Positions 1 through 64,000 of a stretch of 64,000 nucleotides of DNA are shown here, piece after piece (position 1 is the first letter of the stretch; every line of letters begins with the position of its first letter). Origin of the DNA: Tidjanibacter massiliensis (GTDB lineage: Bacteria; Bacteroidota; Bacteroidia; Bacteroidales; Rikenellaceae); assembly GCF_900104605.1 (NCBI RefSeq), contig NZ_LT629959.1, positions 62,001-126,000 of the forward strand. The letters are read 5' to 3'. The position numbers were made by a program, and so were the translations under genes. A model generated the notes under the pieces. It ran no database searches. It saw only the letters and a list, made by a program, of their open reading frames with translations, and was not told the origin of the DNA.

Positions 1-573
1 TTCCGACAGGTAGTAGTCGCGGTCGCCCATGCCGAGGCCGGACTGGTAGAGGGCGGGAATGTTCATGGTGCTGTTCTTCTCGTCGGCATCCACGAAGGTG
101 ACGAAATAGGGGAAGATGCCCTCGCGGTGCAGCGTGGCAATCATCGCCGCGAGTTCCTTGTCATTCTTGATGGCAGCAATCCGAGCCAGCTCCTCGCGTA
201 TCGGTTCGGCGCCCTGGGCGTTGAGCGTCACGCTGTCCATTCCCAACTGGTAGAGGGTGGTTATCTTCTGGGGTATCCCTCCCTGCGTCTGGTCCATGGA
301 GGCGGCCTCGTTCACTATCGTGCGTATCTGGTCGAGACTCGTATCGCCGAGCCGGTCGAAGATGCCGTAGCGCGAATACTGTGCCTGGAGCGGGTTGTTC
401 TTCATCCAGCCGCCGTTGGCGAACTGATAGAAGTCCGTGCCGGGTTTTACCGAGAGGTCCATGTTGGTCGGGTCGAGTGCCGGTACGGATGCGCTCTTTT
501 TCTCGTTGCCGCAGCCTGTCAGTCCGGCGATGCCGGCTATCAGCAGAGCGGATGCAATCATTGCTTTTCTCAT
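1..573 (-). CDS. M13 (neprilysin/PepO-like) metallopeptidase lipoprotein, N-terminal part
   Basis: Only the first 191 codons are in the window; the rest lies beyond the left edge. The protein starts MRKAMIASALLIAGIAGLTGC, a lipoprotein signal with a lipobox ending at Cys21, so it should be anchored in the cell envelope. Residues about 47-60 read DFYQFANGGWMKNN, the hallmark N-terminal motif of M13 peptidases, and the text towards the edge (SGLGMGDRDYYLSE) also fits the family. M13 enzymes are zinc peptidases that cut oligopeptides, but the HExxH zinc site is not visible here, so activity cannot be judged. A -7-like CAAAGGTA (complement TACCTTTG) lies at 614-621. The family call is strong; the substrate is unknown. 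Confidence 0.93.
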   Translation of the reverse strand, partial: MRKAMIASALLIAGIAGLTGCGNEKKSASVPALDPTNMDLSVKPGTDFYQFANGGWMKNNPLQAQYSRYGIFDRLGDTSLDQIRTIVNEAASMDQTQGGIPQKITTLYQLGMDSVTLNAQGAEPIREELARIAAIKNDKELAAMIATLHREGIFPYFVTFVDADEKNSTMNIPALYQSGLGMGDRDYYLSE

Positions 574-613
574 ATTTTAAACGTTTATCGATTTGTGTGT
601 TTCGCTTTTCACG

Positions 614-621
614 CAAAGGTA
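614..621 (-). promoter_or_regulatory. Candidate -7 element upstream of the M13 peptidase gene
   Basis: On the minus strand this reads TACCTTTG, matching the Bacteroidota -7 consensus TAnnTTTG, about 40 nt before the start codon. No clear TTTG lies 19-21 nt upstream, so support rests on the -7 box alone. Confidence 0.4.
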
Positions 622-702
622 GGCGAAAATGTGATAGATTGTTATTGCGCGGGTCCATATTTTGGCCTGCAGGGGCTTCGGAAGGGCATTTCGGGCGGCG
701 GA

Positions 703-2160
703 TTATTTCGGGCGGGCACCGAAATGGCCGTCGCTCTCCCGTCGGCGCGAATCGAGTTTGACGGCGACGAAAAAGAGGAGCGTGAAGGCAAACAGCGACG
801 ACCCGCCATAGCTGAAGAGCGGCAGGGGAATGCCTATCACGGGCATGAGGCCGATGGTCATGCCTACATTAACGAGTACGTGGAAAAGGAAGATGGAGGC
901 CACTCCGTAGCAATAGACCCGGCCGAACGCCTCCTGCTGTCTCTCTCCCATACGGATGAGACGCAGGATGAGCCAGCAGAAGAGCCCCAGTACGACGGCC
1001 GAGCCGACGAAGCCCCACTCCTCGCCCACGGTGCAGAAGATGAAGTCGGTGCTCTGTTCCGGAACGAAGTCGTATTTGGTCTGCGTTCCCTGCAGGTATC
1101 CTTTCCCGAAGAAACCTCCGGAGCCTATCGCTATTTTGGACTGATTGACATTGTATCCCCACTCCTGCGGGTCGCTTTCCACGCCGAGCAGGTTCAGGAT
1201 ACGTTTCTGCTGATGGAGCTGCATATGGTCGAAAACAGTGTCCACGACCTGGGTGAAGGCAACCGAACCGACGAACATTCCGATGCATATCAGAACGTTC
1301 TTCAGTTTCGCCCGCCAGGCATAGATGCCGACCGCAATGAGCGAGAGGCCCGCGGCGGCGAGCAGGCATCCGTAGAAGCCGGCCTCTCCCCGGGTGAGCA
1401 GGGCGGCCGCCAGATAGATGACGGCCGAGACGAGCGCCACGGCGGCCAGATACCGCACCTTGTCCCGCCATCCTCCGTTCATGAACCCTTCGATGAGGGT
1501 ACAGATAACGATGACCGCCGCGAGCAGCGTCGCAGGGTTCCAGAGGAAGGAGAAGACGAAGAGGAAGACCACCATCCCCAGTGCGACGTAAACCCACGAA
1601 TTGAAACCTTCGCGGTAGAAGACGATGAGAAAAGAGGCGAACACGATGGCCGAACCGGCGTCGTTCTGGAGCAGGATGACGGCCATGGGGGCCGCCAGCA
1701 GGAGCACTGCGAACAGCCGGCTCCGCCAGTCGGCCATGGAAAAGCTGTAGGAGCTCATGTAACGAGCGAGGGCGAGTGCCGTCGTAAATTTGGCGAACTC
1801 GGCGGGTTGCACGGAGAATCCGCCGAGGCGGAGCCACGATTTCGCGCCGTTGACCTCCGTGCCGATGAAGAGCGTTGCCAGCAGTACCGCGAGCATGAGG
1901 ATGTAGGAGGGGTAGGCGAGGATGTGGTAGTAGATTTCGTCAATCAGCATGATGACCACCGCTGCAAGTACGCTGACGCCCATCCATATCAACTGGGAAC
2001 CGTAACGGGAGTCCATGGAAAATCCTGCCCGGGCTGCATCGTCGAACACTGCGGCATAGATGTTCAGCCAGCCGAGGAGCATCAGCGAAAAGAATATCGC
2101 CACCGAACCCCAGTCGATGCCGTTGCGGGCCATGCGGTTGTTAGTGCTGCTGCCTGTCAT
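703..2160 (-). CDS. rodA: Rod-shape peptidoglycan glycosyltransferase RodA
   Basis: A SEDS-family (RodA/FtsW/SpoVE) polytopic membrane protein of 485 residues. It polymerises lipid II into glycan strands and works with the class B PBP2 encoded directly upstream. The sequence shows about ten hydrophobic segments, the FxxGxGWxxG-like stretch VNQSKIAIGSGGFFGKGYLQG, the STDFIFCTVGEEWGF block and the C-terminal PLPLFSYGGSS motif, all typical of RodA. It is longer than E. coli RodA (370 aa) because of an extended middle region, as in many Bacteroidota. Its start overlaps the end of the PBP2 gene by 20 nt, which suggests translational coupling. It is the last gene of the mre operon. Confidence 0.96.
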   Translation of the reverse strand: MTGSSTNNRMARNGIDWGSVAIFFSLMLLGWLNIYAAVFDDAARAGFSMDSRYGSQLIWMGVSVLAAVVIMLIDEIYYHILAYPSYILMLAVLLATLFIGTEVNGAKSWLRLGGFSVQPAEFAKFTTALALARYMSSYSFSMADWRSRLFAVLLLAAPMAVILLQNDAGSAIVFASFLIVFYREGFNSWVYVALGMVVFLFVFSFLWNPATLLAAVIVICTLIEGFMNGGWRDKVRYLAAVALVSAVIYLAAALLTRGEAGFYGCLLAAAGLSLIAVGIYAWRAKLKNVLICIGMFVGSVAFTQVVDTVFDHMQLHQQKRILNLLGVESDPQEWGYNVNQSKIAIGSGGFFGKGYLQGTQTKYDFVPEQSTDFIFCTVGEEWGFVGSAVVLGLFCWLILRLIRMGERQQEAFGRVYCYGVASIFLFHVLVNVGMTIGLMPVIGIPLPLFSYGGSSLFAFTLLFFVAVKLDSRRRESDGHFGARPK

Positions 2161-3958
2161 AGTAGGGATAGGATATGGTCGTGTTCTTCACGTACTCTTT
2201 GAGGGCCGGCCTCGATATGCTGTCGGTCAGGTATTGTTCCACGATGAGGCTCGCTATCGGAGCGGCAATCGTACCGCCGAAACCGCCGTTCTCCACATAG
2301 ACCGACACCGCTATTCGGGGATTGTCCATGGGAGCGAAGCAGAGGAACGTCGAGTGGTCTTCGCCGTGGGGATTCTGGGCCGTCCCCGTCTTGCCGCAGA
2401 TGTCCAGCCCCGGGACGTAGGCACGACGGCCCGTCCCGCCGTCCGCATGCACCGCGTCGTACATCCCTTTGACAATATGGTCGAAATGGCGGCTCTCCAC
2501 CTTCGTATAGTGTCTGTCGTAGAAGCGGGAGTCGACGGAGTCCCTTCCATCGATGTGTCTGACGATGTGCGGCGTGTAGTAGTAGCCCCGGTTGGCGAGT
2601 ATCGCCGCGAGGTTGGCCATCTGCAGCGGCGTGCAGCCGAGCTCTCCCTGTCCGATGGAGAGAGAGATGACCGTCAACGAGTTCCAGCTTCCGCGGTATA
2701 TCCTGTCGTAGGTCTCCCGTGTAGGAACGAATCCGGAAAGCTCTCCGGATAGGTCGCTGTCGAGACTGCGTCCGAAACCGAAACTCTCCACGTAGTCGTC
2801 CCACACTTCGAGGGCCTGTTTCGGGCTGTCGTAGCGGTTGTTGTCCAGCACGGCGCGGAACGCATAGCAGAAATAGGCGTTGCACGACATCTGAACCGCC
2901 TGCCGGAGGTTGACCGGCGAGTAGTGGTTGTGGCACTTCACGCCCTTGCCGATGGTGTATCCGCCGTGGCAGGGATATTTCCGGGAGGGGGTGACGACCC
3001 CTTCCTGCAGGGCGATGAGACCGTTGACGAGCTTGAATGTCGAGCCGGGCGGATAGCGCGACATGACGCCTCGGTTGAAAAGCGGCCGGCGCGGATTGGC
3101 GAGCAGTTTCATGTAATTGTTGCCCCGGTCGCGGCCGACCAGTTCGTCGGGGTCGTAGCCCGGACTGCTGACCATAACGAGAATTTCTCCCGTTGCAGGC
3201 TCTATGGCGATGATGCTGCCCACCTTGCCCTCCATCAACTCTTCGCCGAGTGCCTGCAGACGGGCATCGAGCGATGTGGTGATGGCCGTACCGGGTATCG
3301 CTTGCAGGTCGGCCGCGCCGTCCATGTATGGGCCCTTTTCGATGCCGTGCACGTCCACGATGCTTACTTTCATCCCCTTTTCGCCGCGCAGCACCTCTTC
3401 GTAGGTGCGTTCTATGCCCGACATGCCGCGATAATCGCCGGTCTGATAGTAATCGTCGCGGGCTATCGTCGCCGCGTCCACCTCGCTGATATAACCGAGC
3501 AGGTTGCCCGCCATCTTGCGTGGATAGGAGCGCATGGTCCGGTAGACGGTATAGAAACCGGAGAATTCTCCTTCGTCGAAAAGTAGTTTGGCCTCAAGGC
3601 TCATCTGTTTGACGATGACCGAGGGGCGGCGACGCGAGTATCGGGCGGCCTTGTCGAGCTCGGATTTCAGCTTTTCGGGCGTAACGCCCGCGATGCGGGC
3701 CAGGGCGAGCGTGTCGAACTCGCCTACATCGCGCGGAATGGCCATCAGGTCGTAGGAGGCTATGCTGCGTACGAGCAGTTCGCCGTTGCGGTCGTACACC
3801 TCGCCGCGTGGCGGGTGCTGCACCTCTTTCCGCAGCACGTTGTTCTGGGCGGCCCTTTTGTATGAATCGTCGAGTACCTGTATCTGGAAAAGACGCAGGA
3901 GCAGGATGGCGAAGGCCACGATAACGAATAAGGAGATTATTTTCGCCCTGCGGTTCAT
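2141..3958 (-). CDS. mrdA: Penicillin-binding protein 2 (peptidoglycan DD-transpeptidase)
   Basis: A class B PBP of 605 residues that cross-links peptidoglycan during elongation, the partner of RodA. It has one N-terminal membrane anchor (IISLFVIVAFAILLLRLFQIQV), a PBP dimerisation domain with HPPRGEVYDRNGELLV, and a C-terminal transpeptidase domain. Active-site motifs are visible: SxxK as STFK at Ser306, SxN as SCN at Ser358, and KTGT at Lys523. I chose the start at MNRRAKIISL (3958) because it directly precedes the anchor; an upstream in-frame start at 3991 would add 11 polar residues. It lies 79 nt after mreD and overlaps rodA by 20 nt. Confidence 0.96.
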   Translation of the reverse strand: MNRRAKIISLFVIVAFAILLLRLFQIQVLDDSYKRAAQNNVLRKEVQHPPRGEVYDRNGELLVRSIASYDLMAIPRDVGEFDTLALARIAGVTPEKLKSELDKAARYSRRRPSVIVKQMSLEAKLLFDEGEFSGFYTVYRTMRSYPRKMAGNLLGYISEVDAATIARDDYYQTGDYRGMSGIERTYEEVLRGEKGMKVSIVDVHGIEKGPYMDGAADLQAIPGTAITTSLDARLQALGEELMEGKVGSIIAIEPATGEILVMVSSPGYDPDELVGRDRGNNYMKLLANPRRPLFNRGVMSRYPPGSTFKLVNGLIALQEGVVTPSRKYPCHGGYTIGKGVKCHNHYSPVNLRQAVQMSCNAYFCYAFRAVLDNNRYDSPKQALEVWDDYVESFGFGRSLDSDLSGELSGFVPTRETYDRIYRGSWNSLTVISLSIGQGELGCTPLQMANLAAILANRGYYYTPHIVRHIDGRDSVDSRFYDRHYTKVESRHFDHIVKGMYDAVHADGGTGRRAYVPGLDICGKTGTAQNPHGEDHSTFLCFAPMDNPRIAVSVYVENGGFGGTIAAPIASLIVEQYLTDSISRPALKEYVKNTTISYPYYDRQQH

Positions 3959-4037
3959 CTGTTTTATTCTCTCTGTGCCGCTGCCGCGCACGGCATACGG
4001 TTTCTGATATTCTGTTCTCTTTCGTCCGGTTTCCGTA

Positions 4038-4562
4038 TCATGTCTGGGAGCCGTGCGACCTGCCGGTCGGCAGGAGGCTGGCGGCGAACCAGACCAGAAG
4101 CGTGGTCGTTACGGTGCTGCCTGCTATTCTCAGTAAAGTGAATCCGAAGTATTTGAAGGTCATCGCTTCGAAAAGAAAGAAGACCGTACAGTGTACGGCG
4201 AGGGTCGCCGCCGCATAACGCAGCCATTTCGTGCGTCCCGTGTTGAGCGGCAACGGCATGAAACCCTCCCGGGCCGCATCCTTGCCGACGGTCAGGCTGA
4301 ACAGTGCAGGGCGCAGGAATCCCGTAGCCGTGGCGGCTATGGTGTTGAGGCCGGCCATGCCCGACAGGAGATCGACCGACAAGCCGAGCGCGAAACTCAA
4401 TATCAATAGCAGTGCTCTGTCGATATTCGCCGGCAACAGGATGATGCATCCGGCATACACCAGCGGATAGAGGTACGGCGATACGGTCAGGTTGTCGAAC
4501 AGGAACACCTGCAGCAACACCGATACGATGAATATGAGTCCGTATTCCGCTATTTTGTGCAT
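4038..4562 (-). CDS. mreD: Rod-shape-determining protein MreD
   Basis: A small hydrophobic protein (174 aa) with five or six membrane segments. MreD proteins belong to the elongasome that links cytoplasmic MreB filaments to the periplasmic MreC and the wall-synthesis enzymes. The family diverges in sequence, so the call rests on size, topology (N-terminal GLIFIVSVLLQVFLFDNL, the FALGLSVDLLSGMAGLNTIAA segment typical of MreD) and position between mreC and mrdA. It starts 9 nt after the mreC stop. Confidence 0.93.
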   Translation of the reverse strand: MHKIAEYGLIFIVSVLLQVFLFDNLTVSPYLYPLVYAGCIILLPANIDRALLLILSFALGLSVDLLSGMAGLNTIAATATGFLRPALFSLTVGKDAAREGFMPLPLNTGRTKWLRYAAATLAVHCTVFFLFEAMTFKYFGFTLLRIAGSTVTTTLLVWFAASLLPTGRSHGSQT

Positions 4563-4571
4563 ACCCTTTCG

Positions 4572-5408
4572 TTATTTCTTTTTTTTGTCGGCATCGGAGA
4601 AGTGTTCTCCCGCGAGGGTTTCGAGCTCTTCGTAGTCTGTGTATTTCACGAGCAGCACGTCGGACAGTGCGTTCATCTTCGCGCCGAGCCGTATCTTTAT
4701 CACATGGTATATTCCGTCCGGCGATTCGCTCACGGAGGCTACCGTACCGATGAAACAGTCGGGCGGGAACCGCAGCGAATAGGCCGACAGTACCGTGTCT
4801 CCCCGTTTGACATCCGCGTAACGGGGGATGTCTACCATGGTCATCTCCCGCGGGTCGGTGCCGTCCCAATAGACCGAACCGAAATATTCGCTGCCCTTGA
4901 GGCGGCCACCTATGCTGAAACTGCCGTTGAGTACCGACATGCAGACTGCGTAATGGTCGGAGTGCCTGCGGACATAACCAGCGACGGCACCTTCCGGCGA
5001 CAATACCGCCATGTTCTCTTCGATGCCGTCGGCGGTACCTTTATCTATCACGAAAAAGTTGTCCTGCCGCGCGATGGAGTTGCTGACGACCTTTGCAGTT
5101 CCGAAGAGATATTTCATTCCGTCCGTCCGGGCGGCCAGTGTATCGCCTGCGGGTATGGCGGCATGTAGTCTGGTCTCGGCTTCGGCGAGGCGTTCGAGCA
5201 GCACGGCGTTTTCGCGCCGCAGCGAAAAGTAGTCTCCCGCCGAGGCGAAGAAGCCCTCTATTCCCCCGGTCACCCGTGCGGCGCCGGCGAGCAGCGTGGC
5301 GCGGGTATAGCTGGTCGAATTGGCGTAATAGCTTATCGCCCCTGCTTCGAGCAATACGAAGAGGAATACCGCATAGTACCGTTTGAAAAAGCGTACGAGC
5401 CTGTACAT
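4572..5408 (-). CDS. mreC: Rod-shape-determining protein MreC
   Basis: A 278-residue bitopic inner-membrane protein: an N-terminal anchor (AVFLFVLLEAGAISYYA), a coiled-coil-prone segment (about residues 50-85, YFSLRRENAVLLERLAEAET) and a periplasmic double beta-barrel domain with FVIDKGTADGIEENMAVLSPEGAVAGYV, the canonical MreC segment. It is a scaffold for the elongasome with MreB, MreD, PBP2 and RodA. It is second in the operon, 112 nt after mreB and 9 nt before mreD. A lysine-rich tail (DADKKKK) ends the protein. Confidence 0.96.
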   Translation of the reverse strand: MYRLVRFFKRYYAVFLFVLLEAGAISYYANSTSYTRATLLAGAARVTGGIEGFFASAGDYFSLRRENAVLLERLAEAETRLHAAIPAGDTLAARTDGMKYLFGTAKVVSNSIARQDNFFVIDKGTADGIEENMAVLSPEGAVAGYVRRHSDHYAVCMSVLNGSFSIGGRLKGSEYFGSVYWDGTDPREMTMVDIPRYADVKRGDTVLSAYSLRFPPDCFIGTVASVSESPDGIYHVIKIRLGAKMNALSDVLLVKYTDYEELETLAGEHFSDADKKKK

Positions 5409-5520
5409 CTTGGCCTGTTAAAGTGGCGCCTGCCGTTTCGGGAATGCGGCAGGCGTCGTGACTCTTCACTGGTGGAGTGTGGGGCGGCCGTGCCGTTTCC
5501 GTTCCGTCGGCCAGCGCCTG

Positions 5521-6540
5521 TCATTTCATGAGGAACGAGAACTGGTTGATGTTCTTCAGCGCGATTCCCGTACCGCGTACTACGGCGCGCAGCGGGTCTT
5601 CCGCGATGTTGAAATGGATGCCGTTCTTGGACGAGAAGCGTTTGTCGAGCCCCTTGATGAGGGCGCCGCCGCCGGCGAGGTAGATGCCGCTCTTCACGAT
5701 GTCGGCATAGAGTTCCGGCGGAACCATCTCCAAGACCTTCATGATGGCTGCGTCTATCTTGAGGAGCGATTTCTCCAGCGCGTAGGCTATCTCCGTGTAC
5801 GACAGGGTAACCGTCGTGGGGAGCGCCGTGAGGATGTTCGGGCCCGTTATCACGTAGTCGTCCGGAGCCTCTTCGAGTTCGGGTACGGCAGCGCCTATTG
5901 CCATCTTGATATTCTCCGCGGTGCGTTCGCCCACCCGGATGTTGTGCTGCTGGCGGATGTAGTTCTGGATTTCTTCGGTAAATACGTCTCCCGCCACGTC
6001 GATACTCTCGCTGCATACGATACCGCCCAGCGATATGCACGCTATCTCGGTCGTACCGCCGCCGATGTCGATGACCATGTGCCCTTCGGGTGCCTCCACG
6101 TTGAGGCCGGCACCGAGTGCGGCCGCCATCGGTTCGTATATCATGTACACCTCGCGGCCGCCGGCGTGTTCGGCCGATTCGCGGACGGTACGTATCTCTA
6201 CGTTGGTCGAACCCGACGGGATACAAATCACCATCCGCAGCGACGGGCTGAAGAGGTGGCCGCTCATCTTGACCTTTTTTATCATGCCCCGCAGCATCAG
6301 TTCGGCCGCATTGAAATCAGCTATCACTCCGTCTTTGAGCGGTCGGATAGTCCGTATGTTCTGGTGTGTCTTGCCGTGCATCTGCTGGGCCTGCTCGCCG
6401 ATGGCTACCACCTTGCCGGTGTGTATGTCCATGGCGATGATGGAGGGTTCGTCCACGACGACTTTGCCGTTATATAGAATAAGGGTATTGGCGGTTCCCA
6501 GGTCTATTGCCAACTCCTGTGTCAATGAAAATAGTCCCAT
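5521..6540 (-). CDS. mreB: Actin-like rod-shape protein MreB
   Basis: A 339-residue cytoskeletal ATPase of the actin/Hsp70 fold that forms membrane-bound filaments and positions wall synthesis. Phosphate-binding signatures are clear: AIDLGTANTLIL near the N-terminus, VIDIGGGTTEIA in the middle, and the C-terminal adenosine motif GIYLAGGGALIKGLD. The start MGLFSLTQELAIDLGTANT is the usual MreB N-terminus. It is the first gene of the mreBCD-mrdA-rodA operon; a -7-like TATATTTG sits upstream at 6610-6617. Confidence 0.98.
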   Translation of the reverse strand: MGLFSLTQELAIDLGTANTLILYNGKVVVDEPSIIAMDIHTGKVVAIGEQAQQMHGKTHQNIRTIRPLKDGVIADFNAAELMLRGMIKKVKMSGHLFSPSLRMVICIPSGSTNVEIRTVRESAEHAGGREVYMIYEPMAAALGAGLNVEAPEGHMVIDIGGGTTEIACISLGGIVCSESIDVAGDVFTEEIQNYIRQQHNIRVGERTAENIKMAIGAAVPELEEAPDDYVITGPNILTALPTTVTLSYTEIAYALEKSLLKIDAAIMKVLEMVPPELYADIVKSGIYLAGGGALIKGLDKRFSSKNGIHFNIAEDPLRAVVRGTGIALKNINQFSFLMK

Positions 6541-6609
6541 TTGTCCGGTCTTTGTATTGTATTCCCTGCCTGATTTTACCGATTGGCATCTGATTCCCCA
6601 ATCAATTTA

Positions 6610-6617
6610 CAAATATA
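6610..6617 (-). promoter_or_regulatory. Candidate -7 element of the mre operon
   Basis: The minus strand reads TATATTTG, an exact TAnnTTTG match, about 70 nt before the mreB start. A TTTG -33 element is not evident at 19 nt. Confidence 0.45.
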
Positions 6618-6718
6618 CTAATCTTTTTCTTTCACCGGGGCGCGAAATGCCGTAATCGCTGTCCGGTCGTTAAAATAGGCTGCGGATACCGGTCGGAACG
6701 GGGGCGTGGACGGGGAAT

Positions 6719-7246
6719 TTACAGGATGCCTTTTCCGCAGCGATACCAGGTCAGGGCAGCCCTTTCGAGCTCCTGCATGAAGACCTCCTTGCCATCGCAG
6801 TAGCCTTCGATATCGTCGGGAAACCGCCGGGCCAGGGACTTTTTCAGCTCTCCGTAGCGGTGTGCCGTCGCAGGGTGTGCGCGCAGATAATCCCTGACGG
6901 CGAGGTGTCGTTCGATGTCGCGGACATTGTTCCGGCCGAAGATGTGTACCTGGTGTGTCCTTTCGTCGCCGCCTTTGCGGTAGTAACGCCGGCCGGGAAT
7001 GCCGAATTCGCCCATGCATTCGTAACCCAGCACCTCGAACGAGGCGTCGAACCGGTCGATGGCCTCTATACTTCTGACCGTCGGCATGATGTCGATGACG
7101 GGTTTGGCCGCGAGGCCCGGTACGGATGTACTGCCGATGTGGTAGATGGCCACGAGTTCGTTGCCGAGAATGCGTGCAATCGTCGCCGCCTCATGTTCGT
7201 AGGCGGCCGGCCATTCGGGATTGTAGGGTACGACGCGGATGTTCAT
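6719..7246 (-). CDS. GrpB/UPF0157 family (nucleotidyltransferase-fold) protein
   Basis: A 175-residue protein of the GrpB (UPF0157) family, which has a nucleotidyltransferase-like fold of mostly unknown function. Family motifs are visible: VPYNPEWPAAYEHE at the N-terminus, the IYHIGSTSVPGLAAKPVIDIM block (the GSTSVPGLxxKPxID signature), the QVHIFGRNN motif and RDYLRAHPATAHRYGELKKSLA. It lies about 180 nt upstream of mreB on the same strand but looks independent of the shape operon. The biochemical role is not established. Confidence 0.92.
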   Translation of the reverse strand: MNIRVVPYNPEWPAAYEHEAATIARILGNELVAIYHIGSTSVPGLAAKPVIDIMPTVRSIEAIDRFDASFEVLGYECMGEFGIPGRRYYRKGGDERTHQVHIFGRNNVRDIERHLAVRDYLRAHPATAHRYGELKKSLARRFPDDIEGYCDGKEVFMQELERAALTWYRCGKGIL

Positions 7247-7431
7247 CTGAGTTCGTTCTGTGTCGGACGTATGTCCTCCGGCGGGCAGCCCTTTTTCGGC
7301 GGGTGCCGTGGACGGAGGTTGGTTGTAGAGGTAGCGGTTTTCGCGGAAGGTGTGCTGTTGTCCGAAATGCTCTCCGGTTTTGGGGAACTCCTTGTCCGAC
7401 GGTCGGCCGGAACGGCGGGTTGTAGCCGGGA

Positions 7432-8142
7432 TTACTGCCCCTCGTCTTCGAGGCAGGAGGCCAGCGCCGCTGCAAGCGCTTCATATCGGTTCGGGCGCGG
7501 CAGGTCGGGACAGACGATTTCTCCCGAGGGGGCGAGCAGAATGTATCGGGGTATCGTGATATTCCTGTTTTGATAGACCTTTTGGGTGATGTCTTCCAGC
7601 AGGGATTGACCGGCCCGGATGTGCCACCCGGCGAGCGCATGTTTTTCGACGGCCTTCGTCCATCTGTCGGCTGTCTCCGGTTTGTCTATCGAAATATATA
7701 CCAGTTGCAGGTTGTCGTACCGGGCGGTTATTTCGTGCAGTTGTTCGGTAAACCGGAACTGCTGTCGGCAGGGGATGCACCAGCTCGCCCAAAGGTCTAT
7801 CAGGCAGTAGCGGCCGCAGAGGCCGGGCAGCGAGACTATCTCGGCGAGGGTTTCGATTTCGTCCGTGACGTAACGGATTTCTCCGTCGTCTCGTGCGTGT
7901 TCCGTTGCTCGCCCTTTGCGCTGCCGTTCGAGCGAGGCGATGATGGCGGCGGATTCGGAACCGGGCGTCAGCGTGAATTCCCGGAGGGCATGGTGGAAAG
8001 GCTGGAACGCCCCGTCGACGGTGCCGAATAGTTTGATGGTCGTCTCCTTTTCGGCCGCGAGGAAGATGCGTGCCGGTTGGCCCTTGCATGTACCGGCTGC
8101 GAGAAGCAGCGCCAGGCAGGCAGCGAAGATTGATGTTCTCAT
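7432..8142 (-). CDS. TlpA/ResA-like periplasmic thiol-disulfide oxidoreductase
   Basis: A 236-residue exported thioredoxin-fold protein. The N-terminus [21 protein letters not shown] is a signal peptide, possibly a lipoprotein signal (AAGTC). A roughly 90-residue N-terminal region precedes a thioredoxin domain with [16 protein letters not shown]; the redox pair is Cys122 and Cys125 (WCIPC), as in TlpA/ResA proteins of Bacteroidota. The family reduces or swaps disulfides in envelope proteins, often for cytochrome c maturation or stress resistance. The cis-proline region ([12 protein letters not shown]) is also present. The specific partner is unknown. Confidence 0.9.
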
Positions 8143-8179
8143 AAGAAAACGGGCGGTGATACGTTTTGGTTACATGCTG

Positions 8180-8210
8180 CAAATGTATCCGTTCCGTTGT
8201 CGGAAAGCAA
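8180..8210 (-). promoter_or_regulatory. Promoter of the TlpA-like gene
   Basis: The minus strand reads TTGC, then 19 nt, then TACATTTG (8180-8187), close to the Bacteroidota TTTG-N19-TAnnTTTG pattern. It ends about 38 nt before the start codon. Confidence 0.55.
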
Positions 8211-8374
8211 CAGAATAGAGCGATATTTGTATTCTCCCGGGCGGGAATATCCGACATCTCGTGGATATTTGGTCCGATTGTGGCAAATAAACGTTAAATT
8301 GCAGTGCGTATGCCGGTCGTTTGCGGGAAGTGCGGGGCCGGGGCCCGTTTCCTGTCGGCGGCATCTGTTTTGCA

Positions 8375-8422
8375 CCGTCGTTCGGTCCGCATGGCCGCAG
8401 CGGCATGCGGACCGAACGACGG
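8375..8422 (+). promoter_or_regulatory. Perfect 19-bp hairpin in the leader of pgi
   Basis: CCGTCGTTCGGTCCGCATG (8375-8393) is repeated in perfect inverted form at 8404-8422 around a 10-nt loop. It ends 29 nt before the pgi start codon and is not followed by a U-run, so it looks more like a leader structure or protein site than an intrinsic terminator. It is the main structure in the 309-base divergent gap between the TlpA-like gene and pgi. Confidence 0.6.
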
Positions 8423-8451
8423 ATTGGAACGGACATGTAAAGAGTGATGAT

Positions 8452-9795
8452 ATGTTGAGGTTCGATTATGGAATGGCGGCGGCCGGTGTTCCGGTTTCCG
8501 CCATCGAAGCGCTCGGCCGGCGTGCCGGGGAGTGCAACCGGATGCTGGAAGAGGGTACCGGCGCCGGTGCCGATTTTCTGGGGTGGGTTTCGTTGCCCTC
8601 TTCGGTGACGGAGACGGAGCTGCGCCGGGTGAAGGATGCGGCGGAAAAGTTGCGTGCCGTGGCGGATGTGGTTGTCGTGGTAGGCATAGGCGGTTCGTAT
8701 CTCGGTGCACGGGCGGTGCTCGAAGCGCTCGGCAATCCGTTCGCCTGTCTGCGGCGGGAACGTTCGGGGCCGGATGTGGTCTTTGCCGGACAGAATATCA
8801 GCGAAGATTATCTGTATGATTTGCTGGAAGCCTTGCAGGGGCGTTCGGTCGGGGTAATCGTCATCTCCAAGTCGGGGACGACCACCGAACCGGCGATAGC
8901 CTTCCGTATCCTTCGCGGCGAGCTCGAAAGACGTTACGGAAAGGCCGGGGCGCGGGAGCGCATCGTCGCGGTGACGGACCGTTCCAGAGGAGCCTTGAAA
9001 GGACTGGCCGACCGGGAGGGGTATGCGACCTTCGTTATCCCGGACGATGTGGGGGGGCGTTATTCCGTCCTGACCCCCGTGGGGCTGCTGCCGCTGGCTG
9101 CGGCGGGTATCGACATCGGTGCATTGGTCGCCGGGGCCCGGGAGATGGAGGCGGCGACGGCTGCCGGCGTGCCGTTCGGAAGGAACCCGGCGGAGCAGTA
9201 TGCGGCGGCACGCAACGTGCTTTACGGAGCCGGATACAGGGTGGAGATACTCGGCAGTTACGAACCGTCGCTCCATTATGTCGGGGAGTGGTGGAAGCAG
9301 CTGTTCGGCGAGAGCGAGGGCAAGGAGGGGAAGGGTATCTTCCCGGCTTCCGTTACCCTGACCGCCGACCTGCACTCCATGGGACAATATATTCAGGATG
9401 GAGAGAGAATGTTGTTCGAGACGGTCGTTTCGGTCGCTTCGCCGCTTCACGAGTTGCGGATAGGGACCGGCGGAGACGAGGACGGACTCGGCTTTCTGGC
9501 CGGCCGGCGTTTGAGCGAGGTGAACCGCATGGCCGAAGCGGGCGTTGCCCTGGCCCATTGCGACGGTGGGGTGCCCAACCTGCGGGTGGACATCGACCGG
9601 GTAGATGCCTATGGTGTCGGAGGACTGCTCTATTTCTTCGAGCGGGCTTGCGGAATAAGCGGTTACCTGCTCGGTGTCAATCCGTTCGACCAGCCGGGCG
9701 TGGAGGCTTATAAGAGGAATATGTATGCCTTGCTCGACAAGCCGGGTTACGAAAAGGAGGGGCGTCGGCTCCGCGAACGGTTGAAAGAGCGGTAG
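8452..9795 (+). CDS. pgi: Glucose-6-phosphate isomerase
   Basis: Interconverts glucose-6-phosphate and fructose-6-phosphate in glycolysis and gluconeogenesis. At 447 residues it is the short Bacillus/Bacteroidota type. Motifs: [38 protein letters not shown] (sugar-phosphate SIS signature), the catalytic region [17 protein letters not shown], and [19 protein letters not shown] at the C-terminus. I chose ATG at 8452 ([12 protein letters not shown]) because the family begins just before this block; upstream in-frame sequence is not protein-like and contains a hairpin. A composite hairpin follows at 9815-9874. Confidence 0.96.
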
Positions 9796-9814
9796 TCTCT
9801 TTTTTCCGGATATC

Positions 9815-9874
9815 GGATTGATAAGGGCGTATCTGCGGGTTTCCGTCCCGCTACCGATACGCCTTTATCAATCC
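9815..9874 (+). terminator. Composite hairpin downstream of pgi
   Basis: GGATTGATAAGGGCGTATC at 9815-9833 pairs with 9856-9874 with one G:U pair, and the loop holds a further GCGGG/CCCGC stem. It starts 20 nt after the pgi stop and is followed by a T-richer stretch (GGCATTTTGCTTT), consistent with transcription termination. Confidence 0.65.
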
Positions 9875-10124
9875 GGCATTTTGCTTTCAGGATTTTCCTG
9901 CTCGGCGGCATTTGTGCGGTACCGTCTTCTCAATGCTGTTTTGCGGCATCTTCTTTTCCTGTTTCGTCTTTTTCTGTGTCCGTTCGTCCCGGCCTCTTCT
10001 GGCCGGCTCCCTTTTCGGTACTCTCTTTCCCTGTATCGGCTGCCGTGCCCGGAAGGAACCGTCGAAGGATGTTCGCCGCTCCGTTCCGGATACATGTGTC
10101 CTGTGTTGTTGATAAAAAGTAAAA
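9875..10124. other. Non-coding stretch between the pgi terminator and the regulator-cassette promoter
   Basis: No convincing gene or repeat is visible. Short open frames here lack protein-like composition and starts. The stretch is C/T-rich on the plus strand. Confidence 0.5.
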
Positions 10125-10160
10125 TTTGTTTTTCTAAATGTAAAATATATTTTACATTTG
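10125..10160 (+). promoter_or_regulatory. Promoter with a perfect 24-bp palindromic operator
   Basis: A perfect palindrome occupies 10136-10159: the half-site AAATGTAAAATA is followed directly by its complement. Its right end overlaps TACATTTG (10153-10160), an exact TAnnTTTG -7 box; TTTT lies 19 nt upstream (10130-10133) and TTTG 24 nt upstream (10125-10128). A dimer bound here would cover the spacer and the -7 box. The obvious candidate ligand is the XRE regulator encoded 540 nt downstream in the same unit, giving autorepression (inference). Confidence 0.7.
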
Positions 10161-10226
10161 CAGTGTAGTGTTGTATGTACCTGTACAAGTACGGGAAGAA
10201 AGTATTATCTAAAATTGATGTTTGTT

Positions 10227-10670
10227 ATGAAAAAGGATTTCTTGTTTCCGCATGCGTGGCGGGTACCGGGATGGATACTGACCGCCCTGTTCGGTGCGGC
10301 CGGTCTTGCGTGGAGTATCGATTTTGTTGTATGGTATACGCCGGACGGTAAAATGCGGCAGGTCTCGGACCTGTTGGGAGGATGGATAGACGAGGTCATC
10401 GTCATCGGACTGATGGCCGGACTGTTGCTGGTCGCCTTTTCGCGCGAGCGCGACGAGGATGAATATACGACGCGTTTACGGGCTTCGTCGCTCGTGTGGG
10501 CCGTATTGGCCGACAGTCTTTTCGTGCTTCTTGCGACCTGTTTCCTGTATGAATTCGCCTACCTTTACGCTCTTTTCCTGCAGCTTTTTCTGCTGCTCGT
10601 ACTGTACATCGTCAAATTCAGGACAGCGGTATGGCGGGCGAAACGGGAGGCCCGGAAGACAGGTATCTGA
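10227..10670 (+). CDS. Small four-helix membrane protein paired with an XRE regulator
   Basis: A 147-residue integral membrane protein with about four hydrophobic segments (WILTALFGAAGLAWSIDFVVW, IDEVIVIGLMAGLLLVAF, and two in the C-terminal half, ending LQLFLLLVLYIV) and a basic tail. I chose ATG 10227 (MKKDFLFPHAW); ATG at 10218 adds only three residues. I do not recognise a named family. Similar small membrane proteins are often paired with tiny XRE regulators in Bacteroidota. Its TGA overlaps by one base (TGATG) an ATG in the frame of the next gene, so the two are probably co-translated. Function unknown; sensing or immunity-like roles are speculation. Confidence 0.8.
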   Translation: MKKDFLFPHAWRVPGWILTALFGAAGLAWSIDFVVWYTPDGKMRQVSDLLGGWIDEVIVIGLMAGLLLVAFSRERDEDEYTTRLRASSLVWAVLADSLFVLLATCFLYEFAYLYALFLQLFLLLVLYIVKFRTAVWRAKREARKTGI

Positions 10671-10702
10671 TGTTTAAGGCAGTTGAAAGAGAGTTGAAGG
10701 AG

Positions 10703-10903
10703 ATGAAAAACAGCATTAAAGTGCAGAGGGCCATGCACGACATGACCCAGCAGGAGCTTGCCGACCGGGTGGGAGTGAGCCGACAGACCATCAATGCGGT
10801 CGAACTCGGCAAGTACGTTCCGTCGGCCGTCCTCGCCATGAAGGTTGCGGCGGCGTTCGGACGGCGCGTGGAGGAGGTCTTCACGCTCGAAGAGGAGGAT
10901 TGA
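10703..10903 (+). CDS. XRE-family helix-turn-helix regulator
   Basis: A 66-residue single-domain HTH protein: MKNSIKVQRAMHDMTQQELADRVGVSRQTINAVELGKYVP. The Q-ELA-GVSRQTI-E-GKY pattern is the classical Cro/CI helix-turn-helix, and the tail FGRRVEEVFTLEEED is typical of the stand-alone family that regulates an adjacent membrane protein. The start MKNSIK matches family convention; ATG 10670, coupled to the upstream stop, would add 11 residues in frame. It probably binds the palindrome at 10136-10159 in its own promoter (inference). Confidence 0.92.
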   Translation: MKNSIKVQRAMHDMTQQELADRVGVSRQTINAVELGKYVPSAVLAMKVAAAFGRRVEEVFTLEEED

Positions 10904-11051
10904 GGCGCCCCGTACAGGTTGCCGGACGGTCATCGGGAAAACCTTCGGTCTGCTTTGGGACGGTCGGGAACGGGACATGCCGCATCTGAAAGTGCGGCAT
11001 GTCCCGTCGTGTGTTGATTGCCGGCGAATTGCCGGGGTTGGCGGATTCGGG

Positions 11052-12575
11052 TTATTGTACATGTAGGTCTAAAATACCTTCGAACGAACCGGTCACTTTA
11101 TAGCCGGCGTCGCTGGTGAAATCGAAGGCGATGTCATACTCTTCGCCGTTCCGGGTCACGGTTATCGTACCACCGGTGATGCAGGCATCGCCCGTCACGG
11201 TATCGTTTTCCATGCGGATGTATCAGGTGCCGCTCGGAAACTTCGGGTGGGAGAATCCTGCACGGCCGCACATGATATCTCGTGAAACGAATTGGTATGC
11301 ACTATCTTCTATGTCTGCCGTAGTGACTGTATAAGTACCCTCCGGAAGGATGTAAATGTTGTCGTCATTTTTTTCTATGGGGTCTGTGTATAATTTCATG
11401 TGGAGGCGATTGCCAGTGCCGATAAACATTTGCGACGAGGTCAACGTAATGCCTTCATCCCACAATTTCAACTCCCACAGTGTGTATGGTTGATGCCTCA
11501 ACTCGTCATTCGGATAGACAGCTATTCGGCTTTGGGTGAGCACTCCGAAATCGACATCCTCTTCAAGCGTACTGAGAAATTCGGGCTTGCCCTCCTGCGT
11601 CACGGGAATCTCGAACGGGCCGATACCTTCGACGTCAGTAGTGACAATCACGCGCGCTGTCCGCGGAGCGGAGTTCTCATTTTTTTTGTCGTTGGCATTG
11701 ATGCTAATATTATGGATACCACTGTCTTCGTCTTTGAAGGGGTTTACTGTTAACCAATCTTTTTCTTTTTCGTTATCGTATGAGACCCGGACATTCCAAT
11801 CGAGATTGACAGGAACGACATTGATTGTATAACGTTTTCGGCCGAGATAGTCGATAACGAACCCCTCCTCCGGTACGTCGCCGTCGTTGTAAGTCATCGT
11901 CAGCGACGGGGGCAGCACCTTGGCCTCCTGCGTCACGCGGATGGCCTTCGGGCCTACCGACTCCGCACTCGGCGTCAGGGTGACGTTCGCCGAACGTTCC
12001 GCCGTGTCGGGGTTGTCCTGCACCGTGACGGTCAGCGTCGTCTCCCCTTCGGTACCTTCCGTCGCAGAGAGGGTTATCCACTCTTTGGCGGCCTCATCAA
12101 CCGCGGCGCTCCAGGTCATCCCCTCGCCCGAAGCGGTCACCTTCACGCTCTGGCCTGCGGCACCCTCGGCCTCGAAAGTCAGTGCCGCCGGGTCTACCGT
12201 CAGTGAATAGACCTCCGGAGTCTCAGAACCGGCCTGCGTAACCGTCACGCTCACGGGTTCCAAGTCATCGTTATCTTTGGCAGTTATCCGAATCGAAGCG
12301 GTACGTTTCTCGGCCGTCGGATTCTTGGCGACCGAGACCAGCAGTTTTCCGGCCGTCCCGTCGTCCACGGTAATCCAGTCGGCCGACGAAGGAACGGCAT
12401 ATTCCCACTCCACGCCGGTGGCGGTCACGGTAATCTCCTGCGGAGTCGTATCCTCTGCCCCGAAAGTAAGCGACTTGGGCGACACCTCGAGGGAAGCGGT
12501 CTCTCCGCCCCCGTCCTGCGGCGTACATGCGGCGGCGAGCAGACAGGCCGCCGCGATGAATAATAGCTTTTTCAT
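11052..12575 (-). pseudogene. Three-BACON-domain lipoprotein interrupted by an in-frame TGA
   Basis: The protein begins MKKLLFIAAACLLAAAC, a lipoprotein signal, and has three BACON-like Ig domains at about residues 28-115, 117-207 and 210-328, each ending in a VTQ(A/E) strand (VTVTQAGSE, IRVTQEAK, IPVTQEGK). A C-terminal domain of about 180 residues follows. At codon 451 (11223-11225) there is a TGA, but the same frame stays open for 56 more codons with sensible sequence (YIRMENDTVTGDACITGG ... GYKVTGSFEGIL) to TAA at 11052. The context SGT-stop-YIRM suggests TGG (Trp) became TGA. Either the last domain is truncated or the base is an assembly error. GC content falls visibly in the C-terminal part (about 11340-11860). 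BACON proteins are surface or carbohydrate-associated in Bacteroidota; the ligand is unknown. Confidence 0.82.
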
Positions 12576-12601
12576 AGTTGTATGTATTTAGGTTAGTGTA
12601 G

Positions 12602-14086
12602 TTATTCCTCGAGGGGCGGTGCGATGTACCACCAAAAGAAATTTACTCCGGATGCAGATGCCAATGGCGAAAATCCGAGTACACATGAACCGTCGGGTGT
12701 TATACGGCTGATGTTTCCGTCCGGGACGATGATTCCGTAATTGTTTTTTATCCAATCGGCCATGTCGCCGAGGTCGGTACCCGTATTCAAATCGTAAACG
12801 ACAGATGATGTGGAGGCATATGTACCGATAGCGATGAAGGCGATGCCGTCGTCGGTGACATACATTCCCATGGATTCGCCGTAATCTTCTACGATAGTCG
12901 TCGTTTCTGTTTCCGTATTATAGAAGGCAGCTTTTTGTATTTTTTTGATTGCCTGCTTGTTTTCGCTTATTTCTTCGGTACGGTAAGTGCTGGCTATCCA
13001 TTTTCCGGAGGGACTTATTTTCGTGGCGGTTGCATCGCAGATGAGACCGTCGGCAATATGGGTTTCGTAGGTTGTTCCGTCCGGACGTTCGAGTACGACA
13101 GGGGTTACTTTTCGTACATCTTCGCCTACCCATTTCGGTTTTCCTGTATTTTCGCCGTTGTTTACCCAATAGAGCATGCCGAAATCGGAGTTCTCCCACG
13201 AGGTGCCGTAGATGATTTCGCCGTTTGCGGAGATGCCGCGGGCCATGACGCCGACCCAGATTTCTTCATCGCGGAAATTTTTATCGGGTATGGGCAGTTC
13301 GTGCGGTACACCGTCAATCCAGAGCAATGGCTTGTACAAATATTCCAATCCATATCCTTCTTTTGCGTAACCTACCCAATACCGACCGTCTGCGGAAGTC
13401 TCTGAAATCGTTGGTTTACACTCGAACCCGCTTGGTGCTGCGGGAACAGTGATATTGCCGGTGAGGTCGATGGCTATCTGCCCGCCGTTATAACCGTCAT
13501 CAATAAAAAGTAGCCCCTGATCGGTAATGCAGGATGTATTGGTAAAATAGTACAGTGCTTCAGGGAAAGGACCGAATTCGTAAACTTCGCCTGTTTTGAG
13601 GTCTATGATGGTTGGCGAACGAAGCCAGGAATCATCGGCGGCCAGAGAGGGGACATAACCGCCGATGTACCTACCGTTGGGAGACATGACGCCCCCGCTC
13701 GAAAAATTCAGCATCCTTCTGTAACGGGCGAATTCGTTTTCGGTGGGAAGTTGGTTGATTATAATCTCCTGTGAAGCCTGTCCGGCTGTTACGACGATGA
13801 CGGTGTTTCTTTCCGTACCCGTATTGTTGTCCTCCACGGTTAGCGTGAGAGTTGTTCCGTTTTCGCTCTTTTCTGCCTTTACCCAGGTAGCCCCCGGCGA
13901 GGCTTCATATGCTGTGGGCGAAGTTTTGACGGTGATTTCGAGCGGTTGATTATCCGTGCCGAGGAAAGTACATGCAATCTGGCTGAGGTTTACGTAGTGG
14001 TACTCCTCTTGGTCGGTCGTACATCCTGTCAGCGCTGCGAGAACCAGAAGTCCTGCCATGCTTTTGTAAAATGGTTTTCTGTTCAT
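12602..14086 (-). CDS. BACON-like/propeller-like surface lipoprotein, paralogue 1
   Basis: A 494-residue lipoprotein (signal MAGLLVLAALTGC) that begins its mature part with EEYHYVNLSQIACTFLGTDN. Residues about 35-125 form a BACON-like Ig domain (SPGATWVKAEKS, then a TVIVVTAGQASQEIIINQL strand). The rest contains recurrent short motifs of the form S-x-(D/N)-G-(K/R/E)-x-(V/I)-G (MSPNGRYIGGY, SADGRYWVGY, SANGEIIYGTSW, SPSGKWIASTYR, VTDDGIAFIAIG, ITPDGSCVLGF), suggesting a six- or seven-bladed propeller (inference). It ends WWYIAPPLEE. It is visibly more AT-rich than its two paralogues downstream. I chose the start at 14086 because it begins the signal peptide. Function unknown. Confidence 0.88.
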   Translation of the reverse strand: MNRKPFYKSMAGLLVLAALTGCTTDQEEYHYVNLSQIACTFLGTDNQPLEITVKTSPTAYEASPGATWVKAEKSENGTTLTLTVEDNNTGTERNTVIVVTAGQASQEIIINQLPTENEFARYRRMLNFSSGGVMSPNGRYIGGYVPSLAADDSWLRSPTIIDLKTGEVYEFGPFPEALYYFTNTSCITDQGLLFIDDGYNGGQIAIDLTGNITVPAAPSGFECKPTISETSADGRYWVGYAKEGYGLEYLYKPLLWIDGVPHELPIPDKNFRDEEIWVGVMARGISANGEIIYGTSWENSDFGMLYWVNNGENTGKPKWVGEDVRKVTPVVLERPDGTTYETHIADGLICDATATKISPSGKWIASTYRTEEISENKQAIKKIQKAAFYNTETETTTIVEDYGESMGMYVTDDGIAFIAIGTYASTSSVVYDLNTGTDLGDMADWIKNNYGIIVPDGNISRITPDGSCVLGFSPLASASGVNFFWWYIAPPLEE

Positions 14087-14152
14087 GTTTGGATGGTTTT
14101 TTAGGTTTTTTGTCTGTACAAGGCCCCGGGGAAGTGTTTTTATGTACGGATA

Positions 14153-14160
14153 CAAACATA
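14153..14160 (-). promoter_or_regulatory. -7 element of surface-lipoprotein paralogue 1
   Basis: The minus strand reads TATGTTTG, identical to the -7 box of paralogue 2. It lies 66 nt before the start codon. The -33 region is AT-rich with no clear TTTG. Confidence 0.55.
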
Positions 14161-14190
14161 ATAATAAAATAAAATGAATAATAACACATG

Positions 14191-14220
14191 TTGTGAAATT
14201 TGCATATTTCTTTTTTGATG
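14191..14220 (-). promoter_or_regulatory. Conserved upstream element, copy 1
   Basis: The plus strand reads TTGTGAAATTTGCATATTTC followed by a T-run. Closely related sequence sits upstream of both other paralogues (16215-16240 and 18100-18130) at a similar distance (about 30-40 nt) upstream of the -7 box, as expected of an activator or shared regulator site. The rest of the 14087-14643 gap holds only this element, the promoter and a terminator hairpin. Confidence 0.55.
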
Positions 14221-14590
14221 TTCCATGCATGTTCGGGTTGTAGATTGTCACGGCAGCGTGTTGCATGTATAAGGGGAGATATTCCTTGCAGCGTGTTATT
14301 TTTAACGGCGGGATTGATGAGATGAGCGGATTCTTTGTATTTATTTTATTGATTTATATATTTTGTGTGGTGGTTTGTTGCCGGGGAGAAAGAGGGGGCG
14401 GGAGAGGCTCCTGTGGGGTACATGTAAAATGATGACGTATTGTGCCGTGGTTGAATGGGAACTGACGGATGGCGGCGGTGTGGGGCTGGTATCGCCGGGG
14501 CACTGCGGCGGGCCGTTTTTTTGTCGTACCTGCCTTTTTCGGCCGCGGGTGCAGGTACTTTCGCGGCTGAACCGTTTCCGTTCTACGGAA

Positions 14591-14619
14591 CAGCGGCAGC
14601 CCTGTCGGGACTGCCGCTG
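14591..14619 (-). terminator. Hairpin downstream of surface-lipoprotein paralogue 2
   Basis: CAGCGGCAG (14591-14599) and CTGCCGCTG (14611-14619) form a perfect 9-bp stem, with extra CCC/GGG pairing possible in the loop. It begins 24 nt after the stop of the leftward gene at 14644. The U-run is weak. Confidence 0.55.
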
Positions 14620-14643
14620 TCTTTCTGGCCGTGCAGGCACGGA

Positions 14644-16098
14644 TTATTGCAGGGGAGGGGCGATGTACCAGTCGTCGAAGCCGCTGCCGAGCGCGTTCAC
14701 GGACGTACCGAATATGTATCGGCCGTCTGCCGATATGTATTCGATGACGCCTCCCGGAATGATGATACCGTAATTCTCGGCGACCCAGTCCGCCATGTTG
14801 CCCAGGTCGGTACCCGTGTTGAGGTCGTAAACTTTGCCCTCGGTGATGAACATCGTGCCGATGCCGATGAAGGCGATGCCGTCGTCGGTGACGTGCATGC
14901 CCGTGGCTTCACCGTAATCCTCCACTACGGTGGTCGTTTCGGTTTCGGTGTTGTAGAATGCGGGCCGCTGGACGTATGCTATGAAGCCGTCGCTGCCCAC
15001 CTCTTCTTTCCGGTAGGTGGTGGCAATCCATTTGCCGGATGGACTGACTTTCGTAATCTCGGCCGTACAGATGCAGCCGTCCACGAGGTTGTATTCATAC
15101 TCGCCCATCCAATCCTCGACGATGACCGGAGTGAGCCGGCGTATGTCGTCGCCTACCCATCTGGGCTCTTCGACGGTCGTGCCGTTGTTTTTCCAGTAGA
15201 GCATGCCGCAATCGTCGTTTTCCCACGAGGTTCCGTAGATGATTTCACCGTTTGCGGAGATGCCGTGGGCCAGGACACCTGCCCAGAACTCTTCGTTACG
15301 GTAATTCAAGGCCGGCATCGGGAGTTCGGCGACTGTGCCCTCCGTCCACAGCAGCGGTTTGAACATGCCGGCCTGAATGTATCCCACCCAATATTTCCCG
15401 TCGGACGATGTTTGCGAGACCTCGGGTTTGTTCGTGTATCCGGCCGCTTCCGGAATGAAGATATTGCCGGTAAGGTCGATGGCTATCTGGCCGCCGTTCT
15501 GGCCGTCGCTGATGAAGAGCAGTCCCTGGTCGGTGATGGCGTTTGCCTGGGATAAAGCATACAGCGACTGCGGATAAGGGCCGAACTCATGCTTCTCGCC
15601 TGTTTCCGTGTCGATGATGATGGGCGTGAAGTACCACATGTCGTTTTCGTCTACTTGCTCTGAGAACCCGCCCACGTATTTGCCGCTGGGCGACATGGCA
15701 CCGCCCATTGACGAGAACGTATCCAGTTTGCGGTAGCGTGCAATCCGGTTGTCGCGGGTGAGCTGCTGTACGGTGATTTCCCGGGAGGCGCTTCCGGCCG
15801 TGACGGTGATGACCGTGCTCCTTTCGGCACCGGTGTCGTTGTCCGCTACCGTCAGGATGAGAGTGTTGTCCTCTTCGCTCTTTTCCGCTTTCACCCAGGT
15901 GTCGCCGGGGGTGATTTCGTATGCTGCGGGCGAAGTTTCGACGGTAATGGCCAGCGGGGTGTTGCCGTCACCGTCGAACGAGCAGGCCACCTGGCTGAGT
16001 TTTACGTAATGGAACGTCTCTTCCGTTTTCACGCATCCCGACAGGGAGGATAACAAGAACATCGCAGCTGCGATACCGCCTGATAAGATTCTTTTCAT
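14644..16098 (-). CDS. BACON-like/propeller-like surface lipoprotein, paralogue 2
   Basis: A 484-residue paralogue of the genes on either side. Lipoprotein signal MKRILSGGIAAAMFLLSSLSGC, then ETFHYVKLSQVACSFDGDGN and a BACON-like domain (TPGDTWVKAEKSEEDNTLIL, TVITVTAGSASREITVQQL). The propeller-like part shares PTIIDTETGEKHEFGPYPQ-type text, GLLFISDGQNGGQIAIDLTGN, ISANGEIIYGTSWENDD, AFYNTETETTTVVEDYGE and a terminal WYIAPPLQ. Several DNA blocks, for example 15450-15540, are nearly identical to paralogue 3 (17343-17433), consistent with recent duplication or gene conversion. Exported, outer-face lipoprotein is likely; function unknown. Confidence 0.88.
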   Translation of the reverse strand: MKRILSGGIAAAMFLLSSLSGCVKTEETFHYVKLSQVACSFDGDGNTPLAITVETSPAAYEITPGDTWVKAEKSEEDNTLILTVADNDTGAERSTVITVTAGSASREITVQQLTRDNRIARYRKLDTFSSMGGAMSPSGKYVGGFSEQVDENDMWYFTPIIIDTETGEKHEFGPYPQSLYALSQANAITDQGLLFISDGQNGGQIAIDLTGNIFIPEAAGYTNKPEVSQTSSDGKYWVGYIQAGMFKPLLWTEGTVAELPMPALNYRNEEFWAGVLAHGISANGEIIYGTSWENDDCGMLYWKNNGTTVEEPRWVGDDIRRLTPVIVEDWMGEYEYNLVDGCICTAEITKVSPSGKWIATTYRKEEVGSDGFIAYVQRPAFYNTETETTTVVEDYGEATGMHVTDDGIAFIGIGTMFITEGKVYDLNTGTDLGNMADWVAENYGIIIPGGVIEYISADGRYIFGTSVNALGSGFDDWYIAPPLQ

Positions 16099-16168
16099 GG
16101 CTTGTCAGTTAATGGTTAATTTAATCGTTTCGGCGGCGGTCTTTGGGCGGACCGTCGTCTGTTTCAGA

Positions 16169-16199
16169 CAAACATAGTAATTATATATAAATAAGTCAA
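16169..16199 (-). promoter_or_regulatory. Promoter of surface-lipoprotein paralogue 2
   Basis: The minus strand reads TTGA (16196-16199), exactly 19 nt, then TATGTTTG (16169-16176): a close match to the Bacteroidota TTTG-N19-TAnnTTTG promoter, about 70 nt before the start codon. Confidence 0.68.
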
Positions 16200-16214
16200 T
16201 AATATATATAGTTG

Positions 16215-16240
16215 TTGTGAAATTTACGTATTTCTGCGTC
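16215..16240 (-). promoter_or_regulatory. Conserved upstream element, copy 2
   Basis: The plus strand reads TTGTGAAATTTACGTATTTC, differing at only a few positions from copy 1 at 14191 and placed 39 nt upstream of the -7 box of paralogue 2. A separate 10-bp inverted repeat (CCCTTTCCGG, 16275-16284 with 16295-16304) lies further out in the same gap; its role is unclear. Confidence 0.55.
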
Positions 16241-16411
16241 ATTGCTATGAATATCACAAAATGAAGGACGATTTCCCTTTCCGGTCTTCCTTGGCCGGAA
16301 AGGGGAGCCGTGCGGAGAGGCCGGGTATCGGAGGTCGGAAAAGTGAAGTGTCGGGGGAGAAAGTGGAATAGAGAAATAGAAGGGATTGGCGGTTGCGGCA
16401 TGGATAGCCAT

Positions 16412-16444
16412 AAAAAGAGCAACCGGCCGCGAGCGGTCGGTTGC
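16412..16444 (-). terminator. Intrinsic terminator of surface-lipoprotein paralogue 3
   Basis: Read leftward, GCAACCGACCGC (16433-16444) pairs with GCGGCCGGTTGC (16419-16430) with one wobble pair, and the stem is followed by TCTTTTT (16412-16418). It begins 53 nt after the stop codon at 16498. Confidence 0.8.
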
Positions 16445-16497
16445 CTTCGATTTTTGGTGCCGGCCTCGGAAAGGCCGGCGGTTATCCGATAGGTATG

Positions 16498-17991
16498 TTA
16501 CTTTGCTACGGGGGGAGCGATGTACCAGTTGATGAAGCTGACCCCACCTGCCGAAGATTCGGCCTTGGTGCCGAGCACGAACCGGCCGTCTGCGGAAACG
16601 TAGTTGATGTAACCGGCCGGGATGATGATGCCGTAGTTGTCATATACCCACTCCTGCGTGCTGCCCAGGTCGGTGCCCGTATTCAGGTCGTACACCGCAC
16701 CCGACGAAATGCCCAGCGTACCGATGCCGATAAAGCCGATACCGTCGTCGGTCACGTGTACGCCGACCGATTCGCCGTAGTCGCTGACGATGGTCGTCGT
16801 CTCGGTCTCGGTGTTGTAGAAAGCGGCCGTCTGCGTCGTGACTATCGAAAGCCGGTCTTCTGCAGGTGTTTCAGTGCGGTACGAGCTGGCAATCCATTTG
16901 CCGTTGGGGCTGATTTTGGTGAGCTGTGCCTGGCAGATGAGACCGTTTACCAGATGCGTCGTATATTCGGTACCGTCGCTGTTCTTCATGGTCTCTTCCC
17001 ATACTTCGCGCACGTCTTCGCCGACCCATTTCGGTTTTTCGGTATTCGCACCGTTGTTTACCCAATAGAGCATGCCGAAGTCCCAGTTCTCCCACGAGGT
17101 ACCGTAGATGATTTCGCCGTTTGCGGAGATGCCGCGGGCCATGCCGCCGTACCACGGCTCCTCGTCACGGTAGTTGAGGTCGGGCCAGGGAAGTTCGGTC
17201 GGAACGCCGTCCGTCCACAGCAGCGCCTTGCACGGCGTTTCGTCCTCGAATGCTTTGCCTTTCATACCGAAACCTACCCAATATTTGCCGTCGGCCGAAG
17301 TACCCTGGATGTCGGGTTTACTGGTGAAGCCGGCCGGTGCCTCCGGAATGAAGATATTGCCGGTGAGGTCGATGGCTATCTGGCCGCCGTTCGACCCGTC
17401 GCTGATGAAGAGCAGACCCTGGTCGGTGATGGCCATGGTTTGCGTCAGGTAATAGAGCGATTCGGGGAAGGGGCCGAACTCATAGACTTCGCCGGTCTCC
17501 AGGTCCACGATGGTCGGGGAGTACTGCCAGGAGTCGTCCGCTGCGATGGAAGCGGTGAAACCGCCGGCATACTTGCCGCTGGGCGACATGGCAGCCCCCA
17601 TCTGGAAGGTGTCCAGCTTGCGGAAACGGGCGAATTCGTTGTCCTTGGCGAGCTGGTTCACGCGTATCTCCTGCGAAGCCTGGTCGGCTACGATGGCGAT
17701 GGTGGTGCTGCGTTCGGCACCGGTGTCGTTGTCATCGACGGTCACGGTGAGCGTCCGGTCGTCCGTGCGCTCCACCTTTACCCACGTTGCCCCGGGAGTG
17801 GCTTCCCACGTAGCCGGGGAGGCCTTCACCTCGATGACCAGCGGCTGATTCCCTTCACCCAGGAACGAGCACGACACCTGGCTCAGATTGACGTACTGAA
17901 GAGTCTCTTCCGTTCCGGTAGTACAGCCTGTCAGTACGGCTGCCGCGACGGAAAGAGCTGCGATGAGTTTTGCAGAAAAAAGTCTTTTCAT
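16498..17991 (-). CDS. BACON-like/propeller-like surface lipoprotein, paralogue 3
   Basis: A 497-residue paralogue with the same plan: signal MKRLFSAKLIAALSVAAAVLTGC, ETLQYVNLSQVSCSFLGEGN, BACON-like domain (TPGATWVKVERTDDRTLTV, TTIAIVADQASQEIRVNQL), then propeller-like repeats (MSPSGKYAGGF, SADGKYWVGF, SANGEIIYGTSW, SPNGKWIASSYR, VTDDGIGFIGIG, VSADGRFVLGTK) and a terminal NWYIAPPVAK. Each paralogue has its own promoter and at least this one has a good terminator, so they are three separate transcription units rather than one operon. Function unknown; likely a surface-exposed binding protein (inference). Confidence 0.88.
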   Translation of the reverse strand: MKRLFSAKLIAALSVAAAVLTGCTTGTEETLQYVNLSQVSCSFLGEGNQPLVIEVKASPATWEATPGATWVKVERTDDRTLTVTVDDNDTGAERSTTIAIVADQASQEIRVNQLAKDNEFARFRKLDTFQMGAAMSPSGKYAGGFTASIAADDSWQYSPTIVDLETGEVYEFGPFPESLYYLTQTMAITDQGLLFISDGSNGGQIAIDLTGNIFIPEAPAGFTSKPDIQGTSADGKYWVGFGMKGKAFEDETPCKALLWTDGVPTELPWPDLNYRDEEPWYGGMARGISANGEIIYGTSWENWDFGMLYWVNNGANTEKPKWVGEDVREVWEETMKNSDGTEYTTHLVNGLICQAQLTKISPNGKWIASSYRTETPAEDRLSIVTTQTAAFYNTETETTTIVSDYGESVGVHVTDDGIGFIGIGTLGISSGAVYDLNTGTDLGSTQEWVYDNYGIIIPAGYINYVSADGRFVLGTKAESSAGGVSFINWYIAPPVAK

Positions 17992-18061
17992 AAATGTTAC
18001 TTAGTTGTTTGATAGGTTATGTGTAACTCGGACGGCAAAGCCTGTCCAACAAATTCCTGTA

Positions 18062-18069
18062 CAAAGCTA
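18062..18069 (-). promoter_or_regulatory. -7 element of surface-lipoprotein paralogue 3
   Basis: The minus strand reads TAGCTTTG, preceded 18 nt upstream by TTTT, about 70 nt before the start codon; position and spacing resemble the paralogue 2 promoter. Confidence 0.55.
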
Positions 18070-18099
18070 ACGATAAAATATATATGTAAAATGGGGGTG

Positions 18100-18130
18100 T
18101 TAATAAATTTGCATATTCATTCTTTTTGGA
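18100..18130 (-). promoter_or_regulatory. Conserved upstream element, copy 3
   Basis: The plus strand reads TTAATAAATTTGCATATTCAT, sharing the AAATTTGCATATT core with copy 1 (14191) and most of copy 2 (16215), about 31 nt upstream of the -7 box. This is the most diverged of the three copies. Confidence 0.45.
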
Positions 18131-18139
18131 TATTTGCAT

Positions 18140-18460
18140 AACAAGGGGCCGCTTTTTATGGCCGCATTGTGCTTAAATTGCTTCCGGATTCCGACGGATG
18201 TTTTTATTTTATCCGATGCCGTATTTCCGGGCGGCGAAGCACCGTTCAGTGCGTATATATGTCGTCCGGAGTGTTTGCATCGCTCCGCGGAGCTGTATTT
18301 TCTGCCGTTCGTTTTCGGCGTGGACGGATTATTATTTGCTGTGGACGGTTCATTCATAGAACGCGGAAGATGCCCGGCGGAGTATGTCGTCGGTACTTTT
18401 CGCCGCTCCGGGAATCTGTCCGGCGGGACGGACGGCCTCGGACTTGCTGCCGGGAAGGCG
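18140..18460. other. Non-coding stretch between paralogue 3 and ppdK
   Basis: About 320 bases with no convincing gene, repeat or RNA. Open frames here are low-quality and look fortuitous. Confidence 0.45.
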
Positions 18461-18461
18461 T

Positions 18462-18506
18462 ACAGACAGGGCGGGCCGTCCATTGAGGACGGCCCGCCCT
18501 GTCTGT
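18462..18506 (-). terminator. Perfect 20-bp inverted repeat downstream of ppdK
   Basis: ACAGACAGGGCGGGCCGTCC (18462-18481) is repeated in exact inverted form at 18487-18506 around the 5-nt loop ATTGA. It begins 15 nt after the ppdK stop. A U-run is lacking, so termination is inferred from position and stem stability. Confidence 0.7.
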
Positions 18507-18520
18507 GGTGTATGCTACTG

Positions 18521-21241
18521 TTATTTCAGGGCGGCATGGGCGGCAGCCAGCCATGCGATGGGCACCCGGAACGGCGAGCAGGATACGTAGTTGAGGCCCG
18601 CGAAGTGGCAGAACTCCACGGAAGCGGGGTCGCCGCCGTGTTCGCCGCAGATGCCGCACTTGAGCTGCGGTTTCACATCGCGGCCCTTGAAGACGCCCGT
18701 TTTGACGAGCTGTCCCACACCGTTCTGGTCGAGCGTCTGGAACGGGTCGGCCTTGATGAGCCCTTTGTCGAGGTAGACGGGCAGGAACTTGCCGATGTCA
18801 TCGCGCGAGAATCCGAGCGTCATCTGCGTGAGGTCGTTCGTGCCGAACGAGAAGAAATCGGCTACCTCGGCTATCTGGTCGGCAGTCACGGCCGCACGCG
18901 GTATCTCTATCATCGTTCCCACCATGTACTCCATCTTGTCATTGCGTTCGGCGAAGACCTCTTCGGCGACATGTTCGATGATATCCCGCTGGTAGCGGAG
19001 CTCCTTGTGGTTGCCCACCAGCGGCACCATGATTTCCACCTTGACCGGAATGCCGCGTTTTTCGACGTTCATGGCCGCCTCGATGATGGCGCGTGCCTGC
19101 ATCTCGGTGATTTCCGGATAGGTGTTGCCCAGGCGGCATCCGCGGTGGCCGAGCATCGGGTTCACTTCGTGGAGCGCATCGACGCGCGCCTTGATTTTGT
19201 CGTAGCTGACATTCATCTCCGCTGCCATTTCGCGCTGGCCCTTCTCGTCCTGCGGAACGAATTCGTGCAACGGCGGGTCGAGCAGGCGGACGGTGACGGG
19301 ATAGCCGTTCATCACCTCGAAGAGCGCTTCGAAGTCGCCGCGCTGCATCGGCAGCAGCTTGGCGAGCGCCACGCGGCGGCCGGCTTCGTCATCGGCGAGA
19401 ATCATCTCGCGCATGGCCTTGATACGGGTATTTTCGAAAAACATGTGTTCCGTGCGGCAGAGACCGATACCCTCCGCACCGAAAGAGAATGCCGTCCGGG
19501 CGTCGCCGGGGGTGTCGGCGTTGGCGCGTACCCTCATTACCGAATACTTCTTGGCCAGGCCGAGGAGTTTGGTGAAATCGTCGTTAAGTTCGGCGGCCTT
19601 GGTCGCTACCTGGCCGAGATAGACTTCGCCCGTCGAGCCGTTCAGGGAAATCCAGTCGCCCTCCCGGATGAGGGTGTCGCCTATGCGGATGGTCCGGGCT
19701 TTATAGTCTATGATGAGCTCTCCGGCTCCCGATACGCAGCATTTGCCCATGCCGCGGGCCACTACGGCCGCGTGCGAGGTCATGCCTCCGCGGGTCGTCA
19801 GGATACCCTCCGCCGCATTCATGCCGCTGAGGTCTTCGGGCGAGGTTTCGATGCGCACGAGGATGACTTTCCGGCCGTCGCGGTTCCACTTGGCGGCGTC
19901 CTCGGCGAAAAAGACCACTTCGCCGGTCGCTGCGCCGGGCGAGGCGGGAAGACCCTTGGTGAGTACCTTGGCATTTTTCATCGCCGTGGCGTCGAATACG
20001 GGATGGAGCAGTTCGTCGAGCTTGGCCGGTTCGCATCGGAGTACGGCCGTCTTTTCGTCGATGAGCCCTTCGGCGAGCATGTCCATCGCTATCTTGAGCA
20101 TGGCCGCGCCGGTACGTTTGCCGTTACGCGTCTGGAGCATCCACAGTTTGCCGTCCTGTATGGTGAACTCGAGGTCCTGCATGTCGGTGAAGTAGCGCTC
20201 CAGATGCTCCTGTATGTCGAACAACTCCTTGTAGGCGGCGGGCATCGCCTCCTCCAGGGAGGGGTATTTGGCCTTGCGCTCCTCTTCGCTTACCCCCTGT
20301 GCGGCGGCCCAGCGGCGCGAACCTTCGAGGGTTATCTGCTGCGGGGTGCGGATACCGGCCACGACATCCTCTCCTTGTGCGTTGATGAGGTATTCGCCGT
20401 TGAAGATGTTTTCGCCGGTCGCTGCGTCGCGGGTGAAGGCTACGCCGGTCGCCGACCGGTCGCCCATGTTCCCGAAGACCATCGCCTGTACGTTGACTGC
20501 GGTACCCCATTCGGCCGGGATGTTGTTGAGTTTGCGGTAGAGAATGGCGCGTTCGTTCATCCAGCTCTGGAACACGGCCATGATGGCGCCCCAGAGCTGC
20601 TCCCACGGGTTGGTGGGGAAATCGGCTCCCGTGCGCTCCTTGACGGCCGCCTTGAACTTCACGACCAGTTCCCTGAGGTCGTCGGTGGAGAGCTCCGTGT
20701 CGAGCCTGACGCCGCGCTCCTTCTTCATCTCGTCGATGATGACCTCGAACGGGTCTTCGTCCTCTTTGCTCTGCGGTTTCATGCCGAGCACCACGTCGCC
20801 GTACATCTGTACGAAACGGCGGTAGGAGTCCCATGCGAAACGGTCGTTGCCCGTACGCTTGGCAAGTGCCTTCACGGCGGTGTCATTGAGCCCGAGGTTC
20901 AGAATGGTATCCATCATGCCCGGCATGGAGGCACGGGCTCCCGAACGTACCGAGACCAGCAGCGGCATGGTGTCGCTGCCGAACGTCATGCCCGTCTGTT
21001 TCTCTATGCCTTTAATCGCTTTCTCCACTTCGGGACGTATCATTTCGACCACGGCGTCGCGTCCCTTCTCGTAATATTCCGTACATACTTCGGTGGTGAT
21101 GGTGAATCCGGGGGGGACGGGGATTCCCACGAGGTTCATCTCCGCCAGGTTGGCGCCTTTGCCGCCGAGCAGTTCCCGCATCTTGCCGTTGCCTTCGGCC
21201 TGCTTGTTGCCGAACGTGTAGACTCTCTTGACTGTTGACAT
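18521..21241 (-). CDS. ppdK: Pyruvate, phosphate dikinase
   Basis: A 906-residue enzyme that interconverts pyruvate + ATP + Pi and phosphoenolpyruvate + AMP + PPi. All three domains are present: the N-terminal nucleotide-binding domain (LLGGKGANLAEMNLVGIPVPPGFTI), the central swivelling phosphohistidine domain with GGMTSHAAVVARGMGKCCV (catalytic His), and the C-terminal PEP-binding TIM barrel with GCRLGNTYPEITEMQARAI and FSFGTNDLTQMTLGFSRDD, ending in the CGICGEHGGDP motif. The length is standard for the family. A TTTG-N20-TATCTTCG promoter lies upstream and a 20-bp inverted repeat downstream. Confidence 0.98.
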   Translation of the reverse strand: MSTVKRVYTFGNKQAEGNGKMRELLGGKGANLAEMNLVGIPVPPGFTITTEVCTEYYEKGRDAVVEMIRPEVEKAIKGIEKQTGMTFGSDTMPLLVSVRSGARASMPGMMDTILNLGLNDTAVKALAKRTGNDRFAWDSYRRFVQMYGDVVLGMKPQSKEDEDPFEVIIDEMKKERGVRLDTELSTDDLRELVVKFKAAVKERTGADFPTNPWEQLWGAIMAVFQSWMNERAILYRKLNNIPAEWGTAVNVQAMVFGNMGDRSATGVAFTRDAATGENIFNGEYLINAQGEDVVAGIRTPQQITLEGSRRWAAAQGVSEEERKAKYPSLEEAMPAAYKELFDIQEHLERYFTDMQDLEFTIQDGKLWMLQTRNGKRTGAAMLKIAMDMLAEGLIDEKTAVLRCEPAKLDELLHPVFDATAMKNAKVLTKGLPASPGAATGEVVFFAEDAAKWNRDGRKVILVRIETSPEDLSGMNAAEGILTTRGGMTSHAAVVARGMGKCCVSGAGELIIDYKARTIRIGDTLIREGDWISLNGSTGEVYLGQVATKAAELNDDFTKLLGLAKKYSVMRVRANADTPGDARTAFSFGAEGIGLCRTEHMFFENTRIKAMREMILADDEAGRRVALAKLLPMQRGDFEALFEVMNGYPVTVRLLDPPLHEFVPQDEKGQREMAAEMNVSYDKIKARVDALHEVNPMLGHRGCRLGNTYPEITEMQARAIIEAAMNVEKRGIPVKVEIMVPLVGNHKELRYQRDIIEHVAEEVFAERNDKMEYMVGTMIEIPRAAVTADQIAEVADFFSFGTNDLTQMTLGFSRDDIGKFLPVYLDKGLIKADPFQTLDQNGVGQLVKTGVFKGRDVKPQLKCGICGEHGGDPASVEFCHFAGLNYVSCSPFRVPIAWLAAAHAALK

Positions 21242-21340
21242 AGGATTTTAGTTATTTATCTGTTTACAACTGAAGTGACATTTTTAACCGTGTTTTCCGG
21301 TTTCTTCCCCGCGGAATGCACAGAGGGGTGCAAGGGGACG

Positions 21341-21372
21341 CGAAGATACTAAATTTTTAACCCATCTGCAAA
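21341..21372 (-). promoter_or_regulatory. Promoter of ppdK
   Basis: The minus strand reads TTTG (21369-21372), 20 nt, then TATCTTCG (21341-21348), one mismatch from TAnnTTTG, about 100 nt upstream of the ppdK start. It abuts the end of the endonuclease-like gene (stop at 21374). Confidence 0.55.
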
Positions 21373-21373
21373 A

Positions 21374-22420
21374 TTATCTGCTTAAAATAACAAATACCGG
21401 GAGGTGGTCGCTGTATCCTCCCAAATATCGTGCCCCGGAAAAGGTTCTGAAAGGATATCCGCGCCTTTCCCGGGAAGGGGTGTCCGCCCCGTCTCCGGTG
21501 AGCAGGTATTTCCTTACGAATACCCCGGCCTGCGTAATATGCAGTCCTTTATCCCCCGCAAGGGATTCCGATACGAGGATGTTGTCGTACAGTAGCCATT
21601 GGCCGTTCCAGCAGTATGAGCCGAATCCGCCGCGGGCACATTCATGGAGCGCGTTGCGGAACTTCCCTTCTGCGTATGCTCCGTTCCGCCCGCGGCCGAA
21701 GGCTTTCCGGAATGCCGGTTCGTGCAGCTCTCCGTTGAAATCGCCCATGACCAGAAGCCGTTCGCATCCGGCCTTGCACAGGAGCGAATCGGCCACAGCC
21801 GCGAGCCGGACGGCCGCACGGGTACGGTAGGATTTGTCGTTGAATTTCGAGGGGAGGTGACACACCAGCAGGCCCGTTTCGTGTCCTATCAGGTCGCCCC
21901 GGACGAAGAGGAATTCGCGCGAGGTGCCGGAGGGTATCTGGCTTACCTCCGAAGGGAAGAACTTGTCGCCTTTGTAGAGCAGCGCGATGTCGATGCCGCG
22001 CCGGTCGGAAGTGGTGCGGTGGATGAAGTTGTAGTCGTCTGCCAGCGTGGCTGTCAAATCGCGTACTGCCCTTTCGCTCTCCACTTCGGCGAGAGCCACG
22101 ATATCGAAGCCCGCGTCGTCTATCGTCCGTGCGATGCGGGAAAGTTTCGTCCGGTAGCGTTCCGCGTCCCAGCGATAGCGGCCGGAAGGGGTGAAATCGC
22201 TGTCGTTGCGGAACGGACTGGAGATGGTGTCGAACAGATTCTCGACGTTGTAGAAGGCTGCCGATACCTTTCTGTGCTGGGCCGCGGCATCCTCCTGCGA
22301 CAGGAGAGCGGAAGCCGACAGGAAAAGGAAAAAGAAGAGATGCGGCGCAGCGGCAGAAACCCGGCGCGTTCGCGCCTTGTCGGGTCTGCCGTTGCGGGTA
22401 TGCTCTCCCCTGTGTTGCAT
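21374..22420 (-). CDS. Exported endonuclease/exonuclease/phosphatase-fold protein
   Basis: A 348-residue EEP-fold hydrolase preceded by a hydrophobic export signal (FFFLFLSASALLSQEDAAAQ). Catalytic-fold motifs: AFYNVENLFDT at the domain start, IVALAEVES (metal-binding Glu), LLVMGDFNGE (GDFN) and YSDHLPVFVIL (SDH, catalytic His). In Bacteroidota such proteins are annotated as endonucleases, but the fold also covers phosphodiesterases and lipid phosphatases, so the substrate is uncertain. The first 22 residues before the signal are basic and the real start could be slightly downstream. It reads divergently from mnmA. Confidence 0.88.
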   Translation of the reverse strand: MQHRGEHTRNGRPDKARTRRVSAAAPHLFFFLFLSASALLSQEDAAAQHRKVSAAFYNVENLFDTISSPFRNDSDFTPSGRYRWDAERYRTKLSRIARTIDDAGFDIVALAEVESERAVRDLTATLADDYNFIHRTTSDRRGIDIALLYKGDKFFPSEVSQIPSGTSREFLFVRGDLIGHETGLLVCHLPSKFNDKSYRTRAAVRLAAVADSLLCKAGCERLLVMGDFNGELHEPAFRKAFGRGRNGAYAEGKFRNALHECARGGFGSYCWNGQWLLYDNILVSESLAGDKGLHITQAGVFVRKYLLTGDGADTPSRERRGYPFRTFSGARYLGGYSDHLPVFVILSR

Positions 22421-22575
22421 CGTCCTGCGATTTTATCTCCTAAATATAGTGATTTTTCGCGGAACGGCAGCGGCGGCAAGACGGTTTCCGATAAAAAAGT
22501 TACGGACGGCCCCTGTTCCGTGCCGTCCGTCGGCGGGTATGCGAAAGGAGTGTCGGAATATCCCGGATTATGTCG

Positions 22576-22583
22576 TAATTTTG
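22576..22583 (+). promoter_or_regulatory. -7 element of mnmA, implying a leaderless mRNA
   Basis: TAATTTTG matches TAnnTTTG. Its last base is only 7 nt before the mnmA ATG at 22591; transcription usually begins about 7 nt after this box in Bacteroidota, which would place the first nucleotide at or next to the start codon. No clear -33 TTTG is seen. Confidence 0.45.
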
Positions 22584-22590
22584 CAATCGT

Positions 22591-23778
22591 ATGGAGAATG
22601 GCAAGACAAGGGTTGTGGTGGGGCTCTCCGGCGGGGTGGATTCGTCGGTGGCCGCCTACCTGCTGAAGGAGCAGGGGTACGATGTAGTGGGGCTTTTCAT
22701 GCGTAACTGGCACGATACCGCCGGAACGCTCGAGGGCGACTGTCCCTGGTACGACGACCAGGTCTTCGCCGAGCTGGTGGCCAGACGGCTCGACATCCCT
22801 TTCCATTTCGTGGACCTCAGCGAACAGTACCGGGCCCGTGTGGTGGATTACATGTTCGCCGAGTACGGCCGCGGACGTACCCCGAATCCGGACGTACTCT
22901 GTAACCGGGAGATAAAGTTCGATGCGTTTCTCGAAGAGGCGTTGAAGCTCGGCGCCGACTACGTCGCTACGGGACACTACTGCCGCCGCCGCGACGAGGA
23001 GGTCGGCGGAAGGGTATATCACCGGCTGCTGGCGGGTTCCGACCCCAACAAGGACCAGAGCTATTTTTTGTGTCAGCTCTCGCAGGCGCAGCTTGCGCGG
23101 GCCATGTTTCCCATCGGCGACATGTTGAAACCCGAGGTGCGCCGCATCGCAGCCGAGCAGCAGCTCGCCACTGCCAAACGCAAGGATTCGCAGGGAATAT
23201 GCTTCGTCGGGAAGGTGGACCTGCCCCTCTTCCTGCAGCAGAAACTCGCTCCGCGGCAGGGCGACATCGTGGAGATAGCCGCCGATTGGCCCGGTTATGC
23301 GGAGGCTGCCGCCCGGACGGGACTTGAGGAGCTGGCGCTTCCGTACCGTTATACTCCGGCCGACGGCGTGAAGGTGGGCGAACACAACGGTGCGCACTAC
23401 TACACCATCGGCCAGCGCAAGGGGCTCGGAGTGAGCGGACGGGCCGAACCGCTTTTCATCATCGCTACCGATACGCTCTCCAATACGGTCTATGTCGGGC
23501 AGGGACAGAGGCACCCCGGCCTTTACCGCCGGGCGTTGCGGATTCTGCCCGGAGATGTGCATTGGGTGAGTCCCGACAGACGGTTCGCAGCAGGGAAGCA
23601 GGCGCCGTTCTCGTTCCGGATACGCTACCGCCAGCCTTTGCAGGGCGGGGTGTTGCACCTTCGCGCCGACGGGGCCTACATCGTGTTCGATTCGCCGCAG
23701 CGCGGCATCACCCCCGGACAGTTTGCCGCGTGGTATGCGGGAGAGGAGCTGGTCGGTTCGGGTGTCATCGCTGAATAG
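22591..23778 (+). CDS. mnmA: tRNA-specific 2-thiouridylase MnmA
   Basis: A 395-residue enzyme that adds sulfur to U34 of the wobble position of Lys, Glu and Gln tRNAs. The ATP PP-loop VVVGLSGGVDSSVAAYLLKEQ starts at residue 8. The two catalytic cysteines are in NPDVLCNREIKF and SQGICFVGKVDLP, and the tRNA-binding region HYCRRRDE and TIGQRKGLG are present. The ATG at 22591 begins just before the PP-loop, as in the family. The stretch NWHDTAGTLEGDCPWYDD is the Bacteroidota form of the N-terminal loop. Confidence 0.97.
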   Translation: MENGKTRVVVGLSGGVDSSVAAYLLKEQGYDVVGLFMRNWHDTAGTLEGDCPWYDDQVFAELVARRLDIPFHFVDLSEQYRARVVDYMFAEYGRGRTPNPDVLCNREIKFDAFLEEALKLGADYVATGHYCRRRDEEVGGRVYHRLLAGSDPNKDQSYFLCQLSQAQLARAMFPIGDMLKPEVRRIAAEQQLATAKRKDSQGICFVGKVDLPLFLQQKLAPRQGDIVEIAADWPGYAEAAARTGLEELALPYRYTPADGVKVGEHNGAHYYTIGQRKGLGVSGRAEPLFIIATDTLSNTVYVGQGQRHPGLYRRALRILPGDVHWVSPDRRFAAGKQAPFSFRIRYRQPLQGGVLHLRADGAYIVFDSPQRGITPGQFAAWYAGEELVGSGVIAE

Positions 23779-23967
23779 CCGCCGGGTACACAACTCTGCT
23801 GTATCCGTTCCGGGAACCGCACGGAGGACGCTCTTTCCGTCTTCTTCTTCGGCGGGATGCGGATATCTCTCCTTTCGCCGGTATTGTCGTTTGCAGGCCG
23901 TTCGCCGGGGGATGTGGCATGTCGTTTGCAGTTTGATATATCGTTACAGATTGTTAAAATCGAAATT

Positions 23968-24138
23968 ATGGAAGAAATATTGGAAAGTGGCCGGCGGCGC
24001 TATCTGGCGCCGGCCGTCGAGTCTTTGTCGTTCGCTGCGGAGCGGGGAATAGCCGTTTCCGTCCAGCCGACGGGTAATTCAATCGAGAGCGTCGGGGAGG
24101 ATACCCTGAACTCGTCATCTGCGGATTTTTGGGAATGA
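23968..24138 (+). CDS. 56-residue Bacteroidota small protein upstream of a fimbrillin-like gene
   Basis: A short protein beginning MEEILESGRRRYLAPAVESL and ending DTLNSSSADFWE. The pattern 'Y-x-(A/x)P-x-(I/V)E-x-(L/V), acidic middle, IA-x-S, terminal acidic/aromatic end' recurs in small Bacteroidota proteins of unknown function that often precede fimbrillin-like lipoproteins; this is recalled pattern knowledge, not a database match. It lacks a signal peptide. Its stop overlaps an ATG in the frame of the next gene (ATGA at 24135-24138), so the two are probably co-translated. Whether the peptide is structural, regulatory or a secreted precursor is unknown. Confidence 0.72.
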   Translation: MEEILESGRRRYLAPAVESLSFAAERGIAVSVQPTGNSIESVGEDTLNSSSADFWE

Positions 24139-24146
24139 GGTGTTTT

Positions 24147-25088
24147 ATGAAAAACGTCGGACATTTTTTGTGCGCTGCGGCGAGTGCGCTGGGCATTCTC
24201 GCTTTCGTAGCCTGTGACAAACAGCAGGACGGTGTCCCTCCTGTTTCGGATTTCGTATTGTACGCTTCCATCGAACAGCCTGTATCGGCTGCGGCGCCTG
24301 CCGCCTTGTTCGGGGAGGCTGTTGACGGCAGTGTCGCCCAGCGTACCGTCATTCAGGAAGGAACGGTGCCCCATCCGATAGTATGGAAGGCCAACGACCA
24401 GATTGTCATTCATTTCGATACGGGCGTTCAGGGAGCTATGCGTGTGTTCAATCTGCAGAGCGGCGTCGGCACGGGGCAGGCCGAATTCGTTTACAGCGGA
24501 CTCGGGTATTCGAGCGACCCCGATGTGCAGGTGCCCATGGAGTTGCCTGATACCTATTCTTCGCTGATTGCCGGTTATCCGGCCATGTTTGTCACCATAA
24601 CGCCGGAGAACAGGGAGGTCGTTCTCGAAGCTCCGCGCGAAATATACCTCGGAATCGAAAATATCGTCGATTTTCCCATGTACGGTGCGGCGGGTGCCGA
24701 CGGCAAGGTGAATTTCGTGTGTCCTTTCGGTCTAATCTGTTTTCCCGTGACGGGAGACAACATCTCCGTCAAGACGATTTATATCGATACTACCACGCCG
24801 CAGAAGGAGATAACCGGCCGCTTCCAGGTGGATGAGAATACCTATGAGACCACCTTTCTCAACTCCTCGCACGGCAGCGAATTTCAGATAGTCTGGACGG
24901 GAACCGTCCAGCTTACCGATGTGCCCTCGGTATTTTATGCCGTATTGCCTGCCGGCGAGTACGGCGCGGGTACGGAGTTCCGGTTCACTCGGGCGGACGG
25001 CAGCGTGATTACCAAACGTACCAGGCAGCCGTTTACCGTCACGCGGGCGCGAGTACTCAACCTGCCAGCACTGGATGTCGGGAATTGA
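24147..25088 (+). CDS. Fimbrillin-like (Mfa/FimA-family) lipoprotein
   Basis: A 313-residue lipoprotein: MKNVGHFLCAAASALGILAFVAC is a lipoprotein signal with Cys at residue 23. The mature part carries features of fimbrillin-family adhesins: a (V/I)W-K-x-(N/G)D-x-I segment (IVWKANDQIVIHF), a DxxFP-M block (IVDFPMYGAAG), a FPVTGDNISVKTIYIDTT strand, LPAGEYGAGTEFRF, and a C-terminal RARVLNLPALDVGN strand. Such proteins form or decorate fimbriae after lipoprotein export and strand exchange. ATG 24135 would add four residues and overlap the upstream stop. Family assignment is by pattern and moderate. Confidence 0.7.
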   Translation: MKNVGHFLCAAASALGILAFVACDKQQDGVPPVSDFVLYASIEQPVSAAAPAALFGEAVDGSVAQRTVIQEGTVPHPIVWKANDQIVIHFDTGVQGAMRVFNLQSGVGTGQAEFVYSGLGYSSDPDVQVPMELPDTYSSLIAGYPAMFVTITPENREVVLEAPREIYLGIENIVDFPMYGAAGADGKVNFVCPFGLICFPVTGDNISVKTIYIDTTTPQKEITGRFQVDENTYETTFLNSSHGSEFQIVWTGTVQLTDVPSVFYAVLPAGEYGAGTEFRFTRADGSVITKRTRQPFTVTRARVLNLPALDVGN

Positions 25089-25139
25089 GCCGGCCGGCAT
25101 GCCGGTGCCCGGGAGGGTGCATAGAGCGGCAGTCATGGA

Positions 25140-25170
25140 AGCGGGGGCGGATGATTCATCCGCCCCCGCT
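25140..25170. terminator. Bidirectional terminator between the fimbrillin-like and DUF2723 genes
   Basis: AGCGGGGGCGGATGA (25140-25154) and its exact inverse (25156-25170) form a 15-bp stem with a single-base loop between two converging genes. Confidence 0.7.
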
Positions 25171-25201
25171 CTGTCGTACCGAAAATATTCCGGATAAACG
25201 G

Positions 25202-28200
25202 TCATTCCGTCGGGAGGACGGTCTGCTCGTATTCCGTATAGTCCGTTTGTCCTTCCGGCCCGAAGAGCCAGTCGAAAAGGTTCAGTATCCGTGCCGCACG
25301 GTCGGTGCGTCCGTAATTTTCGGCGATGCGGTGCAGTTCGGCGAGTGCGGTCAGCTTGTCGGCGAACTGGTTTTCGATAAGATACTGCCGGTTGTCCGGG
25401 AAGGAGAGGAAGTAGTCGACGTACTCTTCGAGATTCTTCGCATAGCTGTCGAAGAGGGCGTCGCCCTTCTCGGTGGCTCCCGCTTCGTAGTAGGCCCGGA
25501 TGTAGGGGAGGTATTGATAGGTGTATTGGAACTGCGATACGGGCATCTGTTCCAGTCCGTAGTCGAGCACTTCGACCGCTTTCTCCTTTTCGCCGCGTCG
25601 GGCGAGCTCGGCGCCCAGCCTTGCGAAGGCTATCCGGATGTTGGTCGCGTTGAAGTTGTAGTTGACGAAGGTGTCCACGTAGACGCGCGGGTCGGCGACG
25701 TTGCCGTACCGATAGACCTCCATCAGGTTATGGTAAAGGAGGTCGGTGTCGATGCGGCCTGCATTCCAGAGGTCCGTGTAGGTCGTCTTTATCGGGACGA
25801 GCCGGTAGGCGTAACCGTCGAACTGCAGGTAATCCTGCAGACCGAAATTGGCGACCAGTGAGGGAGAGGTGACGTAGAGCGGCCGCTCCCAGTCGAAGTT
25901 GGCGAGCAGGTCGAGCAGCATCATCTCCGATTTGCGCAGCGACGATGCCTGCAGGTTGATGGTTATCGTATCGACCATCAGGTGGGCGTCTTCCGGCTTG
26001 ACGATGCCGCTTTTCACGGCATTCTCCTTGTTCACCGGCAGCAGAAGCGTCCGTGTCGGGATGAAGTCGACGGCGAGTTGTTCGTCGAGTTTGATGCGGC
26101 TGATGGGGGCGTCGCTGCGGATGAAGTCGATGACCTGCTTGATGGGTTTGGGCTCCTGGAACACATCTTCCACGTAGATGAAGTCGTTCTCCGCCATCGC
26201 GTATTTATGCTGCGGCAGCGAGAAGGGTACCGGGGCCGACTCGTTGTAGCGGTGCTTCATTTCGTCGATGTACCAGCTTCCGTCGAGGTAGCTCGTATTC
26301 ATGATGCGCACGTCGGGCCGCACGCCTTCCACCTCCTGGTTGTACCACAGGGGGAAGGTGTCGTTGTCCCCGAAGTTCATGATGATGGAGTTCGGCAGGC
26401 AGGTCATCAGGTAGTTGTAGCCGATATCGCGCGCCACGTAGCGGTGGCTGCGGTCGTGGTCGTCCCAGTTCTGTGCCGCCAATATCGCCGGTACGCAGCA
26501 GCATACCGCAGTGGCTATCGCGGAGGTCGCCACGTTGTCTTTGCGGGTCAGTTTTCCGACCCACTCCCTGACGCACATCACACCCAGCCCTATCCAGATG
26601 GAGAAGGCATAGAACGAACCGGCATAGATGTAATCCCTTTCACGCGGTTCGGACGGGGTCTGGTTGAAGTAGAAGACCAGCGCGATGCCCATCATGACGA
26701 AGAGCCACATCACCACGGTGAAGTTCTTCGGGTCGCGGTTGAGCTGGTAAATCAGACCGATGATGCCGAGAATGAAGGGGAGGAAGTAGTATTTGTTGCG
26801 CCCCTTGTTGTCGGCCATCTCCGAGGGTAGCTCTTTCTGCGGGCCGAGGTAGAGCTGGTCGATGGGGCCGATGCCGGAGAGCCACTGTCCGTCGGTGATT
26901 TCGCCGTAGGACTGGTTGTCGCTCTGCCTGCCCACGAAGTTCCACAGGAAGTAGCGCCAGTACATGAAGTTCATCTGGTAGCTGAAGAAGTAGCGCAGGT
27001 TCTGGGCGCCGGTGGGGACTTCGTAGCGCTCTCCCTTGTAGAAGACCGTCTTCCCTTTGTCCATCTGGCTCCACTGTTTGTACCCTTCGATGTGGGAGGG
27101 GTTGGTGGACCACATGCGGGGAAAGAGGGTGACGAACTCGGCCGGATAGGTATAGTCCGCCACGCTTTCGGTGGCGCGGTATTTGCCCTCCGTGTCGAGG
27201 TAGTATTTCTTGGCGTATTTTACGTCTTCGATGGGGGCATCGGGAATGGAGAACTGGGCCCCCGTCAGCAGCGGTACGGAGCCGTACTGGTCGCGGTTGA
27301 GGAGGTAAAGAAGCCCGTAGGCATTGTCGGGGTCGTTGCTGTTCATCGGCGGATTCGCCGCGGCGCGGATAACCACCGATGCGTAGCTGCTGTAACCTAT
27401 CAGGATGACGCCCAGACAGAGCAGTATGGTGTTCCATACCGCCATTCCTTTCCGGTAGGTGAGATAGACGGCACCGGCAACCAGCGTGATGAGCAGCAGG
27501 ACGAAGGTCAGCAGTCCGCTGTTGACCGGCAGTCCGAGCCCGTTGACGAACCAGCGGTCCACGACGGCGCCCGCCGCTACGGTATAGGGAATGACGATGT
27601 TGTTGATGAAGAGCAGGATGGCGGCCGCTATCAGCGTGGCTTTGACCACGCCCCATGCGGTCACCTTCGGCGTCTTCTTGAAATAGTAGATAAAGACGAT
27701 GGCCGGAATGGCGAGCAGGTTGAGCAGGTGTACACCGATGGAGAGCCCCATGAGGTAGGCGATGAGCACGAGCCAGCGGTTGGCGTGGGGCTCGTCGGCC
27801 ACCTCCTCCCATTTGAGAATGGCCCATACGACCACGGCCGTAAAGAACGAGAAGAGAGCATAGACCTCCCCTTCGATGGCCGAGAACCAGAAGGTGTCGG
27901 TGAAGGCGTAGGCCAGCGCACCGACGATGCCGGCGCCCAGAATGGTCCATGTGCGGGCCGGTGTGAGTTCCTGGCCGCGGTTGGCCGTTATCCTGCGTCC
28001 CAGGTGCGTGATGCTCCAGAAGAGAAAGAGGATGGTGAAGGCGCTGGCCAGCGACGACATGGTGTTCACCATGACCGCGGCGTATTCCGCTCCGGGGGCA
28101 AAAAGGGTGAAGAAGCGCGATATCATCATGAAGAGCGGTGCTCCGGGGGGGTGTCCCACTTCGAGTTTATAGGAGGTCGCGATGAATTCGGCGCAGTCCC

Positions 28201-28300
28201 ACAGGCTGGCGGTGGGCTCCATGGTGAGCAGGTAAACGGCAGCGGCTATGGCGAACACGAGCCATCCCGTTATCCTGTCGTACTTCTTGAAATAGTTCAT
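25202..28300 (-). CDS. DUF2723 (GT117-like) polytopic membrane protein with C-terminal TPR-like region
   Basis: A 1032-residue inner-membrane protein with the DUF2723 signature near the N-terminus: LTMEPTASLWDCAEFIATSYKLEVGHPPGAPLF, which contains the conserved acidic residues (WDCAE) and the HPPGAP loop. Around twelve membrane segments follow to about residue 560, then a soluble part with NFGDNDTFPLWYNQEVEGVRPDV and helical repeats. The family is related to eukaryotic TMEM260 protein O-mannosyltransferases and is placed in GT117 (established family knowledge); bacterial members are thought to glycosylate exported proteins, but the substrate of this one is unknown. It is divergent from cysS. 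Confidence 0.92.
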   Translation of the reverse strand: MNYFKKYDRITGWLVFAIAAAVYLLTMEPTASLWDCAEFIATSYKLEVGHPPGAPLFMMISRFFTLFAPGAEYAAVMVNTMSSLASAFTILFLFWSITHLGRRITANRGQELTPARTWTILGAGIVGALAYAFTDTFWFSAIEGEVYALFSFFTAVVVWAILKWEEVADEPHANRWLVLIAYLMGLSIGVHLLNLLAIPAIVFIYYFKKTPKVTAWGVVKATLIAAAILLFINNIVIPYTVAAGAVVDRWFVNGLGLPVNSGLLTFVLLLITLVAGAVYLTYRKGMAVWNTILLCLGVILIGYSSYASVVIRAAANPPMNSNDPDNAYGLLYLLNRDQYGSVPLLTGAQFSIPDAPIEDVKYAKKYYLDTEGKYRATESVADYTYPAEFVTLFPRMWSTNPSHIEGYKQWSQMDKGKTVFYKGERYEVPTGAQNLRYFFSYQMNFMYWRYFLWNFVGRQSDNQSYGEITDGQWLSGIGPIDQLYLGPQKELPSEMADNKGRNKYYFLPFILGIIGLIYQLNRDPKNFTVVMWLFVMMGIALVFYFNQTPSEPRERDYIYAGSFYAFSIWIGLGVMCVREWVGKLTRKDNVATSAIATAVCCCVPAILAAQNWDDHDRSHRYVARDIGYNYLMTCLPNSIIMNFGDNDTFPLWYNQEVEGVRPDVRIMNTSYLDGSWYIDEMKHRYNESAPVPFSLPQHKYAMAENDFIYVEDVFQEPKPIKQVIDFIRSDAPISRIKLDEQLAVDFIPTRTLLLPVNKENAVKSGIVKPEDAHLMVDTITINLQASSLRKSEMMLLDLLANFDWERPLYVTSPSLVANFGLQDYLQFDGYAYRLVPIKTTYTDLWNAGRIDTDLLYHNLMEVYRYGNVADPRVYVDTFVNYNFNATNIRIAFARLGAELARRGEKEKAVEVLDYGLEQMPVSQFQYTYQYLPYIRAYYEAGATEKGDALFDSYAKNLEEYVDYFLSFPDNRQYLIENQFADKLTALAELHRIAENYGRTDRAARILNLFDWLFGPEGQTDYTEYEQTVLPTE

Positions 28301-28377
28301 CTGTCTGCTTTCGTATTGTCCGAGCGGTTTTTAATCGTTAGAACGGAGAAAATGCGGAAAAAATATGCTCCGGTTCA

Positions 28378-28385
28378 CAAAAGTA
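28378..28385 (-). promoter_or_regulatory. Candidate -7 element of the DUF2723 gene
   Basis: The minus strand reads TACTTTTG (TAnnTTTG match) 77 nt upstream of the start, with TTTG 22 nt further upstream (28408-28411), a wider spacing than usual. Confidence 0.4.
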
Positions 28386-28560
28386 AAAAAATAAAGGGGT
28401 AAAACTGCAAATCTTCCGGACTTATCGGCTAAAGTTGCTATTTTTACCATCGCAAACGGCGGCTGCCGGAACCGTCGGCGGGGCTGTGCTGCCGATGCGT
28501 ACCGCAGGGCTTCCCGCCGTGCGGGATTGTCCCGAATCCGAATTTAAAAGATATCCGTAT

Positions 28561-30027
28561 ATGAAGTCAAAGCTGATGCTCCACAATACCCTCACCCGGC
28601 GCAAGGAGGAGTTCGAACCGGTGAATCCGCCCCATGTGGGCATTTACGTCTGCGGCCCGACCGTCTATGGCGACCCGCACCTGGGGCACGCACGGCCGGC
28701 CATTACTTTCGACCTGCTGTTCCGCTACCTGCGTTCGCTCGGTTACAAGGTGCGCTACGTGCGCAACATCACCGATGTGGGCCATCTGGAGAACGATGCC
28801 GACGAGGGGGAAGACAAGATAACGAAGAAGGCGCGGCTCGAAGAGCTGGAACCCATGGAAGTAGCTCACTACTATACGGAGCGTTACCACGATGCCATGC
28901 GTGCGCTCGGGGTGCTTTCGCCCTCCATCGAACCGCTCGCCTCCGGTCATATCATCGAACAGATAGCCTATGTGCAGCGCATTCTTGACCGCGGTTATGC
29001 TTACGTCAGCAACGGTTCGGTCTATTTCGACGTGGAACGCTACAACCGGGATTACGATTACGGCATCCTGTCCGGGCGTCGGCTCGACGACATGCTTTGC
29101 GGGACGCGCGACCTCGACGGACAGGGCGACAAGCGATGCCCGGCCGATTTCGCGCTCTGGAAAAAGGCTTCGCCGGAGCATATCATGCGCTGGCCTTCGC
29201 CGTGGAGCGACGGTTTTCCCGGCTGGCATATGGAGTGCTCGGCCATGAGCACCAAATATCTCGGCGAGACTTTCGACATACACGGAGGCGGAATGGACCT
29301 GATGTTCCCCCATCACGAGTGCGAACTGGCGCAGAATACCGCGGCCGAAGGGCACGGTGCCGCAAAATATTGGGTGCACAACAACATGATTACCATCAAC
29401 GGGCAGAAGATGGGCAAGTCGCTGGGCAACTTCATCACCCTCGAACAGCTCTTTACGGGGAACCACGCCCTGTTGGCGCAGGCTTATTCGCCGATGACTA
29501 TCCGGTTCTTCATCCTGCAGGCCCACTACCGTTCCACGCTCGATTTCTCGAACGAGGCGCTGCAAGCCGCCGAGAAGGGACTGGACCGCCTGATGAAGGC
29601 GGTCGAAACGCTCGGCAAGCTCACCCCGTCGGCCGTTTCCACCGTGGAGGTGGACGACCTGCGGGAGCGTTACGAGGAGGCGATGAACGACGACCTGAAT
29701 TCGCCTCTCGTGATAGCCGCCCTCTTCGATTGGGTGCGCATCATTAACCAGATTTACGAGAAACAGCAATCCATAACGGCGGAAGACCTCGACCGGTTGC
29801 GCGTCCTGGTGCATACCGTGGTGTTCGATGTGCTCGGCCTGTGCGATGAAAAGGCCGCCGAGGCTGACGACTTGGTGACGCCGCTGGTGGAGATGCTGCT
29901 CGACGTGCGGGCCGAGGCCAAGGCTGCGAAGAATTGGGCCGCTTCCGACCGCATCCGGGACCGGCTGAACGAAATAGGCATCCGTGTCAAGGACCGTAAG
30001 GACGGTTGCGACTGGGAAATCGAATAG
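28561..30027 (+). CDS. cysS: Cysteinyl-tRNA synthetase
   Basis: A 488-residue class I aminoacyl-tRNA synthetase charging tRNA-Cys. HIGH-type motif [11 protein letters not shown], zinc-binding residues in [17 protein letters not shown] and HHECELAQ, and the KMSKS-equivalent [10 protein letters not shown] (KMGKS, a tolerated variant). I chose ATG 28561 ([18 protein letters not shown]) because upstream in-frame sequence is not conserved protein. A terminator hairpin follows at 30051-30091. Confidence 0.97.
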
Positions 30028-30050
30028 GTGCCGGAACGATACCGGTACGG

Positions 30051-30091
30051 CGGCGGGAAGATATTCGAAATATCCTCCCGCCGTTTTCGTT
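30051..30091 (+). terminator. Intrinsic terminator of cysS
   Basis: CGGCGGGAAGATATT pairs with AATATCCTCCCGCCG (one mismatch) at 30051-30083, followed by TTTTCGTT. It lies 24 nt after the cysS stop. Confidence 0.8.
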
Positions 30092-30190
30092 TGCCGGCAT
30101 CCGGTCGGTATGTTGCCCGCTTCACAACGCTGTACTGTTTGCGGACAGAGCGGAAACCGCCGTCACTTGTACCGGAGCGGTGCGGAACAG

Positions 30191-31560
30191 TCAGATGACC
30201 TTGATTTCGTCCGGATGCCTGCGCATCTTGCGTATCTGGAAAAAGAGGAGCACCCCGGCGAGGAATGCCGCGAGGCAGTCGGCGATGGGCATGCTCGCCC
30301 ATACGCCCATGGTGCCGTAAAGGTCGGGCAGGACGGCCAGCAGCGGTACGAGGAACAGGAGCTGGCGCGTGAGCGACAGCAGGATGGCCTTCTGCGGTTT
30401 GCCGATGTATTGGAAGAAACCGGAGGAGACGATTTGGAATCCGGCTATCGGGAATGCGAGGAGCGATATCTTCAGTCCCATTTCGGCTACGCTCAGCAGC
30501 GTGGGGTCGTCGGTGAACATACCGGCCACGAGGTGGGGAAAGAAGTGGCCCAGAATGAAGCCGAAGGTGGTGACGCATACGGCGCACACGATGTTCAGTT
30601 TCAGTGTCCGGATGACGCGGTCGAACTGACGGGCGCCGTAGTTGTAGCCCACGATGGGCTGCATGCCCTGGTTGAGTCCGTTCACAATCATCACGAAGAG
30701 CATCAGCACGCGGTTCACGATGCCGTAGGCGCCGATGGAGATATCGCCGCCCGTTTTTTTGAGGGCATTGTTGATGAAGATGACGACGATGCTGGCGCAT
30801 ACGTTGAGCAGGAAGGGGGCCATGCCGATGGAGAGCACCTTGCGTACGATGGTGCCGATGAAACGGAACGTACCGCGTTTGAGGTAGAGGAAGTGTTTCC
30901 GGTTGAGAAAGTGCGTGAATTCGAGTACGAGCGCCACGCACTGTCCGGTGATGGTGGCGAAAGCCGAGCCACGGACGCCCCAGCCGAATCCGAAGATGAA
31001 GAGCGGATTGAGGCAGACGATGATGAACACGGCCGTAAGCATGATGCCATCGCTTTTTTCGGATAGCCGGACGCACGCAGAATTTCGTTCATTCCCATGA
31101 AGACATGGGTTATGACGTTGCCCGACAGGATGATGCGCATGAAGTCGCGGGCGTAGGGGATGGTCTGGTCGCTTGCGCCGAAGAAGTAGAGAATGTCGTC
31201 GAGGAAGATGAGCCCCAGCGTGGTGAAGGTGAGTCCTATCACCACGTTCAGCATGATGGCGTTGCTGAGTATCAGGAATGCCCGCTGTTTGTTGCCCTGT
31301 CCCAGACGTATGGAGATGAGCGAGGAGGCTCCGACGCCTACCAGCGACCCGAAGGCCGCCATGAGGTTCATCAGCGGCATGGCGATGGCCAGCCCGCTGA
31401 TGGCCATCGCTCCGACGCCGTGGCCTATGAAGATGCTGTCGATGATGTTGTAGAGCGATGACGACGACATCGCTATGATGGCTGGCAGGGCGTACCGCTT
31501 CAGCAGCCTGCCGACGGGTTCCGTTCCCAGCAGTTCGGGATTGTTTCTCGATAAGGTCAT
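30191..31560 (-). pseudogene. MATE-family efflux pump gene broken by a 1-nt frameshift
   Basis: The N-terminal half (from MTLSRNNPELLGTEPVG at 31560 to NEILRASGYPKKAM) and the C-terminal half (from IMLTAVFIIVCLNPLFIFGFGWGVRGSAFATITGQ to the stop at 30191) are both clear MATE multidrug/toxin extrusion sequence, but they lie in different frames. The switch is at about 31043-31052. The natural reading KKAM-(A)-IMLTAV would need one more base after ATG GC, so a single-base deletion is the simplest explanation. MATE proteins are 12-helix Na+ or H+ antiporters; each half has about six segments. As written the gene cannot make a full pump. It may be a real pseudogene, a phase-variable or recoded gene, or a sequence error. 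Confidence 0.85.
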
Positions 31561-31650
31561 AAATGCTTGCAGCCGGAAAGGGGAATCGGGAGACAGGCAT
31601 GGGAATGCATAGCCTGGTGTCAAGGCGGGGGTCCCGTCCCTAAGGCGGGG

Positions 31651-31658
31651 CAAAGGTA
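31651..31658 (-). promoter_or_regulatory. Candidate -7 element of the MATE gene
   Basis: The minus strand reads TACCTTTG, a TAnnTTTG match, 90 nt upstream of the start; no -33 match. Confidence 0.35.
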
Positions 31659-31760
31659 CGGAATATCCTCGAAAATCCGGTATGCGTCCGTTGTTTTTTA
31701 TCCGGTCGGGCGGGGAGCGGAAAGGGAAGGGCGGGTTGGCGCATGTGGGGTCGCCGTGTC

Positions 31761-31810
31761 TTCCGTCTTCCGATCTGTCGGGGATACTCCCCGCGGACCG
31801 GAAGACGGAA
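31761..31810 (-). terminator. Long imperfect hairpin downstream of the MFS gene
   Basis: TTCCGTCTTCCG (31761-31772) pairs perfectly with CGGAAGACGGAA (31799-31810), with an inner GGGG/CCCC stem. It lies 58 nt after the leftward MFS stop, in the 307-base gap before the MATE gene, which otherwise holds only the MATE -7 candidate. Confidence 0.55.
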
Positions 31811-31867
31811 AGGATGGGGTATCTTCGGGCCCCCTCTCTCTTTTCCCAACGGAGAGCCGCTCTCGGT

Positions 31868-33082
31868 TCAGGGACGCGATGCGGTCGGATGCTGCCGGTC
31901 TGCCGCGATTGCGCAGCAGAGCGATGCGGCGGCGCATACGACGAAGACGATGCCGGTGGTCTTGAGAATGTCGCCCGTTCCTACGATGGGCGAGACGATA
32001 CCGCCGAAGGCGAAGCAAACCGCACCGAGAATGGCCGATGCACTCCCGGCATATCGGCGTTCGCTCTCCATGGCGAGCGTTGTGGAGAGGGTGAAGGTGA
32101 GTGCCATGGTGAAGAGCAGCAGGAACAGGATGCCTTCATATACCCAGAAACCGCATCCACACCACAGGGCTGCGAGTTCGGCGACGGAGAGCACGCACAT
32201 CCCGATGCAGCTCGCCATGATGCCGTCCTGCGGGCGGCGGAAGCGAAGCGAGAGCGGGGCCGCGGCCATGAATGCGAGCGAGTTCACTGCGAAAACGATG
32301 CTGAATTCTAGTGCCGAAAATCCGTAGTGTTCCTGTATGATGAATGGAGAGGAGGCGATGTTGGCGAAGAGGATACCCTGGGCGAAACCGAGTTGGAGGA
32401 CGTACAGGATGAAGCGTTTGTTGCGCAGGATGGTTCCGAAATTCCCGAACGTGCGCAGCAGGTTTTGGCCTGCCCGGCGGCGCGGAGGAAGCGACTCCCG
32501 GAACAGCATCGAGCCTCCGAGCAGGATGACGCCGATGGCCAGCAGGATGACGAAGATGCCGCGCCACCCGACGGCATCGGTCAGTACGCCGCCGAGTACC
32601 GGAGCCGCCACCGGAGCGATGCCGTTGATGACACCGATGACGGCGAGGACCTTGACCAGCTCCTTGCCGCGGTAACGGTCGGTGGCCACGGAACGGGAGA
32701 TGACGATGCCGCCGGCGGCCCCTATGCCTTGGAAGAGCCGCATGCCCACGAATACGTATATCGTGGGCGAGAAGATGCAAATCACTGTGGAAGCGACGAA
32801 CAGCAGCAGGGAGACGAGGAGCAGCGGCCGCCGGCCGAACTTGTCGCTCAGCGGGCCGAAAAGGAGCTGGCCGAGCGCCAGGCCCGCCATGCTCGCGGTG
32901 AGGCCCATCTGTACCATTGACTGCGAAGTGCCGAAATAAACTGTCATGGAGGGGAGCGTCGGCAGGTACATGTCCGTCACGAGCGGACCGAAGGCCGTGA
33001 GGATGCCGAGCAGGACGATAAGGTAGTTCGAGTAGCGTGCCGCGGACGTCTTGGCATGCGAATAGGAAATACCGGTTTGCAT
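31868..33082 (-). CDS. MFS multidrug efflux transporter, Bcr/CflA type
   Basis: A 404-residue, 12-helix major facilitator. The Bcr/CflA type is indicated by LTAFGPLVTDMYLPTLPSM in helix 1 (the TDMYLP motif), GQLLFGPLSDKFGRRPLLL (MFS motif A) and the VLGGVLTDAVGWRGIFVIL region. Members export drugs and sometimes cysteine or sulfonamides. I chose ATG 33082 (MQTGISYSHAK); the frame extends seven codons further only by using TTG. It reads divergently from the AraC regulator, which makes that regulator a candidate controller (inference). Confidence 0.93.
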   Translation of the reverse strand: MQTGISYSHAKTSAARYSNYLIVLLGILTAFGPLVTDMYLPTLPSMTVYFGTSQSMVQMGLTASMAGLALGQLLFGPLSDKFGRRPLLLVSLLLFVASTVICIFSPTIYVFVGMRLFQGIGAAGGIVISRSVATDRYRGKELVKVLAVIGVINGIAPVAAPVLGGVLTDAVGWRGIFVILLAIGVILLGGSMLFRESLPPRRRAGQNLLRTFGNFGTILRNKRFILYVLQLGFAQGILFANIASSPFIIQEHYGFSALEFSIVFAVNSLAFMAAAPLSLRFRRPQDGIMASCIGMCVLSVAELAALWCGCGFWVYEGILFLLLFTMALTFTLSTTLAMESERRYAGSASAILGAVCFAFGGIVSPIVGTGDILKTTGIVFVVCAAASLCCAIAADRQHPTASRP

Positions 33083-33100
33083 TGCGTTCTTTTTTGTCTG

Positions 33101-33108
33101 CAAAGATA
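33101..33108 (-). promoter_or_regulatory. Candidate -7 element of the MFS gene
   Basis: The minus strand reads TATCTTTG, 18 nt upstream of the start codon; a short leader, no -33 match. Confidence 0.4.
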
Positions 33109-33198
33109 GGGTACGGAACCGGATGGGCAGGCGGCCGTATTTACATCGTAATATTTCATTTCCGGCATAAAAAGGGCGGAGAGTATCGGGAAATGGCG

Positions 33199-33206
33199 TA
33201 ATTTTG
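33199..33206 (+). promoter_or_regulatory. Candidate -7 element of the AraC regulator gene
   Basis: TAATTTTG matches TAnnTTTG, 71 nt upstream of the start codon; no clear -33 box. Confidence 0.35.
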
Positions 33207-33277
33207 TGTCGTAAAGGGATGCGCGGGTTTTACCTCTGTCAAGGGGGCGTGCGTCTGCAAAGGGAGGGGTGACGGTT

Positions 33278-34096
33278 ATGGAGAGGAGCGACGGGCAGAT
33301 GGCTTATGCAGAAGGTGGAGTGGAGATGTTCAGGCATTGGCCGGTGCGGATAGGATGCGGGGTGAACATGCTCTGTGTGCACGGCCGTGCCGATGTCTCG
33401 ACGGGTATCGAACATTACCGCCTGCAGGCGGGAGCTGAACTGTTGCTCTTTCCCGGTGCGATACTGCATCTGCTCGAAGCGGGGGAGGATTTGGCCGTTC
33501 GGATGTTCACTTTTCCGGACGGACTTTTCCATGAGGCGGCGATACCGCTCGATGCCGGCTGTATCCGCTTCCTGCGCGACGAACCCTTTTTTCTCCACCC
33601 GGCGGGTTCCGAGTCGTGGGCCTCGGCCGTTTTGTGGATGGATATGGCCCGGGAGGTGTGTCAGGGCGGAATATACGGAGAGATAGCCCGGCGCAACTTC
33701 CTGCAGGGATTCCTGGTGGCGATGTGCCGGAGTATGCCGCAGAAGACGGCTTCGGCCGAATCTTTCGGCCGGGAATACATCTTCCACCGTTTTCTGTCGC
33801 TGGTGCGGCAGCACTGTACCGAACGGCGCGATACGGCGTTTTATGCCGGCGAACTCTGCATATCGCAGCGTTACCTGCGGGTGGTTACGGCCGGGCTTGC
33901 ACCCCATAAGACACCCAAGCAATTGATAGACGAACAGCTCGTGGCCGAAATCAAGGCCCTGCTTTACATCTCCGACCTCTCCGTGACGCAGATAGCCGAC
34001 CGGTTCGGCTTTCCCGACCAGTCCTATCTGAGCCGCTTCTTTAAACGGAAGACGGGGTTCTCTCCCTACGATTACCGTATGCGGTGCCGCCGGTAA
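33278..34096 (+). CDS. AraC-family transcriptional regulator
   Basis: A 272-residue regulator with an N-terminal cupin-like ligand or sensor domain (about 1-150) and a C-terminal pair of HTH motifs. The second HTH is canonical: SDLSVTQIADRFGFPDQSYLSRFFKRKTGFSPYDYR. The ATG at 33278 follows an AGGGAGGGG stretch by 8 nt, an unusually good ribosome-binding site for this genome, which favours it over GTG 33269. It is divergent from the MFS efflux gene and may regulate it. The effector is unknown. Confidence 0.93.
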   Translation: MERSDGQMAYAEGGVEMFRHWPVRIGCGVNMLCVHGRADVSTGIEHYRLQAGAELLLFPGAILHLLEAGEDLAVRMFTFPDGLFHEAAIPLDAGCIRFLRDEPFFLHPAGSESWASAVLWMDMAREVCQGGIYGEIARRNFLQGFLVAMCRSMPQKTASAESFGREYIFHRFLSLVRQHCTERRDTAFYAGELCISQRYLRVVTAGLAPHKTPKQLIDEQLVAEIKALLYISDLSVTQIADRFGFPDQSYLSRFFKRKTGFSPYDYRMRCRR

Positions 34097-34331
34097 ACTG
34101 CCGTGTGTGCTGTAAAGGATGGGGCCGTTGCGGGTCCGTTTCTCCGGTACCGCAATTCCTGCTGTTTGCAGGACGGTATGATTGGCGGTTTTCCTTGAGA
34201 CTGTTTAGCCGTCGGTATGCCGCCCGTTTCGGCTCCTGTGGGGGCCGCTTGAGCGGAACCGTTCCATTGTTCGAGGCGGAGGGCCGTCCGGTTCCTTGTT
34301 TGTCCGGACTGACTGTCGGAGCAGGAAACGA

Positions 34332-34365
34332 AAAGCCCCGGAGGAACCGGTTCCTCCGGGGCTTT
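34332..34365. terminator. Bidirectional terminator between the AraC gene and lon
   Basis: A perfect 34-nt palindrome: AAAGCCCCGGAGGAACC followed directly by its inverse, with A-run and T-run flanks, between converging genes. The remaining bases of the 294-base gap show nothing else. Confidence 0.85.
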
Positions 34366-34390
34366 CGCCGATACGGATACGTACCTTGTT

Positions 34391-36823
34391 CTATTTTTCG
34401 AGTGCGAGTTCGAGTACCTCTTCGTTCGTGCGGACGAAGTGGAATTTCAGTCCCTCTACGTAGTCCTCCTTGATTTCGGCGATATCCTTTGCATTGTCCT
34501 CGCTGAGGATGATTTCGGAGATGCCCGCGCGTTTGGCGGCGAGGATTTTCTCCTTGATGCCCCCTACGGGCATGACCCGTCCGCGGAGCGTCGTTTCACC
34601 CGTCATGGCGATGCGGTCTTTCACCTTCCGGCCGGTGTAGGTCGATACCAGCGACGTCACCATGGTGATGCCTGCGCTCGGGCCGTCCTTCGGGATGGCT
34701 CCCTCCGGTACGTGGATGTTGATGTCGAAATTCTCGAACTTCTCCTTGTCGATTCCCAGCTCCGCATAGTGGGCTTTCGTCCATTCGAGGGCTATCGTCG
34801 CCGACTCCTTCATCACGTCGCCGAGGTTGCCCGTCAGGCTCAGTTTGCCCTTGCCGGGGCTGAGTATCGACTCGATGTAGAGGATGTCGCCTCCCACTTC
34901 GGTCCATGCCAGGCCGGTAACTACACCCGTGATGCCGCTCACTTCGTACTTTTCGTTGCGGAACTTGGGCATGCCGAGTATCTTTTCCAAATCTTCGACC
35001 GATATCTCCGGGTTGTACTCCTGCTCGAATCCGATATCTTTCGCCCGGTGACGTGCGATTTTGGCCAGCATCTTGTCCAGTCCGCGCACCCCTGCTTCGC
35101 GGGTGTAGTCGGAGATAATCCGCTCCATCACTTCGCGCGACAGGAGCAGGCTCTCGGCGGGGATGCCGTGCGCCTCGCGTTCCTTGGGGAGCAGATGGTG
35201 CAGTCCGATTTCAATCTTCTCTTCGAGCAGGTAGCCGGGGATGTTTATCATCTCCATGCGGTCGCGCAGGGCCGGATGTACGTTCTGTATGTTGTTGGCC
35301 GTGGCGATGAAGAGCGTTTTGGAGAGGTCGTACTCCGTGTCGAGGTAGTTGTCGTGGAACGTGGTGTTCTGTTCCGGGTCGAGCACTTCGAGCAGTGCCG
35401 ACGACGGGTCACCGTGGTTCCCTACGCCGATTTTGTCCACCTCGTCGAGGATGATGACCGGGTTGGAGGAGCCGCATCGCTTGATGGTCTGGATGATGCG
35501 GCCCGGCATCGCGCCGATGTAGGTGCGCCTGTGGCCGCGGATTTCCGATTCGTCGTGCAGGCCGCCGAGCGATATGCGTCCGAACTTGCGGCCCAATGCT
35601 CCCGCCACCGATTTGCCGAGCGACGTCTTGCCCACTCCGGGAGGGCCGTAGAGGCAGATAATCGGCGACTTGAGGTCGCCTTTCAGCTTGATGACCGCCA
35701 GATGTTCCAGCAGCCGCTCCTTGACCTCCTCCAGGCCGAAGTGGTCGTTGTCGAGCCGTTCGCGGGCATGCTTGAGGTCGAGGTTGTCCTGCGTGCACTC
35801 GCCCCACGGAAGTTCGAGCATCAGTTGCAGGTAGTTCATCTGTACCGAGTATTCCGCCACGGCGGGATTCAGCCTCTCGAGCTTGTTGAGCTCCTTGTTG
35901 AACATTTCGCCCACCTCTTTGCTCCACTTCTTCGTCTTGGCCTCCTCGCGCATGCGGGCGATTTCGGCTTCGTCCTCGTTGCCGCCCAACTCCTCCTGGA
36001 TGGTGCGTATCTGCTGCTGGAGGTAGTATTCTTTCTGTTGCTGGTCGATATCCTGTTTGACCTTGCTCTGTATCTTGTTCTTCAGCTCCACGAGCTGCTG
36101 TTCGCGTACGAGTATCTCCAGCAGGCGGCGGGCACGCGCCAGCAGTCCCGGCGCTTCGAGCAGCCGCTGGCGGTCGGCATCCTCGAAGTCGAGGTTGGAA
36201 CAGATGAAGTTGATGATGCCGCGTTTGCTGTCGATGTTCTTGATGGCGAACGATGCTTCCTTCGGTATGTTGGGCGAAACGCTGATGATGTTCAGCGCCA
36301 CGTCCTTGATGGACTCCACGAGCGCCTCGAACTCCACGTTGCCGGAGGCGGGCGTCGTATCCTTGAGCGGCGTGACCGTCGCCGTGAAGTAGGGCTCTGA
36401 AGAGAGGTATTCGTTTATCTCGATTTTTTCGAGGCCGTGCAGGATGACGGTCAGGTTGCCGTTGGGCATGTCGAGCGTCTTGAGAATGCGGGCTGCCGTG
36501 CCGATGCGGTACATGTCGTCCGGTGCGGGCTGCTCGACGTCGGACTCCTTCTGAAGTACCGCACCGAGTATTCCCGTGCCGGCCTCCACGTCGCGTATCA
36601 GCTTCATGGACTTCTCCCGGCCCACCGTAATGGGGGTAATCGAGCCGGGGAACAGCACCGAGCTGCGCAGCGAGAGGATGGGCAGCGATTCGGGTATCGA
36701 ATAGTTTTCCGAAAGTTCGTCTTCGTTTTCGGTAACTATCGGGATGACCTGGCTGTGTCCCTCCTGAATGTCGGAAATATCCGACAGGATATCTATCTCT
36801 ATCTTATTGCTTTTTTTGCTCAT
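34391..36823 (-). CDS. lon: ATP-dependent protease Lon
   Basis: An 810-residue AAA+ serine protease that degrades misfolded and regulatory proteins. Order of parts: an N-terminal LAN domain ([26 protein letters not shown]), a coiled helical region, the Walker A motif [18 protein letters not shown], Walker [12 protein letters not shown], and a C-terminal protease domain with the catalytic Ser in [11 protein letters not shown] and Lys in [15 protein letters not shown]. Length and architecture are standard for LonA. It reads divergently from valS; a TATCTTTG -7 box lies upstream at 36853-36860. Confidence 0.98.
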
Positions 36824-36852
36824 TCTTTGAAATCTCCTTTTCGATTTGGGTA

Positions 36853-36860
36853 CAAAGATA
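36853..36860 (-). promoter_or_regulatory. Candidate -7 element of lon
   Basis: The minus strand reads TATCTTTG, 30 nt upstream of the start; no clear TTTG at -33 and no obvious HrcA/CIRCE inverted repeat in the gap. Confidence 0.45.
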
Positions 36861-36949
36861 ACGAATCCGTTCCCTTAAATGTTATCTGTATTCCGAAAAC
36901 AATCATCAGTTTATTAACATGTCCGGCTCCATCCGAACGTCAAAATCGC

Positions 36950-36957
36950 TATCTTTG
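36950..36957 (+). promoter_or_regulatory. Candidate -7 element of valS
   Basis: TATCTTTG matches TAnnTTTG, 38 nt upstream of the valS start codon; the -33 region lacks TTTG. Confidence 0.45.
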
Positions 36958-36994
36958 CAATTCACACATTTTGTAACGGAAATATTCATACACT

Positions 36995-39616
<2,622 letters not shown>

Positions 39617-39742
39617 GAAAGAGGTGTCGGGCCTGTATGCTGTGTCGGATTGAGGCCCCGGAATATTAACGGAATCGTAACGGTGTCGTGACGGCGGTGC
39701 AACGGCATTGTGTTTTCATTGCACCGCGAATGGATTGAACCG

Positions 39743-40210
39743 ATGGAAAGAAAGAAGACGATAGCGCTGGTAGCGCATGATAACATGAAGCCCGACCTGG
39801 TGGAGTGGGCCGACTGGAACCGCGAACTTCTGCTGTGTCATAGTCTCGTCTGTACGGGGACGACCGGCAGGATGGTGGCCGACGTCCTGATAGGCAAGAA
39901 AGGGGACGGAAAATGCCGGCTCGACATCCGGCTGCTCAAGTCGGGTCCCCTCGGCGGCGACCAGCAGTTGGGGGCGATGATAGCCGAGGGCAGGATAGAC
40001 GCCCTGATATTTTTCTGGGACCCGATGGAGGCCCAGCCGCACGACGTGGATGTGAAGGCGCTTCTGCGTCTGGCGACGTTGTATAACGTTCCGACGGCGG
40101 TGAACCGTTCCACGGCCGATTTCATGGTCTCCTCGCCGCTCTTCGACGGGGATTATGAACCGGTGGTGAAGGATTACCGCGGGTATGTGGAGCGAAGCCT
40201 CGGCAGATAG
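39743..40210 (+). CDS. mgsA: Methylglyoxal synthase
   Basis: A 155-residue enzyme converting dihydroxyacetone phosphate to methylglyoxal and phosphate, a bypass of lower glycolysis under phosphate limitation or sugar stress. It shows the family signature KSGPLGGDQQLGAMIAEG and IDALIFFWDPMEAQPHDVDV, with catalytic Asp in GGDQQ and DPME context, and the start MERKKTIALVAHDNMKPDLVEW. An upstream in-frame ATG at 39710 would add 11 non-conserved residues. It is probably downstream of valS in one direction but separated by about 125 nt. Confidence 0.96.
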   Translation: MERKKTIALVAHDNMKPDLVEWADWNRELLLCHSLVCTGTTGRMVADVLIGKKGDGKCRLDIRLLKSGPLGGDQQLGAMIAEGRIDALIFFWDPMEAQPHDVDVKALLRLATLYNVPTAVNRSTADFMVSSPLFDGDYEPVVKDYRGYVERSLGR

Positions 40211-40278
40211 GCCGGCGGCGGTGGGGTGTCGCGGCGGAAGCGTGGCTTGTCCGTCGTTCTTCCGTCAGTGAATCATCT

Positions 40279-40310
40279 GTCCCGTTCTGTTCATGCAGGA
40301 CGGGACTTTC
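40279..40310 (+). terminator. Terminator-like hairpin downstream of mgsA
   Basis: GTCCCGTTCTG (40279-40289) pairs with CAGGACGGGAC (40296-40306) with one wobble pair, followed by TTTC, 68 nt after the mgsA stop. Confidence 0.6.
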
Positions 40311-40473
40311 CATCATTGGCGGTCGGGGATGAGCGGTGCAGAACAGACGGTGCGTGGAAAGGGAACGGTGCGGTACCGGAGTGCACGGGCGCTCTTTCCC
40401 GTATGCTGGCTGTCGGGGCGGTTTCCGTTTCGGGCGGTGTCGGAGCGGCAGACAGAGGAAGAATGAAAGCCGT

Positions 40474-41418
40474 ATGAAGAGAAGGGTTCATGCAGGATAT
40501 GTAGCCGTATGTGCGGCATGTGTCTTGTTCCATGCGGCGTGCGGCCGGTGGAGCGGTGCGCCGTGGTATCTCGACCGGGCGCAGTTGCGGACGGATTATC
40601 TGGCGGCCGTGGCGGATGCCGTTGTGTCCGACGCGTCGGAGGTGTACCGCGACCTGCCCTGTATCGTTTCCCCCGACTCCGGCGACGGGTTGGAGTGGAC
40701 GGAGCGCGGCGGACGGCAGTTCGTGCTCGTCTGTTCCATGACGGACGGGGAGTATGCCGGTGTGTGGACGGCGGGACGGCAGTTCGTTACGGACGGTTAT
40801 ACGTTGTGGGTCGTTCTGCCGTATGAACTGGAGGAGCGTATGCGGCGTATGCCTCTGATGGGGGATTCATTGGAGTGTAGGATGCGGATGCTGCAGTTGC
40901 TCGGCCTTCCGCCGGACAGCCCTTACGACCGGCTCCTCTTTTTCTATGCCGACCGCAGTACGTTGCTCAGACCGTGTCCCAATCCGGACGTCGGGGCGTG
41001 TGCGGCTCCCGATGTGTCTCCCGGCGACCTGCCTGCACCGTACCGGAAGTGGTTCGAGGCGCGGACGGCGCTTTCATACGGAGAGGAGAATCCGTATCCG
41101 TGGACACGTCTCGGATATACCTATGACTGGCATCGGGACGCTGACCAGAGGAGGGGGTTGGGAGAGTTCATCGTTCCCGGCGGTACGGAGGTCATTGCCG
41201 TGGAGCAGGTGACCGTCTGGCGATGGTATCGCGGTCTGGTTGGTATCGTCCGGGCGGATGATACGGCCGGGGCCGTGAACGGAACGGACCGCATGTTTTT
41301 CGGAAGGGACGGGGCCGGATTTCCGGAAGTGTTTCCGCAGGGGCTGCCTGCACTGGGGTGGGCTGTCCGTCGGATTCCGGCGATGCATGCAATTTCTAAA
41401 GATAGTCTTTTTTATTGA
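40474..41418 (+). CDS. Orphan lipoprotein of unknown function
   Basis: A 314-residue protein with a lipoprotein signal (MKRRVHAGYVAVCAACVLFHAAC). I recognise no family. The mature part is rich in Trp, Arg and Tyr, with segments such as YRDLPCIVSPDSGDGLEW, GYTLWVVLPYELEERM and LGYTYDWHRDADQRRGLGEFIVPGG; the latter part (GEFIVPGGTEVIAVEQVTV, GTDRMFFGRDGAG) might be a small beta domain. ATG 40474 is chosen because it begins the signal peptide; a tiny frame at 40463 stops at once. No coupled neighbour. Codon use matches the GC-rich background. Confidence 0.8.
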   Translation: MKRRVHAGYVAVCAACVLFHAACGRWSGAPWYLDRAQLRTDYLAAVADAVVSDASEVYRDLPCIVSPDSGDGLEWTERGGRQFVLVCSMTDGEYAGVWTAGRQFVTDGYTLWVVLPYELEERMRRMPLMGDSLECRMRMLQLLGLPPDSPYDRLLFFYADRSTLLRPCPNPDVGACAAPDVSPGDLPAPYRKWFEARTALSYGEENPYPWTRLGYTYDWHRDADQRRGLGEFIVPGGTEVIAVEQVTVWRWYRGLVGIVRADDTAGAVNGTDRMFFGRDGAGFPEVFPQGLPALGWAVRRIPAMHAISKDSLFY

Positions 41419-41428
41419 ATACTAAAAT

Positions 41429-41476
41429 AATATAATATATTATATTGGACAATTGTTTGTTCCCTCGTTACCTTTG
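41429..41476 (+). promoter_or_regulatory. Putative promoter with an AT-rich palindrome, upstream of the Bor genes
   Basis: AATATAATATATTATATT (41429-41446) is a perfect 18-bp palindrome overlapping TTGG (41445-41448); TACCTTTG, a TAnnTTTG match, follows 20 nt later (41469-41476). Transcription would start near 41483 and leave about 290 nt of leader before the first Bor gene. No gene is supported in the 41419-41773 gap; a 62-codon frame at 41445 looks fortuitous. Confidence 0.45.
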
Positions 41477-41773
41477 CGATGAACGAGTGCATCCGTCGGC
41501 GGCGGAATGCGGCTGTTCCCTGCGCAATCCGACGGCGATGCGGTGCGTTCCGGCGTATGCGCGAGATGTGCGCGACGGCCTTTCCGGGAAGAGGATTTTA
41601 CCGTTGGTTGAAGACGGTACCGTAGCTTATTGAGACGGGAATGGCAGTACGTCGGTGCAGGGGCGGGAGGAGGTCTGCCGTTCGCAGGTGCCGGAGCCGG
41701 CAGCACGGTGTGCGGTGATGACCCGTTCTGCCGGAACATGAAGAGGCGACCTGAATCTTTCAATATATAAGCC

Positions 41774-42139
41774 ATGAAGAGAATTTTACCGTTTTGCCTG
41801 TGTTTGTGCTGTGTGGGACTGACGTCCTGTTTCCGCACGAACCTTTATGTAGGCAATGCCCGGCCCGACGACAGAAAAGTCAAGGTGAGTCAGGAATCGT
41901 TCAATCACCATTTCGTCGGCGGACTCATTCCCGGCGGCAATACCACGATGACGGCGTCGGAGTATGTGGACGACGCCGACAGTTTCGTCGTTCAGACCAG
42001 TACCGGTTTTCTGAACGGCCTTGTCGGGGGAGTCACGGCGGGAATCTATACCCCGACCCAGACCAAATTCTATCTGCCGGTAGAGGAGTTGAACAAGACG
42101 GCGGCTGCCGGCAGGGAGTCTGCAAAAGAGGAGGAGTAG
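41774..42139 (+). CDS. Bor-family lipoprotein
   Basis: A 121-residue lipoprotein (signal MKRILPFCLCLCCVGLTSC). The mature domain resembles the lambda Bor family: an HHFVGGL block followed by an acidic-aromatic strand, SFVVQTSTGFLNGLVGGVTAGIYTP, and QTKFYLP; the FxNGLxG-x-T-x-GIYTP pattern is the family core. Bor is a phage-encoded outer-membrane lipoprotein linked to serum resistance in enterobacteria. Here it is a chromosomal gene with a 1-nt gap to a second Bor-domain gene, so the two form an operon. Its role in this organism is not known. Confidence 0.82.
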   Translation: MKRILPFCLCLCCVGLTSCFRTNLYVGNARPDDRKVKVSQESFNHHFVGGLIPGGNTTMTASEYVDDADSFVVQTSTGFLNGLVGGVTAGIYTPTQTKFYLPVEELNKTAAAGRESAKEEE

Positions 42140-42140
42140 T

Positions 42141-43028
42141 ATGAAAACCGTGAAAGGAATCGTCGTTGCGGCCGCAGCGGTCGCGGCGGCAGTCTGTGCA
42201 TCCTCGTGCAGCACGAGTCGTATTCTTGTCGGCGACGTCAAACCCAAAGAGCCGATGATTGAAGTATCCAAGGAACACAACGCTCATTTCCTCGGCGGGT
42301 TGGTCAAGACGGGAAAGACCATCGCGCAGGAACATGTCGGCGATGCGGAGAATTACGCCGTACTTACCCGTTACGGGTTCGGAGACATCATGCTGTCGTT
42401 CGTGACGGGTTATATTTACACTCCGACGACCACGAAGTATTACATTCCGGTGCGGTATATGGATGACTTCGATTTCGTGGGTAAAGAAAAGCAGCGCAAA
42501 GAGCGTGTACACAAAGACAGGGGGTTCGTTATCGGAGTCGAGACGGGCGGCGGTGCATGGCCCGGTCCGCGCACGGGCATCGGTCGTTGGCTGACAGAAG
42601 CTACGGTGAATACCGCGCTGACGTTCGGTTATCAGGCGAATCCGCACTTTTACATGGCGGCGGGTTTCGATTTGAGCGCTTACTCGATGCCTGGCGACGG
42701 AGACCTCGTTACGCTGTTGCAGCCTTTCCTGCGTTTCCGCTACACGGTGCTCGACCGGAACAGTTCGCCGTTCGTGGGCATCGACCTCGGCGTGCCTTTG
42801 GAGCGTGTGGAAAGCGATAACTGGGGAGACGAGTGGGACCCTGCATTGGCCCTCACTCCCATGATAGGATACCGCTTCCGGGTGGGGCGCCATCGTAATG
42901 CCGGTTTCGACATCGGCATAGGCTACCGATTGGGCGAGTTTTTCTCTGAAATCGATTCCCCTTTCGTGCTCAAGGAATGTTCGCTGAACGCGCTGTTGCT
43001 TAAAATCGGGTTCAGCATCACGCTTTGA
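42141..43028 (+). CDS. Bor-like domain fused to a probable outer-membrane beta-barrel
   Basis: A 295-residue lipoprotein (signal ending VCASSC). Residues about 24-110 repeat the Bor plan: VSKEHNAHFLGGLVKTG, DAENYAVLTRYGFGDIMLSFVTGYIYTP, TTKYYIPVRYMDDF. After a charged linker (KEKQRKERVHKDRG) comes a region of about 170 residues with alternating hydrophobic/aromatic strands: FVIGVETGGGAW, TALTFGYQANPHFYMAAGFDL, LQPFLRFRYTVL, SPFVGIDLGVPL, IGYRFRVGRHRNAGFDIGIGYRL and terminal LLLKIGFSITL, a typical C-terminal outer-membrane strand. The fusion is unusual. The barrel is inferred from strand pattern, not from a named family. Confidence 0.75.
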   Translation: MKTVKGIVVAAAAVAAAVCASSCSTSRILVGDVKPKEPMIEVSKEHNAHFLGGLVKTGKTIAQEHVGDAENYAVLTRYGFGDIMLSFVTGYIYTPTTTKYYIPVRYMDDFDFVGKEKQRKERVHKDRGFVIGVETGGGAWPGPRTGIGRWLTEATVNTALTFGYQANPHFYMAAGFDLSAYSMPGDGDLVTLLQPFLRFRYTVLDRNSSPFVGIDLGVPLERVESDNWGDEWDPALALTPMIGYRFRVGRHRNAGFDIGIGYRLGEFFSEIDSPFVLKECSLNALLLKIGFSITL

Positions 43029-43048
43029 ACGAAACGTCGGGCCAGGAG

Positions 43049-43075
43049 AAGGGGACGGAAAACCGTTCCCTTTTT
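43049..43075 (+). terminator. Intrinsic terminator of the Bor operon
   Basis: AAGGGGACGG (43049-43058) pairs with CCGTTCCCTT around AAAA, followed by a T-run; it lies 20 nt after the stop. Confidence 0.8.
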
Positions 43076-43255
43076 CGTGTTGGGAAGGGCCGCTTTCCGG
43101 ACGTTTCCGTTGGTTGTGGGGGTGTCGTATCCGCTGCGATTGCCATCGCTCTTCGCCTTTGCGAAGGACTGCGGGGCAGGACGTCCGGGTGTGTGTCCGC
43201 GGATGCACGGGTATTCGGACATACGGGCAGCATGACGGTGATTTCATATTCGTAT

Positions 43256-43287
43256 TTTGTTTGTATGGTTGTATCGGATTATATTTG
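43256..43287 (+). promoter_or_regulatory. Promoter of the retropepsin-like gene
   Basis: TTTG (43256-43259), 20 nt, then TATATTTG (43280-43287), matching the Bacteroidota promoter pattern. It lies in the 450-base gap 43029-43479 and would give a leader of about 185 nt. No other feature is visible in the gap. Confidence 0.6.
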
Positions 43288-43479
43288 CCTCGTTCGGACG
43301 AATGGGACCGTTGCCGGAAATGCAGGGCGGTTTCCGGTATTCCGTGTTCCGCGGAGTATCGGGCCGGTCGGTCGGCGGCGTAGCTATGGTATGATTTATC
43401 ATCCGTCGGTGCGAATCCATGAATCGGTTGGCATGACCGGAGGGGGAATCGGTGTCGTCGGGGAATATGGTTTACGGAG

Positions 43480-44742
43480 ATGATGAGGAAAATATTGTTG
43501 GTCGTGGCATCGCTGTGGAGCGTATGCACGGCATCGCATGCTCAGGACCGGGCGGAATGCGAACGGATTGTGCACCTCGTGGCGGAGGCCGTCGGGGCCG
43601 GTTCGATTGAGGGGGTCGAGCCTTTTCTGGCGCCCGGATTCATGTTTTCGGGACAGGAGGGCGACCGGGCCCGGTCGGTGATGAAACTGCTCGTGGAACA
43701 GCTTGACGACCGGGTGGAGCGGATTGAAATGCTTCGGGCGGAACGGACGGAAAGAGGTCTGGAACTGGTCTGTGCCTTTACCTATGCGGGCGCACTGGGC
43801 CGGAAGGAGGCGACTTTCCTTTTCGACGGGAAAAACCGTCTGGAACGTTTGGAACTGTTTCCGATGCGGGTCGAAACGTTACCGGAGGAGGAAGACGCTT
43901 TTGTGGGGCCGTCTTCCGGTCGGCTCGACGTACCGGTTCGCCGGCTCGGCAACCTGTTGGCCGCGACGGCGTTCCTGGACGGAAGGGAACGTACGTTCAT
44001 CATCGACAATGGAGCGCCGAGACTGATGCTCAACAGCAGCCGCTATGGAACGGACCGCGATACGGCTGCATTGCGGATTTCGTCCTCGAAAGGAGTGAAT
44101 TCCTCCATCGGGGGAATGGATATTGTGGAAGTCTCCGAATTCGATTTTCACGGAATCCGTGCGGAAAGGAGAAGGTTTCTCGCGTTCGACATGTCGCATC
44201 TGGAGCAGGAAACGGAGATTTTCGGCCTGCTCGGTTACGAAGTCTATAAGGATTGGGATTTGTTGTTCGATTACGAGGGCGGAACGCTGACGCTGCTCGA
44301 CCCGACTGTTACGGATGCCTGTGTGGCGTCTCTGACAGGCGGACGTCCCGTGACGGAAGTGCCTATTGAAATGGAAGGACATATTGCCTGTGTGGAAGCG
44401 TGCATCGGCGAACGTATGTTGCGTCTTGGCATCGACTGCGGGGCCGGTGCCGATTTGCTGGACGACCGGTTGTGGGAGTCGTTGCGGCCCGCCTTGACCG
44501 GGCGTCGGGAGACGACGCTTACGGGGGCGGACGCTGAAGCGCGCCGGGTGCGTTCCGCCAAGGTGAAGCGGCTGAAAATCGGCGACAGAGAGTTCCGGAG
44601 GGTCCCGACCGTATTCAACGATATGAGCCATCTTAACCGTTCTCTGAAACGCGGACTGGACGGATTAATCGGCTTTCCGATACTCTCCGGCCAGAAGACG
44701 GTGTTGAGTTACCGGAGCGGCCGGTTGATTTTCCTACCTTGA
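43480..44742 (+). CDS. Exported retropepsin-like aspartyl protease-fold protein with altered motifs
   Basis: A 420-residue protein with a signal peptide (MMRKILLVVASLWSVCTASHAQ). About residues 24-150 resemble a small SnoaL/NTF2-like or similar domain (uncertain). Two retropepsin-like half-domains follow. The first has FIIDNGAPRLMLNS with Asp176 where D-T/S-G-A is expected; the second has LGIDCGAGADLLDD with Asp319 (D-C-G-A). Each half also has a GLLGYEVYKDWDLLFDYEGG- or GLIGFPILSGQKTVLSYRSG-type closing hairpin, as in Bacteroidota aspartyl-protease-family proteins. The Thr/Ser replacements (Asn and Cys) raise doubt about activity. The second half ends in RLIFLP. Its partner or substrate is unknown. 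Confidence 0.8.
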   Translation: MMRKILLVVASLWSVCTASHAQDRAECERIVHLVAEAVGAGSIEGVEPFLAPGFMFSGQEGDRARSVMKLLVEQLDDRVERIEMLRAERTERGLELVCAFTYAGALGRKEATFLFDGKNRLERLELFPMRVETLPEEEDAFVGPSSGRLDVPVRRLGNLLAATAFLDGRERTFIIDNGAPRLMLNSSRYGTDRDTAALRISSSKGVNSSIGGMDIVEVSEFDFHGIRAERRRFLAFDMSHLEQETEIFGLLGYEVYKDWDLLFDYEGGTLTLLDPTVTDACVASLTGGRPVTEVPIEMEGHIACVEACIGERMLRLGIDCGAGADLLDDRLWESLRPALTGRRETTLTGADAEARRVRSAKVKRLKIGDREFRRVPTVFNDMSHLNRSLKRGLDGLIGFPILSGQKTVLSYRSGRLIFLP

Positions 44743-44796
44743 ACCAGAAGCGGGTTGGGTGACGCGTCGTGCATCGCTGTACCTGCGTTTTTTTGT

Positions 44797-44826
44797 AATC
44801 CGACCGCGGAAACGGACGGATTTTCG
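44797..44826 (+). terminator. Terminator of the retropepsin-like gene
   Basis: AATCCG (44797-44802) pairs with CGGATT (44817-44822) and an inner CCG/CGG stem, followed by TTTTC, 54 nt after the stop. The rest of the gap to 45100 shows no gene. Confidence 0.6.
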
Positions 44827-45102
44827 TGTCGTCGCTTTCCGGCGGATGCGTTGGTATCGTTTCCTGCGGTTTCCGGCAGCGTTTTGTTCCGGACTGTTGC
44901 CGGACGGGAAAACCGATGGTTTCTGTCGGAGCGGGCGGCCGGCAGCGGAGGAAGCATCGGCTAACGTAATTTTGCGGACGATGACCGGCTGTATGCATAG
45001 TTGTGCCTTCTTCGGACGGATTGCGCTGTGTGCGCGCAATGGTTCGGAAAAGGTCGGACGGCGTTCGAGGCCTTTCTTTCCATCGCTTTGTCGGTGGAAT
45101 AT

Positions 45103-45133
45103 TTTGTTTATAATATAAACTTGTTTATATTTG
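45103..45133 (+). promoter_or_regulatory. Distal promoter with palindromic operator (regulator cassette 2)
   Basis: TTTG (45103-45106), exactly 19 nt, TATATTTG (45126-45133): a consensus Bacteroidota promoter. Its spacer contains GTTTATAATATAAAC (45106-45120), a palindrome apart from the central base. The same operator plus the following TTGTTT recurs at 45261. Binding there should block RNA polymerase, so autorepression by the HTH protein encoded downstream is likely (inference). Confidence 0.75.
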
Positions 45134-45247
45134 CAGAAGAAAAGACGAAGTGGGTACAGGATATGACAGACGGTAGAGTTTGCAGCCCGGCGGCAGAAGG
45201 ATGCCCGTTCGTCCGGTTGGGATGCCGGAGAAGAGGCGAATCGTTTT

Positions 45248-45278
45248 TTTGCTTTATATAGTTTATATTGTAAACTTG
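45248..45278 (+). promoter_or_regulatory. Proximal promoter with second operator copy (regulator cassette 2)
   Basis: TTTG (45248-45251), 19 nt, TAAACTTG (45271-45278, one mismatch from TAnnTTTG). The operator-like GTTTATATTGTAAAC (45261-45275) overlaps the -7 box and shares GTTTATA..(A/G)TAAACTTGTTT with the distal copy. A start near 45285 would leave about 60 nt of leader. So the operon has two tandem promoters with the same operator. Confidence 0.65.
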
Positions 45279-45345
45279 TTTGTGGCGTACGGAGCTTGTG
45301 CCGACGGTACGGGCGTAATTCATTAACCTTTAATTTATATGTGTC

Positions 45346-45975
45346 ATGGAAGAGAAGAAGTTGACGGGAGCGGAGAGTCTGGAGCTCATCTCCCGGATGA
45401 TTGAAACGACGAAGAAGCGTATGGAGGTCGGAAGCGGCAACAAATTCCTGCTTTACGGATACAGCGCTGTAGCGCTCTCCGTAGCGGTATTCCTGTTGAT
45501 ACGCTTTACAGGCGACCCACGGTGGAATTTCGCATGGTTCCTGATGTTCATTCCGGGAATGGTCGATGCAGCCGCCTCCCGAAAGAGAAGGCCGGCGGTC
45601 GTCACCTATATGGACGGTGTGCTGTCCGGCATGTGGCGGATAGTGGGCGCCCTGTTCTTTCTGACGGTGATTGTCCTGTGTGCGATGGCCTTCGTTTACG
45701 GCGTGGCGGATTTCTCGCTGATGCTGCCGCTCGGCCTGTTGTATGCCTGTTTCGGCACATCCGTTACCGGCATCGTCATCAAGGAACCGTGGTTGGTCTG
45801 TATGCCGCTTGTCGGCTTCGTGGCCGCTGTTGGCATGTTGGTTTCCTATGCCCTGCCGGTCGACGGTTGTCGTCTTTACTGGGGGCTCTGGTTCGGGCTT
45901 TCGTTTCTGGTGATGATGGTAGTGCCGGGACATATTATCAACCGTAAAGCGAAGAGGGCATGTTCCGGGAATTGA
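45346..45975 (+). CDS. Six-helix membrane protein paired with a winged-helix regulator
   Basis: A 209-residue membrane protein with a soluble N-terminal segment (EEKKLTGAESLELISRMIETTKKRMEVG) and about six hydrophobic segments (FLLYGYSAVALSVAVFLLI, WNFAWFLMFIPGMV, GALFFLTVIVLCAMAFVYGV, LMLPLGLLYACFGTSVTGIVI, LVCMPLVGFVAAVGMLVSYAL, GLWFGLSFLVMMVVPGHII). I recognise no named family beyond the Bacteroidota pattern of such proteins next to an HTH_34 regulator. Its stop overlaps the regulator gene by 16 nt, so they are co-translated. Function unknown. Confidence 0.82.
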   Translation: MEEKKLTGAESLELISRMIETTKKRMEVGSGNKFLLYGYSAVALSVAVFLLIRFTGDPRWNFAWFLMFIPGMVDAAASRKRRPAVVTYMDGVLSGMWRIVGALFFLTVIVLCAMAFVYGVADFSLMLPLGLLYACFGTSVTGIVIKEPWLVCMPLVGFVAAVGMLVSYALPVDGCRLYWGLWFGLSFLVMMVVPGHIINRKAKRACSGN

Positions 45976-46247
45976 ATCCGCTGCTCCATTCGCGGCTAAG
46001 GCTGGCGGTGATGTCACTGCTGGTTTCGGTGGAGGAGGCCGACTTTACCTGGCTCCGCGAGAAGACCGGTGCCACGGCGGGGAATCTCAGCGTACAGTTG
46101 GACAAGCTCTCCGGGGCGGGCTATATCCGGGTGAAGAAGGAGTTCGTAGGGCGGAAGACACGTACATCGTGCAGCATCACGACGGACGGCAGGAGAGCGT
46201 TCGAGGAGTATGTCGAGGCGCTGAAAGGATATATCGGTACGGAGTAG
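45960..46247 (+). CDS. Winged-helix transcriptional regulator (HTH_34-like)
   Basis: A 95-residue MarR/ArsR-like winged-helix protein: LNPLLHSRLRLAVMSLLVSVEEADFTWLREKTGATAGNLSVQLDKLSGAGYIRVKKEFVG, the pattern of the winged-helix DNA-binding domain family (Pfam HTH_34). The recognition helix is around TAGNLSVQLDKL and the wing around KKEFVGRKTRTSC. It overlaps the membrane-protein gene by 16 nt. It most likely binds the paired operators at 45106-45120 and 45261-45275 and controls its own operon (inference). Confidence 0.92.
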   Translation: MFRELNPLLHSRLRLAVMSLLVSVEEADFTWLREKTGATAGNLSVQLDKLSGAGYIRVKKEFVGRKTRTSCSITTDGRRAFEEYVEALKGYIGTE

Positions 46248-46310
46248 GGCCGGAGGGGAAGCGAACAAGACGGTTCCTTTCGGGTACCGCCTTGCCGGTG
46301 TAGCAACAAA

Positions 46311-46344
46311 GAAAAAGGGAGAACGTTTCGGTTCTCCCTTTTTC
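46311..46344. terminator. Bidirectional terminator between regulator cassette 2 and gdhA
   Basis: GAAAAAGGGAGAAC (46311-46324) and its exact inverse (46331-46344) with a 6-nt loop, with A-run and T-run flanks, between converging genes. Confidence 0.88.
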
Positions 46345-46360
46345 GTATGCGGGGTATGGA

Positions 46361-47701
46361 TTAGATGATACCCTGTTCGAGCATTGCCTGAGCGACTTTC
46401 ATGAAGCCGGCGATGTTCGCACCCTTCACGTAGTTGATGTAGCCGTCGGGCTGCTTGCCGTACTCTACGCAGGCTTCGTGGATGCTCTCCATGATGGTGT
46501 GGAGTCTTTCGTCCACTTCCTTGCCCGACCAGGAGAGGTGCATGCAGTTCTGCGTCATTTCGAGACCGGAAGTCGCAACGCCACCTGCGTTAACGGCCTT
46601 GCCCGGAGCGAAGAGGATGCCTGCTTTCTGGAATGCGTGGATAGCTTCCGGAGTACATCCCATGTTGGAAACCTCGGCGCAGCACCAGGTACCGTTCTTG
46701 AGCAGTTCGGCAGCGTCGTCGCCGTTGAGCTCGTTCTGGAATGCGCAGGGGAGGGCGATGTCGCACTTCACGCTCCAAGCCTTCTTGCCCGGAGTGAAGG
46801 TAGCGTCTTTGAACTTCTCTGCGAACGGAGCGACGATGTTGCGGTTCGAGGAACGAAGCTCGAGCATGTAGTTGATTTTCTCGTCGGTCATGCCGTTCGG
46901 GTTGTAGATGACACCGTCCGGACCGGAGATGGCAATAACCTTGGCGCCGAGTTCGGTAGCCTTCTTGGCTGCACCCCATGCCACGTTACCGAAGCCAGAG
47001 ATGGCGATGGTAGCGCCTTTGAGGCTCTTGCCTGCGAGATGGAGCATGTGCTGTACAAAATAGAGTGCACCGTAGCCGGTTGCCTCCGGACGGAGGATGG
47101 AACCGCCCCAGGTCATGCCCTTGCCGGTCAGCACGCCGGTGTGGTATTTGCGGGCGAGTTTCTGATACATGCCGTTGAGGAAGCCGATTTCGCGGCCGCC
47201 TACGCCTACGTCACCTGCGGGAACGTCGGTATCCACGCCGATGTTGTTCCAGAGTTCCTGCATGAATGCCTGGCAGAAACGCATGATTTCAGCGTCGGAT
47301 TTGCCTACCGGGTCGAAGTCGGAACCGCCCTTTGCACCGCCCATCGGAAGCGTGGTGAGGGCGTTCTTGAAGGTCTGCTCGAAACCGAGGAACTTCAGCA
47401 TGGAGGGGTTCACTGCCTTGTGGAAACGCAGACCGCCTTTGTACGGGCCGATTGCGCTGTTGAACTGTACGCGGTAACCGAGGTTGGTCTGTACCTCGCC
47501 CTTGTCGTCAACCCACGTTACGCGGAAAGTGAAGATACGGTCCGGCTCGACGATACGTTCAACGATTTTGGCCTTCTCAAATTCGGGATGCTGGTTGTAA
47601 ACCTCTTCGATAGATTCGAGGACTTCGCGTACTGCCTGCAGGTATTCGCTTTCACCTGGGTGGCGAAGTTCCAGGTCCGCCATCAATTTCTGAACATTCA
47701 T
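46361..47701 (-). CDS. gdhA: NADP-type glutamate dehydrogenase
   Basis: A 446-residue enzyme of the hexameric short class converting 2-oxoglutarate and ammonia to glutamate. Motifs: the catalytic Lys region PYKGGLRFHKAVNPSMLKFLGFEQ, LPMGGAKGGSDFDPVGKSD, the Rossmann segment GATIAISGFGNVAWGAAKKA and NAGGVATSGLEMTQN. The strong conservation to E. coli-type GdhA supports NADPH use (inference). A full-length gene, with a 410-base gap upstream that also serves the divergent Big2 operon. Confidence 0.97.
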   Translation of the reverse strand: MNVQKLMADLELRHPGESEYLQAVREVLESIEEVYNQHPEFEKAKIVERIVEPDRIFTFRVTWVDDKGEVQTNLGYRVQFNSAIGPYKGGLRFHKAVNPSMLKFLGFEQTFKNALTTLPMGGAKGGSDFDPVGKSDAEIMRFCQAFMQELWNNIGVDTDVPAGDVGVGGREIGFLNGMYQKLARKYHTGVLTGKGMTWGGSILRPEATGYGALYFVQHMLHLAGKSLKGATIAISGFGNVAWGAAKKATELGAKVIAISGPDGVIYNPNGMTDEKINYMLELRSSNRNIVAPFAEKFKDATFTPGKKAWSVKCDIALPCAFQNELNGDDAAELLKNGTWCCAEVSNMGCTPEAIHAFQKAGILFAPGKAVNAGGVATSGLEMTQNCMHLSWSGKEVDERLHTIMESIHEACVEYGKQPDGYINYVKGANIAGFMKVAQAMLEQGII

Positions 47702-48042
47702 GATTGAAAGTTATTAGTTTGTTTAAAGAAAATGTTAATCTAAAATATACTCTTTTATTAACGAGCTTCCTGCAATTTTCCGAAACCAAAGGGGACTCTC
47801 CATACCCCCTTTTAATTTCGCCCAAATATAGGCATTTTTCCTTATAGATTATAATTACGGAATAAAAAATAATGTAAAACCGTCCGGCATGCTTCCTTCT
47901 CTCGTCCCGTCGGCCGCCTGTCGTAGCTTCGCGCGCGTAGTGACCGTCCGGGTGAGCGGTCCCCGCTCCGGGCGCGATGTCCGTCGCCCCGGCAGTCGGT
48001 TGGCCGGTCTGTCCCCTCCGCCGTGTTTTTTAGTATAAAATA

Positions 48043-48073
48043 TTTGTCATTAACCGGATTAATATTAACTTTA
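48043..48073 (+). promoter_or_regulatory. Promoter of the Big2 lipoprotein/M57-like operon
   Basis: TTTG (48043-48046), exactly 19 nt, TAACTTTA (48066-48073, one mismatch). It lies 39 nt before the first gene. The remainder of the 47702-48042 gap towards gdhA shows AT-rich sequence near gdhA but no confident promoter and no gene. Confidence 0.65.
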
Positions 48074-48112
48074 CGATACATGTTTTGATAAAATATAAAC
48101 CATTCACTACTC

Positions 48113-48796
48113 ATGCTTATGAAACGTATGCTCTTATTGGCCGTAGTGGCAGGCATCGCTGCCGGGACGGCAGGATGCAAACAGCAGGATGCACCGAAAC
48201 TCGACCGGCAGGCCGTCCGGCTCTATGTGGGCGACCAGGTACGAATCACGGCCGACAGGCCCGTCGCGTGGAGCGCCGCGGACGACTTCTATGCCGCGGT
48301 GGACGCCGACGGTACCGTCACCGCCCGGCATGTCGGCACCACGACCGTGACCGCTACAGCCGACTCCGGCAGCGCCGCATGCACCGTGGAAGTCCAGCCC
48401 CGGTACAATACGTTCGTCGAACCGGCCTACGAATTAATCGGCCAAACGATTTCGCATGCGGAGATAGATGCGGTCGAAAAACGGGAAAAAATCGAAGAAA
48501 CGAAGTTTTCGATTGCATATAAAGGAGAACTGCCTTACATCAAAAGGGTCGAGTATTTTTATGATGTAGCCGATGAAGATGAGCTTAATGCGATAACCGT
48601 TCGGTTTGACAAAGGATATGAAAGCGAAGTAAAGAATTTTTTGTCCGAACGATACCTGCCAGTTCCAATCAATGCCTACGTTATCAACTTTTACACTCAT
48701 TATGAAACACTTGCTGCTGTAAAAGTCGTATGGTCCAATCGAGAAAAGGAGGTCGTACTCCAATATGGGCATAATCCGAAACAAATTAAACAATGA
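48113..48796 (+). CDS. Big2-domain lipoprotein of unknown function
   Basis: A 227-residue lipoprotein (signal MKRMLLLAVVAGIAAGTAGC). Residues about 30-103 are an Ig-like Big2-type domain (VRLYVGDQVRITADRPVAWSA, VDADGTVTARHVGTTTVTATAD). The C-terminal half (from about residue 105) has no recognisable domain: PAYELIGQTISHAEID, YIKRVEYFYDVADEDELNAIT, LPVPINAYVINFYTHYET. Base composition changes sharply at about 48430, from GC-rich to AT-rich, just where the Big2 domain ends, which suggests a composite gene. Its TGA overlaps the start of the next gene (ATGA, 48793-48796). ATG 48119 is an alternative start. Confidence 0.82.
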   Translation: MLMKRMLLLAVVAGIAAGTAGCKQQDAPKLDRQAVRLYVGDQVRITADRPVAWSAADDFYAAVDADGTVTARHVGTTTVTATADSGSAACTVEVQPRYNTFVEPAYELIGQTISHAEIDAVEKREKIEETKFSIAYKGELPYIKRVEYFYDVADEDELNAITVRFDKGYESEVKNFLSERYLPVPINAYVINFYTHYETLAAVKVVWSNREKEVVLQYGHNPKQIKQ

Positions 48797-50541
48797 ACCT
48801 TATGAAAACTTTTTATTCATTTGCAGCCGCAGCGCTTATGTTTTCCGTAGTTTCCTGCGGACGGGAAACTGCGCTTGAACCATGTTCGCCGGAACAACTC
48901 AAGTACGAACAGGACATGAACACCATCCGGGAGATGGGATACGATACATCGGAAGCATTCGCGGTCAAAGACGGATATGTCGTCGAGGGCGATATCCTGC
49001 TGACTTCAAAACACCTCGAAGATTTCCTCTCCGCACCCCAGACACGGCATACCCGCAACGGGAATTACTTTGTGGGCAAAGACCTACAAATATTATACGT
49101 TACCTATGGCGGACCAAACTTTAACGAAAAGATATTTGAAGCCATGGAATATTGGAACGAAAATGCCCAATGCAACATCGTCTTCGATGATAAGAACTGG
49201 ATGCACAAAATCTCCATTCGGGAAGAGGTACTTTGGACTTATAACGGCGACGTACTCGACACTCCCGACGAGGAGACGCTGCTGGTCGTTTCACCGCCTT
49301 TCTCAACAGGCGAACCGGGCGATATCGTCATCAATACGGCCTGCAGATACCTTCCGTCTGGCGAACAGGCCATGTATATGCTTCTCCATGCCTTCGGACA
49401 TGCTTTTGGATTCGGACATACGCCCGAATCGCCGGGCGACAAGGGCGACGGCTCCTACATCGAAGGCACGGCGGAATACGACCCCGCATCCATCATGGTC
49501 AGGGAATCCGACCCGCTGCGCTGGAGCGGCTTCAGTGAAAACGACATCAAGGCATTCAAGGCCGTATATCCCACCGACGAGCCGGAACCCGAGCCGGAAC
49601 CGGAAGTCGATTTCAGCGACCGGTCCATGGAATGGATAGCGGATGACGGCTTCGCCATCGCCATGGGCGGGCCGTATGCCTACGGTTCGGTGAATATCGA
49701 CGTTCGCGTACGGCTGACAGGCAGCGAATGGGCGGACGGTCAGGTCAGGGGGATGCGGATATACGACCTGTACACCGGCGAGGAGGTCATGCGCGGAAAG
49801 GCCGGCAGCTGCCGGCTGCAGCCAGGCGAGTACACGCTCCATTACGGGGCGGCCGTCCGGCGCGAAGACGGCACCTTCGAGTGCCGCTACGGCACCGCGG
49901 ATTTCGAGGTGACTCTCCCCGGATTCGAACTCACCATGCCCATCCTCTCCCATCCCGAAGACATCGACCTCTCGCGCACAATCGTGGTGCGCTGCTCCTT
50001 CGAGACCGACGATGCCGCATGGAGAAACTTCTCCTGCTCCGTCCAACTCGTCAATCTGCGGACCGGGGAGGAGATAACGCACCAATCCTACACGCCGAAC
50101 GAACGTTGGGCCTTCAGGCTGACCGAACGGGGCACCTATCGTGCGGTGGCCACCGTATCGAACGGTTCCGAGACCCTCGTTATCCGCAAAGATTTCGTCC
50201 TTCCCGAACTGACGAATCCCAAAGACATCTACCATACGCTGAACTGGCGGGCGATAGACTTCGATAAAGTCATCCAATACTACATCGACTTCTATTCGGA
50301 CGAAGCCTGCACGGAGAAGCTTTCGCTGCAGCACTCCGCCGCCTGCCACTACATCGTATGGAGGCGTCACCACGACGCAGAAGGCAATCCGACGAAGAAC
50401 GACAAGGTGATGGAGGATACGGTCATGCTTCCGGCGGGAGTTACGACCTACAACCTGCCCTACACATTCGAGGCGAAGGATTACCTCACGCTCCACGGAT
50501 ACCGGTACGACTATGAAATCGTCGGTATCGAATACCGGTAG
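48793..50541 (+). CDS. M57/matrixin-like zinc-protease-fold lipoprotein with HAFGH in place of HExxH
   Basis: A 582-residue lipoprotein (signal ending FSVVSC). Residues about 90-265 look like a metzincin-type domain of the Bacteroidota M57 kind: EAMEYWNENAQCNIVF, then LLHAFGHAFGFGHTPES, an ASIMVRES Met-turn-like segment and FSENDIKAFKAVYP. All three zinc histidines are present (His199, His203, His209), but the catalytic Glu at position 200 is Ala, so the motif is HAFGH rather than HExxH. A proline/glutamate linker (EPEPEPEPEV) follows, then about 300 residues of apparent Ig-like beta domains. It is co-translated with the Big2 lipoprotein. Zinc binding without protease activity is possible. 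Confidence 0.8.
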   Translation: MNLMKTFYSFAAAALMFSVVSCGRETALEPCSPEQLKYEQDMNTIREMGYDTSEAFAVKDGYVVEGDILLTSKHLEDFLSAPQTRHTRNGNYFVGKDLQILYVTYGGPNFNEKIFEAMEYWNENAQCNIVFDDKNWMHKISIREEVLWTYNGDVLDTPDEETLLVVSPPFSTGEPGDIVINTACRYLPSGEQAMYMLLHAFGHAFGFGHTPESPGDKGDGSYIEGTAEYDPASIMVRESDPLRWSGFSENDIKAFKAVYPTDEPEPEPEPEVDFSDRSMEWIADDGFAIAMGGPYAYGSVNIDVRVRLTGSEWADGQVRGMRIYDLYTGEEVMRGKAGSCRLQPGEYTLHYGAAVRREDGTFECRYGTADFEVTLPGFELTMPILSHPEDIDLSRTIVVRCSFETDDAAWRNFSCSVQLVNLRTGEEITHQSYTPNERWAFRLTERGTYRAVATVSNGSETLVIRKDFVLPELTNPKDIYHTLNWRAIDFDKVIQYYIDFYSDEACTEKLSLQHSAACHYIVWRRHHDAEGNPTKNDKVMEDTVMLPAGVTTYNLPYTFEAKDYLTLHGYRYDYEIVGIEYR

Positions 50542-50753
50542 CGATTTGGAGGGACGGCGTCCGTCTTTCTGCCGGCAGTCTGTCCGATACTTTTATATGC
50601 CGGCCGTTTTCGCGTTTCGGCTCCCCCGTATTTCCGCCGGGGGAGCCGGTTCATGCGGACAGACACCGGAGGACCGGGCGGCGGAATGAGCACAAGAAGC
50701 GACATTCCGTGTTTTTTTCGTACCTTTGACTTTATTTTAGATACTTCGTTTCG

Positions 50754-50780
50754 GCAAAAACGAATGATATTCGTTTTTGC
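50754..50780 (+). promoter_or_regulatory. 12-bp inverted repeat upstream of the GNAT-like gene
   Basis: GCAAAAACGAAT (50754-50765) and ATTCGTTTTTGC (50769-50780) are exact inverses around GAT. A -7-like TATCTTTG follows at 50793-50800, 22 nt before the start codon. It could be an operator or a terminator for the preceding gene; its position at the promoter favours an operator. The 280-base gap holds no other feature. Confidence 0.45.
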
Positions 50781-50821
50781 ACCCGACTTTTCGTATCTTT
50801 GGATGCCAAAACAGAAAGCGT

Positions 50822-52018
50822 ATGGGAAAATATATGCTCGAAGAGGTCGTGACCAAACGGCAGGAGCGGGAGTTCCTCTCCATGGCCAAGCGACTCTACC
50901 GCGGTAACCGCAACTGGGTACAGCCCCTGGACGACGATATCAGGGCCGTGTTCGACCCCGCAAAGAACCGGATGTTCGAGGGCGGAGAGGCCATCCGTTG
51001 GATTGCCCGCAGCGGGGAGGGCGATGTGGTGGGACGTATTGCCGCCTTTTACAATATCGACCAGGCCGCAGAGGAGGAACAGCCTACCGGTGGCTGCGGA
51101 TTCTTCGAATGCATTGATTCGCAGGAGGTCGCCGACATGCTTTTCGATGCGGCCCGCGAGTGGCTCCGCAGCAAGGGAATGGAGGCGATGGACGGTCCCA
51201 TCAATTTCGGTAACCGGGACGAATGGTGGGGGTGCCTCGTGCAGGGATTCGAGCTTCAGCCGCTCTATACCAACCCCTACAATCCGCCTTATTACAAGGA
51301 GCTGTTCGAGCATTACGGATTCCAGAACTATTTCAACCAGTATACCTATCAGCGGAACATACGGGTGGGTGAATTCAACCAGAGCGTTTACGACCGGGTG
51401 AAGCGTCTGGAAGAGACGCCGGGTTACCGCTTCGACCACATCGACAAGAGGAACCTCGAGCAGGTGGCCGATGATTTCCGCCTTATCTATAACAAGGCAT
51501 GGGCCAATTTCCCCGGGGTGCGTCCTATGACGCGCGAGGCGGCCCAGGCACTTATGCGGAACATGAAACCCATCATCGACGAGAAACTCATCTATTTCGC
51601 CTATTTCAACGACGAGCCGGTCGGTTTCTTCATCATGGTTCCCGACCTCAACCGGGTGATAGGGCGTTTCCACGGAAAGATGAACCTCGTGAACAAACTC
51701 CGTCTGATGGCTATCCTGAAGTGTACGCACAAGGCCGACCGGGTTTTCGCCATCATCTTCGGCGTAGCGCCGGAATATCACGGCCGCGGAATCGAGTCGG
51801 GTATCATGCACGAATTCGAGCAGACGGTGGCACGCGGCGAGATACACTACAAGACGCTGGAGCTGGCCTGGATGGGCGACTTCAACCCCGTCATGATACG
51901 CATGGTGGAGAATTACGTCTGTGCCCACCGCAATAAGACGCACGTGACCTACCGTTACCTTTTCGACCGTACCAAGGAGTTCAAGCGCTGCCCGCGCCTG
52001 GGGGTGAAACGGAACTGA
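50822..52018 (+). CDS. GNAT-fold acetyltransferase-like protein
   Basis: A 398-residue protein found widely in Bacteroidota and annotated as GNAT-like. The C-terminal domain has GNAT-like features: DEPVGFFIMVPDLNRVIGRF and an acetyl-CoA-type loop VAPEYHGRGIESGIMHEF (the (Q/R)-x-x-G-x-(G/A)-like pyrophosphate loop). The N-terminal half (about 1-170) has conserved blocks such as GPINFGNRDEWWGCLVQGF and NPYNPPYYKELFEHYGF. The start is ATG 50822 (MGKYMLEEVVTK). It is 36 nt upstream of gcvT and probably cotranscribed. No substrate can be named. Confidence 0.8.
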   Translation: MGKYMLEEVVTKRQEREFLSMAKRLYRGNRNWVQPLDDDIRAVFDPAKNRMFEGGEAIRWIARSGEGDVVGRIAAFYNIDQAAEEEQPTGGCGFFECIDSQEVADMLFDAAREWLRSKGMEAMDGPINFGNRDEWWGCLVQGFELQPLYTNPYNPPYYKELFEHYGFQNYFNQYTYQRNIRVGEFNQSVYDRVKRLEETPGYRFDHIDKRNLEQVADDFRLIYNKAWANFPGVRPMTREAAQALMRNMKPIIDEKLIYFAYFNDEPVGFFIMVPDLNRVIGRFHGKMNLVNKLRLMAILKCTHKADRVFAIIFGVAPEYHGRGIESGIMHEFEQTVARGEIHYKTLELAWMGDFNPVMIRMVENYVCAHRNKTHVTYRYLFDRTKEFKRCPRLGVKRN

Positions 52019-52054
52019 CAGAGACGATTTAACTTCATATACAAACTTCAGATA

Positions 52055-53152
52055 ATGAAAACTACACCATTTACCAAGTACCATATCGCGAACGGTGCGA
52101 AAATGTCCGAATTCGCGGGGTACAACATGCCTATCGAGTTTACGGGCATCAACGAAGAGCACCTCAACGTGCGTGAAAAAGCCGGCGTGTTCGACGTGAG
52201 CCACATGGGCGAGATATGGATAAAGGGACCGAAAGCGCTCGATTTCCTCCAGCGGATAACCAGCAACAACGTGGCTGCCCTGACCGATGGCAAGGTACAG
52301 TACACGACCATGCCCAATGGCCGCGGCGGTATCGTGGACGACCTGCTCGTATATCGTATTGATGCCGAAACCTATCTGCTCGTAGTCAATGCGGCCAATA
52401 TCGCGAAGGATTACGACCACATCGTGGAGGAGGGCAAGAAGTTCGGTCTCACCGCAGGCAAGGAGATATACAACGCTTCGGACGAGATATGCCAGCTCGC
52501 CATACAGGGTCCGCTTGCCATGAAGATTGTCCAGAAGATGTGCAAGGAGCCTGTCGAAGACCTCGTTTACTACACGTTCGTCAAGACTGAAGTGGCCGGT
52601 ATTAAGGATGCTATCCTCTCCGCGACGGGTTATACCGGTGCGGGCGGCTGCGAGATATACATCGCCAATGAGGATGCCGACAAGCTCTGGGAGGCACTCT
52701 GGAAAGCCGGCGAGGAGTACGGTCTCAAGAATATCGGCCTCGGGGCACGCGACACGCTCCGTCTGGAGAAAGGTTTCTGTCTCTACGGAAACGATATAGA
52801 CGATACGACGTCCCCTATCGAAGCCGGTCTGGGATGGATAACCAAGTTCGTCGAGGGCAAGGATTTCATCGACCGTCCGCTCATGGAGAAGCAGAAAGCC
52901 GAAGGGGTTACCCGCAAGCTGGTAGGCTTCAAGATGATAGACCGGGGTATACCGCGCCACGGCTACGATATCGCCGATGCCGAGGGGAATAAAATCGGCG
53001 TCGTGACGTCGGGTACAATGTCGCCCTGCCTTAAGATAGGTATCGGCATGGGATATGTGAAGCCGGAGTTTTCCAAGGCCGGCAACAACGTGTACATCAA
53101 GGTGCGCGAGAAACTGCTCAAGGCCGAGGTGGTAAAACTGCCGTTCGTATAA
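52055..53152 (+). CDS. gcvT: Aminomethyltransferase (glycine cleavage T protein)
   Basis: A 365-residue folate-dependent enzyme that transfers the methylene group from the H-protein-bound aminomethyl moiety to tetrahydrofolate and releases ammonia. Diagnostic segments: [61 protein letters not shown] and the C-terminal [21 protein letters not shown]. The other gcv genes are not in the window. It follows the GNAT-like gene closely. Confidence 0.97.
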
Positions 53153-53176
53153 CGGAGCGTTTTGCATACGGAAACG

Positions 53177-53207
53177 AGTCGGGCCGCAGGTATCCTGCGG
53201 CCCGACT
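53177..53207 (+). terminator. Terminator-like hairpin downstream of gcvT
   Basis: AGTCGGGCCGCAGG (53177-53190) and its exact inverse (53194-53207) around TAT, 24 nt after the gcvT stop. The T-run is weak. Confidence 0.65.
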
Positions 53208-53399
53208 GCTTTGGGGACGTAAGGCTTGGAGGAGCGGACATGCGTCGGCGGGGAGAATGGCTGTGCCAACGGCAGCATTGCTTCGTGCGGAGAAGACGAA
53301 AAGGCGAAAAACGGAGAGGATGATTGATGCCGTCGGCAGGGAATGTCCTCGGTATCGGTATCGGCCGACGGCGGGAGAGCGGGTCTGTCTGCCCGGCCG

Positions 53400-53816
53400 T
53401 CAGCCGATTGTTATCTTGCGGCTGTCGGGACCGGTTGTTTCGATGTACACACGCAGTGTGTCGGACGGCAGGAGCGGTTCGATTTTTTCCGGCCACTCGA
53501 CCAGGCAGAGTGCTCCGCTGTCGAAATATTCGTCGTAGCCCAGGTCGTAGGCCTCGTCCAACTTTTCGATACGATAGAAATCGAAGTGAAAGATGTTGTC
53601 CCCCCTGCCGGAACGGTAGTGATTCACGAGGGCGAACGTCGGGCTGGTGACGTTGTCGGCAACGCCGAGCTGCGTGCATATTTCGCGTATCAGGGTGGTT
53701 TTCCCTGCACCCATCGCGCCGAAGAAGGCGACTACGCCGCGGCCGCCGCTGGCGGTTATGACCGCTTCGGCGGCCTTCGGCAGTTCGCCGAGCGAATCGA
53801 TTGCAAGTTGTTCCAT
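53400..53816 (-). CDS. tsaE: tRNA threonylcarbamoyladenosine biosynthesis ATPase TsaE
   Basis: A 138-residue ATPase of the TsaD-TsaB-TsaE complex, which makes the t6A modification at position 37 of ANN-decoding tRNAs. The P-loop is FFGAMGAGKTTLIREI and the DFYR motif (FHFDFYRIEKLDE) and the terminal Trp in LVEWPEKI are canonical. It lies downstream of porX on the same strand, an arrangement seen in other Bacteroidota (recalled, not checked). Confidence 0.96.
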   Translation of the reverse strand: MEQLAIDSLGELPKAAEAVITASGGRGVVAFFGAMGAGKTTLIREICTQLGVADNVTSPTFALVNHYRSGRGDNIFHFDFYRIEKLDEAYDLGYDEYFDSGALCLVEWPEKIEPLLPSDTLRVYIETTGPDSRKITIG

Positions 53817-54107
53817 ATTCGTGTCTTTGTCTGCAAAGATAGGAGATAATCCGTTCGTACGTGCATCCGTCCCCGGTTTGCCGCGGGATGTCGGCGGATT
53901 ACGGCAGACGGCCGGTCGGAAGCGGCTGCGTACCTGTCGGAATGGTATGCAACTGTCGCCGGAGAGGAAAAGTTCTGAGCGGACAGGGCCTGTTCGTTTC
54001 CTGCCGGTTGTGTCCGGCAGGAAATCAAGAGTCGGAGGGGGAAAAGACGTCGGTCCGTACCGGCCACGGTACGGGCTGGCGGATACGGGTCCGTCCGGTA
54101 GCGGAGG

Positions 54108-55664
54108 TCAGCCTTTGGGGCGGAGGACGATGAATGGCACCATCATCTCCTCCATCGAGATGCCGCCGTGCTGGAACGTGTTCTTGTAGTAGCGGATGTA
54201 TTTGTTCGCATTGTTCGGGTAGGAGAAGAAATCGTGCCCGGTGGCGAAGACATAGGTGGATGTCAGGTTGCTTTGGGGAAGCTGTGCCTCCTCGGGGCGT
54301 GTGATTTCGAAAACCTCCTTCGGGTTGTAGTTGAGGTTGCGCCCTGTCTTGTAGCGCAGGTTAGGCGACGTTTCGCGGTCGCCGATTATCTTGATGGGAT
54401 TATCCACGCGGATGGTGCCGTGGTCGGAGGTGATGATGACGGTATGGCGGCGCTCGGAGAGCATCTTGAGGATGGTATAGAGGTCGGAATGTTCGAACCA
54501 GGAGCGCGTCAGGGAGCGGAATGCCGCTTCGTCCTCGGTCAGTTCGCGGATGATTTCCGTTTCGGTGCGGGCGTGTGAAAGGATATCGAGGAAATTGTAG
54601 ACGATGACCGAGAAGTCGGCGTCGTAGACGTGCTGGATATTCTCGATGAGCCTTCGTCCCGCTTCGGGCCGTATCAGTTTGTCGAACGTCGTCCGCCAGC
54701 GTTTGCCGGAGGATTGCAGCTGGCGCATCAGGAACTCCTCTTCGTATTTGTTCTTGCCGCCTTCCTCGTTGTCGTTCAGCCACCGGTCCGGCATAATCTT
54801 GTCTATGGCGAGAGGCATGAGTCCTGCGAACAGCGCATTCCGGGCATATTGCGTGGCGGTGGGAAGTATGCTGCAATAGAAGTCCTCGGATTCGACGTCG
54901 TAGTAGCCGTGCAGGAGCGAGTTGATGCTCCGCCACTGGTCGTAGCGGAAGTTGTCTATGACCAGCAGCGTCGTCTTTTCGTGTTCCTCGACGATGGGAA
55001 ACACGCGCGTGCGCAGCAGCGTATGCGACATGACGGGCGTGGAGGAGTCGCGGCGGTTTATCCAGTCCAGATAGTTGCGCTTCACGAATTTGCCGAATTC
55101 GTTGTCCGCCTCGTTCTCCTGATACGAAAGGATTTCGCGGATGCTGTCGTCCGTGGAATCTGTCAGTTCAATCTCCCAGTTTACCAGTTTTTTGTAGATG
55201 GCACACCATTCTCCGAAGTCGCGGGCGTCGGCCAGCGAGGAGGAGATGCGCCCGAATTCGGCACGGTAGTCGGCGGTGTTCCGCTCGGTGACGAGCTGTT
55301 GGGAATGTACGTTTTTCTTTATCGAGAGGAGTACCTGGTTGGGATTGACGGGCTTGATGATGTAATCGGCTATCTTGGAGCCTATCGCCTTGTCCATGAT
55401 GCTCTCCTCTTCGCTCTTGGTAACCATTATCACCGGGGTGGTGGGGCGCTGTTCCTTGATGAGCGGCAGGGTTTCGAGTCCGGTCATGCCGGGCATCATT
55501 TCGTCCAGAATGATAAGGTCGTAGGGGGTGGTTCGCACCATCTCTATCGCGTCGGCTCCGTTGTTGCATGTGTCTACATCGTACCCTTTTCCCCGCAGGA
55601 AAAGGACGTGCGATTTGAGCAAATCGACCTCGTCGTCTACCCATAGTATCCTTACTTCGTTCAT
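54108..55664 (-). CDS. porX: Response regulator with PglZ-like effector domain (PorX)
   Basis: A 518-residue protein whose N-terminal receiver domain (about 1-125) has the acidic pocket WVDDE and phospho-acceptor LIILDEMMPGMTGLETL, with the conserved Lys in IKPVNP. The C-terminal part is an alkaline-phosphatase-superfamily PglZ-like domain (TTLLVIDNFRYDQWRSI, IITSDHGTIRVDNPIK, TGHDFFSYPNNANKYIRYYK, TFQHGGISMEEMMVPFIVL). This receiver-PglZ fusion is PorX, which acts with PorY and controls the type IX secretion system in Porphyromonas. Gut Bacteroidales may retain porX with other outputs, so the target here is uncertain. Confidence 0.95.
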   Translation of the reverse strand: MNEVRILWVDDEVDLLKSHVLFLRGKGYDVDTCNNGADAIEMVRTTPYDLIILDEMMPGMTGLETLPLIKEQRPTTPVIMVTKSEEESIMDKAIGSKIADYIIKPVNPNQVLLSIKKNVHSQQLVTERNTADYRAEFGRISSSLADARDFGEWCAIYKKLVNWEIELTDSTDDSIREILSYQENEADNEFGKFVKRNYLDWINRRDSSTPVMSHTLLRTRVFPIVEEHEKTTLLVIDNFRYDQWRSINSLLHGYYDVESEDFYCSILPTATQYARNALFAGLMPLAIDKIMPDRWLNDNEEGGKNKYEEEFLMRQLQSSGKRWRTTFDKLIRPEAGRRLIENIQHVYDADFSVIVYNFLDILSHARTETEIIRELTEDEAAFRSLTRSWFEHSDLYTILKMLSERRHTVIITSDHGTIRVDNPIKIIGDRETSPNLRYKTGRNLNYNPKEVFEITRPEEAQLPQSNLTSTYVFATGHDFFSYPNNANKYIRYYKNTFQHGGISMEEMMVPFIVLRPKG

Positions 55665-55706
55665 GGCGTTTTGTTTTCACGCGGCTCGGCTCGCCGGCAC
55701 TCTCCG

Positions 55707-55714
55707 CAAAGTTA
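55707..55714 (-). promoter_or_regulatory. Candidate -7 element of porX
   Basis: The minus strand reads TAACTTTG (TAnnTTTG match), 43 nt upstream of the porX start; no -33 match. Confidence 0.4.
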
Positions 55715-56060
55715 CTTCAATTCCCTGTTAATATGAAAGGCTTCCGGCGCTTTATTATTGTGTCGTAAGGGATATTTTTTTGATTTTTTGCAGGTTCGGA
55801 GTACGCTGAAATGAAAATGGCATATAAATTGTTGGATGGAACAAAGATGTTGCGGTCCCTGCGCGTGAGTGGTTGTCGGATAATAAAATGGCTTCCGGCC
55901 GCGTTCTCTATTCGCGCTGCGGCAGGAAAACTGACCGGATTTGTTATCGTCCAATCCCTCCGGAATCCATTGCGCGGAGCGATAATGTTGATTGTCAGAA
56001 GCGCTTTGCAGGATACGGCGAAGAAAAAAATTGGTATACGGTTGATATTATTAATTAATA
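55715..56060. other. Non-coding gap between divergent porX and HU genes
   Basis: About 350 bases without a supported gene. An 84-codon frame at 55811 lacks family features and is probably chance. The sequence becomes AT-rich towards 56050, where the HU promoter lies. Confidence 0.5.
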
Positions 56061-56066
56061 AATAAG

Positions 56067-56074
56067 TATATTTG
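56067..56074 (+). promoter_or_regulatory. -7 element of the HU/mS38-like gene cluster
   Basis: TATATTTG is an exact TAnnTTTG match. TTGA lies 21 nt upstream (56042-56045). The leader to the HU start is about 43 nt from the expected start. Confidence 0.5.
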
Positions 56075-56123
56075 CAGTCCTCAATGGTACTGCAGGATAA
56101 CGAATATTTAAATACTTACAAAC

Positions 56124-56453
56124 ATGACGAAGGCCGATATAGTTAATGAAATCTCGAAACAGACCGGAGTAGAGAAGGCGCAGGTTCAGCAGATTGTTGA
56201 AGCGTTTATGGAGAGCGTGAAGAACGCGCTCATAGAAAACAAGGACAAGAAAGGCAAGGACAGGGGCGTATTCCTGAGGGGGTTCGGCAGCTTCATCATC
56301 AAAGACCGTGCTCCGAAGGTGGCGAGGAATATTACCGAGGGTACCTCCATCGATATTCCCGCTCACTGCATTCCTGCATTCAAGCCTTCCAAGAGTTTCG
56401 TGGCGCAGATTAAGAACGACACGATGAAGGAGCAGCCGAAAAAGAAAAAATAG
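56124..56453 (+). CDS. HU/IHF-family DNA-binding protein
   Basis: A 109-residue nucleoid protein: MTKADIVNEISKQTGVEKAQVQQIVEAFMESVKNAL followed by the beta-arm region VFLRGFGSFIIKDRAPKVARNITEGTSIDIPAH and PAFKPSKSFV. The GFGSF and the arm with the proline tip (IPAH) are typical of HU/IHF proteins. A short insertion (NKDKKGKDRG) before the arm and a lysine-rich tail (KEQPKKKK) are Bacteroidota features. It is followed by a tiny basic-protein gene and RNase G. Confidence 0.97.
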   Translation: MTKADIVNEISKQTGVEKAQVQQIVEAFMESVKNALIENKDKKGKDRGVFLRGFGSFIIKDRAPKVARNITEGTSIDIPAHCIPAFKPSKSFVAQIKNDTMKEQPKKKK

Positions 56454-56497
56454 GCAATTAATTTCTATCTAACCACAAATATTAAAATTGAGAAACT

Positions 56498-56590
56498 ATG
56501 CCAAGTGGTAAAAAACGCAAGGGGCATAAAATGGCTACCCACAAGAGGAAAAAACGTCTGAGAAAAAACAGGCATAAAAAGAAAAAATAG
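56498..56590 (+). CDS. 30-residue COX24/mS38-like basic protein
   Basis: A 30-residue, extremely basic protein starting MPSGKKRKGHKMATHKRKKR and ending in four lysines. The K(R/K)xxHK(M/I)xTHKRKKRLRKNRHK pattern is that of the AURKAIP1/COX24 C-terminal domain, which in mitochondria is ribosomal protein mS38; Bacteroidota carry short stand-alone versions that are probably ribosomal. It starts 44 nt after the HU stop, which suggests cotranscription. It is easily missed by gene finders. Ribosome association is inferred from the family. Confidence 0.88.
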   Translation: MPSGKKRKGHKMATHKRKKRLRKNRHKKKK

Positions 56591-56747
56591 GTAGCTGAAT
56601 TTATGTTTTCGTAAGAATAGATAAAGCTGAAGACGCAAGGTTCTTTGGCTTTATTTATTGATTCTTGGCGGAAAGGCATGCGCAGGAGACCTGCGGGTCC
56701 GGCGCATGCGGCTTTCCGGTTTGCGGTTTCCCATAATGAAGTAACAG

Positions 56748-58295
56748 ATGAACAGGGAACTGATTATCAATGTATCCAAAAGTGAGATAACCATAGCCCT
56801 CGCGGAGGACAAACGGCTGGTCGAGCTTGGTAAGGAGAGTGTAAAGACCGGATTCGCGGTAGGCGATATCTATCTGGGTCGGGTTCGCAAAATAATGCCT
56901 GGTCTGAATGCGGCATTCGTGAACATAGGTCACGAAAAGGACGCTTTCATACACTATCTCGACCTCGGTCCGCAGTTCGCCTCCCTGCAAAAGCTCGTGG
57001 GACAGCTCACCGGAGCGAAGAAGAAAAACGTGCAGTTCGACACGTTCAAACTCGAACAACCCATCGGCAAGACCGGCAAGATAGCCAACCTGCTCGCCAC
57101 GGGACAGTCCATCGTGGTGCAGATAGCCAAAGAAGCCATCTCCACGAAAGGACCCCGGCTTACGTCGGACATCTCCCTTGCAGGGAGGAACGTGGTGCTC
57201 ATTCCTTTCTCGAACAAGATTTCCATCTCCCAGAAGATTCGCTCGGCGGAAGAGCGCAAGCGGCTCAAGAAGATAGCCCTGTCGATACTGCCCAAGAATT
57301 ACGGTGTGATAATACGTACCGCCGCGCAGGGCAAGAACGAAACGGATATAGGTCAGGATATAACTTCCCTTATCGATAAATGGGAGGAGGTGCTTCGGAA
57401 TATCAAGACGCTCGAACCTCCGTCGCTGCTGCTCGGCGAGATGAATCGGGCCAATACCATCCTGCGCGATTCGCTGAACGGTTCGTTCAGTGCCATCGTA
57501 GTGGATGACAAGGAGATGTACGACGAAGTGAGGGAGTATATCAAGGTCATCGCGCCGGAACAGGAGAAGATAGTGAAGCTGTACAAGGGCAAGATTCCCG
57601 TTTTCGACCATTACGATATTTCGCGCCAGATAAAGTCGCTCTTTTCCAAATACGTTTCGCTCAAGCGTGGGGCGTATCTCATCATCGAGCATACGGAGGC
57701 GATGAACGTCATAGACGTGAACAGCGGCAACCGTGCCAAGGTGGCCGACGACCAGGAGAGCACCGCAATGGACGTGAATCTCATGGCGGCCGAAGAGATA
57801 GCCCGCCAGCTCCGGCTGCGCGACATGGGAGGTCTCATCATCATCGATTTCATCGACCTGCACAAGGCGGAGAACCGTCAGAAACTCTATAAGACCATGC
57901 AGGAGTTCATGGCCGGCGACAAGGCGAAACATACGGTGCTGCCGCTCTCCAAGTTCGGATTGATGCAGATAACCCGCCAGCGGGTACGGCCCGAGGCCAT
58001 CGAGCATCTGGAAGAGGTCTGCCCCATGTGCGGCGGTACGGGCAAGGTGACCTCGACGGTCAGCATCGAGCGCGAGCTGGAGAATATGATTTCGTATTAT
58101 GCGGGAGAGAAAAAGATAAAACAGCTCCGGCTGCTCGTGAGCCCTTATGTGGCGGCTTACCTGAAGAGCGGTTTTCCGAGCGTCAGGCGCCGTTGGATGA
58201 GCAAATACGGTTTCCGGCTGAAGATAGGCATCGACCAGTCGCTGGGCATCGTGGAATATAAATTCCTGGACCGGAAGGACAGGGTATTGTTATAG
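56748..58295 (+). CDS. rng: Ribonuclease G/E family endoribonuclease
   Basis: A 515-residue RNase G-type enzyme for 5'-end-dependent cleavage of rRNA precursors and mRNAs. S1-like domain in the N-terminal part (VGDIYLGRVRKIMPGLNAAFVNIGHEKDAFIH), catalytic acidic residues in MNVIDVNSGNRA and IIDFIDLHKAENR, and the zinc-link cysteines in VCPMCGGTG. There is no long C-terminal degradosome region as in RNase E. It follows the HU and mS38-like genes on the same strand after 157 nt. Confidence 0.96.
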   Translation: MNRELIINVSKSEITIALAEDKRLVELGKESVKTGFAVGDIYLGRVRKIMPGLNAAFVNIGHEKDAFIHYLDLGPQFASLQKLVGQLTGAKKKNVQFDTFKLEQPIGKTGKIANLLATGQSIVVQIAKEAISTKGPRLTSDISLAGRNVVLIPFSNKISISQKIRSAEERKRLKKIALSILPKNYGVIIRTAAQGKNETDIGQDITSLIDKWEEVLRNIKTLEPPSLLLGEMNRANTILRDSLNGSFSAIVVDDKEMYDEVREYIKVIAPEQEKIVKLYKGKIPVFDHYDISRQIKSLFSKYVSLKRGAYLIIEHTEAMNVIDVNSGNRAKVADDQESTAMDVNLMAAEEIARQLRLRDMGGLIIIDFIDLHKAENRQKLYKTMQEFMAGDKAKHTVLPLSKFGLMQITRQRVRPEAIEHLEEVCPMCGGTGKVTSTVSIERELENMISYYAGEKKIKQLRLLVSPYVAAYLKSGFPSVRRRWMSKYGFRLKIGIDQSLGIVEYKFLDRKDRVLL

Positions 58296-58544
58296 CATCG
58301 GAGCACTATCGGATGAAACCCGGCTGCCGGAACCGTTATGAACGGGGAGTGTGGCCGGGTTTCCGTTCCCGGTTGCAGCAGCCGGTACCGTTGGGGTACC
58401 GGCCCGTGTCGGATAGGGGCCTGGCAGAGAGGCGGAACCGTTTCGGACCGACAGGCTGATGTATTTGCGGACGGCAGGGGTTGGCGGGCGTGTCTGTCCC
58501 GGGCAACCCGCTTCCGGTGGAGAATCGGTATTGAGATTGCGTGT

Positions 58545-61500
58545 ATGGAAACGATGAAGGAGATATTGGAGCGCGCGGCGGCCTCTCCGGCCGGAAAGGA
58601 ACTGGCCGCTGCGGCGGCGTCCGGAGAGGTGGCGGTACTGAAAGGCGTGTCGGGTTCTGCCTATGCGCTGTATGCCGCTGCGGTCGTGGAGCGGCGGGGT
58701 GGCGTGCACATCTTCGTCTGCGGGGATAGGGATGCGGCAGCCTACCTGATGAACGACTTCTACTCCCTGCTGGGCGAAGAGGGGGTGATGTTCTTTCCGA
58801 CCGGTTACAAGCGTTCCGTACAGTTCGGGCAGGAGGATGCGTCGGGTGTCGTCCAGCGCACGGCGGCGCTGAATGCCCTCCGCGGTTTCGAAGGGAAAAG
58901 GCATCTGGTTGTCTGTACCTATCCGGAGGCTTTGGCCGAGAAGGTGGCCGATGCGGGAGAGCTCGGCCGGCGGACGGTGACGGTCGGTTGCGGCGAGCGG
59001 ATGGAGATGAGTTTCCTGGCCGATGTGCTGGAGGAGTATGGCTTCACGAAGGTGGATTTCGTCTATGAACCGGGGCAGTACTCCCTGCGCGGCGGTATCA
59101 TCGATATCTTTTCGTTTGCCGAGAACAGGCCCTGCCGTATCGACTTTTTCGGCGACGAGGTGGAGTCTATCCGCCGTTTCGACATCGCTTCGCAGCTCTC
59201 CACGGAGAAGCTCGAACAGGTGGAGATAGTGCCGGACATGAAGGGGAGCGTAAGCGCCGGCCACAGCGTGTCGCTTCCGGAGTTTGCCGGCGAAGCCGTG
59301 TGGTGGGCCGACGACCTGAGCCATACGCTGCGCCGGGTGGACGACATCCGTAAAAAGATGCTGGCCGAGGCCGATGCGCCCGAACGGGTGGATGCACGTG
59401 TGACGAGTGCCCGGCAGTTGTCGTCGGCGCTGGAGGACAGGACGCTGCTGCTGCGGGGGGACGGCCCGAAGGAGCTGTCCGCCTCCCGTACGGTCGTTTT
59501 CGATACCCTGCCGCAGCCCGCTTTCAATAAACGTTATGAGCTGCTTGCCAAAGATATACATGACCGAAGCGAAGCGGGTTACAAAGTCTGCATCCTTTCC
59601 GATAACAAGGCGCAGATAGAGCGCTTGGGGAACATCTTCGCATCGGAAGGATTCCCGAGGGTGAAGTTCGCGGCACTTCCCGTCACCCTGCACGAAGGTT
59701 TCGTGGACAACGGGCTCCGGCTTTGTCTCTATACCGACCACCAGTTGTTCGAACGCTATCAGCGTTATTCGCTTCGGGGTGAGATAGACCGCAGTCAGGC
59801 GCTCACCGTGGCGGAGCTGAACGAGTTGAAGCCGGGCGACTACGTGGTGCATATCGACCACGGCGTGGGGCGTTTCGGCGGTCTGGTGCGGACGGTGGAG
59901 AACGGCAAGGTGCACGAGGCCGTGAAGCTCGAATACCGGGACGGCGATGTGCTGCTGGTCAATGTCCATGCGCTGCACCGCATTTCGCGCTACAAGGATA
60001 AGGACAGCGATACGCCGCCGCGCGTCTATAAGCTCGGTTCGGGAGCGTGGCAGCGCATGAAGAACGCCACGAAGAGCGCCGTCAAGGATATTGCCCGCGA
60101 ACTCATCAAGCTGTATGCCGAGCGCAAGGAGAGCGGCGGTTTTGCCTTTTCGCCCGACGGTTATCTGCAGCATGAGCTGGAGGCGTCGTTCCCTTACGAG
60201 GAGACTCCCGACCAGCAGCAGGCCGTCGAGCTCGTGAAGCACGACATGGAGCAGGCACAGCCGATGGACAGGCTCGTGTGCGGCGACGTGGGGTTCGGCA
60301 AGACGGAGGTGGCCGTCCGGGCTGCCTTCAAGGCGGTGGCCGATTCCAAGCAGGTGGCCGTTCTGGTACCCACGACCATTCTGTCCCTGCAGCACTACCG
60401 TACCTTTTCGGAGCGGCTGCGGGGTCTGCCTGTGCGGGTGGAGAACCTGAGCCGCGTGAAGAGCGCCAGGGAAGTGAAACAGATACGCGAGGAGCTGGCG
60501 GCAGGCAAGATAGACATCCTTATCGGGACGCACAAGATACTCGGCAAGGATATCCGGTTCCACGACCTCGGACTGCTCATCATCGACGAGGAGCAGAAGT
60601 TCGGCGTGTCGAGCAAGGAGAAGTTGCGCCAGATGAGCGTACATGTGGATACGCTGACGCTCACGGCGACGCCCATTCCGCGGACGCTGCAGTTTTCGCT
60701 GATGGGTGCACGCGACCTCTCCGTAATCGCCACCCCACCGCCCAACCGCCGGCCTATCGTCACGGAGTCGCACCTTTTCGACGAGGAGATTATCCGCGAA
60801 GCGGTCGAGGCGGAGCTGGCACGCCACGGACAGGTCTTCTTCGTCCACAACCGGGTGGACAATATCGAGCAGATTGCCGACCTCATCCGCCGTCTTTGTC
60901 CCAAAGCGAGGGTGGTGACCGGCCACGGACAGATGCCCGCGCAGCAGCTCGAAAAACTCGTCATGGACTTCATTTACGGCGAGTTCGACGTGCTGGTGGC
61001 CACGACCATCATAGAGAACGGCGTCGATATTCCCAACGCCAATACCATCATCATCAACGACGCCCAGAATTTCGGCCTCAGCGATTTGCACCAACTGCGC
61101 GGCCGCGTGGGGCGTTCCGACAAGAAGGGGTACTGCTATCTCCTGACTCCTCCCGACGAGCTGCTTACTTCCGATGCCCGGCGCAGGATACGGGCCGTGG
61201 AGGAGTTTTCGGACCTCGGGGCCGGATTCAACATCGCCATGCAGGACCTCGATATACGCGGAGCAGGCAATCTGCTCGGAGCCGAACAGAGCGGTTTTAT
61301 CGCCGATATGGGGTTCGAAACCTATCAGAAGATATTGGCCGAAGCGGTCGCCGAGCTTCGGGCCGAAGGCGTTGCGGAAGCCGGCGGATTGCTGGAGGGC
61401 GGTCGGGAGCGAGAAAGAACGGTACAGTACCTCACCGATGCGCAGATAGAGACCGACATAGAGGCTTTGCTCCCGGACGACTACATCGGCCAGAGTGCCG

Positions 61501-61925
61501 AAAAGCTGCGCCTGTACCGCGAACTGGACAGTATGAACGACGAGCAGCAGATGCGCCGTTTCGAGGAGCGGCTCACCGACCGTTTCGGTGCGTTGCCCGA
61601 TGCCGCCCGCAGCCTGATGGATGTGGTCCGGTTGCGTTGGCGAGCCGTCGCTCTCGGCTTCGAGTGGGTGAAGGTGAAGAACGGGCTCATGCTGCTGCGC
61701 TTCATCTCCGACAGCGCATCTCCGTATTATAAGAGTGCGCTGTTCATGGGAATACTGAAATACGTGTCGAAAAATAATGCGAAATTTGTGCTGAAACAGA
61801 ACAATAATAGGCTGATGTTGACAGTTAGAGAGGTAAAAGGCATGGGCCAGGCCTGGGAGATACTCGACCGGATGCACGCCGGGGCGTTGGCCGAAGGGGA
61901 TACCTCCGGGAAAAACGTCGGCTGA
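58545..61925 (+). CDS. mfd: Transcription-repair coupling factor Mfd
   Basis: A 1126-residue translocase that removes stalled RNA polymerase and recruits UvrA. Order of parts: UvrB-homology N-terminal domains (FFPTGYKRSVQFGQEDASGVVQRTAAL, YEPGQYSLRGGIIDIFSFAE), the RNAP-interaction domain (LKPGDYVVHIDHGVGRFGG), a RecG-like helicase core with Walker A CGDVGFGKTEVAVRAAF, DEEQ box IIDEEQKFGV, LTLTATPIPRTLQFSLMGARD and QLRGRVGRSDKKG, and a C-terminal TRCF domain. I chose ATG 58545 (METMKEILE); the frame upstream is not Mfd-like. Spacing to rng is about 250 bases. Confidence 0.97.
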   Translation: METMKEILERAAASPAGKELAAAAASGEVAVLKGVSGSAYALYAAAVVERRGGVHIFVCGDRDAAAYLMNDFYSLLGEEGVMFFPTGYKRSVQFGQEDASGVVQRTAALNALRGFEGKRHLVVCTYPEALAEKVADAGELGRRTVTVGCGERMEMSFLADVLEEYGFTKVDFVYEPGQYSLRGGIIDIFSFAENRPCRIDFFGDEVESIRRFDIASQLSTEKLEQVEIVPDMKGSVSAGHSVSLPEFAGEAVWWADDLSHTLRRVDDIRKKMLAEADAPERVDARVTSARQLSSALEDRTLLLRGDGPKELSASRTVVFDTLPQPAFNKRYELLAKDIHDRSEAGYKVCILSDNKAQIERLGNIFASEGFPRVKFAALPVTLHEGFVDNGLRLCLYTDHQLFERYQRYSLRGEIDRSQALTVAELNELKPGDYVVHIDHGVGRFGGLVRTVENGKVHEAVKLEYRDGDVLLVNVHALHRISRYKDKDSDTPPRVYKLGSGAWQRMKNATKSAVKDIARELIKLYAERKESGGFAFSPDGYLQHELEASFPYEETPDQQQAVELVKHDMEQAQPMDRLVCGDVGFGKTEVAVRAAFKAVADSKQVAVLVPTTILSLQHYRTFSERLRGLPVRVENLSRVKSAREVKQIREELAAGKIDILIGTHKILGKDIRFHDLGLLIIDEEQKFGVSSKEKLRQMSVHVDTLTLTATPIPRTLQFSLMGARDLSVIATPPPNRRPIVTESHLFDEEIIREAVEAELARHGQVFFVHNRVDNIEQIADLIRRLCPKARVVTGHGQMPAQQLEKLVMDFIYGEFDVLVATTIIENGVDIPNANTIIINDAQNFGLSDLHQLRGRVGRSDKKGYCYLLTPPDELLTSDARRRIRAVEEFSDLGAGFNIAMQDLDIRGAGNLLGAEQSGFIADMGFETYQKILAEAVAELRAEGVAEAGGLLEGGRERERTVQYLTDAQIETDIEALLPDDYIGQSAEKLRLYRELDSMNDEQQMRRFEERLTDRFGALPDAARSLMDVVRLRWRAVALGFEWVKVKNGLMLLRFISDSASPYYKSALFMGILKYVSKNNAKFVLKQNNNRLMLTVREVKGMGQAWEILDRMHAGALAEGDTSGKNVG

Positions 61926-61995
61926 AGGGCGCGCTTCGTGCGGAAAGAACTCCTGCAGGGGCGGGAGGCACAAAAACGTTCGCATGCGTGAGAGT

Positions 61996-62751
61996 ATGAA
62001 CCTGATTGTTGATATAGGCAACAGTCGCATGAAGGTGGCTGTTTTCAGCGGGGGAGAGATAGTGGAACGGTGGACTTTCGGGTGCCGTGAAATCGGGAGG
62101 TTTGACGAAATCTTCAGCAGGTACGCCGGATTCGACCGCGCCATCCTCTCTTCCACCCGCGACGAAAATCCGGAGCCGGAAGAGATGCTGCGCTGCCGGA
62201 GCGGTTATTTTCTGAAGTTCGCCAATACCGTTCCCGTCCCTTTGGAAAACGGATACGGTACGCCGCATACGCTGGGCTGCGACAGACTTGCTGCGGCTGT
62301 CGGCGGAGTGGGGATGTTGCCGGGGCGCAACCTGATGATAGTGGATTTCGGGTCGGCCATTACCTGCGACATCGTAACGGCGGAAGGGCGTTACCTCGGC
62401 GGCAGCATATCGCCGGGGCTGGGTATGCGGTTCAGGTCGCTCGCCGACTATACGGACCGGCTGCCGCTGCTGGAGGCCGAAGCATGTGTCGGTTATGAGG
62501 AGCGGGAAGTACCCTCTTCCACGGTCGGGGCCATGGTGTCGGGCGTGGCGGGAGGTATCGAACTGGAGATAAGGGGAAGAATGGAGCGTTATGCCGGGGA
62601 ATTTGCCGGATTGACTACTATTTTTACGGGGGGAGATGCCCCTCTCTTTGAAAAAAGATTTAAAAATACGATATTTGCGAACCACGAACTGGTTCTTGCC
62701 GGTCTGAATACCATCTTGGATTATAATGCGGATAGAAAACAGAGTCTATAA
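61996..62751 (+). CDS. coaX: Type III pantothenate kinase
   Basis: A 251-residue kinase for the first step of coenzyme A synthesis. Phosphate-binding DIGNSRMKVAVFSGG near the start, VDFGSAITCDIV and the GGSISPGLGMRF motif are diagnostic of CoaX of the ASKHA fold. ATG 61996 (MNLIVDIGN) is preferred because the family begins there; ATG 61984 would add four residues. Its last 26 nt overlap the outer-membrane protein gene that follows, so the two are probably co-translated. Confidence 0.95.
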   Translation: MNLIVDIGNSRMKVAVFSGGEIVERWTFGCREIGRFDEIFSRYAGFDRAILSSTRDENPEPEEMLRCRSGYFLKFANTVPVPLENGYGTPHTLGCDRLAAAVGGVGMLPGRNLMIVDFGSAITCDIVTAEGRYLGGSISPGLGMRFRSLADYTDRLPLLEAEACVGYEEREVPSSTVGAMVSGVAGGIELEIRGRMERYAGEFAGLTTIFTGGDAPLFEKRFKNTIFANHELVLAGLNTILDYNADRKQSL

Positions 62752-64000
62752 AGCTGTATTGTCGTTCCTGTTGTCGTGCCTGCCGTTGGCGGTATCCGCG
62801 CAGAGCAGCAGCATCAATACTTTCTCACCGTATTCCTATTACGGCATAGGCGACATCATGGCGCAGGGCCCTTCGTTTTCGCGTGCCATGGGCGGCGTAG
62901 GACTCGGATTCAGGTCGCCGATAGCGATAAACTCCCTCAACCCCGCTTCGTACAGCGCTATCAACAGGCAGACGGCGCTCTTTCAGGTCGGTCTTTACGG
63001 ACAGAACTATTATCTGCGGTCGCAGGATACGAAGAGCAGTTACAATACATTTAATGTAAGCGAAATAGCTTTGCAGCTTCCCATTGCCGAGGGCCTCGGT
63101 TTCACGGTGGGCATCTCGCCGTTCAGCAGTGTGGGGTACCGTATCACCCAGTCGGAAGAGGGTTCCGATGTCTGGGAGGAGATAGGGTACGTCCACTACC
63201 TTTATTCGGGTTCCGGCGGTATCAACAGTTACCGGGCGGGTTTGGGCTATGCCGTTACCGACTGGCTCTCCCTCGGAGCGGAAATGATATATTATCAGGG
63301 TAATATCACCCGGAATTTCCAGCAGACCGTCGTGCCCGTTACGGGCAGCGGATATTATCTGGGCATGAGTTCCGACAATCAGGAACACGTGAGCCGGGTC
63401 TTTGCCGATTTCGGCCTGCAGGCCCGGTTGTGGAAAAAGAACAACCGGACGCTCAACCTGGGTATTTCGTACAGCATGGGCGGGAGACTCAACAGCCGGG
63501 TTTCGGAGGTCGTGATGCACGGTCCCTATTTTTCGGCGGTCGGTTACGACAAGGTGGTGGACAGGCAGTACCGTTCCGATTTCCGTCTTCCGGATATCTT
63601 CCAGGGAGGTCTCTATTATCAGGCGCCGAAATTCAGCGCAGGCCTCGATTACAGTTACGGCAGTTGGAGCGTGAACGGCGCCGACGACAAGTTCGGGGTG
63701 CGTTATCGCAATACCCACACCGTGGCGGCCGGAATACAGTTCATCCCCAATCCCGGCGACGTGCGCAAGGTGATGAACAGGTGGTCGTACCGGCTGGGGG
63801 CACGGTATGACCAATATTATATGGTTATCGGGGGGCACAACATAGACGAGGCGGCGGTGACGTTCGGCGTCGGAATTCCGTTGGGTACCCGCGGCGTGAA
63901 CAATGTCAATGTAGGGTTCGAGTTCGGTACGCGCGGACGCGCGGTGGCAGGCCTGGTGCGGGAGAACTATTTCAAGGTCTCGGTAGGGCTCAGCCTGTTC
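62726..64000 (+). CDS. Outer-membrane beta-barrel protein, partial
   Basis: An exported protein open for 425 codons to the window edge. It starts MRIENRVYKAVLSFLLSCLP, with a signal peptide ending near SAQ. The mature part begins SSINTFSPYSYYGIGDIM, followed by SRAMGGVGLGFRSPIAINSLNPASY, the G-rich 'AMGG.G ... NPA' motif of FadL/PorV-like outer-membrane proteins, and then amphipathic strands throughout (NSYRAGLGYAVTDWLSLGAEM, LNLGISYSMGGRLN, SYRLGARYDQYYM, VNVGFEFGTRG). It lies directly after coaX with a 26-nt overlap. The substrate is unknown; the FadL-like assignment is tentative. Confidence 0.88.
   Translation, partial: MRIENRVYKAVLSFLLSCLPLAVSAQSSSINTFSPYSYYGIGDIMAQGPSFSRAMGGVGLGFRSPIAINSLNPASYSAINRQTALFQVGLYGQNYYLRSQDTKSSYNTFNVSEIALQLPIAEGLGFTVGISPFSSVGYRITQSEEGSDVWEEIGYVHYLYSGSGGINSYRAGLGYAVTDWLSLGAEMIYYQGNITRNFQQTVVPVTGSGYYLGMSSDNQEHVSRVFADFGLQARLWKKNNRTLNLGISYSMGGRLNSRVSEVVMHGPYFSAVGYDKVVDRQYRSDFRLPDIFQGGLYYQAPKFSAGLDYSYGSWSVNGADDKFGVRYRNTHTVAAGIQFIPNPGDVRKVMNRWSYRLGARYDQYYMVIGGHNIDEAAVTFGVGIPLGTRGVNNVNVGFEFGTRGRAVAGLVRENYFKVSVGLSLF

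Follow-up and report, generated by a model that had tools for sequence, protein, structure and literature searches.

A Bor lipoprotein domain continuous with a likely outer-membrane barrel in a small clade of Tidjanibacter

The 64 000-nucleotide stretch of Tidjanibacter massiliensis DNA analysed here (the window) carries on its plus strand an open reading frame, 42141–43028, for a 295-residue protein in which a Bor domain is followed in the same chain by a likely outer-membrane barrel. The fusion is real and conserved, and among the genomes examined it is confined to one small clade. It very probably has the architecture lipoprotein signal, Bor domain, linker and barrel-like C-terminus, and the chain is a new domain combination from two known families; a literature search, largely without subscription papers, found no description of a Bor–barrel fusion.

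The N-terminal assignment rests on profile matches. The fusion matched the Pfam family Lambda_Bor (PF06291) over residues 33–101 (42237–42443) with 47.0 bits (E = 2.8e-12), and the gene upstream of it with 60.4 bits (E = 1.9e-16), the curated cut-off being 25 bits. Against PHROG 260, ‘Bor-like outer membrane protein’, the E values were 0.0083 and 9.7e-11, respectively. The Bor pattern that the first-pass annotation had read in the N-terminal third was thus recovered by profile search, the absence of which it had named as the result that would count against it. Residues 1–22 were read by eye as a lipoprotein signal peptide, ending in the lipobox ASSC with the lipid-attachment residue Cys23 (42141–42209). 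Ser22-Cys23 is invariant across 16 aligned Bor proteins, and the Cys, the predicted acylation site, directly precedes the Bor core. The Lambda_Bor model spans only residues 33–101 of the 295, so that the fusion is not a short stand-alone Bor. An AlphaFold model of Bor alone was of low confidence (pLDDT 39.8). A charged linker (residues 106–126; 42456–42518), placed from the alignments and partly helical in a low-confidence model, leads to the predicted eight-strand barrel (residues 127–295; 42519–43025).

The upstream gene (41774–42139, plus strand) encodes a stand-alone Bor lipoprotein of 121 residues, with a lipobox, LTSC, seen by eye. Its stop lies 1 nt before the fusion ORF, the spacing given in the first-pass annotation. 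A promoter-like motif precedes the pair and a terminator-like hairpin follows it. The former, TTG-N21-TACCTTTG, which we take to be the Bacteroidota-type promoter consensus, lies at 41445–41476 on the plus strand and is one of three matches on that strand of the window, with two on the minus strand; both boxes are kept in the alignment with the closer of two ortholog-bearing genomes, G065, and are not evident in the other, G019. The hairpin (43045–43076), 16 nt 3′ of the fusion stop and with a U run in its 3′ arm, had a folding energy of −22 kcal/mol, compared with −13.1 ± 2.6 in shuffled sequences, 1 of 200 of which was as low; a scan for a simple terminator pattern did not list it. From the promoter-like motif to the first Bor gene there is a long leader of about 290 nt (41484–41773), for which a known RNA or riboswitch was dismissed, the best Rfam match scoring 16.5 bits against a threshold of 40. 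A short way upstream of the Bor pair is a predicted lipoprotein-like ORF of 315 residues (40471–41415) without a Pfam match.

The fusion was found in 3 of 23 Tidjanibacter genomes, the window's own (G000) counted, with identities of 84% for G065 and 60% for G019. All three have the gene pair in the same order and with the 1-nt spacing. On one side of the pair G000 and G065 have valS, on the other an aspartyl protease gene with glutamate dehydrogenase beyond, and in the window an MGS-domain gene is also among the neighbours; in G019 the pair is bordered by genes for a peptidase S46 and a Stealth-type protein. The aspartyl protease was found in only 2 of the 23 genus genomes, and the orthologs of the Stealth-type gene in G000 and G065 sit elsewhere, with no Bor within 1.5 kb upstream. 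Since the same pair recurs in three genomes and two surroundings, the fusion is no assembly error, and the fact that the genes remain paired though their surroundings differ suggests that free Bor and fusion work together. In G065 (L120, 6283–7817) valS is separated from the pair by a repetitive stretch with near-identical repeats in several frames. A third, stand-alone Bor adjoins a glutamine synthetase gene in all three genomes (L111, L112 and L113), a call made by Pfam for G000 and G019 and by a near-identical start for G065.

Bor was detected at E ≤ 0.001 in 14 of 268 family genomes, 17 of 395 class genomes (13 above the cut-off) and 30 of 296 phylum genomes, each count including the window's own genome and the class and phylum sets being samples. 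No other Bor at this threshold in these 268, 395 and 296 genomes had a comparable C-terminal extension. The other Bors are stand-alone, mostly in open frames of about 95–165 residues, whereas the fusion adds a likely barrel of ∼170 residues. Other class matches lay in frames of at most 143 residues, and phylum matches without an extracted locus in frames of 125–157. Longer frames (193 and 209 residues in the family, 187 to 320 in the phylum) were mostly upstream read-through, with tails past Bor of about 2–45 residues; the Bor of G128 has a Q-rich tail of about 75. A plasmid search with the fusion as query gave no match. The first-pass annotation had called the fusion unusual and proposed a search of other Bacteroidota, and the search agrees with it, no fusion being found in the family, class and phylum sets outside the three Tidjanibacter genomes.

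As to origin, the fusion would most likely have arisen when a Bor gene joined a barrel of the family to which the C-terminal part belongs, a family with many members in Rikenellaceae. An account that could well hold, though we lean against it, is that tandem duplication within Tidjanibacter gave two Bors, one of which then captured a barrel. The adjacency of the genes in three species fits such a duplication, as does a tree in which fusion and upstream Bors share one side of a branch, but the support for that branch is only 48/60, and the two Bors are just 36–38% identical, a closeness that several other Bors equal. In this 20-row tree the fusion Bors (100/99), the upstream Bors (99/98) and the glutamine-synthetase-linked Bors (94/98) each formed a supported group; the order among these and the prophage Bors was without resolution, and the fusion's Bor was placed with no prophage Bor. 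A topology with all nine genus Bors together had a p-AU of 0.23. A first tree of 30 rows contained ten more Bors, from phage 21, from G010 and, in eight cases, from other families, and the divergent family Bors of G112, G128 and G179 were in neither tree.

Possible too, but on the doubtful side, is a domesticated phage moron: the pair would have arrived in a prophage that has since decayed, with one of its Bors afterwards fused to a barrel of the host. Bor does occur in phage surroundings. It lies with a major head protein and a CI-like repressor on L110 (an IMG/VR contig, host unknown), with major head and tape measure genes in L117 (a Rikenellaceae prophage in G062), on the strand opposite to the phage structural genes in both, and in L114 (G003, Rikenellaceae) it adjoins repressor and terminase genes. 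The fusion's Bor has one of its best matches in that of L110, at 43–44% identity, and shares 43% with the prophage-side Bor of G003. Against this, the G190 Bor, in surroundings read by eye as chromosomal, is equally close (44%), a grouping of fusion and L110 was neither supported nor rejected (p-AU 0.27), and no phage gene was recognised around the pair at either the valS/protease or the peptidase S46/Stealth site, the upstream 315-residue ORF having been compared with Pfam only. The pair thus does not lie within or beside recognised phage genes, as a prophage moron would. Other Bors also have chromosomal surroundings (L111–L113, L115, L116 and L121), and that of G097 adjoins rsmA. Domestication of a phage Bor gene, as raised in the first-pass annotation, is therefore possible: the Bor relatives in L110, L117 and L114 make it plausible, while the pair's lack of phage neighbours, the undecided tree and the chromosomal Bors weigh on the other side.

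Among viral sequences the scans found Bor on one contig, L110 (the same contig again as L122), and on none with the G062 Bor as query. The Bor sites are at 4965–5727 of L110, where a second small lipoprotein gene directly follows Bor, and at 7937–8296 of L117. Phage records gave the fusion query one partial match only, MT837835.1 (L124); this was set aside as phage evidence since, despite the label bacteriophage, the record's remaining long ORFs look chromosomal (a phosphoglucomutase by Pfam and two peptidase-like ORFs by eye).

A joining of Bor to a resident barrel can be seen against the relatives of the C-terminal part. Of 150 family genomes, 94 were matched at E ≤ 1e-5 by the profile of barrel alignment A2, a count that includes those supplying the rows of A2 itself. 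The Rikenellaceae small barrels (OMP_b-brl-like; alignments A2 and A6) share this profile with the fusion, but they stand alone or have a KNGSVIRG-type or carboxypeptidase-regulatory-like N-terminus where the fusion has Bor, and no lipobox was seen in those read by eye, unlike the fusion. An N-terminal domain of the KNGSVIRG type is present on L015, L017, L023 and L096, with a similar one on L103 (named by eye). Relatives L104, L105 and L108 start with a domain that we presume to be carboxypeptidase-regulatory-like, followed by a long coiled coil, both read by eye, and further relatives are bare barrels without an extra N-terminal domain. Since its relatives carry other N-terminal domains, the fusion is one further combination in a barrel family with changing N-termini. 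That one Rikenellaceae barrel family is modular, with at least two N-terminal domain types besides Bor, is an observation in its own right.

The quite different N-terminal parts of related barrels, or their absence, together with the patchy distribution of Bor (14 of 268 family genomes), would also suit a neutral fusion, in which the Bor part would do nothing beyond giving an ordinary barrel its lipid anchor and signal peptide. We consider this quite unlikely, because no part of the protein is as conserved as Bor and a free Bor remains adjacent in three species. In codon comparisons of G000 with G065, Bor residues 23–105 were identical at 83 of 83 positions (dN/dS 0.02), the strands at 65 of 75 (0.10), the turns at 15 of 16 (0.21) and the loops, whose lengths differ, at 48 of 71 aligned residues (0.37), the strand and loop borders being those of a model with a pLDDT of 42. 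Loop 4 was conserved (21/22), unlike loops 1–3. The signal peptide, which such a neutral fusion would have as its contribution, itself varies (16/22), and free Bor was identical at 112 of 121 residues (dN/dS 0.19). Against G019 the fusion's Bor kept 66 of 83 residues and the loops 27 of 66. The full identity of Bor between G000 and G065 is to be read with some caution: dS was 0.24 in the Bor half and 0.67 in the strands, and this low value means that recombination or gene conversion may have contributed beyond selection.

The C-terminal ∼170 residues likely form an eight-strand outer-membrane barrel, a prediction that draws on relatives, amphipathy and fold comparison. The window's own C-terminal part matched no Pfam family at E 0.01. 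Its G019 ortholog matched OMP_b-brl (PF13505) with E = 9.9e-6 and 26.3 bits, slightly below the cut-off of 28.7, and this family was matched at E ≤ 0.01 by 11 of the 28 aligned barrel members, fusion orthologs counted. At a threshold of our own choice, nine amphipathic peaks were counted in the C-terminal part, compared with 4.2 ± 1.6 in shuffled sequences, of which 7 in 2000 reached nine or more. An AlphaFold2 model of the fusion from a five-row alignment placed eight strands in residues 128–294 at low confidence (mean pLDDT 42, pTM 0.39). Six of these eight strands were clearly overlapped by peaks, the first by none and the third by one residue only, and two peaks fell within modelled loops. 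With this low-confidence model as query, Foldseek returned 630 PDB matches at E ≤ 10, of which the three at E ≤ 0.001 were all transmembrane barrels: the OmpA transmembrane domain (1g90, E = 7.2e-5) and two designed ones. A sequence search for solved structures gave no match to the fusion above chance, and matches to ice-binding proteins (NCBIfam, PDB) were dismissed as no better than chance (E of 0.11 or more). The last strand closes with …FSITL and thus has Leu as its final residue, whereas nine non-fusion relatives in A2 terminate in F or W.

The first-pass annotation had taken the C-terminal part for a beta-barrel with a typical last strand. The barrel is likely, given the OMP_b-brl relatives, the amphipathy and the OmpA-type fold matches, even though the window's own part stays under every Pfam cut-off; the last strand, though, lacks a terminal Phe or Trp. 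The structure prediction it had proposed as a check placed the eight strands but at the low pLDDT and pTM given above, and the soluble C-terminal fold that it had named as contrary evidence is not favoured, though the model is too weak to decide against it. A soluble periplasmic beta domain with no membrane barrel is very unlikely: the missing Pfam match in the window's own part, the terminal Leu, the low-confidence model and one modelled strand that is non-amphipathic by our measure are on its side, but the excess of amphipathic peaks over shuffles, the sole fold matches at E ≤ 0.001, the OMP_b-brl matches among the aligned members and the combination of variable loops 1–3 with conserved turns all argue for a membrane barrel.

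The sequence shows that the two-gene unit encodes two Bors, one a free lipoprotein and the other running on into a barrel-like C-terminus. With a barrel as the preferred reading, the fusion would be anchored twice in the outer membrane, by the lipid on Cys23 and by the eight-strand barrel, with the N terminus, C terminus and Bor domain periplasmic and the fast-changing loops 1–3 outside. We hold this topology to be on balance probable. Variable loops 1–3 and conserved turns fit a barrel whose loops face outwards and whose termini face inwards, and Bor would then be periplasmic. The lipid Cys begins the run C-S-T-S-R, in which the surface-export motif CS(D/E)2 or K-(D/E)2 is absent. The export signal of Bacteroides surface lipoproteins (LES) is described as CS(D/E)2 after the Cys (PMC6222051), and the lack of such a motif agrees with a periplasmic Bor. 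The fusion's Bor domain would stay beside its own barrel and pair with the free Bor from the same transcript, and the Bor pair may alter the response of the outer membrane to outside attack, whether by host defence molecules, phage or competitors. Such a role is modelled on the one ascribed to Bor in lambda lysogens, and that fusion and free Bor together modify the response to attack is a tentative and rather improbable proposal. Taken whole, the best explanation, and one towards which we incline slightly, is that a Bor with two anchors acts together with the free Bor and a small barrel.

The nearest known systems each match part of the fusion. In lambda Bor and Iss (PF06291, PHROG 260) a lipobox Cys is followed by the Bor core, as here, and the Bor on L110, the viral contig, shares 34% identity with that of lambdoid phages. 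Lom is an eight-strand barrel of the Ail/OmpX type, and lambda Lom, Ail and OmpX have the same number of strands as the fusion's predicted barrel; Ail and OmpX were among the weak fold matches of the fusion model (E 0.011 to 0.13), and the Ail/Lom (OmpX) Pfam family had no match at E ≤ 1 in the fusion or the barrel relatives scanned. In lambda, bor and lom are separate genes, whereas the fusion has Bor and barrel in one chain. The lipid A deacylase PagL, another eight-strand barrel, gave a non-significant profile match (2erv, E 0.36), as did barrel relative L019 against Pfam PagL (E 0.13). PagL-like catalysis was dismissed since the barrel alignments hold no conserved His-Ser pair; their near-invariant columns are glycines and one Pro, plus one Arg in the smaller alignment. 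Gonococcal NGO2054, compared by its published description (PMC6288298), has a lipoprotein signal and a Lambda-Bor motif, as does the fusion, and an additional region named FSA-C by its authors, but it is a small lipoprotein that they describe without a barrel, unlike the fusion. It was reported there to be exposed at the cell surface, and a compound screen showed little effect of removing it. If transferable, these reports count against the topology and function proposed here, and the small effect warns that a phenotype of the fusion may be hard to find.

To our knowledge the mechanism of lambda Bor is unknown, and how Bor and Iss work has been open for decades. Bor is credited with serum resistance in Escherichia coli (PMC8638967, PMC8065619, PMC6288298), the lambda prophage expresses both lom and bor in the lysogen (PMC7067206), and a 2018 review called the function of the gonococcal Bor lipoprotein enigmatic (PMC6288298). 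Serum resistance by the fusion or the free Bor would be a lead carried over by analogy from E. coli.

The architecture of the fusion suggests that the Bor domain works beside outer-membrane barrels. A stronger, Rosetta-stone reading, that Bor domains act by binding small eight-strand outer-membrane barrels, strikes us as unlikely; were it true, lambda Bor would have Lom or an OmpX/OmpA-like barrel of the host as its natural partner, the Tidjanibacter partner would sit in the Bor chain itself, and the serum-resistance lipoproteins Bor and Iss would have a concrete target. Gut Bacteroidota carry Bor beside phage genes and on chromosomes, beyond its usual enterobacterial setting, and in Tidjanibacter a conserved natural fusion of Bor to a likely barrel hints directly at the partner of Bor and its site of action.
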